A stretch of DNA of 40,015 nucleotides, from positions 1-40,015 of the IMG/VR virus record IMGVR_UViG_3300044617_000607; one strand, given 5' to 3'. The DNA is from a virus. Numbering within the stretch: the stretch's first letter is position 1; each line of letters begins with the position of its first letter. A program made the translations under genes and the position numbers. The notes beneath the pieces are model-generated. The model was given only the letters and a program-made list of their open reading frames with translations. It had not been told where the DNA came from and made no database searches. Of this stretch, positions 1-40,015 are shown piece after piece.

Positions 1-35
1 GGTGGAGGTCACGGGTTCAAGTCCCGTACGGATCG
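1..35 (+). tRNA. 3' end of a tRNA gene (5' part outside the window)
   Basis: The first bases carry the last third of a tRNA: a variable loop, a perfect 5-bp T-stem (ACGGG, positions 11-15, with CCCGT, 23-27) closing the loop TTCAAGT, then a seven-base acceptor strand ACGGATC and a discriminator G. CCA is not encoded. The anticodon lies to the left of the window, so the amino acid cannot be named. Other tRNA genes occur near 9900 and 22900, so this may be the end of another tRNA group. Confidence 0.8.
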
Positions 36-76
36 CAAGAAATTTTTCGACAATGTGATTTTTATCACTCTTTACG

Positions 77-124
77 ATTACGTAAGGATTTGCATTTTTC
101 TAGGATTTCGGCTACAATTAATAT
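77..124 (+). promoter_or_regulatory. Promoter for the first small-gene operon
   Basis: A -10 box TACAAT lies at 113-118 and TTGCAT at 90-95, 17 bases upstream. Only six bases separate the -10 box from the ATG at 125, so the transcript would start at or next to the start codon (leaderless). The segment also holds one copy (77-107) of the ATTACG-N17-AGGATT arrangement that recurs in the gene-free region 3167-3720. Confidence 0.6.
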
Positions 125-286
125 ATGACCACCACTTTCAAACCTTACACAGTAAAAGACCTTGTTGAACAAATCTGTGAGGATAATTTCTCTCACATTG
201 AATTTATGGAAAACATGGGGGGAGACCCTTGTGATTGCCGTATCTGTAGTGCATTAAACCTTATAGTAGAATATTGGGGAGAATAA
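125..286 (+). CDS. Small hypothetical protein with a CDCRIC cysteine cluster
   Basis: A 53-residue acidic protein not recognised as a family member. Residues 36-41 read CDCRIC, which could bind a metal or be redox active. It is the first gene of the small-gene operon. The start is the ATG six bases after a TACAAT box, with no Shine-Dalgarno sequence. It ends in TAATG, overlapping the next start by one base, which supports both genes and translational coupling. Confidence 0.7.
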   Translation: MTTTFKPYTVKDLVEQICEDNFSHIEFMENMGGDPCDCRICSALNLIVEYWGE

Positions 287-441
287 TGTTAGGCTATACA
301 GTAGATGACCTGGATGAAATGATTAGGGCTGTTGTCCTATCTAAGAAATCAGTACCAAGCACACAACTTAGAATCCATGCTGGTTTAGATAAAGCAGATG
401 AATTCTTAAAGGGACTATGGGCAGAAGGGTACTTTGACTAA
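286..441 (+). CDS. Small hypothetical protein, winged-helix-like
   Basis: A 51-residue protein read from a TAATG overlap and ending in another TAATG. The pattern TVDDLDEMIRAV...STQLRIHAGLDKADEFLKGLWAEGYF resembles a helix-turn-helix or winged-helix segment, with an 'L..H.GL.....L..L...GY' ending often seen in small DNA-binding proteins. This is only a pattern impression; no family is recognised. Both overlaps support it as a real gene. Confidence 0.65.
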   Translation: MLGYTVDDLDEMIRAVVLSKKSVPSTQLRIHAGLDKADEFLKGLWAEGYFD

Positions 442-647
442 TGAAAGTTAGAATTGCTATTGAGCAGATTATAGATCTAGATGATGCCATGTCTAATGAT
501 ATAGGGTTTGAACTCTATGGTCCTGAAGATATGAGTGATAATGATAAGGTTGATTATCTAGTTACCCGATTTGCTGAGGACATTGATAGCCTTGTTAAAT
601 ATGATGGGGTAAGAGACCAAATCCTAGTAGAATACATAGAGGACTAA
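441..647 (+). CDS. Small acidic hypothetical protein
   Basis: A 68-residue, strongly acidic protein (many D and E) with the start KVRIAIEQIIDLDDAM. It overlaps the upstream stop by one base and is followed one base later by the next ATG. No domain is recognised. Acidic small early proteins in phages sometimes mimic DNA or bind host enzymes, but nothing here shows that directly. Confidence 0.65.
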   Translation: MKVRIAIEQIIDLDDAMSNDIGFELYGPEDMSDNDKVDYLVTRFAEDIDSLVKYDGVRDQILVEYIED

Positions 648-648
648 C

Positions 649-864
649 ATGTGGACTAAGTATGATTATCTATGTACTGATTGTGATGCTCTTATAGAGA
701 TTACTGCTTGTGCTGATAAGGTTCTTGATCCCGCCTGCATTTGCGGGGGATATGGAATAGTTATCTTATTATCACAGGGACCAGGAGCAGGACCAGTCAT
801 GGAGCCTGTGACGAAGGTCACACCCAAGGGGCTTGTCAAAATCAACACGAACCCCTATAATTAG
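649..864 (+). CDS. Small zinc-ribbon-like protein
   Basis: A 71-residue protein with Cys pairs at the N-terminus (YLCTDCDAL) and CICGG near residue 32, the C-x2-C...C-x-C spacing of a small zinc ribbon. The C-terminal half is glycine/proline rich and then basic. It starts one base after the upstream stop, within the same operon. A shadow frame on the opposite strand has no start context. Function unknown; it is one of many tiny zinc-binding candidates in this window. Confidence 0.65.
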   Translation: MWTKYDYLCTDCDALIEITACADKVLDPACICGGYGIVILLSQGPGAGPVMEPVTKVTPKGLVKINTNPYN

Positions 865-868
865 TATT

Positions 869-1039
869 ATGACCAATGTAATTTACACCCGATTTGCCAC
901 CTTTACCGATTACGACTGCACAGTATGTAAAAATAAACTTAATGTTGATGAGGCTGATGAGTTTATGCTATGCCATGTTTGCTACTGCGAAATCTTTGAC
1001 CCTGCCCTGCGAGAAGCCTCTTTACGAAAGGACAGATAA
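869..1039 (+). CDS. Small zinc-ribbon protein
   Basis: A 56-residue protein whose residues YDCTVCKNKL and FMLCHVCYCEIFDP give two C-x2-C knuckles, a classical small zinc ribbon. The ATG at 869 is chosen because it lies four bases after the upstream stop; the longer frame would overlap that gene by 32 bases. It ends TAATG with the next gene. Function unknown. Confidence 0.65.
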   Translation: MTNVIYTRFATFTDYDCTVCKNKLNVDEADEFMLCHVCYCEIFDPALREASLRKDR

Positions 1040-1194
1040 TGAACCAGTTTATTGAGTATATGAAGATTCATTTAATTAGTCTAGAGCAAGACCTTGAAGA
1101 AAATCCTATGTCTTTACATGTAGTAGATATTGAGGGACAGATTTACGCTACCCGCCACCTTTTGTCAGTGGCAGAGGGTATGATAAAGGAATGA
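1039..1194 (+). CDS. Small hypothetical helical protein
   Basis: A 51-residue protein, mostly predicted helix by eye (FIEYMKIHLISLEQDLEENP, then ATRHLLSVAEGMIKE). It overlaps the upstream stop by one base and the next start by four (ATGA). No family is recognised; translational coupling on both sides supports it. Confidence 0.65.
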   Translation: MNQFIEYMKIHLISLEQDLEENPMSLHVVDIEGQIYATRHLLSVAEGMIKE

Positions 1195-1433
1195 TGAATA
1201 CACAACTAGACCCACGACTACAAAAACTGATTGACTTAGGTGAATCAGGAACAGACATCCTTCATGGAGAACTTAAAAACCTTATGTATGACACAGAGAC
1301 CCGTCTTTCTAGTATTGAGGACGGACCTGCAAGAGATTACTTAGAAGGTGTACTTGACGCATATGCTAATGTATACCAACTAACATACCAACTAGCATTT
1401 GCTATAGCAGATAGGACCAAGGCCAATGGATAA
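1191..1433 (+). CDS. Small hypothetical helical protein
   Basis: An 80-residue protein with long helical stretches (LRNLMYDTETRLSSIEDG-like and DYLEGVLDAYANVYQLTYQLAFAIADR). It could be a small coiled-coil or dimerising protein. Start ATGATG: the first ATG overlaps the upstream stop by four bases; the second, three bases later, is equally possible. It overlaps the next gene by eight bases. No recognised family. Confidence 0.65.
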   Translation: MMNTQLDPRLQKLIDLGESGTDILHGELKNLMYDTETRLSSIEDGPARDYLEGVLDAYANVYQLTYQLAFAIADRTKANG

Positions 1434-1797
1434 CTTTATTGAAATGACATTTGAAGAAGCAGATGAGAAATTTAGATTCATGGTTAATAACTATGATGAC
1501 AATGCCTCCTTTGAAGGTTTGATGTTTGAAACCTATGGCGATGAGGTAGAGTATGTTAAGACTAAGCCACAGAACCGTATCTGGATGTATGGGCAAGGCG
1601 ACGACGGTGGTCTCTATATCTGGAGCGGCTGGGGCTTTGTTAATAGGATTGGTTATTTTATTAGTGAGCAGCCTGTTCCTGATAATACTACTATTCAAAT
1701 TATGGTTTCAGAGCCAGACTTGACCTGTGATTTCTGCGGTGATATACTTGATGAAGAATTAGAACACGACCCACAATGCGAAGGAATAAATCAATGA
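1426..1797 (+). CDS. Hypothetical protein with C-terminal zinc-knuckle motif
   Basis: A 123-residue protein. The middle is rich in aromatic residues and glycine (GQGDDGGLYIWSGWGF). The C-terminus reads CDFCGD...HDPQC, a C-x2-C...H/C zinc-binding pattern like that appended to many phage proteins. It overlaps both neighbours (8 and 4 bases). No enzyme signature is visible and the function is unknown. Confidence 0.7.
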   Translation: MDNFIEMTFEEADEKFRFMVNNYDDNASFEGLMFETYGDEVEYVKTKPQNRIWMYGQGDDGGLYIWSGWGFVNRIGYFISEQPVPDNTTIQIMVSEPDLTCDFCGDILDEELEHDPQCEGINQ

Positions 1798-1940
1798 ACG
1801 AATATAAAGTAGAAATCATCTTTGAACCCACAGGTGATTACATGACATTTAGATATGAGGCTGAATCAGATAATGAAGCAGACCTTGTTAATGAAATATT
1901 AAACCAACTATCAATTGTATCTTGGAAGGAAGAAGAATAA
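1794..1940 (+). CDS. Small acidic hypothetical protein
   Basis: A 48-residue acidic protein (NEYKVEIIFEPTGDYMTFRYEAES...). It has an alternating beta-like first half and a helical second half ending in a Glu run. It starts in an ATGA overlap and ends TAATG. No family is recognised. Confidence 0.65.
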   Translation: MNEYKVEIIFEPTGDYMTFRYEAESDNEADLVNEILNQLSIVSWKEEE

Positions 1941-2308
1941 TGGGAGCCCGTATTAATTTTGTTTTTAAAGACTCAGATGCACATCCTGCAGTGGTCCTAT
2001 ACAGTCACTGGGGTGAGACAGAATGGCAGCGGGACCTAGCAATGGCGCTAGAGCACGCTAAGCCTAGGTGGAGCGATGACTCATATGCAACACGTATGAT
2101 GATTAGTTATCTTATTCAAGACTCCGTGCTAGAGGAGACAGGGTTTGGAATTTACGCCGTTAACGGTCCTAACTACGAATTAGGAGATAGAACTGTCATT
2201 GTAGACCTATTACATAAAACAGTACAAGAATTAGGTACCAGTGCTAAAGTAAACTGGGACTCATTTGTACAGGCGTATCTGCCTGTGGCTGCGCTGGTGG
2301 GGGAGTAG
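1940..2308 (+). CDS. Conserved hypothetical phage protein
   Basis: A 122-residue protein beginning GARINFVFKDSDAHPAVVLYSHWGE. The fold looks alpha/beta: the start motif resembles small phage proteins with 'INFVF.D....V.LYSHWG', which I recall from other actinobacteriophage and archaeal virus genomes as unknown-function proteins. The ATG at 1940 is chosen from the TAATG overlap over an in-frame ATG 18 bases upstream. It is the last gene before a terminator-like hairpin. Confidence 0.7.
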   Translation: MGARINFVFKDSDAHPAVVLYSHWGETEWQRDLAMALEHAKPRWSDDSYATRMMISYLIQDSVLEETGFGIYAVNGPNYELGDRTVIVDLLHKTVQELGTSAKVNWDSFVQAYLPVAALVGE

Positions 2309-2331
2309 GGTCACTCTCTTCACTAAAGGGT

Positions 2332-2372
2332 GGAGGGCATCTGTGGTGGGTTGCCCTCCCCCTATACTTTTT
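2332..2372 (+). terminator. Rho-independent terminator
   Basis: A perfect eight-base stem (GGAGGGCA at 2332-2339 with TGCCCTCC at 2352-2359) lies 24 bases after the stop at 2308. It is followed by CCCTATACTTTTT. It separates the first small-gene operon from the next promoter immediately downstream. Confidence 0.65.
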
Positions 2373-2380
2373 GGTATAAT
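2372..2380 (+). promoter_or_regulatory. Extended -10 promoter
   Basis: TGGTATAAT (TG-n-TATAAT) sits right after the terminator T-run and 19 bases before the next gene's start. A leader carrying AAGGGGG follows, so this transcript, unlike many others here, would have a ribosome binding site. Confidence 0.6.
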
Positions 2381-2398
2381 GGATAGAAGGGGGACGCT

Positions 2399-2626
2399 TT
2401 GAGAATTAGCAGAGGTATCACGCCAGAAGAACGTGTAGCCATGAGAATTAAACCTATTATTGAGGACTTAAATCTAGACCTAGAACAGACAGGCGTTATG
2501 CTTGCTAGGGTATTGCCACACTTGACATACACTCGTTTGATTGCTATAATTGAGAGTGCAGAGTATGAAAAAGAAGGTATTCTAGACCCTAAACTACAAA
2601 TGGAACGGTGGAGAAATGGATTATAA
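2399..2626 (+). CDS. Small hypothetical helical protein (TTG start)
   Basis: A 75-residue basic/helical protein starting at TTG (2399) behind AAGGGGG. Residues 8-60 look like three helices (TPEERVAMRIKPIIEDLNLD; GVMLARVLPHLTYTRLIAIIESAEYE). It could be a small DNA-binding protein, but no family is recognised. It overlaps the next gene by 11 bases. Confidence 0.65.
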   Translation: MRISRGITPEERVAMRIKPIIEDLNLDLEQTGVMLARVLPHLTYTRLIAIIESAEYEKEGILDPKLQMERWRNGL

Positions 2627-2891
2627 CAAGATAGCAAGTATTCTAACACAGATTAACTTAGATGCTTTAGATTTGGAACAAGTAGAGTATCTGCCTTCAG
2701 ACTTTTGGATTGACCTTGAAGATGGTTTGACATTTGCTGTTTTTGTTAATGGTGGTTGGGCAGAGCCTACAGAAATGGGTAAGTCACAATTAGAGTTTGT
2801 GTGGCGTACACTATGCGACATGCGTGACCTTGACCCAGAAGTTATGTATGACACGCCTCTAGATTTTTTCAAGGCACAGGAAGTTAAGTGA
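2616..2891 (+). CDS. Hypothetical protein
   Basis: A 91-residue acidic protein (DYNKIASILTQINLDALDLEQVEYLP...). It has no Cys pairs and no hydrophobic segment. It is coupled to the previous gene by an 11-base overlap and to the next by the GTGA overlap. Not recognised. Confidence 0.65.
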   Translation: MDYNKIASILTQINLDALDLEQVEYLPSDFWIDLEDGLTFAVFVNGGWAEPTEMGKSQLEFVWRTLCDMRDLDPEVMYDTPLDFFKAQEVK

Positions 2892-3166
2892 CAGATTTCG
2901 TAACACAGTGTGTAATCCTGGGTGAGTTGTATGAAAACTATAAAGAAGAGAAAGACTTCAGAGCCTTTATAGAATACAACGATCTAGGATTGCCCCTGGC
3001 ATATCTAACTGCACAGGGATTGATTGTAGAAGTTTCAGATGATGGTCGTAGATACATTGCTGACACATTTGAGATGTTCATTAAATCTATTAAACTAACT
3101 GAGGATGATATCCTTGAAGGCATGACCCTGGATGAGGTTTTGGAAATCGCTGCTTCTGAGGACTGA
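2888..3166 (+). CDS. Hypothetical protein, possible winged helix (GTG start)
   Basis: A 92-residue acidic protein starting at GTG in a GTGA overlap. The stretch EYNDLGLPLAYLTAQGLIVEVSDDGRRYIADTFEMFI resembles a winged-helix wing (short helix, 'GLI', then a beta hairpin), suggesting a small DNA-binding or anti-repressor protein. This is a pattern guess. It is the last gene before the gene-free region. Confidence 0.65.
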   Translation: MTDFVTQCVILGELYENYKEEKDFRAFIEYNDLGLPLAYLTAQGLIVEVSDDGRRYIADTFEMFIKSIKLTEDDILEGMTLDEVLEIAASED

Positions 3167-3289
3167 GATTTTCGACAAACCTTATTTGCTACAAACCTTA
3201 TTACGAACCCTCTAAAAAAATTCGCAGGATTTCGATCAAACCTTTCATCCCAATAAAAAAGATTACGAAGCGTATATAAATTTCCCAGG

Positions 3290-3318
3290 ATTCTAGCATA
3301 TCAAACCTTATATGTCAA
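3290..3318 (-). promoter_or_regulatory. Strong promoter pointing leftward, no gene downstream in sense
   Basis: On the - strand TTGACA (3318-3313) is followed 17 bases later by TAGAAT (3295-3290), close to perfect consensus. An AGGTTTG copy lies inside the spacer. Transcription would run into the 3' end of the + strand gene ending at 3166, giving an antisense or non-coding RNA. Confidence 0.55.
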
Positions 3319-3419
3319 ACCCCATACCAGACAAACCTTTATTTGTCAAACCTCTATATCCAAAAACCAGAATGTATGGTTTGTTATTACTATAGGGGTA
3401 TTACGAACTCTCTTTATTT

Positions 3420-3473
3420 ATCCCCCGCCCTGCAATGATTCCCAGGACTATCTTACATTCTGCAGCGGGGGAT
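3420..3473. other. Long GC-rich imperfect hairpin
   Basis: ATCCCCCGC (3420-3428) pairs perfectly with GCGGGGGAT (3465-3473). Inside it, TGCAATG (3431-3437) pairs with CATTCTGCA (3456-3464) apart from two extra bases. In a very AT-rich stretch this is a conspicuous structure. No T-run follows on either side, so it is not a simple terminator. Confidence 0.6.
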
Positions 3474-3616
3474 CAAAAGATATACCAAACCCCATAGTAT
3501 AAAAGACATTACGAAGGACATATATTTTTCCCTGGATTTTAGAATATTTATCAAACCTTTATATATTTTTATAGAGGTTTTTCTACATTTTTGTAGGTTT
3601 TTTGTAGCAAATATAC

Positions 3617-3645
3617 TTGACAATATAGAGGTTTGGGAGTATAAT
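3617..3645 (+). promoter_or_regulatory. Perfect consensus promoter with no ORF behind it
   Basis: TTGACA (3617-3622), a 17-base spacer and TATAAT (3640-3645) match the sigma-70 consensus exactly. The next 260 bases contain no credible open reading frame on this strand and lead into the DnaA-box cluster and then the 3' end of a - strand gene. A non-coding RNA, possibly a replication primer, is inferred. Confidence 0.65.
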
Positions 3646-3742
3646 CCGCTATCCAAATATGAAGGTTTGACAATGTGAAGGTTTTATGGTAGGAGGTTTG
3701 GCGCTCTGCGACATTACGAACGCCCCTCTTAAAAATGCTCCA

Positions 3743-3860
3743 TTATCCACTATCCTCCACTTTCCTCCACTAAAAGATAAATCTAAAAAATATCAGTAAC
3801 ATTTAATTGTGGATAACTTGTGGATAACTATGACATTTCTAGCATAAAACCTGTGGATAA
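3743..3860. other. Candidate replication origin: DnaA-box cluster
   Basis: Three perfect DnaA boxes TGTGGATAA lie at 3808-3816, 3819-3827 and 3852-3860. A reverse-oriented box with one mismatch (TTATCCACT, 3743-3751) and two CCTCCACT repeats sit just left. The first two boxes are 11 bases apart, about one helical turn. The cluster is in the only long gene-free stretch and is flanked by AT-rich DNA and a perfect promoter. A host-DnaA-dependent origin is inferred; regulation by DnaA is the alternative. Confidence 0.65.
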
Positions 3861-3863
3861 CTA

Positions 3864-3898
3864 TTAAGTAAAGGCTAACAAACCTTAAGTAAAGGCTA
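3864..3898. repeat. Two direct 14-bp repeats, 21-bp period
   Basis: TTAAGTAAAGGCTA occurs at 3864-3877 and again at 3885-3898. The 21-base offset is two helical turns, as expected for a protein bound on one face of DNA. It lies between the DnaA boxes and the 3' end of the GIY-YIG-like gene. Confidence 0.7.
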
Positions 3899-3912
3899 TA
3901 AAACCAGGGTAT

Positions 3913-4230
3913 TTAAACCTCTTTAATGGTCTTATTCACCAGACGAATCAATTGCTTTCTGGATATGCGTGAGGCATCAAAGGTCTCTGTATAGCCTCCT
4001 TGTGGCATATCTTCTTTACTTAGGAAAGGTTTGTGTTTCTTATTAAGTGTTTGTAGTACTAGGGATTCTACTGTCTTTGCCTTATCCCGCTCAAAAAAGT
4101 GCCAATACTTAATAAGGATCCAACCCTTTTGTCTATGGCTTGCAAACCTTCTACCGCTTATGTCTGATATGCCTATCTTAATAGCCTTATGTACTGGGCT
4201 ATAAAGGATATAGAGGATTGCTTGTTCCAT
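3913..4230 (-). CDS. GIY-YIG / T5orf172-like nuclease-fold protein
   Basis: The first residues (MEQAILYILYSPVHKAIKIGISD) and the following R...SHRQKGW match the small GIY-YIG-like group (T5orf172/MUG113 type). The family pattern is 'YIl......KIGis.....R...h....w', and phage members are candidate nucleases or homing enzymes. The protein is about 105 residues, so only the catalytic domain is present. The ATG at 4230 is preferred over the one at 4239 because a TATAAT box overlaps the latter. Transcribed alone, toward the DnaA-box region. Whether it is active is unknown. Confidence 0.7.
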   Translation of the reverse strand: MEQAILYILYSPVHKAIKIGISDISGRRFASHRQKGWILIKYWHFFERDKAKTVESLVLQTLNKKHKPFLSKEDMPQGGYTETFDASRISRKQLIRLVNKTIKEV

Positions 4231-4237
4231 ACCGCCC

Positions 4238-4252
4238 ATTATAGGCTATAAT
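4238..4252. promoter_or_regulatory. Divergent promoters with -10 boxes four bases apart
   Basis: On the + strand TATAAT (4247-4252) is followed six bases later by ATG 4259. On the - strand TATAAT (4243-4238) is followed seven bases later by ATG 4230. Both transcripts would be leaderless, and the two promoters cannot be occupied at once. Confidence 0.6.
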
Positions 4253-4258
4253 TGCTTT

Positions 4259-4372
4259 ATGACTGGACTAACTTGCTCTATCTGTGGAAATAACAATGCA
4301 ACTCAAGTAACTACCGCTGGAACATACTGTGCATCCTGCTATGGAAGATATTACGAAACCCGTAAGAGATGA
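4259..4372 (+). CDS. Tiny zinc-ribbon protein
   Basis: A 37-residue protein with CSICGN and CASCYGRYYE, two C-x2-C knuckles 18 residues apart: a minimal zinc ribbon. The start lies six bases after TATAAT and has no Shine-Dalgarno sequence. It overlaps the next gene by four bases (ATGA). Function unknown. Confidence 0.65.
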   Translation: MTGLTCSICGNNNATQVTTAGTYCASCYGRYYETRKR

Positions 4373-4533
4373 CCTCAAAGGCTGAGAAAAAGGCTTTACA
4401 GAAGCAATACTTCCTTGACATTAAATCTAAAACCATACCTGCCTGGAGCCTATGTTATATCTGTCATAAACCCAGACATATCTTTGTACCAGTAGAGGAT
4501 ATTCCTATGCCTGTGTGTAAAGAGCATTCTTGA
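4369..4533 (+). CDS. Small Cys/His protein
   Basis: A 54-residue basic protein with CYICHKPRHIF and a C-terminal VCKEHS, giving a C-x2-C...C-x2-H zinc-binding pattern. It starts in an ATGA overlap. Its TGA stop overlaps the -35 box of the next promoter. No family recognised. Confidence 0.65.
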   Translation: MTSKAEKKALQKQYFLDIKSKTIPAWSLCYICHKPRHIFVPVEDIPMPVCKEHS

Positions 4534-4558
4534 CATACCCTGCCAAAATTGCTAAAAT
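4530..4558 (+). promoter_or_regulatory. Promoter for the HNH gene, leaderless type
   Basis: TTGACA (4530-4535), 17 bases, TAAAAT (4553-4558), then six bases to ATG 4565. The arrangement is the same as at 5184-5212, 9097-9125 and 24125-24153. Confidence 0.7.
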
Positions 4559-4564
4559 GGGTAT

Positions 4565-5137
4565 ATGGATACAAAGGTTTGCAGAAAATGTCAAAAGACC
4601 TGCCTTGTCACAGACTTTTATAAAGGTCAGTCACAATGTAAGCCATGTGCCAAAGAGTATTCTAAGGCTTGGCAAAAGGCTAATCCAGAGAAGTATAAAA
4701 AGCAATGGCAAAAGAAAAATAAAGAGCGTTGGGTGCAACAAAAACAAGACCAAGCCTATATGACTAAGAAGGCTATCTATCGTCAAGAAAATAGTGCTAG
4801 GCGTGTAGCAACTGCTAAGGCTTGGAATCAAGCAAACCGTGAAAGATATACCCTTCATGTAGCCAACTCCCATATCAAGCGTAAGATAGCCAAAGATGCC
4901 AAGAGTTATAAGATATTAGATAAAGAATATAAGCGTCTCTATAACTCTCCCTGTGCCTTCTGCGGTGCCACAGAAAAGATTACGATGGACCACATTATTC
5001 CCATATCTAGGTCAGGAAACCATTCAATTGGAAACCTTCAGCCTCTTTGTAGGAAATGTAACTCAAGTAAGAAATCTAGATTAGTCTCAGAGTATAAATA
5101 TTATTTGAGCAAGTTGAAGTCTGCTAACCAAGGGTGA
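4565..5137 (+). CDS. HNH endonuclease
   Basis: A 190-residue protein. An N-terminal zinc finger (CRKC...CKPC, residues 6-28) and a very basic helical middle are followed by the HNH core CAFCGATEKITMDHIIPISRSG...NLQPLCRKCNSSK (about residues 130-172). The core has both zinc Cys pairs and the catalytic DH. This is typical of free-standing phage HNH or homing endonucleases. Its own promoter and solitary position fit a mobile gene. It would cut or nick DNA; the target cannot be read from sequence. Confidence 0.9.
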   Translation: MDTKVCRKCQKTCLVTDFYKGQSQCKPCAKEYSKAWQKANPEKYKKQWQKKNKERWVQQKQDQAYMTKKAIYRQENSARRVATAKAWNQANRERYTLHVANSHIKRKIAKDAKSYKILDKEYKRLYNSPCAFCGATEKITMDHIIPISRSGNHSIGNLQPLCRKCNSSKKSRLVSEYKYYLSKLKSANQG

Positions 5138-5149
5138 GTCGTTAGACTC
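5136..5149 (+). other. Small hairpin at the end of the HNH gene
   Basis: GAGTC-GTTA-GACTC forms a perfect five-base stem overlapping the HNH stop codon. The bases after it (AAGGGAAGG) are not a T-run, so it is at best a weak terminator or an RNA-stabilising hairpin. Confidence 0.35.
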
Positions 5150-5174
5150 AAGGGAAGGTTCTCTACTCTATTTT

Positions 5175-5212
5175 GCGCCGAACTTGACATACCTAGCGCC
5201 GAACTGTATACT
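5175..5212 (+). promoter_or_regulatory. Promoter of the HAD gene with paired operator-like repeats
   Basis: TTGACA (5184-5189), 17 bases, TATACT (5207-5212), then six bases to ATG 5219. The decamer GCGCCGAACT occurs at 5175-5184 and 5196-5205. The repeats are 21 bases apart and lie just before, and within the spacer after, the -35 box. Two sites on one DNA face around a -35 box are what a repressor or activator would need. Confidence 0.65.
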
Positions 5213-5218
5213 TGATAT

Positions 5219-5665
5219 ATGAAACCAACAGCACATATATATGATGTAGACGGTACTCTTGCCAATGTTGATCCGTACCTACATTTTGTTCGTGGGGAGA
5301 AAAAAGATTACGATGCTTTTCATTCTGCCTCTATTGATGCCCTGCCAAATTTTGAAGTACTAGAAATGCTTAATAATTCTGTTAGCGATGGACATTCTAT
5401 TTTAATTGTTACATCTCGCAAAGAAAAGTATCGTGGCCTTACATCTATGTGGCTTGCAAAAAATAACATTAGATCACACGGATTATTCATGAGAGCAGAC
5501 GATGATAACCGACCAGACTATGAAGCGAAGAAAGATATGCTTGATAAGATTACCAAACTCTGGGATGTAACACATGCAGTAGATGATAACCCAAATGTGA
5601 TAAAATTGTGGGAAGACAATAGTATTCCTACAACAAAAATAGGAACTTGGGACGGTGTTAAATGA
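5219..5665 (+). CDS. HAD-superfamily phosphatase
   Basis: A 148-residue protein with the HAD motif I DVDGTLAN (D9, D11), motif II in ILIVTSRKEKYRG (Thr/Ser then Arg, residues 61-73), and a C-terminal acidic motif THAVDDNPN (about residues 121-129). This is the compact layout of phage nucleotidases and the phosphatase half of polynucleotide kinases. It probably removes phosphate from nucleotides or DNA 3' ends; the substrate cannot be told. No kinase domain is attached. It overlaps the next gene by four bases. Confidence 0.85.
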   Translation: MKPTAHIYDVDGTLANVDPYLHFVRGEKKDYDAFHSASIDALPNFEVLEMLNNSVSDGHSILIVTSRKEKYRGLTSMWLAKNNIRSHGLFMRADDDNRPDYEAKKDMLDKITKLWDVTHAVDDNPNVIKLWEDNSIPTTKIGTWDGVK

Positions 5666-5823
5666 GCATAGATGATATGATATTGAGAGAAGAGATTGCC
5701 AAGGCTATTGAGTTGATTCCAATTGAAACAGGAGTAACAAATGCACTTGGTATGCGTATTGCTGCTGCAAAGGTTGCAAGAGGAGAGTCTAGTATTTTTG
5801 AAAGCCAGGTAGATTTTGAATAA
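5662..5823 (+). CDS. Small hypothetical helical protein
   Basis: A 53-residue protein, helical throughout (SIDDMILREEIAKAIELIP...ALGMRIAAAKVARG), starting in an ATGA overlap with the HAD gene. The C-terminus is acidic. No recognised family. Confidence 0.6.
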   Translation: MSIDDMILREEIAKAIELIPIETGVTNALGMRIAAAKVARGESSIFESQVDFE

Positions 5824-5932
5824 GAATGAATGTGTAAAATGTGAAATGTCACATAAAGATCCTTTATTTTGGGATCTTCATCAAACTATGACAGATGGTA
5901 GAATTTGGTGTGCATATGCCAAAAGAACCTAA
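5816..5932 (+). CDS. Tiny zinc-knuckle protein (TTG start, uncertain)
   Basis: A 38-residue frame starting at TTG, with ECVKCEMSHKDP and IWCAY giving three Cys and one His. It fills an otherwise empty gap and overlaps both neighbours (8 and 17 bases). The ribosome binding site is weak, and the in-frame ATG at residue 11 would lose the first Cys pair. Probable but not certain. Confidence 0.45.
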   Translation: MNKNECVKCEMSHKDPLFWDLHQTMTDGRIWCAYAKRT

Positions 5933-6035
5933 GATTACAAAGATGGACTGGAGAGCATTAGGATATTGGCCAGTCTATAAAAATGGTAAAAAGATATGGG
6001 AAAAGGATAAAAATGAGACAATCAAAGAAGTTTGA
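5916..6035 (+). CDS. Tiny basic hypothetical protein
   Basis: A 39-residue Lys-rich protein (PKEPKITKMDWRALGYWPVYKNGKKIW...). It overlaps the end of the previous frame and the start of the next. No recognised family. Confidence 0.5.
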   Translation: MPKEPKITKMDWRALGYWPVYKNGKKIWEKDKNETIKEV

Positions 6036-6180
6036 AGAATTAGAAGAGCCAATTGGTCTTACAGTTAAGACTAGATGTCCAGAAAAGTATTTTCTTGTAG
6101 ATAGAGAAACTGGACAAGTATTTATTGGTAACATCATGGGACATTGGGATAGACTTGATCCAGTCTCTAGAGATTCCTGA
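6013..6180 (+). CDS. Small hypothetical protein
   Basis: A 55-residue protein (RQSKKFEELEEPIGLTVKTRCPEKYFLVDRETGQVFIGN) with a beta-hairpin-like 'YFLVDRETGQVF'. The ATG at 6013, behind AAAAGGATAAAA, is chosen over an upstream ATG at 5983. Unknown function. Confidence 0.55.
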   Translation: MRQSKKFEELEEPIGLTVKTRCPEKYFLVDRETGQVFIGNIMGHWDRLDPVSRDS

Positions 6181-6364
6181 CCCATTTCAAACCTTCGTAG
6201 CAAAAAAGTATGCTAATGCCAAAGGCTATGTTCATGACTTCTTTACTGGTGAATGGTCTTATAGGTGTAGTGCTTGTAAGGATGATCTTTATGCTCCATC
6301 CCGCAAAATTATGACAAAGATTAGATTATTTCATACACGCAACGAATGCCTTGGAGGATACTGA
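6125..6364 (+). CDS. Small zinc-binding hypothetical protein (start uncertain)
   Basis: A 79-residue frame from TTG 6125; TTG 6155 is the alternative. The C-terminal half has YRCSACKDDLYAP...FHTRNECLGG, a C-x2-C...H-x4-C zinc-ribbon pattern. It overlaps the previous gene by up to 56 bases, which argues for the later start. It ends in TGATG with the next gene. Confidence 0.55.
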   Translation: MVTSWDIGIDLIQSLEIPDPFQTFVAKKYANAKGYVHDFFTGEWSYRCSACKDDLYAPSRKIMTKIRLFHTRNECLGGY

Positions 6365-6558
6365 TGAAAATAGGACCATACACATTACGCAAACCTTGGG
6401 TTAAGTATGTTAACCTTGAATTAGATATTGAAGAGCAAATGAGCAGAGCAATAATGAATTCAATTAGATCGGATATTGTGGCAGACATTATCTCTTTAGA
6501 TCTTTGTGATATAGATTGTGATGTGATTCACTACCTTGAAAAAACGGCACGAGCATGA
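6364..6558 (+). CDS. Small hypothetical protein
   Basis: A 64-residue protein (KIGPYTLRKPWVKYVNLELDIEEQM...). The ATG at 6364 overlaps the upstream stop by one base, which is better than the longer frame from 6346. It ends in an ATGA overlap. No recognised family. Confidence 0.6.
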   Translation: MKIGPYTLRKPWVKYVNLELDIEEQMSRAIMNSIRSDIVADIISLDLCDIDCDVIHYLEKTARA

Positions 6559-6695
6559 GATACTTTACAAAGGGCTGGATAAAGGGTGGTGTTACTGATA
6601 GTTGGGGTTTTGCGATTGAGTTCTACCCAAGAGAAAGATCGCTAAGTATTACTTTTATACATTGGTATCTGATTATTGAGAAGGATTACAGATGA
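6555..6695 (+). CDS. Small hypothetical beta-rich protein
   Basis: A 46-residue protein with many aromatic residues (YFTKGWIKGG...WGFAIEFYPRERSLSITFIHWYLII), apparently a small beta-sheet. ATGA overlaps at both ends support it. Function unknown. Confidence 0.6.
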   Translation: MRYFTKGWIKGGVTDSWGFAIEFYPRERSLSITFIHWYLIIEKDYR

Positions 6696-6934
6696 CACAC
6701 GATGAATTGCCTTATATTGCCATAATAGAAGATTTGAATAAGTTAATAAGAAAGCAAATGAAGGCAATAGACGCAGTAATGAAGTTGCATAAACCAGTTA
6801 TGCAATGGAGTGGAGGCTATGATGGAGAAGACAATCCATTATATGCAGAACAGTGCAGTGATTGTTCAGGCAATGGTTTTACACAAGAATATCCTTGCCA
6901 AACTATTCAGGCTATTGAGAAGGAGTTAAAATGA
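6692..6934 (+). CDS. Small protein with one DnaJ-like zinc motif
   Basis: An 80-residue protein. A helical first half is followed by CSDCSGNGFTQEYPC (about residues 52-66), the C-x2-C-x-G-x-G repeat of DnaJ zinc centres. One repeat plus a later Cys is present, so a single zinc site is possible. This signature is common in short actinobacteriophage proteins of unknown role. ATGA overlaps both neighbours. Confidence 0.65.
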   Translation: MTHDELPYIAIIEDLNKLIRKQMKAIDAVMKLHKPVMQWSGGYDGEDNPLYAEQCSDCSGNGFTQEYPCQTIQAIEKELK

Positions 6935-7026
6935 ACGAAGCAGAGTTTGACCTAGAGTTTACTGTTGAAGAAATGATTAATCTTTATGGTATTAATAGTC
7001 TTGAAGATTTAGATAGGATTGACTAA
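6931..7026 (+). CDS. Tiny acidic protein
   Basis: A 31-residue very acidic peptide (NEAEFDLEFTVEEMINLYG...). It starts in an ATGA overlap behind AAGGAGTT, a good ribosome binding site, and ends TAATG. The six-codon ATG frame at that overlap is too short to call. Confidence 0.5.
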   Translation: MNEAEFDLEFTVEEMINLYGINSLEDLDRID

Positions 7027-7042
7027 TGAGACGGAATAGACA

Positions 7043-7171
7043 ATGATAGATAATATATTATTACTTTTATGGGGAAGTTTATTTGGATACTTACTTGCTA
7101 CATTTCAAATAGCAAAGGTATTGGTTAGAAAAGGCTATCGCAAGTTTGATGAAATACCAGATAAAGATTAA
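7043..7171 (+). CDS. Small single-span membrane protein
   Basis: A 42-residue protein. Residues 4-24 (ILLLLWGSLFGYLLATFQIA) form one transmembrane helix, followed by a basic then acidic tail. Its stop TAA overlaps the stop of the convergent gene on the other strand in TTAA. Unknown function. Confidence 0.55.
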   Translation: MIDNILLLLWGSLFGYLLATFQIAKVLVRKGYRKFDEIPDKD

Positions 7172-7374
7172 TCTAATACTAATGCATTATCAATAGGAAC
7201 TTCTATAGTACTTGGTTCTTGACATGATCTACAATATGATCTAGGATGGTCTGCATATCTATTTGTCTCACCAGCAAGGATTATCTGTCCAGACTTGTGC
7301 ATGCCAAGTAGCACATCGTCTACCACTCTGGTGTAGACAATAGGCGTTAGAATTCCATTGCAAAATGTACACAT
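7168..7374 (-). CDS. Zinc-ribbon protein
   Basis: A 68-residue protein with CTFCNG at the N-terminus and YCRSCQEP near residue 47: two C-x2-C pairs about 43 residues apart. The only - strand gene between 4260 and 14430. The start lies six bases after an extended -10 box, so the message would be leaderless. Its separate promoter suggests independent control. Function unknown. Confidence 0.65.
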   Translation of the reverse strand: MCTFCNGILTPIVYTRVVDDVLLGMHKSGQIILAGETNRYADHPRSYCRSCQEPSTIEVPIDNALVLD

Positions 7375-7380
7375 CTTATA

Positions 7381-7421
7381 ATTCTACCATACTTGCAAAC
7401 TTTTGATAAACCTGATAGAAT
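7381..7421. promoter_or_regulatory. Divergent extended -10 promoters
   Basis: The - strand has TGGTAGAAT (7389-7381), six bases before ATG 7374. The + strand has TTGCAA (7393-7398), 17 bases and TAGAAT (7416-7421) with an upstream TGA, serving the gene at 7441, whose leader contains TTGGGGG. One transcript is leaderless and the other is not. Confidence 0.6.
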
Positions 7422-7440
7422 AGATATGTTGGGGGTACTA

Positions 7441-7542
7441 ATGTTTTGTAATTATTGCGGAAATAGGCTGGAATATGGCGATTGCAACTATTGTAATGAT
7501 AATAGCAATGCTCTGAGAGAATTTGAGGAAGAAGATGATTAA
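7441..7542 (+). CDS. Tiny zinc-ribbon protein
   Basis: A 33-residue protein with CNYCGN and DCNYCND (two C-x2-C pairs nine residues apart) and an acidic tail, a minimal zinc knuckle. It starts behind GGGGG and overlaps the next gene by eight bases. Confidence 0.6.
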   Translation: MFCNYCGNRLEYGDCNYCNDNSNALREFEEEDD

Positions 7543-7624
7543 TATTTTATTTTTGATACCTGCATTTATTGCTGGATATATGGCTTGTTATTTTGTTATG
7601 ACATATAAAGTAAAGCAGGACTAA
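7535..7624 (+). CDS. Tiny membrane peptide
   Basis: A 29-residue peptide that is essentially one hydrophobic helix (NILFLIPAFIAGYMACYFVM) with a basic end. Such peptides can be holin-like or membrane-protein regulators. The overlap with the upstream gene and the adjacent membrane-protein gene support it, but it is short. Confidence 0.5.
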   Translation: MINILFLIPAFIAGYMACYFVMTYKVKQD

Positions 7625-7625
7625 C

Positions 7626-7859
7626 ATGCAGTACTGGTCTTGGATATTAGCAGCAATTGGTGTAACAGGAATATTTTTTGTAGGGAGAAAGACAATCTGG
7701 GGATGGCACGTACTCCTATTTAACGAATGCCTTTGGATAGCATATGCAGTAATAACTAAGCAATATGGATTTATATTTTCAGCAATTGCTTATGCTGCGG
7801 TATATGTTAAATCTTATATACACTGGTCTAAAGAGCCAGTAAATAAGATACATCTGTAA
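7626..7859 (+). CDS. Small membrane protein
   Basis: A 77-residue hydrophobic, aromatic-rich protein with about three membrane segments (WSWILAAIGVTGIFFVG; WHVLLFNECLWIAYAVI; FIFSAIAYAAVYVKS). It starts one base after the previous stop. Similar small actinophage proteins are annotated only as membrane proteins. A holin role is possible, but endolysin and holin candidates are elsewhere. Confidence 0.65.
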   Translation: MQYWSWILAAIGVTGIFFVGRKTIWGWHVLLFNECLWIAYAVITKQYGFIFSAIAYAAVYVKSYIHWSKEPVNKIHL

Positions 7860-7861
7860 AC

Positions 7862-7870
7862 TGATACAAT
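7862..7870 (+). promoter_or_regulatory. Extended -10 promoter, leaderless type
   Basis: TGATACAAT (7862-7870, allowing for the TG-n-TACAAT form) is followed by six bases and ATG 7877. No clear -35 box is seen, as expected when an extended -10 box is present. Confidence 0.55.
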
Positions 7871-7876
7871 AAACAT

Positions 7877-8266
7877 ATGAAAAACTTTCAATCACAATCT
7901 AAAAAGTCTGGAGATGCTTTTGAAGAACTTGTATATGCAGATTTGGTTAGTAGGGGGTTTGGTCGTATTGATAGAAATTATCATTTTACGGATGCTGGTT
8001 GTGAAGTAGATTTTAGAGCACACTCTGATGCAAGGTTTGAATATGTTGAGGCTAAAGGTGGAGAAACTGGAGAAGGAAAAAGGCCAGGAGCACAGAGAAC
8101 AGATAACGTAAAAAAAGCAATTGCTAATGGAGCACTAATAAAAACTTATAACACTTTGTATTATGTAGTTTATTTTTCTGCAATGCCAGAGCCAGGAAGT
8201 TACTCAGACAATATGATTAAAATTGCACTAAAAAATAAAATTATAGATGAAGTTAGATATATTTAA
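7877..8266 (+). CDS. PD-(D/E)XK-type nuclease-like protein
   Basis: A 129-residue protein. GCEVDFRAHSDARFEYVEAKGG (about residues 37-58) gives the D...ExK core of the PD-(D/E)XK nuclease fold, with an upstream conserved Glu in SGDAFEELVYADLVSRGF. This is the layout of small restriction-like or Holliday-junction-like nucleases. Whether it cuts DNA in the phage cycle or host DNA is not visible. Solitary gene with its own leaderless promoter. Confidence 0.65.
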   Translation: MKNFQSQSKKSGDAFEELVYADLVSRGFGRIDRNYHFTDAGCEVDFRAHSDARFEYVEAKGGETGEGKRPGAQRTDNVKKAIANGALIKTYNTLYYVVYFSAMPEPGSYSDNMIKIALKNKIIDEVRYI

Positions 8267-8303
8267 TGTATAAAAATTTAAAAATAATACAAAAAGGGAA
8301 AAA

Positions 8304-9032
8304 ATGAAACTTTTTAATAAAAAAAATAAAGATCAGCAAATTGTTTTTCGTGCCCAGGATGAACATGTGTGGCAGGTAAGAGAAAAACCAGTTCCAGCAT
8401 CTAAACTACTGCCAAAGTGGTGGAAAGACATGCCACACTACGGACACCCATTTACAAGTTTAGAGTTAGCACCTATGCCTTCAGTTACAGTAAAAAGATG
8501 TCTTTCTGCTGCTGATGCAATATCCTCTGGATATATTGTTACACTTTGGTCTGACATTCAGGTTAAGTATGATCCAGTTAATGGAACAGAGGTTAAATGG
8601 ATTAGCGATTATCCTGTTTTTGGAATGTGGTCTTCAACCCAAGTATCAGATTATGAATTAACTGAAGGATTTGGTGATACAGTATTTAAATATTTACATG
8701 GGTGGGGAATTAAAACTCCTCCTGGATACTCTTCTTTGTTTATTCATCCAATTGGATATCAAAATCTTCCATTTAGGGCTATTCCTGGAATAGTAGATAC
8801 AGATAAACTTGATACAGACATTAATGTACCAGTAATCTTTAAGAAAGGGTTTGAAGGTATTATTGAAAAGGGAACCCCAATATTTCAAATCATTCCATTC
8901 AAAAGAGATAACTGGGTTTCTAGCCATGAGGTACAAGGTCCAAAAGAGTTTTACCTTAATGCTGAAAAATTAAAAACAAAAATTGTTTCATCTTATGCAA
9001 GATACTTAAGAAGCCCAAAATCATATAAATAA
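8304..9032 (+). CDS. Paralogue family A member 1 (DUF6065-like, unknown function)
   Basis: A 242-residue protein, first of four related proteins here (others at 9132, 16475 and 24161). Shared landmarks are WW/WYK near residue 40, VKRCLSAADAISSGYIVTL (63-81), PPGYSSLF..P.......P..A.PGIVDTD (139-167), and EKGTPIFQIIPFKR (188-201). The last two resemble the strand order of dUTPases ('GvID...G.riaQl'), but catalytic residues cannot be confirmed. Relatives occur in other phages, from memory. Behind AAAAAGGG; it has a leader, unlike the next copy. Confidence 0.65.
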   Translation: MKLFNKKNKDQQIVFRAQDEHVWQVREKPVPASKLLPKWWKDMPHYGHPFTSLELAPMPSVTVKRCLSAADAISSGYIVTLWSDIQVKYDPVNGTEVKWISDYPVFGMWSSTQVSDYELTEGFGDTVFKYLHGWGIKTPPGYSSLFIHPIGYQNLPFRAIPGIVDTDKLDTDINVPVIFKKGFEGIIEKGTPIFQIIPFKRDNWVSSHEVQGPKEFYLNAEKLKTKIVSSYARYLRSPKSYK

Positions 9033-9096
9033 TTAAGATTAATTTATTTAATTATATATGCTACATATTAGATAGTTTATTATCTCTTTTAATAGT

Positions 9097-9125
9097 TTGA
9101 CAAAGGAAGTTTGCTGGTGTATACT
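9097..9125 (+). promoter_or_regulatory. Promoter of paralogue 2, leaderless type
   Basis: TTGACA (9097-9102), 17 bases, TATACT (9120-9125), then six bases to ATG 9132. The position of the -10 box rules out the longer frame starting at 9111. Confidence 0.75.
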
Positions 9126-9131
9126 AGAATT

Positions 9132-9845
9132 ATGTCATCAAAAAAACATATCATTAAATATGAATCTTCAGTAGATACTCATCCAAACGTTTTAGTTCAA
9201 ATGAAAAACTTAATACCTAAATGGTATAGAGAATTAAAGCCATTTCATAATAATGAGATTATTGACAAAGACCACTTTAATATTGCAATGACAGTAAAAA
9301 GTTGCACACCAATGCTAGATTCTTTTACTAGTGGATATGCAATAACATTGCCACACGATGTTGCAGTTTCTTATGACATGAATGGAGAGGTAGTCCTTGC
9401 TGCAATGCACAAGGGTGCACCTGTTATTAAGAGAAGGGGTACTGGGTATAATCAAACAATGCCAAAGCCCAGTGGATACAACAAAACAGAATTTTCATGG
9501 AATTTTCCTGCAGCAATTACCGTTCCAGTTGGATGTAGTTTTATATTAACACATCCGCTAAATAGGTTTGATCTACCATTTTTAACATTGAGTGGTATTG
9601 TTGATGGCGGATTTGTTTTAAATTCTGGAGGAGAACTTCCATTTTATATAAAAGAGGGCTTTCGTGGAGTAATTGAAAAAGGAACTCCAATAGCACAAGT
9701 TATACCATTTGAACATTCAAGATGGAAATCAGAAGAATCAACTGGCTTAATTGAAATTGGAAACCTTCATAGAGACAATATCTCCTCTAAGATAATTAAT
9801 GGTTGGTATAAAACAAATTGGTGGGTTAAAAAGAAGTATGAATAA
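9132..9845 (+). CDS. Paralogue family A member 2 (unknown function)
   Basis: A 237-residue homologue of the protein at 8304. It has PKWYRELKPF (29-38), VKSCTPMLDSFTSGYAITLPHDVAV (55-79), a CSFILTHPLNRFDLP stretch, SGIVDGG (154-160) and IEKGTPIAQVIP (181-192). It differs from copy 1 in the middle, so the copies have diverged and are not a recent duplication. The start is fixed by the leaderless promoter. It sits directly before two tRNA genes. Confidence 0.65.
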   Translation: MSSKKHIIKYESSVDTHPNVLVQMKNLIPKWYRELKPFHNNEIIDKDHFNIAMTVKSCTPMLDSFTSGYAITLPHDVAVSYDMNGEVVLAAMHKGAPVIKRRGTGYNQTMPKPSGYNKTEFSWNFPAAITVPVGCSFILTHPLNRFDLPFLTLSGIVDGGFVLNSGGELPFYIKEGFRGVIEKGTPIAQVIPFEHSRWKSEESTGLIEIGNLHRDNISSKIINGWYKTNWWVKKKYE

Positions 9846-9864
9846 TATAGAATTTTTTAAATCT

Positions 9865-9938
9865 GCACCAGTAGCCAAGTTGGTTAAGGCACCGAACTCA
9901 TAATTCGGCTATCGTCAGTTCAAGTCTGACCTGGTGTA
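9865..9938 (+). tRNA. tRNA with CAT anticodon (Met, or Ile if lysidine-modified)
   Basis: A complete 74-base cloverleaf: acceptor GCACCAG/CTGGTGT, D-stem GCC/GGC, anticodon stem CCGAA/TTCGG with loop CTCATAA (anticodon CAT), and T-arm GTCAG-TTCAAGT-CTGAC, discriminator A. CCA is not encoded. CAT may be elongator Met or the Ile-ATA type; the sequence alone does not decide. Confidence 0.9.
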
Positions 9939-9942
9939 CAAA

Positions 9943-10018
9943 CCCCAAGTATGCCCTGCGGTTTCTACCCGCTTGAAAGGCTAACGGATACATGCAGGTT
10001 CAATCCCTGTCTTGGGGA
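9943..10018 (+). tRNA. tRNA-like gene, possible Arg(TCT), apparently without a D-arm
   Basis: A perfect 7-bp acceptor (CCCCAAG/CTTGGGG) and a good T-arm (GCAGG-TTCAATC-CCTGT) enclose 44 bases that do not fold as a normal D-arm plus anticodon arm. The only strong internal hairpin is GCGG-TTTCTAC-CCGC (9958-9972), whose seven-base loop has T33 and A37 and would present TCT (Arg, AGA). It starts seven bases after the acceptor, leaving no room for a D-arm and leaving about 21 bases before the T-arm. Either an aberrant tRNA, a degenerate one or a tRNA mimic. Confidence 0.5.
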
Positions 10019-10036
10019 CTTTGGTTCAATTCACTA

Positions 10037-10045
10037 TGATATAAT
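10037..10045 (+). promoter_or_regulatory. Extended -10 promoter, leaderless type
   Basis: TGATATAAT (10037-10045) is followed by six bases and ATG 10052. It lies 19 bases after the tRNA-like gene. Confidence 0.65.
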
Positions 10046-10051
10046 AGAACC

Positions 10052-10396
10052 ATGCCATACAAGGATCCAGAAAAACAAAAAGCAGCACAAAAGGCTTGGT
10101 ATGAAAAAAATAAAGAAATATCTTACATTAGGTCTCAAAAAAGTCGCAACCTAAAACGTGAGACTATTAGAAAAATAAAAGAATCTTCTCCATGTAAAGA
10201 TTGCAATGTATCATATCCATACTACATTATGCATTTTGACCATTTAGAATCATCAAATAAAATTAATAAAGTTTCGTTAATTGTTCAAAATTTTGGAATT
10301 AAACATGCACTAAAAGAAATAGAGAAGTGTGAACTTGTCTGTTCAAATTGTCATTCTACAAGAACATGGAAGCGTCAGCACGGACTGATGCTATAA
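10052..10396 (+). CDS. Small HNH endonuclease-like protein
   Basis: A 114-residue basic protein. A Lys-rich helical N-terminus is followed by CKDCNVSYPYYIMHFDHLES (about residues 49-68) and CELVCSNCHSTRTWKR (about 93-108). These give the two zinc Cys pairs and the DH/H residues of the HNH fold. Probable homing or DNA-nicking enzyme; it sits beside tRNA genes, a common insertion place. Leaderless start. Its last codons overlap the next promoter. Confidence 0.8.
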   Translation: MPYKDPEKQKAAQKAWYEKNKEISYIRSQKSRNLKRETIRKIKESSPCKDCNVSYPYYIMHFDHLESSNKINKVSLIVQNFGIKHALKEIEKCELVCSNCHSTRTWKRQHGLML

Positions 10397-10397
10397 T
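10389..10397 (+). promoter_or_regulatory. Promoter of the glycosylation operon
   Basis: TGCTATAAT (10389-10397) is an extended -10 box overlapping the stop of the HNH gene. An 18-base leader follows, carrying AAAAGGGG before ATG 10415. Confidence 0.6.
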
Positions 10398-10414
10398 ATA
10401 TTAAAAGGGGTATT

Positions 10415-11356
10415 ATGTCTAAAATTGTTTTCTTAGGTAACTTTCGTGTTGATTATACTAGTGAAAGTCATCATGCCAATACCCTGGAATCTTTGGGTCA
10501 CAAAGTAATAAGATTACAAGAGACAGAAGCAAAAAGCGAAGACATCTTAAAATCATCTATTGACTCAGACCTTTTCATATGGATTCATACGCATGGGTGG
10601 AAAACCCCTGGAAAGTTTGAAATGGACAAGGTTTTACTAACACTTAAAGAGTACAACGTCCCAACAATGACCTATCACCTTGATCTTTGGTTTGGATTAC
10701 AAAGACAAAAAGATCTAGATACTCACCCAGTATATAAACATATTGGACATTTCTTTACAGTAGACAAGAAGATGTCTGAATGGTTTAATGCAAAGACAAG
10801 CGTAGTTGGTCACTATGTTCCTGCTGGAGTTTATGACAAAGAATGTTTATTTAGAAAAGAAGAATTAAATAACAATGTTATTTTTGTTGGTAGTAAAAAA
10901 TACCATCCAGAATGGAACTATAGAACACAACTTATTGACTGGCTTGAAGATACATATAGAAACAAGTTTAAGCATTATGGAAGTGGTGGATTACCATCAA
11001 TCCGTGGATTAAAACTTAACAAACTTTATTGGTCTACAAAGGTTGTTGTTGGTGACACTCTTTGTATAAACTTTGATTACCCAGACTATTGGTCTGATCG
11101 TGTTTATGAAACTTTAGGTCGTGGTGGGTTTATGATTCACCCATATGTTCAGGGTATGGAAAGAGAGTTTGAAGACAAGAAACACTTAGTGTTTTATGAA
11201 TATGGTAACTTTAAGCAACTAAAAGAATTAATTGACTACTATATAGAGCATGACGAAGAACGTGAAGAAATTAGAAAAGCAGGGCACGAGTTAGTAAAGT
11301 CTAACTATACATATAAGAATAGATGGCAACAAATACTTAAGGAGTTGGATCTATGA
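10415..11356 (+). CDS. Glycosyltransferase (CgeB-like, GT-B)
   Basis: A 313-residue protein. The start KIVFLGNFRVDYTSESHH and the C-terminal part, VVVGDTLCINFDYPDYWSDRVYETLGRGGFMIHPYVQGMEREF, followed by a YEYGNFKQLKELIDYY segment, match the C-terminal domain of CgeB/family-1-type glycosyltransferases ('R.yE.l..G.f.l....g...f......v.y....el...i'). It would transfer a sugar from a nucleotide sugar to an unknown acceptor, in the cytoplasm. First gene of a five-gene operon; overlaps the next by four bases. Confidence 0.85.
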   Translation: MSKIVFLGNFRVDYTSESHHANTLESLGHKVIRLQETEAKSEDILKSSIDSDLFIWIHTHGWKTPGKFEMDKVLLTLKEYNVPTMTYHLDLWFGLQRQKDLDTHPVYKHIGHFFTVDKKMSEWFNAKTSVVGHYVPAGVYDKECLFRKEELNNNVIFVGSKKYHPEWNYRTQLIDWLEDTYRNKFKHYGSGGLPSIRGLKLNKLYWSTKVVVGDTLCINFDYPDYWSDRVYETLGRGGFMIHPYVQGMEREFEDKKHLVFYEYGNFKQLKELIDYYIEHDEEREEIRKAGHELVKSNYTYKNRWQQILKELDL

Positions 11357-12009
11357 TCTATACAGTTCCAGAAACAAGTACTGTGGTATTTGATATTAGA
11401 GAAAACTATCCAACAGATGAAATTGTAATTAAAGAAATATGGGAAGAAGATGTCTACGAAGTTAAAGATACAAGATTTAATTGTGGTGGAGTTGTAATTG
11501 ATATTGGTGCAAACATTGGTGCATTTTCTTTATATGCATCCTATTATGGAGCAACAGTTTATGCCATTGAGCCTGAGCCCAATAACTTACAAGCACTAAA
11601 AAATAACATTAAACTTAATGATAAAGAAAATCAAGTATATGTATGTCCATATGCAATAAGCGACTATAAGGGTACAGCAATAATTTCTGACCAAGGTGGT
11701 GACTCAAGCATAGTTGATAATGGTATATCAGGCTCAGAAGTAGAGGTTATGCCATTAGATAATTTTTTTGCTTTATATCATATAAATGAAGTTGATGTTT
11801 TAAAAATAGATGTTGAAGGTGCTGAACCAGAGATAATTCTTGGTGCGTCAAAAGAAAACTTACAAAAATGCAAATACATTACAATGGAGTTTGATCATCG
11901 CACTGGCAATAGACTTGGAGAAATGACACAAAAACTTTCTGAGACACACCATGTCAGAACTATGGGTTCTTGGGAGCGTGGAGGAATGGTTTGGGCATGG
12001 ATTTATTAA
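11353..12009 (+). CDS. FkbM-family methyltransferase
   Basis: A 218-residue protein with the S-adenosylmethionine site VVIDIGANIGAFSLYAS (about residues 47-63), an acidic YAIEPEPNN (73-81) and the FkbM signature VDVLKIDVEGAEPEIILG (about 148-165). The family O-methylates sugars and polyketides. Placed between two glycosyltransferases, it probably methylates a sugar of the same glycan. ATGA overlap upstream. Confidence 0.9.
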   Translation: MIYTVPETSTVVFDIRENYPTDEIVIKEIWEEDVYEVKDTRFNCGGVVIDIGANIGAFSLYASYYGATVYAIEPEPNNLQALKNNIKLNDKENQVYVCPYAISDYKGTAIISDQGGDSSIVDNGISGSEVEVMPLDNFFALYHINEVDVLKIDVEGAEPEIILGASKENLQKCKYITMEFDHRTGNRLGEMTQKLSETHHVRTMGSWERGGMVWAWIY

Positions 12010-12692
12010 AGACAGATTATATAATTTGCATACCAGTATACAGAGTAACAGAGCGTGTATATAAGTGCATGGAGTCTATAAAAGATAAAAATGTTTTACT
12101 TATAGATAACAGTGGAAATAGAGAGTGTGAAATATTTGAAAAGCAGTATGGTTTTCAGGTAGAATATCAATCAGAAAATATTGGTTTATCAAGAGCATGG
12201 AACATAGCACTAAAAAAGAATCATGAGTGGACCTTTGTTGTTTCATCTTCAATGCTATTTAATAAGCCTTTCTCTCACATTGTTGATATGCTTAATGACT
12301 TTAAAGGCTTGATGTTTAGAACACAGCACGGTTGGCATCTTTGTGCAATAAATAAAAAGTTAGTTTCAGATATTGGATATTTTGATGAAAACTTTTACCC
12401 ATATAATTTTGACGACTGCGACTGGGATCATAGAACTAGAATATTAAAAATAGCAGAATATGGTAATCATGAAGTAGATGCTATTTGCCAACAAGATGGC
12501 GGTGCAACAGTAGATGGACTAAAAACAAATATTAATGGTGTTCATGATTACTTTAGATCTAAATGGGGAGGTAATAGAACAAGACAGGGTTGGGGACACT
12601 ACAAGTATCCATTCAATGATCCAACAAAATCTTTAGACTATTGGCCAGTAAACGATATACCAACCCTAAAGAAAAGGTATGGTTTAAAGTAA
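11997..12692 (+). CDS. Family-2-like glycosyltransferase
   Basis: A 231-residue protein. ICIPVYRVTERVYKCMESI, VLLIDNSGN and SENIGLSRAWNIALK (together about residues 9-70) form the GT-A nucleotide-binding core. DIGYFDENFYPYNFDDCDW supplies the acceptor/base region. The DXD motif is not classical: the corresponding place reads VVSSSM. The start ATG 11997 behind GGAGG is preferred over 11970; it overlaps the methyltransferase by 13 bases. Confidence 0.8.
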   Translation: MDLLKTDYIICIPVYRVTERVYKCMESIKDKNVLLIDNSGNRECEIFEKQYGFQVEYQSENIGLSRAWNIALKKNHEWTFVVSSSMLFNKPFSHIVDMLNDFKGLMFRTQHGWHLCAINKKLVSDIGYFDENFYPYNFDDCDWDHRTRILKIAEYGNHEVDAICQQDGGATVDGLKTNINGVHDYFRSKWGGNRTRQGWGHYKYPFNDPTKSLDYWPVNDIPTLKKRYGLK

Positions 12693-13354
12693 TGGCCACA
12701 ATAGGAATCCTACCAGCATCTGGTAAAGCATCTAGAATTGGCGGTATCCCAAAGTTTTGTCTACCAGTTTCAGAAGAAGAGTCTATACTTCAGTGGCATG
12801 TTAATCAAATGCTAGAAGTATGTGATGAGGTTAGAGTTTCAACAAGGGCTGAGTGGGTTCCTATTATTCAAAACATGAATATGAATATAAAGTTAGTTGT
12901 TCGTGAACCTTCAACTATGTCTGATGCCGTTAAGTTTATGGTTGGAGATTATAACGATACCGTTTTAGTTGGAATGCCTGACACATATATACTTGGCTGC
13001 AAAACAAATATATATAAAGAAATGATTGATTCTACTGGAGACTTAGTTCTTGGAACCTGGAGTTGTGATCCAGATATTAAGGGTAGGGTTGGACAAGTAT
13101 TAATATCTGATGGCAGAGTTATATCATCTAGAGATAAAGTTTCTGACTGTGACTACCCAGATATGTGGGGAACAATGTTATTTCGTAAAAACCTTATTAG
13201 ATATATTGATCCATTGCTAGATCATCCAGGGAAACAAATACAAGACTGGATAGATATGAGTCTTAATATTAGATCAGTAAGTCCTGGCGGTAAATACATG
13301 GACATTGGGACACTTAATGGATTAAAGCAACTGTATAAAGAAATGGACTCATGA
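12692..13354 (+). CDS. Sugar nucleotidyltransferase
   Basis: A 220-residue protein. GILPASGKASRIGGIPKFCLPV (about residues 5-26) is a nucleotidyltransferase N-terminal loop with a relaxed form of the usual 'GxGTR' pattern, and VLVGMPDTYILG (about 90-101) gives the metal-binding Asp. The family makes NDP-sugars from sugar 1-phosphates. It would supply the activated sugar to the neighbouring glycosyltransferases. The ATG at 12692 is chosen from the TAATG overlap. Confidence 0.85.
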   Translation: MATIGILPASGKASRIGGIPKFCLPVSEEESILQWHVNQMLEVCDEVRVSTRAEWVPIIQNMNMNIKLVVREPSTMSDAVKFMVGDYNDTVLVGMPDTYILGCKTNIYKEMIDSTGDLVLGTWSCDPDIKGRVGQVLISDGRVISSRDKVSDCDYPDMWGTMLFRKNLIRYIDPLLDHPGKQIQDWIDMSLNIRSVSPGGKYMDIGTLNGLKQLYKEMDS

Positions 13355-14385
13355 GATTAGGAATTATTGCAAGATCAGATAACACTGGTCTTGGAAATCA
13401 AACAAGAGAATTAGTAAACATGCTTAATCCTGATAAGATTATGCTTATTAACTCAAGGTTTTTTAATCAAAACAAACAGCATCCTGAATGGTATGCTGGA
13501 TACAATTGTCAAACCACAATAAAGGGATTTCCTACTACAAATGAAATTGTAGAATTTTTAAAGGACATTGATGTGGTTATTAGTTGTGAACTATTTTATA
13601 ATCCAAAGTTTGTTGATCTTGCAAAAAAACGTGGAATAAAGACAATTCTGCAATATAACTATGAGTTTTTAGATTACTTAGCAAACCCTAACCAAACATT
13701 GCCAGATGTTCTTGTTGCCCCTAGCCTATGGAATTTTGAAGATGTTGTTGATAAGTTTGGAGATAAGACAAGTGTTGTCCATCTACCGCCACCAACTGAC
13801 ATTAATCTATTCTCTCAGGCAAGAGAAATAAATAAAAGTAAAACACACAAAAGACTATTACACATTGCTGGTAAGGCTGCAGTCAAAGATAGAAACGGTA
13901 CTAACACACTAATTGAAATGCTTAATTATTCTAGTGGTGATTACGAATTAGTAATAAAAACCCAGAGCCAGTTAGACATAAAATCTAATGACCCAAGATT
14001 AACCATTGATGCCTCAAGCCCAGATAGCCACCAGAGCCTCTATGAGGGGTTTGACGCTATGATTCTGCCTAGAAGGTATGCTGGGCTATGTCTTCCTATG
14101 AATGAGGCTCTAATCAGTGCCCTGCCTGTTTTCATGACTGACATATCTCCAAACAATAAGGTGCTGCCATCTTACTGGCTATTTGAATCTACAAAAATTG
14201 ATCAACTGCAAACTAGAACAATGCTTGATGTTTATAATGGAGATGCTAAAATGCTTGCTAAGTTAGTTAATGATTATTATGATCTAGATATACCCAACTT
14301 AAAAAATAAAGCATTTGATCTTGGTAACAGTAACTTTTCAATAGACTCACTAAAACAAAAGTATATTGATTTAATTAATTTATAA
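13351..14385 (+). CDS. Glycosyltransferase (GT-B, GT4-like)
   Basis: A 344-residue protein. The start RLGIIARSDNTGLGNQTRELVNML is the N-terminal Rossmann loop. VAPSLWNFEDVVDKFG, a KRLLHIAGKAAVKDRNGTNTLIEM stretch and SLYEGFDAMILPRRYAGLCLPMNEAL correspond to the C-terminal domain with its conserved Glu/Gly region. Last gene of the sugar operon (ATGA overlap upstream). Acceptor unknown. Confidence 0.85.
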   Translation: MRLGIIARSDNTGLGNQTRELVNMLNPDKIMLINSRFFNQNKQHPEWYAGYNCQTTIKGFPTTNEIVEFLKDIDVVISCELFYNPKFVDLAKKRGIKTILQYNYEFLDYLANPNQTLPDVLVAPSLWNFEDVVDKFGDKTSVVHLPPPTDINLFSQAREINKSKTHKRLLHIAGKAAVKDRNGTNTLIEMLNYSSGDYELVIKTQSQLDIKSNDPRLTIDASSPDSHQSLYEGFDAMILPRRYAGLCLPMNEALISALPVFMTDISPNNKVLPSYWLFESTKIDQLQTRTMLDVYNGDAKMLAKLVNDYYDLDIPNLKNKAFDLGNSNFSIDSLKQKYIDLINL

Positions 14386-14416
14386 AACAAAAAAGCCAGC
14401 CTATTTCTAGACTGGC
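14384..14416 (-). terminator. Rho-independent terminator between convergent operons
   Basis: GCCAG/CTGGC with a 12-base loop lies between the stops of the convergent genes. Read on the - strand it is followed by CTTTTTTGTTTT, an excellent U-tract, so it ends the - strand transcript. On the + strand the tail is poor. Confidence 0.8.
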
Positions 14417-14433
14417 AATTCTGTAAGTAAATG

Positions 14434-14709
14434 TTACTTCTTTGGAGCAGCCTTCTTAACAGCAGCCTTCTTCTTAACAGGTGCTTTAGCAGACTTAAGA
14501 GCCTTCTCTACTTCCTTAGCATCTGGCAATACGCCAAACGCCTTGTCATTAGGATTGATTGCTCTAATTGCTACTGGTGCAACTGCAGCAACAAGTGCTG
14601 TCCATAGATCCTTTGGATCTGTTACTCCTGCCATGTATAGTGCAAGACCTGATGCAAGGACTGATCGTCCATATGATGCAAGTACTGCCTTTAGTTGTTC
14701 TGTGTTCAT
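14434..14709 (-). CDS. Small membrane protein with Lys/Ala tail
   Basis: A 91-residue protein. Residues 12-30 and 35-52 (SVLASGLALYMAGVT; WTALVAAVAPVAIRAI) are hydrophobic, and the C-terminal 25 residues are Lys/Ala/Pro repeats (APVKKKAAVKKAAPKK). Two spans plus a positive tail is the usual class II holin shape. Endolysin is on the same strand 7 kb upstream. Holin is a reasonable guess but unproven. Behind AGGAAAAA. Confidence 0.65.
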   Translation of the reverse strand: MNTEQLKAVLASYGRSVLASGLALYMAGVTDPKDLWTALVAAVAPVAIRAINPNDKAFGVLPDAKEVEKALKSAKAPVKKKAAVKKAAPKK

Positions 14710-14717
14710 TTTTCCTC

Positions 14718-14876
14718 CTAGGATAGAACCTTAATTAGTATAGCATATCCAGCCCATAGACCAATAATTCCTGCGACTCCCGCAAAAACTGGTGGTGCTG
14801 GTACTGGCAATTTGAATGCAGCAAATACTAAGCCACATCCAAAACCTGTTAATACTGAAAGCAATATGTCTTTCAT
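14718..14876 (-). CDS. XapX-domain small membrane protein
   Basis: A 52-residue protein with two hydrophobic helices: ILLSVLTGFGCGLVFAAFKL then VPAPPVFAGVAGIIGLWAGY. The LPVPAPPVFAG hinge is the XapX (DUF1427) signature. The family's function is not known; members are also found in bacterial genomes. It overlaps the upstream gene by four bases (ATGA) and precedes the holin-like gene by eight. Confidence 0.8.
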   Translation of the reverse strand: MKDILLSVLTGFGCGLVFAAFKLPVPAPPVFAGVAGIIGLWAGYAILIKVLS

Positions 14877-15298
14877 TGTTCACCCTCTACTGGCAATAGT
14901 TTTTTTAACTCTTTATATTCTTGTGATATTTTTTTTATTGAATGGTAGTGTGGATATGCCGATCCAACCTCTCCATATTCATCAAAGTATGAAATCTCTG
15001 GCTCTATAGCATTGACAAACTTTAGCAATCCTTCTTGAACATCTTCAATATACTTGTATGCCCAGTCACGAGAATCAGAAAGAAACTTAATAAAGTTTTC
15101 TTTATGTACTGAGTCTTCAAAATTCTTTTCATCTATTATTGATTTGGTTGAATCTATGTATTCTTGTAATAATGTTTTTTCAATAAACAGTTTTGATAAA
15201 CTCTTTTTTAGTTTGATTACTTTAATAAAAAGAAAAGTATAGGAAATGGCAAAGCAACTAGCAAGTGTTGCTAAAGCAATAATAATAATATCTTTCAT
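14873..15298 (-). CDS. Membrane-anchored coiled-coil protein
   Basis: A 141-residue protein. Residues 3-25 are a transmembrane helix (IIIIALATLASCFAISYTFLFI), the rest a charged helical domain (KSLSKLFIEKTLLQEYIDSTK...; then FIKFLSDSRDWAYKYIEDVQEGL). One anchor plus a soluble coiled coil next to holin-like genes could be a spanin-like or tail-length-independent protein; no family name is certain. Behind AAAGGGG and a consensus promoter. Confidence 0.65.
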   Translation of the reverse strand: MKDIIIIALATLASCFAISYTFLFIKVIKLKKSLSKLFIEKTLLQEYIDSTKSIIDEKNFEDSVHKENFIKFLSDSRDWAYKYIEDVQEGLLKFVNAIEPEISYFDEYGEVGSAYPHYHSIKKISQEYKELKKLLPVEGEQ

Positions 15299-15319
15299 CT
15301 TACCCCTTTGTATTTCTTA

Positions 15320-15348
15320 ATTGTACCAACTGATTACAGGTTTGTCAA
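15320..15348 (-). promoter_or_regulatory. Consensus promoter for the membrane-protein operon
   Basis: TTGACA (15348-15343), 17 bases, TACAAT (15325-15320) with an extended TGG. It overlaps the end of the upstream glycosyltransferase gene and drives the three small membrane-protein genes down to the terminator at 14384-14416. Confidence 0.75.
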
Positions 15349-16248
15349 ACTGTAAAAATCTTTAAAGTTTACTCCAACAAACTCTTCATATTCTTGAATA
15401 GACCGAATATCTCCAGCACCAAAAACACCTACTTCTTCACCGCAAAGAACTCTTTTTTGTTTTTTATATGAAATCTCTTCTATCTCTTTCCAAGAGATTC
15501 CTCTAAGATTTCTATCTTTCCATATCTTATCGTACCCACCACGAGAATAAAAATGATAAACTATATTTTTTGAAGGAGAATATATATCCCAACCTCTAGT
15601 CCATGCTCTCATTGCAAAGCAAACCTCTTCACCAAAGAAACTAATCTCTGGATCATATGGAACTTCTTTTATAATTGATGCATCAGAAAAGATAAAGCCT
15701 CCAAGAATTGTTTGAGACAACTCTGGATTTTCTTTTAATTTACTTTCAAACTCAAATCTTTCTGCTGTCCATTGTTTTCTTTTATTAAGCAGGAGTTTTT
15801 GTCTTGTTGGGTATGGCTTAATCTTTGGATTATTTCTGATTAAATGCATACCACCGTTTCTTTCAGGATCAAAAGGTGCGGGGAAGTATGAAAGTATGAC
15901 ATTGTTGTGACCAGATATATTCTTGGCTCTGCTTAATTGATCTATTGCAATGAGATCCCATCCAGCCTGAAACCTTGTATGAGAATCAATCTGTAAGAAG
16001 AGTTCTTGACCAGAATATAGTTCCATGGCCTTTGATCTTGCAAAACCAGCACCCCTTGCTTCTTTTGGATGCATCTTAATAATAGACAAATTTTTTACAT
16101 ATGATAAATCAGGAAGTTCAGATTCAATACCCTGATACACAACACCAAAATGTAAGTTATCTGGATTGGTTGCGTTATCAATTGCGCTCTTTATTGTCCA
16201 TTTTAGTTCTGGATCACGATAAGATGCAACTGAAACAAAGATGTTCAC
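15334..16248 (-). CDS. GlcNAc-type glycosyltransferase (GT60-like)
   Basis: A 304-residue protein. The start IFVSVASYRDPELKWTIKSAIDNATNPDNLHFGVVYQ and LFLQIDSHTRFQAGWDL are the signature of the Skp1-type GlcNAc transferase family (PF11397, GT60). The DSH triplet is the DXD-like metal site. It starts at GTG in a GTGA overlap. It would add a sugar to a protein or surface acceptor. Separate from the + strand sugar operon but probably the same pathway or purpose. Confidence 0.85.
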   Translation of the reverse strand: MNIFVSVASYRDPELKWTIKSAIDNATNPDNLHFGVVYQGIESELPDLSYVKNLSIIKMHPKEARGAGFARSKAMELYSGQELFLQIDSHTRFQAGWDLIAIDQLSRAKNISGHNNVILSYFPAPFDPERNGGMHLIRNNPKIKPYPTRQKLLLNKRKQWTAERFEFESKLKENPELSQTILGGFIFSDASIIKEVPYDPEISFFGEEVCFAMRAWTRGWDIYSPSKNIVYHFYSRGGYDKIWKDRNLRGISWKEIEEISYKKQKRVLCGEEVGVFGAGDIRSIQEYEEFVGVNFKDFYSLTNL

Positions 16249-16475
16249 TTTATGGCCTCTCTTGTAACCAATACGATTGCGCCTTCCATCTCTAATGCCC
16301 TTTTTAGGTTTAATACATACTGAAGCGCTTGTATCTTATCATCATGAATCATTTTTGCAAACTTATATTCATTTAACTTAATAGTTAAAAAATGATCATT
16401 ATCAATTAACTCTATAGAAAACCCTTTAGGAGGAATAACAGAGTGAAAGGCTCTACGCATTTGATCTGTATACAT
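16245..16475 (-). CDS. Small hypothetical protein
   Basis: A 76-residue protein (YTDQMRRAFHSVIPPKGFSIELIDNDHFLTIKL...) with a beta then helical order. It is coupled to both neighbours (TAATG upstream, GTGA downstream). Not recognised. Its place between the paralogue and the glycosyltransferase is the only clue to its role. Confidence 0.6.
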   Translation of the reverse strand: MYTDQMRRAFHSVIPPKGFSIELIDNDHFLTIKLNEYKFAKMIHDDKIQALQYVLNLKRALEMEGAIVLVTREAIK

Positions 16476-17182
16476 TATTCGTACTTTTTTCTATTCCAAA
16501 AATTATTTTTATATGATCTTTTAATTGTTGATAAAAATTTTTCTGACTCTGTAATATAAAATTTTTTATCATAATTAAAATATTCTCTTTGCCAACCGTC
16601 TCTTTTAATAGGTATAACTTGTACCAATGGCGTTCCTTTTTTAATAATTCCAGTGAATCCCTTTTTAATAAAAAATGGAAAATTAACTGGAATTTTATAC
16701 AGATCTGTATCAACAATTCCAGATATGCACTCAAATGGCAAATCAAACCTATTCAGAGGTTTTGTAAATAATAGTGAATATCCATCTGGAGCATTTATTG
16801 TAAAGGGATTGCTCCATTTATATACAAACGGAAAATACCCATCTGGACATGGCAACCCCCTCCATTGCTCTTCCGTGTGTGCTGTAACAATTGTTCTCGT
16901 CGTTCTCCACTGTATATGTGGAGATCCATCATCAGTTAATAAAACTTCAATGTCTGCAGATAATGCAACTATATATCCAGAGGACATAGCATCTAAAAAT
17001 GGGGTGCATTTTTTATAAGTTGAAGTTATAAAACCTGGAGAGTTAGTCATAAGTTCAGAATCAAACCCTGGCAACTTTGATGGACTAGTTCTATACCATT
17101 CAGGTATAAAGTCTTCTGCTGGGTAAACATTAAAAAGATTATCAGAATTTTCTTCCATTGAAATTATTTTTATTTTTTTCAT
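16475..17182 (-). CDS. Paralogue family A member 3 (unknown function)
   Basis: A 235-residue homologue of the proteins at 8304 and 9132. It has IPEWYRTSPSKLPGF (26-40), KKCTPFLDAMSSGYIVALSADIEV (57-80), LNRFDLPF..ISGIVDTD (143-160) and KKGTPLVQVIPIKRDGW (181-197). Found in a glycosyltransferase operon on the opposite strand to copies 1 and 2. Its conserved core is closer to copy 2 in the 'LNRFDLPF' part. Confidence 0.65.
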   Translation of the reverse strand: MKKIKIISMEENSDNLFNVYPAEDFIPEWYRTSPSKLPGFDSELMTNSPGFITSTYKKCTPFLDAMSSGYIVALSADIEVLLTDDGSPHIQWRTTRTIVTAHTEEQWRGLPCPDGYFPFVYKWSNPFTINAPDGYSLLFTKPLNRFDLPFECISGIVDTDLYKIPVNFPFFIKKGFTGIIKKGTPLVQVIPIKRDGWQREYFNYDKKFYITESEKFLSTIKRSYKNNFWNRKKYE

Positions 17183-17189
17183 TTTTTCT

Positions 17190-17471
17190 CTATTCCATAG
17201 TTAATGACTGCCATGTGTTTGCCCAGTCTTGCTTTGTTTTATGCCTATTAAACTCTCTAGAAATATTACCAAGTTCAAGAAATACGCCACCCCAAACACC
17301 ATACTCTTTGCCAGAAACGCCTACGGCAAAGCATGTTTTTGAAACTGGACATCTTTGACACATTGCGTCTACAATATGTCTTGAATCTATATTGTCCTCA
17401 TATTTATCAAAAAATATATTAGTGTCTAGCCCAAGGCAGGCTGCATTATCTTTCCATATATGCTGCTTCAT
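17190..17471 (-). CDS. WhiB-family iron-sulfur regulator
   Basis: A 93-residue protein. WKDNAACLG, then MCQRCPVSKTCFAVG and the GVWGG turn (about residues 6-60) give the four cluster Cys and the G[VI]WGG motif that define WhiB proteins, which occur in actinobacteria and their phages. They bind a [4Fe-4S] cluster and the sigma factor, altering transcription. The start ATG 17471 is set by TAATG overlap; an upstream ATG at 17501 lies inside the previous gene. A host-takeover or superinfection-immunity regulator is inferred. Confidence 0.92.
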   Translation of the reverse strand: MKQHIWKDNAACLGLDTNIFFDKYEDNIDSRHIVDAMCQRCPVSKTCFAVGVSGKEYGVWGGVFLELGNISREFNRHKTKQDWANTWQSLTME

Positions 17472-17680
17472 TATTGACCGTATTTGTTTGGAATATCCCA
17501 ACCATTACGATTAAGGTTAAAGGTTTTTTGTATGTACCACACATTATTGACACGTACACCACTTGGAGATGTTCTTGCAAGGTCTGATCTTTTACGCTCT
17601 ACTACTTCCCAGCCTACCCAAGACAGTTCTTTATGTTTTGAAACAATCTTTTCCATCTGTGTTAATGAATTAATTATCAT
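17471..17680 (-). CDS. Hypothetical actinophage protein
   Basis: A 69-residue protein. The pattern LSWVGWEVV...SGVRVNNVWYIQKTFNLNRNGWDIPNKY is one I recall recurring in actinobacteriophages without a function. 'G(W/V)xIPxKY' at the end and the paired GW motifs suggest a small fold. It immediately precedes WhiB with TAATG, so the two are co-translated. Confidence 0.6.
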   Translation of the reverse strand: MIINSLTQMEKIVSKHKELSWVGWEVVERKRSDLARTSPSGVRVNNVWYIQKTFNLNRNGWDIPNKYGQ

Positions 17681-17694
17681 GATATTTCTTTCTA

Positions 17695-18045
17695 TTAGTA
17701 ACGGAATATTCCTACTTCTACATTTTTTGATTCTGCAAAAGTTGTTAGTTTTGATACTGACTCTTTTGGCTTACTAAGAAACGCAAAATAGTTTACTTGT
17801 TCCATGTTTTCATATAGCCAACTTTCTGGAACCTTATAAAACTTTATTTTACGACCCCTTGCTTTCATTCCTCGCTCTGATAGGTTTGAAAACTCTGAAA
17901 CAAAAGAGTTTACTCTTGTTGGACCTACAGAATAAATTATAAAATCTTTTTCTTCTTCTTTCATTCCAGACAAAGCAACGCTTATAGCACGAAGGAATAG
18001 GTTATAGTCATCAAACTCATTAGTTCCCTGCACTGCCACTATCAT
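17695..18045 (-). CDS. SLOG/DUF2493-like hypothetical protein
   Basis: A 116-residue protein whose start, IVAVQGTNEFDDYNLFLRAIS, and following IIYSVGPTRVNSFVSEFSNLSERGMKARGRKI resemble the nucleotide-binding SLOG superfamily (DUF2493/YspA-type: 'vavvGsRdf.Dy..l...l'). The glycine in the first loop is conserved, but the usual GA.GAD region is not evident, so this is a tentative match. Overlaps the next gene's end by 26 bases. Confidence 0.5.
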   Translation of the reverse strand: MIVAVQGTNEFDDYNLFLRAISVALSGMKEEEKDFIIYSVGPTRVNSFVSEFSNLSERGMKARGRKIKFYKVPESWLYENMEQVNYFAFLSKPKESVSKLTTFAESKNVEVGIFRY

Positions 18046-18436
18046 TTAGTTTCCCATTCTTTAAGTTATCCAGGATGAATAACATTTTGTCTATTTCTCT
18101 TTTTGACATATTAGATGTATCTAATGGCTGTCCAGTTTCTGGCTTTACCTTTCCATCAACTGCTTCACCCACATAAAAAATATTGTTTGATATCCAATAT
18201 GCTTTTTGATCTAATATTACAACCTTAGTTGTTTGCTTCTCTCTCCATATCTTGGATTGAGATGTAAAAACCTTTTCGTTGTCTATATCTTTAAAGAAAA
18301 AATCTTTTAGTATATTGTGCATATCGCTTTGCCTATATACAATCTTATTAAAAGATTTCTTTTCTTTTTTAGTTATTACTATAATTATAGAGCAAAAGAC
18401 AATCAATGTCAAGCCCATAACTAGGACATACTCCAT
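18020..18436 (-). CDS. Membrane-anchored hypothetical protein
   Basis: A 138-residue protein with an N-terminal membrane helix (VLVMGLTLIVFCSIIIVITKK) and a soluble domain (KIWREKQTTKVVILDQKAYWISNNIFYVG...). Not recognised. Starts behind AAGGGGTAATT. Overlaps the downstream SLOG-like gene by 26 bases. Confidence 0.6.
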   Translation of the reverse strand: MEYVLVMGLTLIVFCSIIIVITKKEKKSFNKIVYRQSDMHNILKDFFFKDIDNEKVFTSQSKIWREKQTTKVVILDQKAYWISNNIFYVGEAVDGKVKPETGQPLDTSNMSKREIDKMLFILDNLKNGKLNDSGSAGN

Positions 18437-18438
18437 AA

Positions 18439-18807
18439 TTACCCCTTAAAACTAAATGGGCTTCCTTGCCACGCCTTTTCTGTTTTATTCTTTTCACGCT
18501 CAACAATAGAACGACTCCATGCAAACCCTGCGTCTCCACCCCATGCATCCCACATTATGCGACCATTAGATGGAAATTCAGGACCATCAAAAAAACCTTT
18601 GCCTTTTTTATCTACTTCATGACGAGAAAAAAATGAATACATTCTCTTAACTGTATCAAGAGACATTGATGCACCATTTACGATATCAGTTGCTCTTCCC
18701 CAACCTACAGGAGTTCCTGCACCAGTTGCCTTGCCATCTTCTTTCCACTTTAAAGCACGACGTGCTGCAGCCTTCATGCCAGCATTAGGTGTATACGTAT
18801 CTGCCAT
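18439..18807 (-). CDS. Conserved phage protein, head-gene associated type
   Basis: A 122-residue protein. The layout TPNAGMKAAARRALKWKEDGK (residues 6-26), GWGRATDIVNGASMSLDTVKRMYSFFSRHEVDKKG, and GRIMWDAWGGDAGFAWSR is a recurrent phage module, often standing near or fused to head maturation proteins. The exact role is not established in my knowledge. Forms an operon of TAATG overlaps with the next two genes. Confidence 0.65.
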   Translation of the reverse strand: MADTYTPNAGMKAAARRALKWKEDGKATGAGTPVGWGRATDIVNGASMSLDTVKRMYSFFSRHEVDKKGKGFFDGPEFPSNGRIMWDAWGGDAGFAWSRSIVEREKNKTEKAWQGSPFSFKG

Positions 18808-18941
18808 TACTTGTCCTTCTTTGGATGCTTTACTTCGTATGGACCAATAATAGATTTAACTGTACCGTTTTTATTCATACGTACAATCTTTCCATCTTTG
18901 ATTTGTGTTGCATTAAATGATTGTGCTTTTTTCTTTGGCAT
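18807..18941 (-). CDS. Tiny basic protein
   Basis: A 44-residue Lys-rich protein (PKKKAQSFNATQIKDGKIVRMNKNGTVKSIIGPYEVKHP) with a beta-hairpin-like repeat of 'DGKIVRMN..GTVKSIIG'. It overlaps both neighbours by one base (TAATG), which supports it. Unknown function. The AGGTTTG element precedes its start. Confidence 0.6.
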   Translation of the reverse strand: MPKKKAQSFNATQIKDGKIVRMNKNGTVKSIIGPYEVKHPKKDK

Positions 18942-19714
18942 TACAAACCTCTAGGATCAAACGATCCATTCCAAATAGACTTATTAGACTTATACGTTCC
19001 ACCACGGCGCTTGTACTCTGCAACTATCCAAGCATTAGCAACGGCAGATGGATAAACATCAAACTTTGATCTTGCTTCTTGCTTAATTCTGTTGTATAGT
19101 TCCATATTTGATGGCTCTGAATCTCCAGGACGATCTAACATGTCTGCATAGTTTGGCTTCTTTGCCTTGCCAATTGATGAGTCATACATCGCCATAGCAA
19201 CTTCTGGAGTGTATTCTGGAATACCAGAACCACTTGAACCCATTTCAACAACTAGATCTACTGCTACAGAAAGTGAATCAATCTTTACAACTTCAGACAT
19301 TCTTTGGTACACAACTTCTTCAGTTTCTTCCCAAGTGCCATCTTCTTCTTCATATAATCTTACAATAATTGGCTTGTCATCTTCGGCATATTCTAATGCA
19401 TACTCTGATCCTTCAAGTCCAAGCATTCCTGGATTTGTCATTACATACTCAACACGTCCAACTTGAATCTCTTCTTCTCCAGAAAACATAACAAAGTCAC
19501 CCTCTGTTACCATAGACTTTTCTACATTAGAAACAAACTTCTTAGCAGTGCTTGCCCAAATAGCACGAGCCTGTGCCTGTGCTTTAGCCTTTGTTGGGTG
19601 ACATCCGTGCACAGTTCCATCTGCACTTACAGTTGGAAAACCACTACATCCATAACTTCCCTTACCCCCAGCACGATATCCTCCTGCTGGCTTTCCGCCT
19701 CCGCCTACTGGCAT
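18941..19714 (-). CDS. Phage protein with structural-protein motifs (GCHPTKAKA, Tudor-like)
   Basis: A 257-residue protein in three parts. Residues 1-55: Gly-rich start then SADGTVHGCHPTKAKAQAQARAIWAS, a motif I know from head-maturation/XkdF-like phage proteins. Residues about 68-135: EGDFVMFSGEEEIQVGRVEYV..., a small SH3/Tudor-like (HVA1/DUF2945-type) domain. C-terminus: YPSAVANAWIVAEYKRRGGTYK, another phage structural-neighbourhood motif. Probably a head-assembly or DNA-packaging accessory; not proven. Behind AGGAGGTTTGTT. Confidence 0.65.
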   Translation of the reverse strand: MPVGGGGKPAGGYRAGGKGSYGCSGFPTVSADGTVHGCHPTKAKAQAQARAIWASTAKKFVSNVEKSMVTEGDFVMFSGEEEIQVGRVEYVMTNPGMLGLEGSEYALEYAEDDKPIIVRLYEEEDGTWEETEEVVYQRMSEVVKIDSLSVAVDLVVEMGSSGSGIPEYTPEVAMAMYDSSIGKAKKPNYADMLDRPGDSEPSNMELYNRIKQEARSKFDVYPSAVANAWIVAEYKRRGGTYKSNKSIWNGSFDPRGL

Positions 19715-19739
19715 AACAAACCTCCTAGTTTATATACTG

Positions 19740-19748
19740 ATTATATCA
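19740..19748 (-). promoter_or_regulatory. Extended -10 promoter
   Basis: TGATATAAT on the - strand (19748-19740) lies 25 bases before ATG 19714, with a strong AGGAGG in the leader. It overlaps the end of the upstream gene, so the three genes 19714-18439 can be made separately. Confidence 0.6.
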
Positions 19749-19752
19749 GAGT

Positions 19753-20082
19753 TTACTTTATCAACAGTCTCTTTATTTCTTCAAATGCCCATATTTCTTG
19801 CTTAGATAGTTTGGCAACCTCTTTTTTATCCAGCCCTTTTTCAGAGATTGTAACCATAGGCTCTTCATCTAAAAAGTTAATATTTACGTAACCTTTTTCC
19901 CATAGATTTAGAATATCTTTATTTACCTGTGTTAGATGGTCCTCATACATGTCTGGCATAAACTCTTGCATTTTTGGAGTGATTGTATAAAGCAACTCAC
20001 CATTTTCACTATCAACTCCAGCAACCTCTAGGGCACCCTCAAGTATTAGATTTTTAATTAATTCATCTTCATTGTTGGTCAT
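19753..20082 (-). CDS. Small hypothetical protein, paralogue of 20329-20553
   Basis: A 109-residue acidic protein. Residues 10-48 (ILEGALEVAGVDSENGELLYTITPKMQEFMPDMYE) align with the protein at 20329, and the C-terminus EKGLDKKEVAKLSKQEIWAFEEIKR is a wing-and-helix ending. A winged helix fold is likely by eye, but the family is not recognised. Overlaps the thioredoxin gene by 14 bases. Confidence 0.6.
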   Translation of the reverse strand: MTNNEDELIKNLILEGALEVAGVDSENGELLYTITPKMQEFMPDMYEDHLTQVNKDILNLWEKGYVNINFLDEEPMVTISEKGLDKKEVAKLSKQEIWAFEEIKRLLIK

Positions 20083-20332
20083 ATCTAATCAACTCCTCTA
20101 ACTGTTGCCTTGTTTGTGCTCCAGTTACACGATGAATCTCTTTATTATCCTTTATAACTACAAAGGTTGGAACTGATCTAATCTCAAAGTCTTTTGTTCT
20201 TTCAATATCAGAGTCTACATCAATAATAAAAAACTTTGCCATTATTTGCTCAGTATTTAACTGCTCAACAATAGGCCTAGTTTTTTTACATGGATTACAC
20301 CACTCTGCAGTAAAGTAAAGAATTGACTTCAT
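20069..20332 (-). CDS. Thioredoxin-fold protein
   Basis: An 87-residue protein: KSILYFTAEWCNPCKKTRPIVE (active site WCNPC, Cys at about residues 12 and 15) and the cis-Pro motif VPTFVVIKD (about residues 55-63). This is a short thioredoxin. Asn replaces the usual Gly in WCGPC, which may change its redox potential. A role in ribonucleotide reduction or folding is possible, but no reductase is in view. Sandwiched between two paralogous small genes. Confidence 0.88.
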   Translation of the reverse strand: MKSILYFTAEWCNPCKKTRPIVEQLNTEQIMAKFFIIDVDSDIERTKDFEIRSVPTFVVIKDNKEIHRVTGAQTRQQLEELIRYDQQ

Positions 20333-20553
20333 TTAGTTCTTATTCTCCAATTCATGATCTTTGGACCCTGATCTATCATCTCAAACATGTTATATTCAAA
20401 CTCATCTCTAAGTTCTAGATATAGTTCTGGATGAACCTCTTGCAGTTTATCAGTAATAGAATAAACAATCTCTCCATTGCTATCAATATCTGATATTTGA
20501 ATGGCACCCTGATTAATTAAATGATCAAGAAGTGCTTGACTTTTTGCATCCAT
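20329..20553 (-). CDS. Small hypothetical protein, paralogue of 19753-20082
   Basis: A 74-residue protein. Residues 12-46 (INQGAIQISDIDSNGEIVYSITDKLQEVHPELY) match the 19753 protein. It lacks the C-terminal wing of the longer copy. It overlaps both neighbours (4 and 1 bases). Confidence 0.6.
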   Translation of the reverse strand: MDAKSQALLDHLINQGAIQISDIDSNGEIVYSITDKLQEVHPELYLELRDEFEYNMFEMIDQGPKIMNWRIRTK

Positions 20554-20960
20554 TACTTACCTGACTTTGCTCTAGCCTTCTTCAATGCGTCAAAATCTTT
20601 GACCTTTGTATCCCCAAGGTATCCCCATGCATAACCATCATTAATCATCATGTCATTAAGAGAAACTGTATCATCATTGACATAGATCCATCCTAAAATG
20701 CGACCATACTTCTCAGATGAATCCATCTTCTCAGTCTTAATTACAACAGACTTAGCATCCTTTAGAGCCTTCTTTAAGTACTCTTTTGACTCAAGACCAA
20801 GAGCCTTTTCTCTAAGGTCTTTTGTGCGAGACTCAGGGGTATCAATACCAGCCAATCTCACACGTGATGCAAACAGAATATCAAACCCTAAATCAATAAG
20901 AACGTCAATAGTATCTCCATCTACTACGCCTTCTACTTTTCTTACATAATATTCATACAT
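20553..20960 (-). CDS. Staphylococcal-type nuclease (TNase)
   Basis: A 135-residue protein with VVDGDTIDVLIDLGF (about residues 12-26), RVRLAGIDTPESR (about 33-45) and EKYGRILGWIYVN (about 83-95). Asp, Arg and Glu of the Ca-dependent nuclease active site are in place. It degrades DNA and RNA in this family. There is no signal peptide, so it probably acts in the host cytoplasm, for example on host DNA. TAATG overlap with the next. Confidence 0.92.
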   Translation of the reverse strand: MYEYYVRKVEGVVDGDTIDVLIDLGFDILFASRVRLAGIDTPESRTKDLREKALGLESKEYLKKALKDAKSVVIKTEKMDSSEKYGRILGWIYVNDDTVSLNDMMINDGYAWGYLGDTKVKDFDALKKARAKSGK

Positions 20961-21211
20961 TAGTAGTCTTCCCCCTTTGATTTATTCTCAATAAGTTTAT
21001 GTCTTTCATCAAGTACTGTTATTGCAAAAGAAACCATCTTCTTATATCCTTCAGGATTATCCATAACCTTATTGTAGTGATGACCACAAAATAGCAATTC
21101 TCCGCTTAGCCCAGTAACCTTTACAAGCGCTTCTGCACTGCATCTGTCACATCGATCATGAGGTGATAGTTGCCATTCCTGCTTTACTTCATCTTTAATC
21201 ATCGTAAACAT
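20960..21211 (-). CDS. DUF7455-like zinc protein
   Basis: An 83-residue protein. CDRCSAEALVKVTGLSGELLFCGHHYNKV is the actinobacterial DUF7455 pattern (C-x2-C...C-x-H-H), a small zinc site. Function unknown; found in actinobacteria and their phages. The start ATG 21211 is chosen because a longer frame would overlap the FmdB gene. It ends immediately at the nuclease gene. Confidence 0.8.
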   Translation of the reverse strand: MFTMIKDEVKQEWQLSPHDRCDRCSAEALVKVTGLSGELLFCGHHYNKVMDNPEGYKKMVSFAITVLDERHKLIENKSKGEDY

Positions 21212-21218
21212 TATACTA

Positions 21219-21404
21219 CTACTTTCTGTTATCAGTGGAATAGAATCCACTACCGTTGAATACTGCTGTTACATTAGAGTATACACGTTCCAGTGGTAGA
21301 GTGCAAGTTTCACACTCATACCCTGGATCGCTTTCCTTAATTGATCTTTGTTTAACTATAATGTCCTGACAAGTTCCAGTACATTTATATTCATAAACTG
21401 GCAT
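21219..21404 (-). CDS. FmdB-type zinc ribbon protein
   Basis: A 61-residue protein: PVYEYKCTGTCQDIIVKQRSIKESDPGYECETCTLPLERVY is the FmdB zinc-ribbon pattern ('MP.YeY.C..Cg..fe......c..Cg.....r'). The first pair is C-x3-C instead of C-x2-C. Small regulatory or unknown role. It overlaps the endolysin stop by one base. Confidence 0.85.
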   Translation of the reverse strand: MPVYEYKCTGTCQDIIVKQRSIKESDPGYECETCTLPLERVYSNVTAVFNGSGFYSTDNRK

Positions 21405-22198
21405 TACTTCAAGATTGCCTTATATGTTTTAATATCTACAACTCCAGTTACTGGTAGTTTAGCCTTAGCCTGAAAATCTTTAACTGCCTTTTCAGTTCCT
21501 GGACCAAATGATCCATCTGCTTTTAGATTAAGCGCTTCTTGAATCTTTTTTACAGATGAACCTTTTGCACCAATCTTAAACTGCTTAAACTCTTTCTTTG
21601 CAGGAGCGACAGGTGTAGCAGATGGTGCAGAGGCTTGCTTGACTGGAACATCAGATGAACCAACCTTTGAAAGCAGTGGAACATTTTCTTCACCAGCATA
21701 GACTGGACGACCCCAACCAACAACAGCGTTTACCAACTTCTGCTTGTTATTCTTGACATATCCACGAGTCTTCTCTACACACATTCCACCATTTCTCTGG
21801 TCTCCCTTTGAAGTTCCTGATGTGTTTCCTTCAATAACTTGAATAGTTCCATCACCATTGTTCTTAATGCAAAGACCAACATGTGAAATACGATTTACGC
21901 CATCTTCTGGGAAATCAAAATAAATCCAGTCTCCTGGTGTTGGATCGTCATTACGAGCATCTGCCCAACGACCCTCCTTCTTAAACTGATCTGATGCTGC
22001 TACTGTTGATGCAGACTTTGGAAACTTTGCAACCCCCGCAGTGAATGCACACCATGAAACGAACGATTGGCACCATGGTTGGAAGTTGACCTTCATCCAT
22101 GCACCATACTTTGTTTCGTTATCTTTAGGACCTTCAATAGTTCCTAGTTCTGCCTTCGCAACCTCAATGATTGCTTCTAAACTTCCTTTTGCTGCCAT
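21404..22198 (-). CDS. Endolysin: CHAP amidase/peptidase with peptidoglycan-binding domain
   Basis: A 264-residue lysin. Residues 1-160 form a CHAP domain: WCQSFVSWC (catalytic Cys43) and RISHVGLC (His106), with GDWIYFDF. A Ser/Ala/Pro linker (about 178-200) leads to a PG_binding_1 domain (IGAKGSSVKKIQEALNLKADGSFGPGTEKAVKDFQ). It degrades host peptidoglycan at lysis; no signal peptide, so a holin must release it. Behind AGGAGATAAAA. Confidence 0.92.
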   Translation of the reverse strand: MAAKGSLEAIIEVAKAELGTIEGPKDNETKYGAWMKVNFQPWCQSFVSWCAFTAGVAKFPKSASTVAASDQFKKEGRWADARNDDPTPGDWIYFDFPEDGVNRISHVGLCIKNNGDGTIQVIEGNTSGTSKGDQRNGGMCVEKTRGYVKNNKQKLVNAVVGWGRPVYAGEENVPLLSKVGSSDVPVKQASAPSATPVAPAKKEFKQFKIGAKGSSVKKIQEALNLKADGSFGPGTEKAVKDFQAKAKLPVTGVVDIKTYKAILK

Positions 22199-22253
22199 TT
22201 TTATCTCCTAATATTAAGGGGCAGTTTAAAGACATACCTAGGTCTCTTATATA

Positions 22254-22282
22254 ATTATAGCCTATTTACTACTTTTTAGCAA
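22254..22282 (-). promoter_or_regulatory. Promoter of the endolysin operon
   Basis: TTGCTA (22282-22277), 17 bases, TATAAT (22259-22254). It lies across the end of the Hsp20 gene and gives about 48 bases of leader, including the palindrome ACCTAGGT, before ATG 22198. Confidence 0.6.
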
Positions 22283-22697
22283 GTTTGATTTCAATAGTCT
22301 TTGGCTTTTTATCTTCAGGAATAATACGATCTACATTAATATTTAACATACCATCCTTCATTTCTGCACCAGTTACTTCCATATATTCTCCAAGAGCAAA
22401 TGATCGTGTAAACTTACGACCAGCAATTCCCTTGTGAACAACTTCAGCATCTGTTACTTCTACAATCTCACCCTTAATAATTAATGTTCCATTGTCTACT
22501 GATACATTAATATTTTCCTTAGAAAATCCAGCAACGGCTATAGAAATTCTGTATGTATCTTCATCTAATTTAAGAAGATCATATGGAGGGTAGGATTGTG
22601 AATTTGTTTTATGTGCTGTGTTCAAACGGCTTAACTCTCTGTTAAAGCCAATAAAAAAAGGATCATTGAATAGATCCATTGCATGTGTTACTACCAT
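22269..22697 (-). CDS. Small heat-shock protein (Hsp20 / IbpA-like)
   Basis: A 142-residue protein with the alpha-crystallin core YPPYDLLKLDEDTYRISIAVAGFSKENINVS (about residues 37-67), the VHKGIAGRKFTRSFALGEYMEV strand region and GMLNINV (about 115-121), ending in IEIKL. This is the IbpA-like layout, in which the chaperone holds unfolding proteins. Phage copies may protect virion assembly. The leader can fold so that the Shine-Dalgarno sequence is paired (see 22699-22721). Confidence 0.92.
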   Translation of the reverse strand: MVVTHAMDLFNDPFFIGFNRELSRLNTAHKTNSQSYPPYDLLKLDEDTYRISIAVAGFSKENINVSVDNGTLIIKGEIVEVTDAEVVHKGIAGRKFTRSFALGEYMEVTGAEMKDGMLNINVDRIIPEDKKPKTIEIKLAKK

Positions 22698-22698
22698 T

Positions 22699-22721
22699 TT
22701 ATTCCCCTTTCAAGCGAATAA
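22699..22721 (-). promoter_or_regulatory. Candidate ROSE-like RNA thermometer before Hsp20
   Basis: In the - strand leader TTATTC (22721-22716) pairs with GAATAA (22704-22699). Inside, G7 opposes G17, C8 pairs with G16, and the Shine-Dalgarno AAGGGG is held in the stem with a small loop. The 5' arm reads UCGCU, which fits the U(U/C)GCU box of ROSE elements with its G-G pair against the Shine-Dalgarno sequence. A second hairpin, GTACTT...AAGTAC (22748-22728), precedes it. Six bases separate GGGG from the ATG. Confidence 0.55.
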
Positions 22722-22754
22722 GTTAATGTACTTCCATTTGGCAAGTACATATAT

Positions 22755-22763
22755 ATTATATCA
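22755..22763 (-). promoter_or_regulatory. Extended -10 promoter of Hsp20
   Basis: TGATATAAT (22763-22755), between the tRNA-Glu gene and Hsp20. The resulting leader, about 50 bases, contains the hairpin and the thermometer-like element. Confidence 0.65.
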
Positions 22764-22771
22764 AACTTTTG

Positions 22772-22843
22772 TAGCCCCACAGGGACTTGAACCCTGTTCA
22801 CCAAGATGAAAGCCTGGTATCCTAACCCATGGACGATGGGGCC
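22772..22843 (-). tRNA. tRNA-Glu (TTC)
   Basis: A 72-base cloverleaf: acceptor GGCCCCA/TGGGGCT, anticodon stem CCAGG/CTTGG with loop CTTTCAT (anticodon TTC), T-arm CAGGG-TTCAAGT-CCCTG. CCA not encoded. Four bases separate it from the next tRNA, so the three tRNAs are probably cut from one transcript. Confidence 0.92.
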
Positions 22844-22847
22844 TTGG

Positions 22848-22918
22848 AGCGAGTGACCAGAATCGAACTGGCACAGCCAACTTGGAAGGATGGTGCACTA
22901 CCATTATGCAACACTCGC
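22848..22918 (-). tRNA. tRNA-Gly (TCC)
   Basis: A 71-base cloverleaf: acceptor GCGAGTG/CACTCGC, D-stem GCA/TGC, anticodon loop CTTCCAA (anticodon TCC), and T-arm GCCAG-TTCGATT-CTGGT. CCA not encoded. TCC reads GGA/GGG, useful in an AT-rich genome. Confidence 0.92.
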
Positions 22919-22923
22919 TTTTG

Positions 22924-22996
22924 CTGGTCTGGCAGGCTACGATCCTGCGACTTCCGAATTAACAGTTCGGCACTCTACCAACTGAGTTACAGACCA
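22924..22996 (-). tRNA. tRNA-Asn (GTT)
   Basis: A 73-base cloverleaf: acceptor TGGTCTG/CAGACCA, D-stem ACTC/GAGT, anticodon stem CCGAA/TTCGG, loop CTGTTAA (GTT), T-arm GCAGG-ATCGTAG-CCTGC. The T-loop starts with A instead of T54, which is unusual, and the discriminator is G. Confidence 0.9.
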
Positions 22997-23003
22997 AAAC
23001 CAA

Positions 23004-23885
23004 TTAACCTAAAAGACTTACAAGCCTATTAGTTGTTGTTGTTCTTCCTACTGCTGACTTAGATACTGATACAAAATAATCATATGTTGATTGATATGTA
23101 CCCTTGTAATTTTTAGCCCAGTATGCAGAAAATGCAGCGGTAGCAGCAGATGTTCCAACTGATCTACCAATCTGAGTATTAAATGCTCCAAGAGAATAGA
23201 AGTCTACCTCTGGTGCAGCATTTGAGTATGGAGCCATAGCATTATCTTCTGTTGCTCCACCGATTGCAACTGCTTGTGGAATACATGCTGGGAAATGAAT
23301 TCTTGAGTAATCTCTATTATTTCCAGCAGCAAAAAATGTAGCAACACCTAATGATGACAATCTGTCAATGTTTCCAATAAGTGTAGCGTGAGTTGCTCTG
23401 ATTGGGCAATAGTTTGTTCCAGTTCTAAGTCCAGAATTAGTTCCCTGTGAAGCAGAAACCGAAACAATATTATACTTTTGCTTATTAGCAACTACCCATG
23501 TAAGAGCCTTTTCTACTTCAGTAATACTATATGTATCCATTGTTCCACGCTTAGTTAGTCCTGCAATACGAATAAAGATAATGTCAGCATCTGGATTAAC
23601 TTGATTAGCAATTAGAGCCATAATTGTTCCGTGCTCAAATCCACCATTTAGTGCAACTGAAGATGGAAGAGTTGCTGCTCCAGGACCTTCCTGGAATCGT
23701 TGACCATTTGGACAAACCATGCTTCCAAGAATACAAACCTCTTGTACAAGTTTTGCCTTTAGTTGTGGAATAGATGAATCAATTGCTGTATCAATAATAA
23801 CAATTGATTTATTTGGTTGTGCTTGTACTGGTTGTAGCAATACTAAACTAAGTACTGCAATAATTCCCACTGCGATTTTTTTCAT
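23004..23885 (-). CDS. Exported subtilisin-like serine protease (S8)
   Basis: A 293-residue protein. A signal peptide (KKIAVGIIAVLSLVLLQPVQA, cut near residue 22) is followed by the triad D32 (VIIDTAID), H85 (GGFEHGT) and S246 (VGTSAATAAF), with N189 as oxyanion Asn (AAGNN). It has no obvious propeptide. It would act outside the cytoplasmic membrane, for example on surface or S-layer proteins. It lacks large inserts typical of host subtilases. The leader AACTAACAAGGAGAAA is shared with the gene at 28319. Confidence 0.9.
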   Translation of the reverse strand: MKKIAVGIIAVLSLVLLQPVQAQPNKSIVIIDTAIDSSIPQLKAKLVQEVCILGSMVCPNGQRFQEGPGAATLPSSVALNGGFEHGTIMALIANQVNPDADIIFIRIAGLTKRGTMDTYSITEVEKALTWVVANKQKYNIVSVSASQGTNSGLRTGTNYCPIRATHATLIGNIDRLSSLGVATFFAAGNNRDYSRIHFPACIPQAVAIGGATEDNAMAPYSNAAPEVDFYSLGAFNTQIGRSVGTSAATAAFSAYWAKNYKGTYQSTYDYFVSVSKSAVGRTTTTNRLVSLLG

Positions 23886-23896
23886 TTTTCTCCTTG

Positions 23897-24118
23897 TTAG
23901 TTTTCTTTGATTTTAATTACTACCTGGCAAGGGTCTCCGCCCTCTTCCCACTCTTGCTGTTCTTCTTCATTCATATAGGGATCACCCTCATGAGTATTAC
24001 AGAACGGTTCAGTTACCCATCCCCGCTCAATTCCGTTTTTAAGCCAAATCTCAAACTCATTAAAATCTGACTCCACGCTTTGTATATCTTTTAGAATCTC
24101 TTCAAATTCTTCGTTCAT
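23897..24118 (-). CDS. Small acidic conserved phage protein
   Basis: A 73-residue, highly acidic protein ending FCNTHEGDPYMNEEEQQEWEEGGDPCQVVIKI. The pair CNTH...DPC and the EEE-W pattern recur in actinobacteriophages without known function. Its promoter at 24125-24153 is leaderless type with perfect geometry. Confidence 0.65.
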   Translation of the reverse strand: MNEEFEEILKDIQSVESDFNEFEIWLKNGIERGWVTEPFCNTHEGDPYMNEEEQQEWEEGGDPCQVVIKIKEN

Positions 24119-24124
24119 ATATAA

Positions 24125-24153
24125 AGTATAACAGTTATCAAAAAATAAGTCAA
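24125..24153 (-). promoter_or_regulatory. Promoter, leaderless type
   Basis: TTGACT (24153-24148), 17 bases, TATACT (24130-24125), then six bases to ATG 24118. Same geometry as the promoters at 4530, 5184 and 9097. Confidence 0.75.
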
Positions 24154-24160
24154 CCCCATT

Positions 24161-24940
24161 TTATTGATTTTTAGGTAGTTGATGATCTTTAAATTTATTT
24201 CCACGCACATCTTTTCCAGTATAGTATAGTTTGTCTGGACCTAAATTTTTAAAATTACTTTCATATCTTAAAGAGCCATGTTCGAAAACAGTATTTAATT
24301 CATCTTCTATAATATCTTTTGGAAAAATATCGGTTGCATTTTTTAATTCAAAAGAATCACAAAAATATCTTGGTATTGGGATTATGCCAATAATAGGAGA
24401 GTCTTTTACTACTGTAATTTTTACATTTGGAATGTCTATTTTTATATTAAATGTAAATGTAAATCTAATATTGTCTGATTCAACAACTCCAGTCATAGGG
24501 CTCATCCCAGGCAATGGAAAATTTGGTGGAGCAATTGTCATTAAATTTACACCTATAGGAGTTTTTAACTGTATTGGGATATGTATTGTTAATATCCCAT
24601 GACCAAATTCTGATGATAAAGTAACATAATTTTTATTTTTAAACTTATCATCGTGCATATATGATTGTATTGATAAGTCTTCTACAGAGTTACCACCATT
24701 CCAAACAACATCAAAAGAATATGGAACACTTATAGCAAATCCCTGCATATTTCCTATTGACAACGGTAAACACCTATAAAAGTCTTTGGTGAACCATCCT
24801 CTTTTATGGTCAGAGTTTAATGGTCTTAAAAAAGAACTATAATTCATGTCAAAAGGCTCTAGTCCAGAATGTGGTGTGAGTGGAAAAATAGCAATAGTTT
24901 TTTCTGGAACAAATAATCCATCATCTTGATTTATAATCAT
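24161..24940 (-). CDS. Paralogue family A member 4 (DUF6065-like)
   Basis: A 259-residue protein, the most divergent of the four. It shares PIGVNLMTIAPPNFPLPGMSPMTGVVESDNIRF (corresponding to PPGYSSLF...GIVDTD) and VVKDSPIIGIIPIPRYFCDSF (corresponding to EKGTPIFQIIPFKR). The start is FMNYSSFLRPLNSDHKRGWFTKDFY. It looks like a DUF6065 member. ATG 24940, behind AAGGAATTTT, is chosen over a longer frame that enters the neighbouring gene. Co-transcribed with the Ntn hydrolase. Confidence 0.65.
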   Translation of the reverse strand: MIINQDDGLFVPEKTIAIFPLTPHSGLEPFDMNYSSFLRPLNSDHKRGWFTKDFYRCLPLSIGNMQGFAISVPYSFDVVWNGGNSVEDLSIQSYMHDDKFKNKNYVTLSSEFGHGILTIHIPIQLKTPIGVNLMTIAPPNFPLPGMSPMTGVVESDNIRFTFTFNIKIDIPNVKITVVKDSPIIGIIPIPRYFCDSFELKNATDIFPKDIIEDELNTVFEHGSLRYESNFKNLGPDKLYYTGKDVRGNKFKDHQLPKNQ

Positions 24941-24948
24941 AAAATTCC

Positions 24949-25473
24949 TTAAATGCTTACCACATCGACTGGACCCATGCAAGATGGATTAAATTTAATT
25001 GCTGAAGCAACGGCTTGGTTAACTCTGTTTCTAGCATTTTTTTGTTTATCTGTTGCATATAAAACACCGTATGCATATTCTGAACCAGAACCAATAGCAA
25101 GATATGGCAATGAGTATTTAGATAGTGACATATCTCCTGAACTATGCTCATAGATTTCACCACGGATACCAATTATTAGACTAAGATCTCCTTCTTTAGA
25201 AGTGTCAACCCAAAACTCGTTATAAAATTCACGAAGTTCTTTTACAAACCTTGTTTGCATAAACTTATCTGTATCTTTAATATTGGGTGCAGTTGGTTTA
25301 AAGTTATGCTTCATTCTTTCGCCATCCATAGATCCTGCGTACCCAATTAAATAAGGTCCTGTCTTCCAAACCTTTGGGGAATTTAGTGAAAGAATAACTC
25401 CATCATCTGATGCTCCACGATCTCCAGCCATATAAACTTTATCTTCATGGCGCAGAGCAACAATACAAGTCAT
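24949..25473 (-). CDS. Proteasome/HslV-like Ntn hydrolase
   Basis: A 174-residue protein. After Met removal the N-terminus would be TCIVALRHEDKVYMAGDRGASD: Thr1, then Asp17-type AGDRGASD and a Lys33-type SPKVWKTGPYLIGYAGS. This matches the proteasome beta / HslV fold, in which Thr1 is both nucleophile and N-terminus. No propeptide precedes the Thr because the start ATG 25473, behind GGGAGGGG, puts it at residue 2. A peptidase acting inside the host cell is inferred; an ATPase partner is not visible. Confidence 0.85.
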   Translation of the reverse strand: MTCIVALRHEDKVYMAGDRGASDDGVILSLNSPKVWKTGPYLIGYAGSMDGERMKHNFKPTAPNIKDTDKFMQTRFVKELREFYNEFWVDTSKEGDLSLIIGIRGEIYEHSSGDMSLSKYSLPYLAIGSGSEYAYGVLYATDKQKNARNRVNQAVASAIKFNPSCMGPVDVVSI

Positions 25474-25494
25474 GACAAACCCCTCCCAAGTTTT

Positions 25495-25533
25495 GGTATA
25501 TTTAAGTATACCATTGCCCAGGAGGGGTGTCAA
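25495..25533 (-). promoter_or_regulatory. Consensus promoter with a palindromic operator over the -10 box
   Basis: TTGACA (25533-25528), 17 bases, TATACT (25510-25505). GGTATA-TTTAAG-TATACC (25495-25512) forms perfect six-base inverted arms covering the -10 box, the usual place for a repressor. It drives the Ntn hydrolase and paralogue 4. Confidence 0.7.
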
Positions 25534-25543
25534 GCAAGGTCTA

Positions 25544-25855
25544 TTATGACTGCTTATCTACTTTAGCAAATGCCGCATTAATTTCAGCAGCACTCAACTT
25601 GCCATCATCCAAAAATGCACGAGCAAGTCTTTCAATTACTGTCGCTACTCCAAGCAATCCAGCCATTGTGACGGCTGTTACTGTAGAAATACCAACAACT
25701 GCACCTGCACCAATGACTGATAGTCCTGATGCAGCAAATACAGCAACAATTCTAAGGAAAATATTCCAAATATTTGTTACCGCTGATGATCCAAGAACCT
25801 CTTCACCTGTAGATGGGTCTACTACTGTTAGGTCTATATCTTTCTTTTTTGCCAT
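25544..25855 (-). CDS. Holin-like membrane protein
   Basis: A 103-residue protein. Charged N-terminal segment (residues 1-24), then two hydrophobic helices (IFLRIVAVFAASGLSVIGAGAVVGI; VTMAGLLGVATVIERL), then a soluble acidic tail with an EF-hand-like DDGKLSAAEIN. Size and shape fit holins, which make the membrane hole for endolysin. The next gene is another two-span protein, so a holin pair is possible. Confidence 0.6.
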   Translation of the reverse strand: MAKKKDIDLTVVDPSTGEEVLGSSAVTNIWNIFLRIVAVFAASGLSVIGAGAVVGISTVTAVTMAGLLGVATVIERLARAFLDDGKLSAAEINAAFAKVDKQS

Positions 25856-25856
25856 T

Positions 25857-26063
25857 TTAATCTTCCTTTCTTAGTGGTATTGTGATTAGCCAAATAACTG
25901 TGGTTGCAAGTACTGCAATACCAACAATATCTCTTGCTGATCCTGTTAGTGTTAACCATGCAATAAAGAAGCCAAGGAGAGTAAAGGCTTGTGCTATTAC
26001 TTCAACTCCAGCATCTTTCAGCCATGTGAAGAATCCCTTCACAACTTTTTTGATGATTTTCAT
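25857..26063 (-). CDS. Holin-like membrane protein
   Basis: A 68-residue protein: amphipathic basic start (KIIKKVVKGFFTWLKDAG), then two membrane helices (IAQAFTLLGFFIAWLTLTG; IVGIAVLATTVIWLITIPL) and a charged end. Class II holin shape. It is adjacent to another holin-like gene, so one may be a holin and the other an antiholin. Function inferred only from shape and neighbours. Confidence 0.6.
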   Translation of the reverse strand: MKIIKKVVKGFFTWLKDAGVEVIAQAFTLLGFFIAWLTLTGSARDIVGIAVLATTVIWLITIPLRKED

Positions 26064-26064
26064 A

Positions 26065-28215
26065 TTATCTCCTCATCCCAATCATTACATTAGCAATCTG
26101 TGAAACAATGATTACTGGAATAATGACTTCTTGGGCCTTCTCTCTCTGATCGTCTGTCATATCCATACCTAATTCAGAGAAATTAGATAGGAGTTCTGTA
26201 ACATCCACTTCAAATACTGCTCCAAGTGGGTCTGCTAAGAATGCTTCTGTTTGTACTTCTGTTACTGCATCTGCTAATGTAAAGGGCATTGGTGTCTCCC
26301 CTGCAGTTTCTGCTCTGTCTGTGAACTCAACGAATGCTTCTGCAAGTGCTGGGTTAGACTTCATCTGCTCAGCAATCTGTGCAACTTCTGAAGGCTTGAT
26401 ACCAAGGTCTTCTGCAACCTCTTGTTTTGCTTCTTGTGTCAATGCTTTGAGTGTTTGACTTACTGCTGTAATCTGTTCAGGGGAAAGAGTAACTAACTTA
26501 TTATCCTTACTTGTAAGATTAGCAATAACTCCAGATAGATCTTCTGATGTACCAGTTCCCTTTTCAGGAATGAGGGCTGCTAAAATCTCATCAGTGATTT
26601 CTGTATCTGGCTCAGTCCAAGGGTTCTCTTCAGTTTCTGGATCTGGTCCAGGTTCTGGTGAAGGCTCTGGAGTAGGCTCTTCAGTAGGCTCTACAACTGG
26701 CTCTTCAGTTGGTTCTGGATCTGGTGTGACCTCTGGGGTAGGCTCAGGTGTAGGCTCATCCGTAGGGTCTACTGTAGGCTCTGGAGATGGCTCTGGAGTA
26801 GGGTCAGGTGTTGGTTCACCTGTTGGCTCATCAGTTGGGTCTGGTGAAGGCTCTTGGCTTGGTTCTTCAGTTGGCTCTTCAGTTGGTTCTGGAGAAGGTT
26901 CTGGTGTGGGTTCTGGGGTAGGCTGGTTGGCTGCAGCATTGGCTGCTGCTTGAGCAATAGCAGCATTAAGTTCTCTCTGTGCCTGCTCATAATAATATTC
27001 CCATGCATCATCTATTGCAAAATTCATATCTGCAATTGCTTGATCGTATGTTGCTATAGCATTATTTTTTGCAGTCAACTTGTTTGATGTATTTGTTACT
27101 GCAGAATTATGTGCATTAGTCTTAGTTGTTAATGTTTGATTATATGTAGTAAGTTTATTATTTTCCTGTGTATAAATAGTGGACTTATCATTGTATACTG
27201 CCAACTTATTATTATAATTTGTTTGTGCTGTAGCCCTTGCTGCAATTGCATCATCATATGCGTCTATCTGTGCTTGAGTTGGTCCTGATCCAGAAGAAAA
27301 TGTATTAAGATTACAACTAAAATTTTGTCCCCATACTCTTGGATTTCCAGCATAGTCACATCCTGCACCAGTCCATCCACCAGGAATTGCCCATCCAAGA
27401 TGATAGGATCCTGGGCCTCCACCGTTGTACCACCAGATTTCTACATTAAGTGTTTTGTCTTGGCTGACATCGTATACTGGAGAATATAGACTCCACTCTA
27501 CACCTTGTTCTACCCAGTTATCAACAGCAAGTTGTTCATCAACATACATTCTAAATCCATCATCTGTTTCACCAGCAAAATATGTTGATGTAAACCATGA
27601 TGGAACAGTTATTTTTCCAGTAAACTTAACTATAAAGTTTTCATACCTACCGCAAACTGGGAGATTCATAGAGTTTGAATTCCATATTCCATTGCATATA
27701 ACAGAGCCTGGAACTGCTACGTTTCCGTTTCTTAATAAGTTATATACAGTAAACTGAAGACCTTGTGCAGAAGCGGATTGAAGGTTTGATTGTGTGGTTT
27801 GAACATTTATATTTGCTATGTTAAGAGCATTTTGAGCATTATTTTTATCTGTAAGGGCATTATTTTTATTTTGAAGTGCTGTGCCCACTATGATTGTTTG
27901 ACTATCTACATTTGATTGAGCAAGGTTCTTTTCTTCTAAGGCTGTGGCTTCTGCTTCTACCGCATCTTCATGGGCATCGTAGGCATCATCTCTAAGTTCC
28001 ATCGCATTTGTGGCATAGGCAAACTTATTTTCTGCTATGTCTATAAGATCTATAAAGTCATCCTGATAAACTAAATTGCTTACTTTACTGTTAAGTTCTT
28101 GTATTTCTTGAGATGCAACAGTTAAAGGATCGTCAGAATGAGCCTCTGTAGGGGCTATTAGAAGCCAAGCAAAGGCAAGGGTAGAAACTGTAAATATACG
28201 CAAGAGTTTTTTCAA
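26065..28215 (-). CDS. Exported PA14-domain protein with Pro/Thr/Glu repeats
   Basis: A 716-residue protein starting at TTG behind AGAGGAGAG. Signal peptide (residues 1-25), a coiled coil (30-165), then a PA14-like carbohydrate-binding beta domain (FIVKFTGKITVPSW...ETDDGFRMYVD...IWWYNGGGPGSYHLGWAI). A second coiled coil follows, then a Pro/Glu-rich repeat (about 430-530) and a C-terminal domain ending in a hydrophobic stretch (EVIIPVIIVSQIANVMIG). It would be exported and span or stick to the wall; a host-surface or adhesion role is inferred. Confidence 0.7.
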   Translation of the reverse strand: MKKLLRIFTVSTLAFAWLLIAPTEAHSDDPLTVASQEIQELNSKVSNLVYQDDFIDLIDIAENKFAYATNAMELRDDAYDAHEDAVEAEATALEEKNLAQSNVDSQTIIVGTALQNKNNALTDKNNAQNALNIANINVQTTQSNLQSASAQGLQFTVYNLLRNGNVAVPGSVICNGIWNSNSMNLPVCGRYENFIVKFTGKITVPSWFTSTYFAGETDDGFRMYVDEQLAVDNWVEQGVEWSLYSPVYDVSQDKTLNVEIWWYNGGGPGSYHLGWAIPGGWTGAGCDYAGNPRVWGQNFSCNLNTFSSGSGPTQAQIDAYDDAIAARATAQTNYNNKLAVYNDKSTIYTQENNKLTTYNQTLTTKTNAHNSAVTNTSNKLTAKNNAIATYDQAIADMNFAIDDAWEYYYEQAQRELNAAIAQAAANAAANQPTPEPTPEPSPEPTEEPTEEPSQEPSPDPTDEPTGEPTPDPTPEPSPEPTVDPTDEPTPEPTPEVTPDPEPTEEPVVEPTEEPTPEPSPEPGPDPETEENPWTEPDTEITDEILAALIPEKGTGTSEDLSGVIANLTSKDNKLVTLSPEQITAVSQTLKALTQEAKQEVAEDLGIKPSEVAQIAEQMKSNPALAEAFVEFTDRAETAGETPMPFTLADAVTEVQTEAFLADPLGAVFEVDVTELLSNFSELGMDMTDDQREKAQEVIIPVIIVSQIANVMIGMRR
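26620..26927 (-). repeat. Coding repeat: P-x-P-E / P-T-E-E tetrapeptides
   Basis: About 100 codons encode short units such as PTPEP, PSPEP, PTEEP and PTDEP. The DNA is a run of GGCTCTGG/GGTTCTGG-like units, liable to slippage. In the other frame it looks like a Ser/Gly-rich ORF, which is a shadow. Such segments usually cross the peptidoglycan. Confidence 0.85.
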
Positions 28216-28237
28216 GTGGTGGACTCTCCTCTTGCCT

Positions 28238-28246
28238 ATTATATCA
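28238..28246 (-). promoter_or_regulatory. Extended -10 promoter of the PA14 gene
   Basis: TGATATAAT on the - strand (28246-28238) is followed by the leader with AGAGGAGAG before TTG 28215. It lies after the terminator of the upstream gene. Confidence 0.6.
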
Positions 28247-28267
28247 AATTATTCAATTAGACATGCA

Positions 28268-28301
28268 GACAAAAAGAAAGGGAGCCAGTTTCCTGACTCC
28301 C
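28268..28301 (-). terminator. Rho-independent terminator
   Basis: On the - strand GGGAGTCAG (28301-28293) pairs with CTGGCTCCC (28288-28280), with one G-T pair and a four-base loop, and is followed by TTTCTTTTTG. It ends the transcript of the alanine-rich surface-protein gene. Confidence 0.85.
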
Positions 28302-28318
28302 AAACTTTTAAGTATTGA

Positions 28319-29479
28319 TTACTTAACTAGAGTAACCTTAGCCTTTGGATTCTTTGCATTCCATTGGCGAGCCAACTTGTTGAAAGCATCCTTAAGTGAC
28401 TTGATTGCTGCAGCATTATCTGCTGTCAACTTAGCAATCTGTGCATCCTTAGCAGCAAGAGCAGCATCTGATGCTACCTTAGCAGCAGCAGCCTTATCTG
28501 TCTCTACCTTAACTGCTGCAGCAAGTGCTGCATCTGCAGCAACCTTTGCATCAGCAAGTGCCTTATCTGAAGCAGCCTTAGCAGCAACTGCATCTGCAGC
28601 AGCCTTTACAACTGCAGCATCTGCTACAGCCTTAGCAGCAATCGCTGCATCCTTTGCAGCCTTCTCAGCAGCAAGTTCTGATACTAGATCACGAACTGCG
28701 ATTTCTGCAAATGGTGCTAGTGTGCGAGCAGTTAGACCAACTACGTCAGCAGTTGATGCATCGCCAGCAGTTGTTGGAGCAAACATAATAAGTGAACGAT
28801 TTCCAGTTGCTGGAAGTGTTGCCTTAAATGTTGCTACTCCAAAGTCTGAAAGTGTAGCACCAGTTGTTGCTGTTGCTGTATCCATGACTGCTGTTGCAGC
28901 AAATACTGTTGCAGTAAGTGACTTACCAGAAACCTTGTTTCCAAATACGTCTGTTGCTGTAACTAGAATATCCTGCTTTGTGCCAGCAGCGCCAGTTGCA
29001 GGTGCTGATACTGTTAGGTTATTAATCTTACCAGGCTCACCCTGTACATAGTATGTGAAAGTAGTTCCTTGGTTAGTAACTGTAACTGTACCAATTGCTG
29101 TTGTCTTTGTGTAGACAAAAAATGTTGCAGTTGTTCCAGTACCTGTTGCGATTGTCAAAGATGATGATCCTGACGATGCTCCAATTGGTGCTGCATCTGA
29201 GTGTAGAGCAGACACGATTGTTGCGTTGGTTGCTGATACAGTAACTGCTGTTCCTGTGTCAACAGTTGCAACAAATCTAAGTGCATCTGTTGCATCAATC
29301 TTGTTGTCTGATGGTACTGGCAATGCAGCAGGTGTAGCAATAGCGGAATTTGTTGTATTTGCAGTTCCGTTTAGCGTTACAGCCACTGTCATTACGGCAG
29401 CACTTGCAGGTGTTGCTACGATTGTGCCCAAAGTCATGGCTGCAACCATGGCAAGAGCGATCTTCTTAAATGAATTCAT
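28319..29479 (-). CDS. Exported Ala-rich surface protein with Ig-like domains
   Basis: A 386-residue protein. Signal peptide FKKIALAMVAAMTLGTIVATPASA (cut near 27), then Thr/Ala/Val beta domains. One has the Ig-like pattern NLTVSAPATGAAGTKQDILVTATDVFGNKVSG (about residues 155-186). A long Ala-rich coiled coil (about 265-365) ends in the basic AKNPKAKVTLVK. It resembles actinobacterial surface-layer or adhesin proteins rather than phage virion proteins. The codon choice looks alanine-GCA heavy. The leader AACTAACAAGGAGAAA is shared with the protease gene. Confidence 0.75.
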   Translation of the reverse strand: MNSFKKIALAMVAAMTLGTIVATPASAAVMTVAVTLNGTANTTNSAIATPAALPVPSDNKIDATDALRFVATVDTGTAVTVSATNATIVSALHSDAAPIGASSGSSSLTIATGTGTTATFFVYTKTTAIGTVTVTNQGTTFTYYVQGEPGKINNLTVSAPATGAAGTKQDILVTATDVFGNKVSGKSLTATVFAATAVMDTATATTGATLSDFGVATFKATLPATGNRSLIMFAPTTAGDASTADVVGLTARTLAPFAEIAVRDLVSELAAEKAAKDAAIAAKAVADAAVVKAAADAVAAKAASDKALADAKVAADAALAAAVKVETDKAAAAKVASDAALAAKDAQIAKLTADNAAAIKSLKDAFNKLARQWNAKNPKAKVTLVK

Positions 29480-29501
29480 TCTTTCTCCTTGTTAGTTTTA
29501 T

Positions 29502-29517
29502 CTGATCCCACGATCAG
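29502..29517 (-). other. Small hairpin upstream of the surface-protein gene
   Basis: CTGATC-CCAC-GATCAG makes a perfect six-base stem four bases beyond the terminase stop and before AACTAACAAGGAG. It could protect the 5' end of a processed message. No T-run follows. Confidence 0.45.
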
Positions 29518-29521
29518 AATG

Positions 29522-31297
29522 TTAAATTAAGTTAAATCCGTCAAGAAAGTCCTTAACGTCGTCAGGCATTTCTCGATTATCTAATTTTACCATACCCTGC
29601 TCTCTTTCTGCAAGTCGTGCTGAAGAGGACCAAGTATGGACATCTATCTCAGTATTATTACTCTTTGGTGTATGAGAAATAGCACCAAATACAGCGCCCG
29701 TCACGGCATCTGCTAAGTCCTTAGACTTCTTTCTTGGGTGATCTACACGATTACCCTTCATAATTTTAAGTTCTGACATTTCCTCTAATAGTATAGGTAT
29801 TCTTGGAATAGCAACACGCTCTTCATAAATCATCATAGCAAGATCTTCATAGTGTTTCTTTGCTACAGATACAGTCTCAGTTCTAATTCCAACAGCCTGT
29901 AGTTCGTTCTGAATATCAAATGACTGCCAACGGTCAAATGAAACCATGCCAATATTAAACCCCTGTCTTCTTAAATTAATAATCCACTGCTTTACCTCAG
30001 ACAGATTTACTGGTCCCTCTGCTCTTGGCTCCCACCAGGCTACAGCATCTACTATTACGATAGGTGCTACTTGTTCATAGTCTTTAATTACCTGGATATT
30101 TACCCACTTATCTACGTGAGCAATTGCTACCGCACACTTATCGTGCTTTTGTGCAAGGTCAGCATGAATATAGTAGGTCTTATCTGGATCAGGCACAAAC
30201 GTTTCGTCAAACCTTCTAAATGAATCTAGTGGGTTTCTAGTGCTCATGCACTTTTCAACCTTATCAATTTGTTTAAAGAAAGCATCTGATGAGTATGTTG
30301 GCATGCAGGCAAAACGCATCATTGCATCTCCAAGGTCAGTAAAAAATGCTAACTTAAAGTCTTCTATCTTACGGGTAGGATTTACTTCCCATGTAGGTCT
30401 TTTGAATGCAAATACCCTTGGAATTTTATACTGAAGAATTGTATCTTCATCCCATGAAATTTCAAACTGGTTTCCTGGATCTGTATGTGGCAAATCTTCG
30501 TTCATAATAAAAGTATGTCTGCGTTCAATGGTTTCTTTTTCAGCAATCACTGACTCATATCGTTGAGAAATAAAGTCACCTTGATATCGTGGGAAAGAAA
30601 GCAAAACTACCTTGCCAAGGTCAGGGAAACGAGAATCTACTGTTCCACGAAATGCCTTATAGATATTATCAGCAGTCTTTCCTTGTTCGTTTCCAGTTCC
30701 AACCTCTGTTGCAAAACCAGAAATCTCATCAAGGACTGCCATTAAAAGGTTTAAACCCTCATGTGATTCTCTTTCTGAGTGTCCAGAGTAGACAGTAATT
30801 GACTTATCAAACTCAATTGAGTCTGCCTTTGCATTAAACTTTCCTGCAAACCATGGGGATCTTTCAATCTTAGTCTTAAATCCTTTAAAGAAAACGTTCT
30901 TAGCCTGCTGAGCGTTAACAGCAACGTTAATAATATCAATAGCATCTCCTGCAGGCTTACCAAAATAAATTGCTGGATCTTTAAGGCATAGAAGTTTATA
31001 TACTACATATGCACAGGCTACTGTTGAGATAAAGTCTTTACCGCTACCCTTGCCAAGTTGAAGGATTAGTTCGTTCTTTGTATATTTATTAAAATGACTT
31101 AAACCTTCTGCAGGCCCCATAATATCAATAAGATCTTCTTTACGATAGATCTGGCTCATAGCCTCAACAATTTCGTATTGAATATCAGATAAAAGTGGTT
31201 GACCAAGATAGTCAGGTGACTGGACAAATGTCTTTACGTCAACTGGTGTTTCAACAAAGTGATTCTCCTTTAATACTTCAAGAAAATCATTGAACAT
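29522..31297 (-). CDS. terL: Terminase large subunit
   Basis: About 591 residues. The ATPase half has a Walker A LGKGSGKDF (about residues 81-89) and Walker B LLMAVLDEIS (about 184-193). The RNase H-like nuclease half has YYIHADLAQKHDKCAVAIAH and a later D in MVSFDRWQS. It packages DNA into the head using ATP. The ATG 31297 is preferred; a TTG at 31306 is possible. It overlaps the small subunit gene by 11 bases. Downstream are exported-protein genes rather than portal. Confidence 0.92.
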   Translation of the reverse strand: MFNDFLEVLKENHFVETPVDVKTFVQSPDYLGQPLLSDIQYEIVEAMSQIYRKEDLIDIMGPAEGLSHFNKYTKNELILQLGKGSGKDFISTVACAYVVYKLLCLKDPAIYFGKPAGDAIDIINVAVNAQQAKNVFFKGFKTKIERSPWFAGKFNAKADSIEFDKSITVYSGHSERESHEGLNLLMAVLDEISGFATEVGTGNEQGKTADNIYKAFRGTVDSRFPDLGKVVLLSFPRYQGDFISQRYESVIAEKETIERRHTFIMNEDLPHTDPGNQFEISWDEDTILQYKIPRVFAFKRPTWEVNPTRKIEDFKLAFFTDLGDAMMRFACMPTYSSDAFFKQIDKVEKCMSTRNPLDSFRRFDETFVPDPDKTYYIHADLAQKHDKCAVAIAHVDKWVNIQVIKDYEQVAPIVIVDAVAWWEPRAEGPVNLSEVKQWIINLRRQGFNIGMVSFDRWQSFDIQNELQAVGIRTETVSVAKKHYEDLAMMIYEERVAIPRIPILLEEMSELKIMKGNRVDHPRKKSKDLADAVTGAVFGAISHTPKSNNTEIDVHTWSSSARLAEREQGMVKLDNREMPDDVKDFLDGFNLI

Positions 31298-31823
31298 CGT
31301 GGACAACAGTAATCACTTCTCCTTCTTTTGCAATAGCGGATAAGCGCTGCATAATAATATCTCTTACCTCTGGATGCTCTGAGGCGATATCTCTTAAGAT
31401 TCCTACAAGCACTTCTTGCTTTCTTTCAATCTCAATCATTTCTTCTGCAAGTTCTTTATTCTCAAGAAGTCCTGCTTTTTGTAGCATATCAATTCTTCTT
31501 GACTCAATATCTAATACTAATTTAATACCAGCAGTTTTTGCTGTAAGGTTTGTTGATAGACTTGCCTCATCAATAACTTCGTATGCTTTTGTGATTAACT
31601 TTGTATAGTGTGTATCTGCACCAACCAGGGCTTCCTTAGCACGAGCACGGATAGCATCATTAGCAGATGCCATAACCTTCCACTCATTAATTAATGAAAC
31701 AACACGGGTACGGGGAATATCTAACTCTTTAGAAATAACAGTTGGATCATTGCCCTTAAGGTATTCAGTAACTACTTGATTTACTTCATCAAGATGATTA
31801 ATTAATTCTGACTCAGTTGACAT
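31287..31823 (-). CDS. terS: Terminase small subunit-like DNA-binding protein
   Basis: A 178-residue protein with a helix-turn-helix near residues 28-50 (KGNDPTVISKELDIPRTRVVSLINEWK), then long helices (oligomerisation) up to the C-terminus. Position directly before the large terminase gene and the general layout are those of TerS, which recognises packaging DNA. Sequence match is by layout, not by a firm signature. Confidence 0.7.
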   Translation of the reverse strand: MSTESELINHLDEVNQVVTEYLKGNDPTVISKELDIPRTRVVSLINEWKVMASANDAIRARAKEALVGADTHYTKLITKAYEVIDEASLSTNLTAKTAGIKLVLDIESRRIDMLQKAGLLENKELAEEMIEIERKQEVLVGILRDIASEHPEVRDIIMQRLSAIAKEGEVITVVHDVQ

Positions 31824-32055
31824 ATTTTCCCTCTAATCTATTTATCTCATCTTTGATATAGAAGATTGCCTTTTCTAAATCTTGAATTGTCTTTGCTTCA
31901 TCTTTAAGTCCTGCTCTCCAAAGGTATTTAAAGGCATTTCCAATATTAAAATTACGATGACGAGTAATTTGTATGCACTCAACTCCAGATGGATCTGAAG
32001 TGTAATGTAGTGGATGATTTACTTGATCAACTGTAATATGAAGGTTGTCGCTCAT
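31813..32055 (-). CDS. DUF3310 (SaV-like) protein
   Basis: An 80-residue protein: VNHPLHYT......ECIQITRHRNFNIGNAFKYLWRAGLKDE....DLEKAIFYIKDEI is the DUF3310 pattern ('HY......ec.d.......f..Gna.KYl.R.g.K......DL.Ka..yl'). Function unknown, but such proteins are found near phage DNA metabolism genes. It overlaps both neighbours (11 and 4 bases). Confidence 0.88.
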   Translation of the reverse strand: MSDNLHITVDQVNHPLHYTSDPSGVECIQITRHRNFNIGNAFKYLWRAGLKDEAKTIQDLEKAIFYIKDEINRLEGKYVN

Positions 32056-32213
32056 TTAGTCACCTCTACATTTAATCTCTTAAAACAATTTAAACATGTT
32101 GTGTATGTTCTACCAGTAAACGGGCAAGACGATATTGAAGACTCATTGTGCTTACATAATATTCTTTGTGTAAGTGCCCTTCCAACATCTACAAAGTGCT
32201 TAATAACTCTCAT
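32052..32213 (-). CDS. Small zinc-ribbon protein
   Basis: A 53-residue protein: LCKHNESS...CPFTGRTYTTCLNCFKRLNVE contains C, H and two further C-x2-C-type Cys, a small zinc site. ATG 32213 with AGAGGA eight bases upstream is preferred to ATG 32219. ATGA overlap with the DUF3310 gene. Confidence 0.6.
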   Translation of the reverse strand: MRVIKHFVDVGRALTQRILCKHNESSISSCPFTGRTYTTCLNCFKRLNVEVTK

Positions 32214-32337
32214 CTTCATCTTCCTCTAGGTTCCAGTCAAATGCCTCTGGAATATTTTTTAATGCAACAATAGTATATGTTAGTCCTGCTGCAGCAGCCA
32301 ATGATAGTATAAATATAATCTTTTTTATCTTATTCAT
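32200..32337 (-). CDS. Tiny membrane protein
   Basis: A 45-residue protein: Lys-rich start, one membrane helix (IIFILSLAAAAGLTYTIVAL), and an acidic tail (LEEDEDESY). It overlaps both neighbours (14 and 4 bases). Role unknown. Confidence 0.55.
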   Translation of the reverse strand: MNKIKKIIFILSLAAAAGLTYTIVALKNIPEAFDWNLEEDEDESY

Positions 32338-32489
32338 CTTTTAGATTTCCTTAATCCAAATTTAGCAAGGTACACGTAGATAGTCTCAACACTGGCTCCG
32401 CACTCCTTTGCAATCTCTTCTGGAGTCTTTTTATCCATAAGATAGCGCTTACGCATATAGACTTCTGATGTATATAGTTTAGCAGGCAT
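32334..32489 (-). CDS. Small helix-turn-helix protein
   Basis: A 51-residue protein: YLMDKKTPEEIAKECGASVETIYVYLAKFGLRK is a clean helix-turn-helix of the resolvase/sigma region-4 sort. It may be a DNA-binding regulator for the replication genes. ATG 32489 (MPAKLYTSEV) is chosen; the long frame runs into the previous gene. ATGA overlap downstream. Confidence 0.7.
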   Translation of the reverse strand: MPAKLYTSEVYMRKRYLMDKKTPEEIAKECGASVETIYVYLAKFGLRKSKR

Positions 32490-32493
32490 GGCG

Positions 32494-33138
32494 TTATTTG
32501 TCAACCTCTGTGTCAATAACCTCATAGTCGTAGGCGTTTGAGTCTTCAAGCATCCACTTGTCATAACTTTCTACGTCCCACTTATTTGTATTAATGAGTC
32601 TTTGTATAACTAGATCATTTTTTGTTACAAATGAGGGTTCCTTTAGCCTTACCCGATTATTAGGCTGAATAGCAAAATTTCCATCATCTCTTTGAATTAC
32701 ATGTCCACATTTATGCTGCCCTGGATTTTCAGAGTATCCATCATCCAGTATATTTGTTTCTGGATTATGCCAGTCAATAGTAAATAAATATGTTCCAGGA
32801 ATGCTTGTTTTTGTTCTGTCAATGTATGACATTCTCATATTGCTTAAGTTCTCAAACTTTGTAACAGAAACGTATGGGCTAAAAGAATTCCACAAAACAA
32901 GATTATGAATTGGCTCTTCTGGAACTCCTGGCTTAGTGCAAAAGGCATTGATTGGCATTCGCCACCAAATTCCTCCATCTTCCATTAGAAAATGAAACAG
33001 TGGGCTTCTACTCTTAATGCTTGAAACACCAAATATAACGCATGGAAAATATTTGTCATGACTATCTTCTTGATCTCTTAAAAAGTTACCACGCACATAG
33101 CATTCAATTGGTGGTATGTTTGCATTTAACTCTGGCAT
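32494..33138 (-). CDS. Conserved phage protein of unknown function
   Basis: A 214-residue protein: ECYVRGNFLRDQEDSHDKYFPCVIFGVSSIKSRSPLFHFLMEDGGIWWRMPINAFC is a pattern I recall from several unrelated aquatic phages with no assigned role. The protein has many aromatic and Cys/His residues but no clear enzyme motif. Sits inside the DNA metabolism module between the HTH gene and the resolvase. Confidence 0.65.
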   Translation of the reverse strand: MPELNANIPPIECYVRGNFLRDQEDSHDKYFPCVIFGVSSIKSRSPLFHFLMEDGGIWWRMPINAFCTKPGVPEEPIHNLVLWNSFSPYVSVTKFENLSNMRMSYIDRTKTSIPGTYLFTIDWHNPETNILDDGYSENPGQHKCGHVIQRDDGNFAIQPNNRVRLKEPSFVTKNDLVIQRLINTNKWDVESYDKWMLEDSNAYDYEVIDTEVDK

Positions 33139-33728
33139 TACTTATTTTCCCCTATCGCTTTATCCCAATTTTTTACAGCCCAATGACCAATACCGCAAGC
33201 ATCTGCAACATCGTTGTCTGTAATTGTTCTGTCATAATTAATATTAATAAAATTAATAGTTCTTTCTTTGCGAAGCATTCTTTCATAAGCCTTATACCAA
33301 GATACAGATTTGCCAGGGTTTTGTGCACGAATAAGTAATTGCTCTTCTTTAGATATTTTTTTATTACCTATAAAGTTTTGCCAAGTAATTGGGGAAACTC
33401 TACCAATAACTTTAGTACCTGACTGTCCTGCTGAGCCAAGAATAGCCCCTTGTACTAGTGCAAGATCTGCAGCAGTCTTAGGGCTATTCATGAATACAGT
33501 GTGCTCAATAACTATTGCTTCAAACCCACCATATATATCAAAAAATGCTTTTACTTTTTTACCAGCATCCATAACTTTTTCATAAATGTTGCTTCCATCA
33601 AAATGAATCTTTCCAATACTGCTAAGGTCATTATCAACAAACAAAGCAAAAGCAAGACTATTAGTACTAGCATCAATAGCACAAATGGTTTTTGGCTGTG
33701 CCTCTGCTCCCCACTTAGTCTTGCTCAT
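33138..33728 (-). CDS. RuvC-like Holliday junction resolvase
   Basis: A 196-residue protein. AIDASTNSLAFALF (first Asp near residue 17), IVIEHT (Glu), SPKTAADLALVQGAIL, and ITDNDVADACGIGHWA (final Asp pair) are the RuvC/RNase H-fold metal residues. It would cut four-way junctions made during recombination and packaging. ATG 33728 is chosen over a TTG at 33734. Next to Cas4-like and RecA genes. Confidence 0.85.
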   Translation of the reverse strand: MSKTKWGAEAQPKTICAIDASTNSLAFALFVDNDLSSIGKIHFDGSNIYEKVMDAGKKVKAFFDIYGGFEAIVIEHTVFMNSPKTAADLALVQGAILGSAGQSGTKVIGRVSPITWQNFIGNKKISKEEQLLIRAQNPGKSVSWYKAYERMLRKERTINFININYDRTITDNDVADACGIGHWAVKNWDKAIGENK

Positions 33729-34005
33729 AATCAATAAACCCCTTTAACTCTTTTAACATTTTATCAACTGCTTTTTTACTAACATTACAGTTTGAGCAAA
33801 AGCCAGAGTCATTGTAGATGGAAAGTTCTTGATTACATCCACCAAGGCATAGCCTCTTTTTACCCTTACGCTTTTGCCTTTTGCTATAGTTATATCTTTC
33901 TACAATTTTTTCTTTTGTTGCAATATCTCTGCAGTTTTTGCTGCAGTAAATCTGATAAGTAACTTTAGGCGTAAACCCAGTATCACAAACCTTACATAGT
34001 TTCAC
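33715..34005 (-). CDS. Small zinc-finger protein
   Basis: A 96-residue basic protein: CKVCDTGFTPKVTYQIYCSKNCRD at the start and LCLGGCNQEL...GFCSNCNV later: two zinc sites. The first resembles the 'C..C...F.p....iYCs..C' fingers common near phage HNH and recombination genes. No nuclease residues are seen. Overlaps both neighbours (14 bases each). Confidence 0.7.
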   Translation of the reverse strand: MKLCKVCDTGFTPKVTYQIYCSKNCRDIATKEKIVERYNYSKRQKRKGKKRLCLGGCNQELSIYNDSGFCSNCNVSKKAVDKMLKELKGFIDYEQD

Positions 34006-34801
34006 TCAGTTGCTCCATAGATGCTATTTTAACAACACCTTCGCCAGCATCAGCACAAGCCTTTTGAATTGGGCATGTCTTACATATCTTTGAGTTAGAT
34101 CTATAGTTCTTTGTAGGAAGTTTTCTCTCTACCCAGGTTTTTCTAACATCTCTCATCCACTGGAAAGTATTATCAATCCATTGACGATAGTGGTCTGTCA
34201 CCTCTACTGGAATAATTAATAACTCATGATTATTTTTATTTTCGTAGATTAATACACCCTTTGACTTCTTAAGAATCTTCATGTAGATTAATAGTTGAAT
34301 AAGGTGTCCAGTCTTTGGCTTTAATGTCTTTTTACGATACTCAAAGCCCTCATTGAGCATAGTCTTAATTTCACCAACAATTTCTTCACCTTCCCAATCA
34401 ATCATGGCATCTCCATAGCCAAAGATTGGTGGATCATTATTAATAATCTTAAACTCTGTTGTTGGACCTTCATCTGACTCAAATATCTTTGCAATTCCAG
34501 AGTCCATCATAGCCTGCTGAATTCTTTCATGAGACTTAGTTCCAGCAGTCATGTTGGCTGCACCATAAGCATCTGCATTATCTTCAAATGTTTGACCATC
34601 AAAGGCTAGGTACCAATATCTTGGACACTCACCATGGCTATAAGCAATTGTAGATGGAGCAAATGTCTTCTTTTGTGTATGCTTTGCCACACGGTTAATG
34701 GTATATCCTGACTGAATCTTCTCAATCATTGCCTTGGTATCTACAATTTCAACTGGAGTTGGTTCTTTAATCATTATTTGCTGTAGTAAATTTTTAGTCA
34801 T
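33992..34801 (-). CDS. Cas4-like PD-(D/E)XK exonuclease
   Basis: A 269-residue protein. HGECPRYWYLAFDG (first cluster Cys), IDWEGEEIVGEIKTMLNEGFEY (the D...ExK catalytic core), and ICKTCPIQKACADAG (three more Cys) form the RecB-type nuclease with an iron-sulfur site found in Cas4 and phage exonucleases. No CRISPR array or cas gene is nearby, so it is a recombination nuclease. ATG 34801, six bases after AAGGG, is chosen. Confidence 0.85.
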   Translation of the reverse strand: MTKNLLQQIMIKEPTPVEIVDTKAMIEKIQSGYTINRVAKHTQKKTFAPSTIAYSHGECPRYWYLAFDGQTFEDNADAYGAANMTAGTKSHERIQQAMMDSGIAKIFESDEGPTTEFKIINNDPPIFGYGDAMIDWEGEEIVGEIKTMLNEGFEYRKKTLKPKTGHLIQLLIYMKILKKSKGVLIYENKNNHELLIIPVEVTDHYRQWIDNTFQWMRDVRKTWVERKLPTKNYRSNSKICKTCPIQKACADAGEGVVKIASMEQLSETM

Positions 34802-34822
34802 TATCATCCCTTGTTTTATATA

Positions 34823-34831
34823 AGTATAGCA
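34823..34831 (-). promoter_or_regulatory. Extended -10 promoter
   Basis: TGCTATACT on the - strand (34831-34823), followed by a short leader with AAGGGATG before ATG 34801. It overlaps the end of the upstream gene. Confidence 0.55.
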
Positions 34832-34833
34832 GG

Positions 34834-35148
34834 TTAGCGCATAATGTATTTAAGTGCTGATACTAAATCATTGATTGATTCCGCTGCGGTATAGTAAATA
34901 TTCTTCTTTGCCCTGTCACTTTTATCAACGTTTGCCATCCATGTAGCCTTTAAAGCCATCTTTGCTGCGATAGCCTGAAGTCTAACGATCTCAAGGCTTG
35001 CTACTTGAATGGGGATATCTGGCTTAATGATTATTTTAGCAATCATAGTAAGAGCAGTGGTTAACTCTTCATCGTCCATGTATTCAGCAATCTCTGCCAA
35101 ACCATTAACTTGCTCTAGTGTTGTTTTCTGTGGACCTTCATTTGTCAT
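34834..35148 (-). CDS. Small conserved hypothetical protein
   Basis: A 104-residue, mostly helical protein (EYMDDEELTTALTMIAKIII..., then AAKMALKATWMANVDKSDRAKKNIYYTAAESINDLVSALKY). Similar sequences recur in actinophages next to replication genes, from memory. No motif of catalysis. Overlaps the upstream gene by 11 bases. Confidence 0.6.
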   Translation of the reverse strand: MTNEGPQKTTLEQVNGLAEIAEYMDDEELTTALTMIAKIIIKPDIPIQVASLEIVRLQAIAAKMALKATWMANVDKSDRAKKNIYYTAAESINDLVSALKYIMR

Positions 35149-35434
35149 TATTGTTCTCCTCTACTAACTGTTCTAACATATCTAACTCAATTATAGCAAG
35201 CCTTACCTTCTGTGTACCCTCTCCAAGAACGATAACAAGTGCGGGATCCATACTTTTCTTTAGTGCATCTGTTGTGACTTTAGCCCATACATCTTGATTT
35301 AATGTAAAGGACTTAGAACATTCTTTAAAATCTAATACAAAGTTGTTCCATGAGGCATCTCCCTTGGTGTTATTTCTACCAGAGTTCTTATGCTGCTTTG
35401 CCCCTAGTCTTTTAGACTCTGACCTTTCACTCAT
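35138..35434 (-). CDS. Putative resolvase/nuclease (PD-(D/E)XK-like)
   Basis: A 98-residue protein: GAKQHKNSGRNNTKGDASWNNFVLDFKECSKSFTLNQDVWAKVTTDALKKSMDPALVIVLGEG resembles phage Holliday-junction-type endonucleases ('GA...SGa...kGDv......E.K.t.....sl....w.ki...A......P.lvi'). The GD and DxK residues of the fold are visible. If real, this is the second resolvase. ATG 35434 behind AAGGA is chosen. Confidence 0.6.
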   Translation of the reverse strand: MSERSESKRLGAKQHKNSGRNNTKGDASWNNFVLDFKECSKSFTLNQDVWAKVTTDALKKSMDPALVIVLGEGTQKVRLAIIELDMLEQLVEENNNDK

Positions 35435-35612
35435 CCTCAAAGTCCTTTTTCTTTTTCTTTTGTGGAATTAAAGAAACCTTAGACATATGCTTTGATGAGC
35501 ACATCCAAGTAGCATCTCCAGATGTAGACCAAAGTCTTAAAGAAGAAACCTCTTCGTTACACTTCTTACATGGAAACTTTCCAGTATAGATACTAAAATC
35601 TTTTTCAGCCAT
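35427..35612 (-). CDS. Small zinc-binding protein
   Basis: A 61-residue protein: FPCKKCNEEVSSLRLWSTSGDATWMCSSKHMSKVSL with a C-x2-C and later C...H, then a long Lys run (KKKKKDFEDE). Zn site likely. The same kind of protein is often next to RecA in actinophages. Overlaps RecA by 8 bases. Confidence 0.65.
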   Translation of the reverse strand: MAEKDFSIYTGKFPCKKCNEEVSSLRLWSTSGDATWMCSSKHMSKVSLIPQKKKKKDFEDE

Positions 35613-36618
35613 TGGCCAGTTTATCTCTTAGACTTTGCTGTAAGTCAAGGTCTTCTCTTACACGATTAATAAAACCATCTCTACCTTGAACCTTTGTACC
35701 ATCATCTAACTGATACCAAGCACCAGTACGATTAACTAATCCTACTGACTCTGCTGTATCAACCAAATCGCCAATGGCATCAATACCAATATCGTCACCT
35801 CTAAAATAAAAATCATACTCACCAGACTGGAACCCTGGAGAGGTTTTAGAGAATTGTAGTTCCCAGCGAATCTTTCTTCCAATCTTTTCTTCAATTAGTT
35901 TATCTCCTACTTTAATCTTTCCTTTAAGCGCTTGATTATCTGACTCTGAACTAAACAGTTTGATAACGCACGACGAATAAAACTTAGTAGCCTGACCACC
36001 TGAAGGCTGCTGGCTAGTATACATAGCATTAATATTATTACGAGATTGAGAGATAAGAACAAGAAGAGTTGGCTTAACTTTATTGTTAGCATAATTAAGC
36101 ATCTTCCACGCATTGCTAAAGTCACGAGACTCTGCTCCAATCTGTTTTGTATTTTCTAAAGCCTTCATATCGTCTGTATCTTTTTCAAAGTAAATTGCAG
36201 GAAGCATTGAGGTAATTGAGTCTATAACAATTAAATCTACTCCAGCATTGATAAGTCCAACACCAACATCTACCATGTCACTAATTGTTCTTGCCTGTGA
36301 GTATATTAACTTTGTTGGGTCTACCCCAAGTTTTACTGCCCAGTCTTCTGAGTATGACATTTCTGAGTCAATCCATGCACAGACCTTGCCTTCTTTTTGT
36401 GCCATAGCAATCATCTGAAGGCACATAGAGGACTTTGCAGAAGACTTTGATCCCCAGATAAGGACCTGTCTACCATAAGGTAGCCCACCGCCAAGTGCAC
36501 GGTTTAATCCAAAACTTGGTGTTGGCTGATATTCAAAGTTAACCCCAACCCCATTGCCTAAACGCTTTCTTAGTTTAGGATCTAACTGTGCTAATACATC
36601 ATCTACTGTAACTGTCAT
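35605..36618 (-). CDS. recA: RecA-like recombinase
   Basis: A 337-residue protein: SFGLNRALGGGLPYGRQVLIWGSKSSAKSSMCL (Walker A about residues 56-64), VCAWIDSEMSYSEDWAVKLGVD, DLIVIDSITSMLP (Walker B), and LLVLISQSRNNI. The Walker A is GSKSSAKSS where RecA has GPESSGKTT: the last Gly before Lys is Ala. Strand exchange and filament functions are expected; replication and repair. TAATG overlap with MazG. Confidence 0.9.
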   Translation of the reverse strand: MTVTVDDVLAQLDPKLRKRLGNGVGVNFEYQPTPSFGLNRALGGGLPYGRQVLIWGSKSSAKSSMCLQMIAMAQKEGKVCAWIDSEMSYSEDWAVKLGVDPTKLIYSQARTISDMVDVGVGLINAGVDLIVIDSITSMLPAIYFEKDTDDMKALENTKQIGAESRDFSNAWKMLNYANNKVKPTLLVLISQSRNNINAMYTSQQPSGGQATKFYSSCVIKLFSSESDNQALKGKIKVGDKLIEEKIGRKIRWELQFSKTSPGFQSGEYDFYFRGDDIGIDAIGDLVDTAESVGLVNRTGAWYQLDDGTKVQGRDGFINRVREDLDLQQSLRDKLANG

Positions 36619-36935
36619 TAAAATCTTACCCCATGCTTCTCTGGTCTAGTCTTGTTAAACTTTGTTTTTTCATCAAACGCATAATCAAGTGATATCTTAG
36701 TATACCCTGCTTCAACCATTCCTGCATAAAGATCAAGGGTACGAATAATAATATCTGCAAACTCTTTGGCAATTTCTTCCTCTCCCTTGTCTTTTCTTAC
36801 TGCCTCTAGGACCTCTACTACCTCAGAAACAATCATCATTAGTTGTTTAGATACAAATATATCATCAACCTCTTGATCCCAAAACCCTTTTTCTACTGCT
36901 ACTTCATGCAACTTGATTGCTAAATCATCAAACAC
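36618..36935 (-). CDS. MazG-like NTP pyrophosphatase
   Basis: A 105-residue protein: MMIVSEVVEVLEAVRKDKGEEEIAKEFADIIIRTLDLYAGM has the EVxE...E...ExxDxxxR helical metal-binding pattern of MazG-type nucleotide pyrophosphohydrolases. Phage copies are thought to alter nucleotide pools or ppGpp. Starts at GTG overlapping the polymerase stop. Confidence 0.85.
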   Translation of the reverse strand: MFDDLAIKLHEVAVEKGFWDQEVDDIFVSKQLMMIVSEVVEVLEAVRKDKGEEEIAKEFADIIIRTLDLYAGMVEAGYTKISLDYAFDEKTKFNKTRPEKHGVRF

Positions 36936-39900
36936 TTATATCCTCCAGCGTAACTGTTCCATCCTTTGTCTTACCAAAACTAAACTTATAAGCCTTACCT
37001 TCTTCAATATGCATGTATGCTTTAGGAAATGCTGTAGGAAATACTGTAACAGAGTGTAACTCTCTACTCGTATCTGCTAAAGTAAGTGATGCCATTTTCT
37101 TTCCAGCCTTTGTCATTCTTGGTCTAAATGAAACAACAAATAGTTCTTCATCCTTATATGGCAATTGCTTATAACTTAAAAACTTTACAAGAGCGTTAGA
37201 AGATCCTTTTATCTCGTCAACAGGTATTGCAGATACAATCCTATTATCATTTGCAAGAACAAGATAAGTACGGCCAGTCTCAATAGTCGTAGACTCTTCA
37301 TCAAATATACCAACACTGCCAGTCTTGTCCAAAATTTCAATTCGTGACCACCCTGTTCCTCTTTTAATTGCTTTAACCATTCCCATAAGAATAAAAGAAC
37401 CCTTTTCTTCAAATGAATCTACATCTTGAATAAATGCATAATAATGTGAAGGAATTGTAATGTTAAACTCTGGTAAGTTTAAGTATTCGTATAAGTTTTC
37501 TTTAATCTCAGCATCATTGCGTGGTTGATCTGGAAATGTTGCTGCGCCAATAACACGCAAAGCATTTAGTGCACGACTGTTTACTCCATTGCCTTTGGTA
37601 AATGTAAACTCTTCAAGTTCTTTATATGACTTAAATGGTCTAGCAGCAATATACTTTTCAGCAATGTTAGTTGAAATAAACTTAATACCAGTTAATCCAA
37701 ACCGAATACCCTTACCCTCAATTTTAAAGTCAAAGTCAGAGTCATTAATATGTGGCAACTTAATAGGAATACCCATACGCTTTGCCTCAATTAGATATTC
37801 TGTACGACCATCTTTATCTTTTTCATTCTTAAGAAGGGCAAACATGAACTCAAGAGGATAGTAATACTTTAACCACGCCGTCCAATACGAGAGCGTAGAG
37901 TAAGCAACCGCATGAGACTTGTTGAACGAGTATCCCGCATGCGCTTCAAAGTCGTGCCATAGATCAAGAGCCTGATTGGGAGTAATATAGGCAGAAGCAC
38001 CAGAAACGAAACGGTCTTTAAAGATATCAAACTCTTTAGCATCCTTTTTCTTTCCAATGATCTTTCTAACTTTATCTGCTTCCGACATGGACATACCGCC
38101 AAGGTGTACGCATGCTTGCATAACTTGTTCTTGGTATAAAACGCAACCATAAGTGTCTCCTGTAAACTCTTTCATAATTTGATGAATATATGATACATTT
38201 TGCTTGCCGTGTTTGCGAGCAATATAATCTTTACCAATAGTATTCATTGCACCTGGACGAACAAGAGCATTAGATGCTGCAAGTTCATCAAAGTTTTTTA
38301 CACCCATTTTTACTAATAGGTTTGTATATGGTGTTGCTTCACACTGAAATACACCCTTTGTGTACCCGTCAGAAAGCATTTCATATACTTTTGCATCAGC
38401 CAAGTCTAAAGAGTGTAGATCAATATCCTTATAGTGATTCTCTTTAATCATAGCAACAGCATCCTGAATAACACTTAATGTTTTAAGACCAAGTGCATCA
38501 ATTTTTATAAGGCCGATGCGTTCAGCCTCTTCCATGTCGACACCAACCACAGGTATACGTTCATCAGACCCAGGAGCAGATCTTGTCTCCATCGGCGCAT
38601 ACCTAAAAATCGGATCTTTGCTAGTGACCACACCAGCAGCGTGTATACCAGTACCACGAATACGACCACGAAGTTGTTCACCATATACCTCCACCTCTGG
38701 ATACTTTTCTCTAAACCATGCAGTAGTTTTTGAACTGCAGTATTCATCCCAAGTATCAACTAGTTTTAAAACCTTATTAACATCTGTTAATGGAATATCT
38801 AAGACACGAGCAACATCTCGTACAACACCTTTATCTTTGAACTCCAAGAAAGTAGCAATAGATGCAACGTGTCTATACTGTCTAACTAAATAGTCCTTAA
38901 CTTCATCACGACGAGTATCTTGAATGTCAGTATCAATATCAGGGAAGTCATTACGTTCTGGATTAATAAAACGGAAGAACAATAGACCATACTTAATTGG
39001 ATCAACATCTGTAATTCCTAAAGCATAACAAACTAAAGATCCAGCAGCAGATCCTCTGCCAGGACCTACCATGATGCCCTCCTTCTTAGCCCAAGCAATC
39101 ATGCTTTGTACTACAAGGAAGTATGGTGCAAACTTCTTGTCTTTAATGATTTGAAGTTCTTCGTTAAGTCTATCAATATATTCCTGATTATCAGATAAAC
39201 CTTTTAGTTCTAGACCTTCTAAAGATATCTTAGCAAGTTCCTTATCAGGACTCTTATACTGTACTGGAAGAAGGTTTAATCCATCTTGAATGCCGTAGTC
39301 TCCTACTGTTTCTGCTAATAGGAGTGTGTTTGAGTAGATATCTGGTCTATCAATACCCTGCGATTCCATGGCTGCTTTAATCTCTTCATAAGAGAGCAAG
39401 TGAATGTCAAACTTATTAAATGTTATCTGACGGTCTTCGCCATAAAGATAGTCAAGGCGTTCCATCATGTCAGCCTTCTTCTTGGCCTTTTCGTATGTTG
39501 CTTCTTTGTTTACCTTACCATGTGTATTAAGAATTAACTTAAATTCCTGAACCTCTTTTTGGGATGGATCAACATGGTGACAGTCTGGTGTAACAATAAC
39601 CTTGATATTAAATTCGTCAGCAAGTTCAATTAAATACTTATTAATGTGTGCTTCATTATGTGGCATAACTTCAATATAGTAGTCATCTCCAAATCTTTCT
39701 TTAAACCAGGAGATATACTTCTTAGCAAGAGCAAACTCTTCTTCTTCTAATGCTTTTACGAGTACGCTACTTGGGCAAGCAGAAGAAACAATAATTCCCT
39801 CTTTATACTTTTCCAAAATAGCAAAATCAAATCTTGGCTTCTTGAAAAACCCATCTGTCCAAGATAGTTCACTAATCTTGTTTAGGTTTTCTAGACCAAT

Positions 39901-40015
39901 TTGATTCTTGGCTAGAAGGATAATGTGATTGTAGACAAGATCTTGTTGACCTTCTCTTTCAGACTTATCTCGTGTATCAGATATGTCTGCACACATGTAT
40001 CCTTCTAGACCTAGA
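36928..40015 (-). CDS. dnaE: DNA polymerase III alpha subunit, 5' end outside the window
   Basis: At least 1029 residues visible; the frame is open to the edge and reads LEGYMCADI upstream of the first in-window ATG at 39996, so the start is missing, with part of the PHP domain. The catalytic palm has GPGRGSAAGS and NDFPDIDTDI (residues 311-320 and 350-358 counted from that ATG). A C-terminal OB-type segment (VKAIKRGTGWSRIEILDKTG) is present. Cellular-type C-family replicase. Confidence 0.95.
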   Translation of the reverse strand, partial: LGLEGYMCADISDTRDKSEREGQQDLVYNHIILLAKNQIGLENLNKISELSWTDGFFKKPRFDFAILEKYKEGIIVSSACPSSVLVKALEEEEFALAKKYISWFKERFGDDYYIEVMPHNEAHINKYLIELADEFNIKVIVTPDCHHVDPSQKEVQEFKLILNTHGKVNKEATYEKAKKKADMMERLDYLYGEDRQITFNKFDIHLLSYEEIKAAMESQGIDRPDIYSNTLLLAETVGDYGIQDGLNLLPVQYKSPDKELAKISLEGLELKGLSDNQEYIDRLNEELQIIKDKKFAPYFLVVQSMIAWAKKEGIMVGPGRGSAAGSLVCYALGITDVDPIKYGLLFFRFINPERNDFPDIDTDIQDTRRDEVKDYLVRQYRHVASIATFLEFKDKGVVRDVARVLDIPLTDVNKVLKLVDTWDEYCSSKTTAWFREKYPEVEVYGEQLRGRIRGTGIHAAGVVTSKDPIFRYAPMETRSAPGSDERIPVVGVDMEEAERIGLIKIDALGLKTLSVIQDAVAMIKENHYKDIDLHSLDLADAKVYEMLSDGYTKGVFQCEATPYTNLLVKMGVKNFDELAASNALVRPGAMNTIGKDYIARKHGKQNVSYIHQIMKEFTGDTYGCVLYQEQVMQACVHLGGMSMSEADKVRKIIGKKKDAKEFDIFKDRFVSGASAYITPNQALDLWHDFEAHAGYSFNKSHAVAYSTLSYWTAWLKYYYPLEFMFALLKNEKDKDGRTEYLIEAKRMGIPIKLPHINDSDFDFKIEGKGIRFGLTGIKFISTNIAEKYIAARPFKSYKELEEFTFTKGNGVNSRALNALRVIGAATFPDQPRNDAEIKENLYEYLNLPEFNITIPSHYYAFIQDVDSFEEKGSFILMGMVKAIKRGTGWSRIEILDKTGSVGIFDEESTTIETGRTYLVLANDNRIVSAIPVDEIKGSSNALVKFLSYKQLPYKDEELFVVSFRPRMTKAGKKMASLTLADTSRELHSVTVFPTAFPKAYMHIEEGKAYKFSFGKTKDGTVTLEDISV

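Follow-up and report, generated by a model that had tools for sequence, protein, structure and literature searches.

A predicted ROSE-like RNA thermometer in the leader of a bacteriophage hsp20 gene

Among the closest described counterparts of the element reported here is the ROSE-like leader of Pseudomonas ibpA (RF02523; PMC3669281), with which it shares a small heat-shock gene preceded by a leader of about 50-60 nt, two hairpins and a free AUG. In both cases hairpin II pairs the Shine-Dalgarno sequence (SD) with a U(U/C)GCU box flanked by G-C pairs, and hairpin I, as read from a Pseudomonas ibpA leader (L448, see below), has a CC/GG top and a bulged G that sits above a U-G/pyrimidine pair. 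The pairing of U(U/C)GCU with the SD, containing an odd G, melts upon heating (PMC3669281, PMC11342760), and the P. aeruginosa element gave approximately six-fold induction between 25 and 42 °C in a reporter assay in E. coli (PMC3669281). The ROSE1 element of Bradyrhizobium japonicum hspA likewise sets U(U/C)GCU against the SD and involves a non-canonically paired G, but comprises three to four hairpins instead of two, as described in PMC3669281. Outside proteobacteria, RNA control of small heat-shock genes is represented by the cyanobacterial hsp17 thermometer and the ROSE-like element of Anabaena (PMC4477652, PMC4166951); these, however, belong to cellular genes, and hsp17 has one hairpin instead of two.

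Hardly any RNA thermometers have been described in phages. Lambda cIII and the fourU of SPbeta blyA (PMC10586365, PMC4166951) are located, like the element presented here, in phage mRNA leaders, but they employ other motifs and precede other genes, neither is of ROSE type, and cIII acts in the opposite sense. A 2023 paper (PMC10586365) counted only one phage RNA thermometer, lambda cIII, before its own. Small heat-shock proteins of phages, namely cyanophages, are treated in PMC3827213 and PMC5028025, and a search by term of both papers gave no mention of a thermometer. Our literature search, of incomplete coverage, found no earlier description of a phage hsp20 preceded by a ROSE element.

The hsp20 locus and the predicted fold of its leader

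The analysed DNA (the window) is a stretch of 40,015 nt comprising positions 1 to 40,015 of the IMG/VR virus record IMGVR_UViG_3300044617_000607. The presumed regulated gene, hsp20 (22269..22697, minus strand), encodes a 142-aa small heat-shock protein, an identity given by the sequence-only reading and borne out by a match to PF00011 (E=3.4e-18). Upstream of it we noticed a putative extended -10 promoter, TGATATAAT (22755..22763, minus strand), and TGNTATAAT or close variants occupy the -10 position in most window-type relatives. Given this promoter at 22763-22755, transcription probably begins near 22749-22747, which would place hairpin 1 at the 5' end of the mRNA and leave a predicted untranslated leader of about 50 nt (22698..22749, minus strand). 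The upper bound of the interval delimited earlier, 22763, is the first base of the extended -10 sequence.

The leader sits between the hsp20 ATG and a tRNA gene, mentioned for context only (22772..22843, minus strand; Rfam tRNA, 54.4 bits), and among relatives its upstream neighbour differs freely while the element stays. Three tRNA genes in all are located directly upstream of the hsp20 promoter in the window (22772-22996, minus strand); many relatives have tRNA-like sequence of differing kinds at the same spot and others have none. Just upstream of the tRNA cluster lies a gene for a subtilase-family protease (PF00082; 23004-23885, minus strand), and the uncharacterised PHROG family phrog_7084 occurs twice in the window, at 8304-9032 (plus strand) and 16475-17182 (minus strand). 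The nearest relatives of the terminase (54%) and of the DnaE polymerase (56%) belong to Streptomyces phages, so that an actinobacterial host is likely; the label of actinobacteriophage attached to this DNA earlier is plausible on these grounds.

The predicted fold of the leader (22698-22750, minus strand) consists of exactly two hairpins, as had been proposed. Hairpin 1 (22726..22750, minus strand) has 8 bp with bulged G22742, two C-G pairs forming a CC/GG top, and a loop AAAU that is variable in relatives. Hairpin 2 (22699..22721, minus strand; UUAUUCGCUUGAAAGGGGAAUAA), the predicted thermosensing part, has the composition UUAUUC-G-CUUGAAAGG-G-GAAUAA, i.e. 6 bp, a 1x1 G-G mismatch, 3 bp and a loop GAA. 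The SD, AAGGGG (22704..22709, minus strand, 6 nt before the ATG), lies wholly inside this hairpin opposite UUCGCUU, while the AUG is free; the anti-SD strand UCGCUU (22712..22717, minus strand) contains the U(U/C)GCU box of ROSE-like elements (PMC3669281, PMC11342760). The mismatched G22715 and G22705 have C-G pairs on either side, and the fold thus agrees with the sequence-only reading, which had placed AAGGGG opposite UCGCU with a G-G mismatch flanked by C-G pairs. In relatives the SD is AAGGAG or AAGGAGG.

Compared with dinucleotide shuffles, of which none in 200 was as stable, the 57-nt leader had a z-score of -4.0 and hairpin 2 one of -5.1. The 23-mer of hairpin 2 occurs once in the window, the expected number being 0 even at 3 mismatches. 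Of the 75 mechanical ORF starts in the window, that of hsp20 has the most stable -28..+3 region among those with an SD-like motif, although 8% of the 31-nt windows in this DNA are equally stable. Stability alone is not rare here, and the case for the element rests on conservation.

Conservation in close and distant phages

A search of IMG/VR with the window Hsp20 protein, unselected for the leader, provided 80 close relatives. Hairpin 2 was identical in every full leader inspected among them with one exception (L057), in which GAAAGGGG is changed to GAAGGAGG, so that the SD is nearer the textbook form and the G-G mismatch becomes a bulged G in the fold. In the same set of leaders the sequence of hairpin 1 was altered on both arms. 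Scanning with the 23-nt hairpin returned at least 120 stretches, and combining the pattern scan with the protein-search loci gave a pool of at least 201 loci carrying the 23-mer. Among the matches listed, an ATG follows 1-3 nt downstream in 201/201 and an Hsp20 match is found at 196, with full-length identity down to 38%; the remaining five are contig-end fragments, three of which start MVK/MVT..LFND like the others, while two, showing only MVK or MVT, are too short to tell. The 23-mer is, among the matches listed, linked exclusively to hsp20, and hairpin 2 is near-invariant in relatives with Hsp20 identity as low as 38-40%.

Bacterial genomes (257 Gb) scanned with a 17-mer gave matches in approximately the number expected by chance, the full element being present only in L313, a contig of a Chitinophagaceae MAG (CANGYR010000020.1, about 5056-5512) in which the 23-nt hairpin is unchanged and the neighbouring Hsp20 shares 97% identity with a viral protein; on account of this identity L313 is probably a phage contig mis-binned into the bacterial MAG.

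Two further searches employed divergent Hsp20 proteins and were again unselected for the leader. The folded leaders obtained included hairpin 2 in several compensated forms, namely UUAUUUG..GAGAAAUAA, with C-G replaced by U-A, UUAUUCG..GGAGGAAUAA with a bulged G, CUCGCUUAAAAGGAG, which is the usual ROSE core, and GACGCUCAAAGAGGUC. Loss of the pairing in homologous phage leaders had been named beforehand as the outcome that would speak against the element; instead, the pairing is kept, with compensation, at Hsp20 identities of 30-50%, and hairpin 1 covaries strongly. The same leader precedes hsp20 in the cyanophages Syn1, S-PM2, S-SM1, S-RIM2, S-SSM4, S-CRM01, S-CREM1, P-RSM4, P-RSM6 and ACG-2014f, in the Pelagibacter phages HTVC115P, HTVC103P and HTVC008M, in Methylophilales phage Melnitz-3, phage C48C1 and Pseudomonas phage Paride, and in two Rhizobiaceae jumbo phages (Sinorhizobium phage Phosso and Agrobacterium phage Atu_ph07). 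In the leaders examined from Vibrio phages PWH3a-P1 and IBT_VpB-34 and cyanophage S-TIM5 no recognisable element was found before hsp20. In the leaders of L407 and L413 (about 1379-1444) an additional GCCG hairpin of unrelated appearance separates hairpin 1 from the ROSE-type one; they may represent a three-hairpin form of the phage hsp20 leader. Regarding the expectation that such an element would be new in an actinobacteriophage, the host is plausible, but the element is not peculiar to it and constitutes a widespread phage hsp20 leader.

Covariation was counted on 86 aligned phage leaders, in an alignment fitted to the structure. All seven modelled pairs of hairpin 1 changed on both sides (one of them being G-C in 32 leaders, C-G in 24, A-U in 22 and U-A in 6), as did three of the six pairs of hairpin 2. 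The covariation score was 0.548, compared with 0.212 after shuffling (0/500) and at most 0.117 with the partners slid. Because this alignment had been fitted to the structure, a second count was made on plain minimum-energy folds, in which a single 5'-side bulge appeared in 104 of 147 distinct hairpin 1 sequences and was always G, with many pair types in the stem. In the aligned phage leaders the bulged G of hairpin 1 is present in 83/83 of those with a letter at that position, and the G of the anti-SD strand in 84/84, where it is bulged if the SD is AGGAG. In the window's clade hairpin 2 is too uniform to yield covariation of its own, owing to the constraint that the SD puts on the sequence.

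Relation to ROSE elements

Ten cyanophage or marine leaders, none of them of window type, served to build a covariance model (R1). Run over the 40 kb of the window, it matched the hsp20 leader and nothing else (23.7 bits, E=1.5e-4), and 86/92 phage leaders were matched at E<=0.3, each at the start of hsp20. R1 also recovered the experimentally proven ROSE of P. aeruginosa ibpA (18.8 bits). In 745 kb of bacterial DNA, most of it unrelated, no chance match exceeded 12.5 bits, while the phage-like L313 included there scored 20.7. In the R1 alignment window-type hairpin 2 receives a loop of two bases, which is sterically impossible, and its pairing therefore rests on the thermodynamic fold. A further model, R2, was run against 297 Actinomycetota and 200 Pseudomonadota genomes and gave four weak matches, none near an Hsp20 gene; this is no proof that cellular ROSE elements are missing there, since no Pseudomonadota hsp20 leader was matched either, though ROSE is known in that group.

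The comparison with the Rfam ROSE families, proposed along with the original reading, did not detect the window leader: there was no Rfam ROSE match even at E=10, and the gathering cut-off of ROSE_3 (RF02523; 43 bits, with P. aeruginosa ibpA as positive control at 69.2) was not reached. Several phage leaders gave ROSE_3 matches below this cut-off, each exactly at the hsp20 leader: Melnitz-3 (34.1 bits), L418 (34.1), Atu_ph07 (28.0), C48C1 (26.8), L411 (25.0), P-RSM6 (23.7) and Syn1 (21.6). As R1 finds the P. aeruginosa ROSE and ROSE_3 scores several phage leaders, the phage leaders grade into ROSE_3, with the window at the far end of the series. The sequence taken as P. aeruginosa ibpA is that of L448 (GenBank OQ572409.1, 'UNVERIFIED: Pseudomonas phage Y7'), identified as such by its ROSE_3 score and by a hairpin I CCGC matching the element in PMC3669281. 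At 316-382 this entry has a ROSE_3 match of 69 bits together with an ibpA-like gene, and it looks like Pseudomonas chromosome deposited as phage.

When the whole window and the leader were compared with Rfam, only tRNAs were above threshold. We attribute a weak match to preQ1-II (18.5 of 47 bits, E=1) to chance, since the A/U-rich ends and the AAAGG..AUG tail account for it. The leader is not of the fourU kind, as its anti-SD strand is UUCGCUU and it contains no UUUU.

By the motif definition of PMC3669281 and PMC11342760, a ROSE-like element pairs the U(U/C)GCU box with the SD. The leader has this box (UCGCU, 22717-22713) imperfectly paired with the SD in the 3'-proximal hairpin, a non-canonical G in the anti-SD strand (G22715 facing G22705), a small heat-shock gene downstream, and two hairpins, within the range of two to four, the 5' one being stable. 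Against the ROSE reading, AAGGGG with a G-G mismatch departs from the usual core of AGGAG with a bulged G. The Pseudomonas ibpA element has that usual core, whereas the window element has an A/U-rich base of six pairs below its mismatch, belongs to a phage with a probably actinobacterial host, and is preceded by an extended -10 instead of a sigma-32 promoter. The earlier reading is supported: the pairing is conserved in homologous phage leaders, hairpin 1 covaries, and R1 links the window with Pseudomonas ROSE. As the Rfam ROSE model does not detect it, the leader is ROSE-like and no catalogued ROSE; we place it as a divergent branch within a ROSE-type family carried by phages, with a presumed response to heat.

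Predicted thermal behaviour and alternative explanations

For hairpin 2 the energy model gave -9.4, -8.4, -6.1 and -5.1 kcal/mol at 20, 25, 37 and 42 °C, respectively, and for P. aeruginosa ROSE hairpin II -10.8 at 25 °C and -7.7 at 37 °C; the window hairpin is somewhat weaker than the latter and stronger than most marine phage versions. Natural leader variants served as the comparison set, and energies of the hairpin only were used, the mean unpaired probability of the SD being uninformative because loop and mismatch bases are counted as open. The fully open fraction of hairpin 2 is tiny at 20-37 °C (2e-5 at 37 °C), and that of P. aeruginosa ROSE lower still. The energies ignore non-canonical pairs and the ribosome, so that they place the hairpin in the working range only and give no switching temperature.

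According to the proposed mechanism, the hsp20 mRNA would begin with a short ROSE-type thermometer of two hairpins. The stable hairpin 1 at the 5' end would probably shield the mRNA and insulate the folding, while the weaker hairpin 2 would pair the SD with UUCGCUU except at one guanine, either unpaired or in a G-G pair. This would keep the SD hidden at ordinary temperature, with Hsp20 poorly translated; heat, or another condition melting hairpin 2, would free the SD, and the Hsp20 made could then protect phage or host proteins. In ROSE elements that have been tested, deleting the unpaired G greatly lowers induction. We infer the transcription start, the translational repression and its relief by heat, and regard it as quite probable that the leader works as a ROSE-type thermometer by melting of hairpin 2.

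The foremost competing explanation, which we find unlikely, is a genuine translational-control hairpin that answers to a non-thermal signal, such as an RNA-binding protein of phage or host, ribosome availability or the stage of infection, with Hsp20 made late or at a set level. In some T4-like relatives hsp20 follows regA, the gene of a translational repressor, but the window gene adjoining hsp20 was not recognised as regA. Several marine leaders contain a TATAAATA box resembling T4 late promoters, the invariant bulged G of hairpin 1 is of a kind common in protein-binding hairpins, and window-type hairpin 2 shows unusually little sequence change; on the other hand, the core is the ROSE U(U/C)GCU/SD motif, heat-responsive in the examples tested (PMC3669281, PMC11342760), and hsp20 is the classical ROSE target. 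That the hairpins merely stabilise the mRNA or tune constant expression, without SD switching, seems very improbable: hairpin 1 does occupy the predicted 5' end, a position known to be stabilising (discussed for Pseudomonas ROSE in PMC3669281), yet this would leave unexplained why widely differing phages keep the SD strictly paired with a constant anti-SD strand in which a conserved G is mismatched or bulged.

The conservation could, in principle, concern DNA instead of RNA, TTATTC-N11-GAATAA being an inverted repeat to which a repressor might bind, as at the CIRCE and HAIR operators of heat-shock genes. The repeat, perfect over 6 bp, follows closely on the promoter and shows no change within the window's clade. 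We nevertheless give this reading hardly any credence, since in L359, L363 and the cyanophages the palindrome is gone but the UCGCU/SD pairing is kept, the N11 spacer, which holds the SD and the loop, is conserved to the same degree as the arms, and hairpin 1 covaries as RNA, G-U pairs included. CIRCE and HAIR operators have the form TTAGCACTC-N9-GAGTGCTAA or CTTGAGT-N7-ACTCAAG, and the leader, read through by eye, contains neither sequence.

The ROSE-like leader of the window apparently belongs to a widespread phage hsp20 family that is ROSE-like in its working parts and outside the Rfam model. The element precedes hsp20 in many unrelated water and soil phages, which thus appear to have a temperature switch of their own for the chaperone. 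A broader proposition, for which we see an even chance, is that ROSE-type thermometers form a large phage-borne family travelling with hsp20 across host phyla (Cyanobacteria, Proteobacteria and probably Actinomycetota), in which the window branch would be a retuned variant with a G-G mismatch and the covarying hairpin 1 with its invariant bulged G a second functional module not recognised before. The many natural leader variants constitute a rich data set on the tuning of ROSE hairpins. If the reading is true, phages of abundant lake and ocean bacteria would import a heat-gated chaperone, tying warming events to the outcome of infection.
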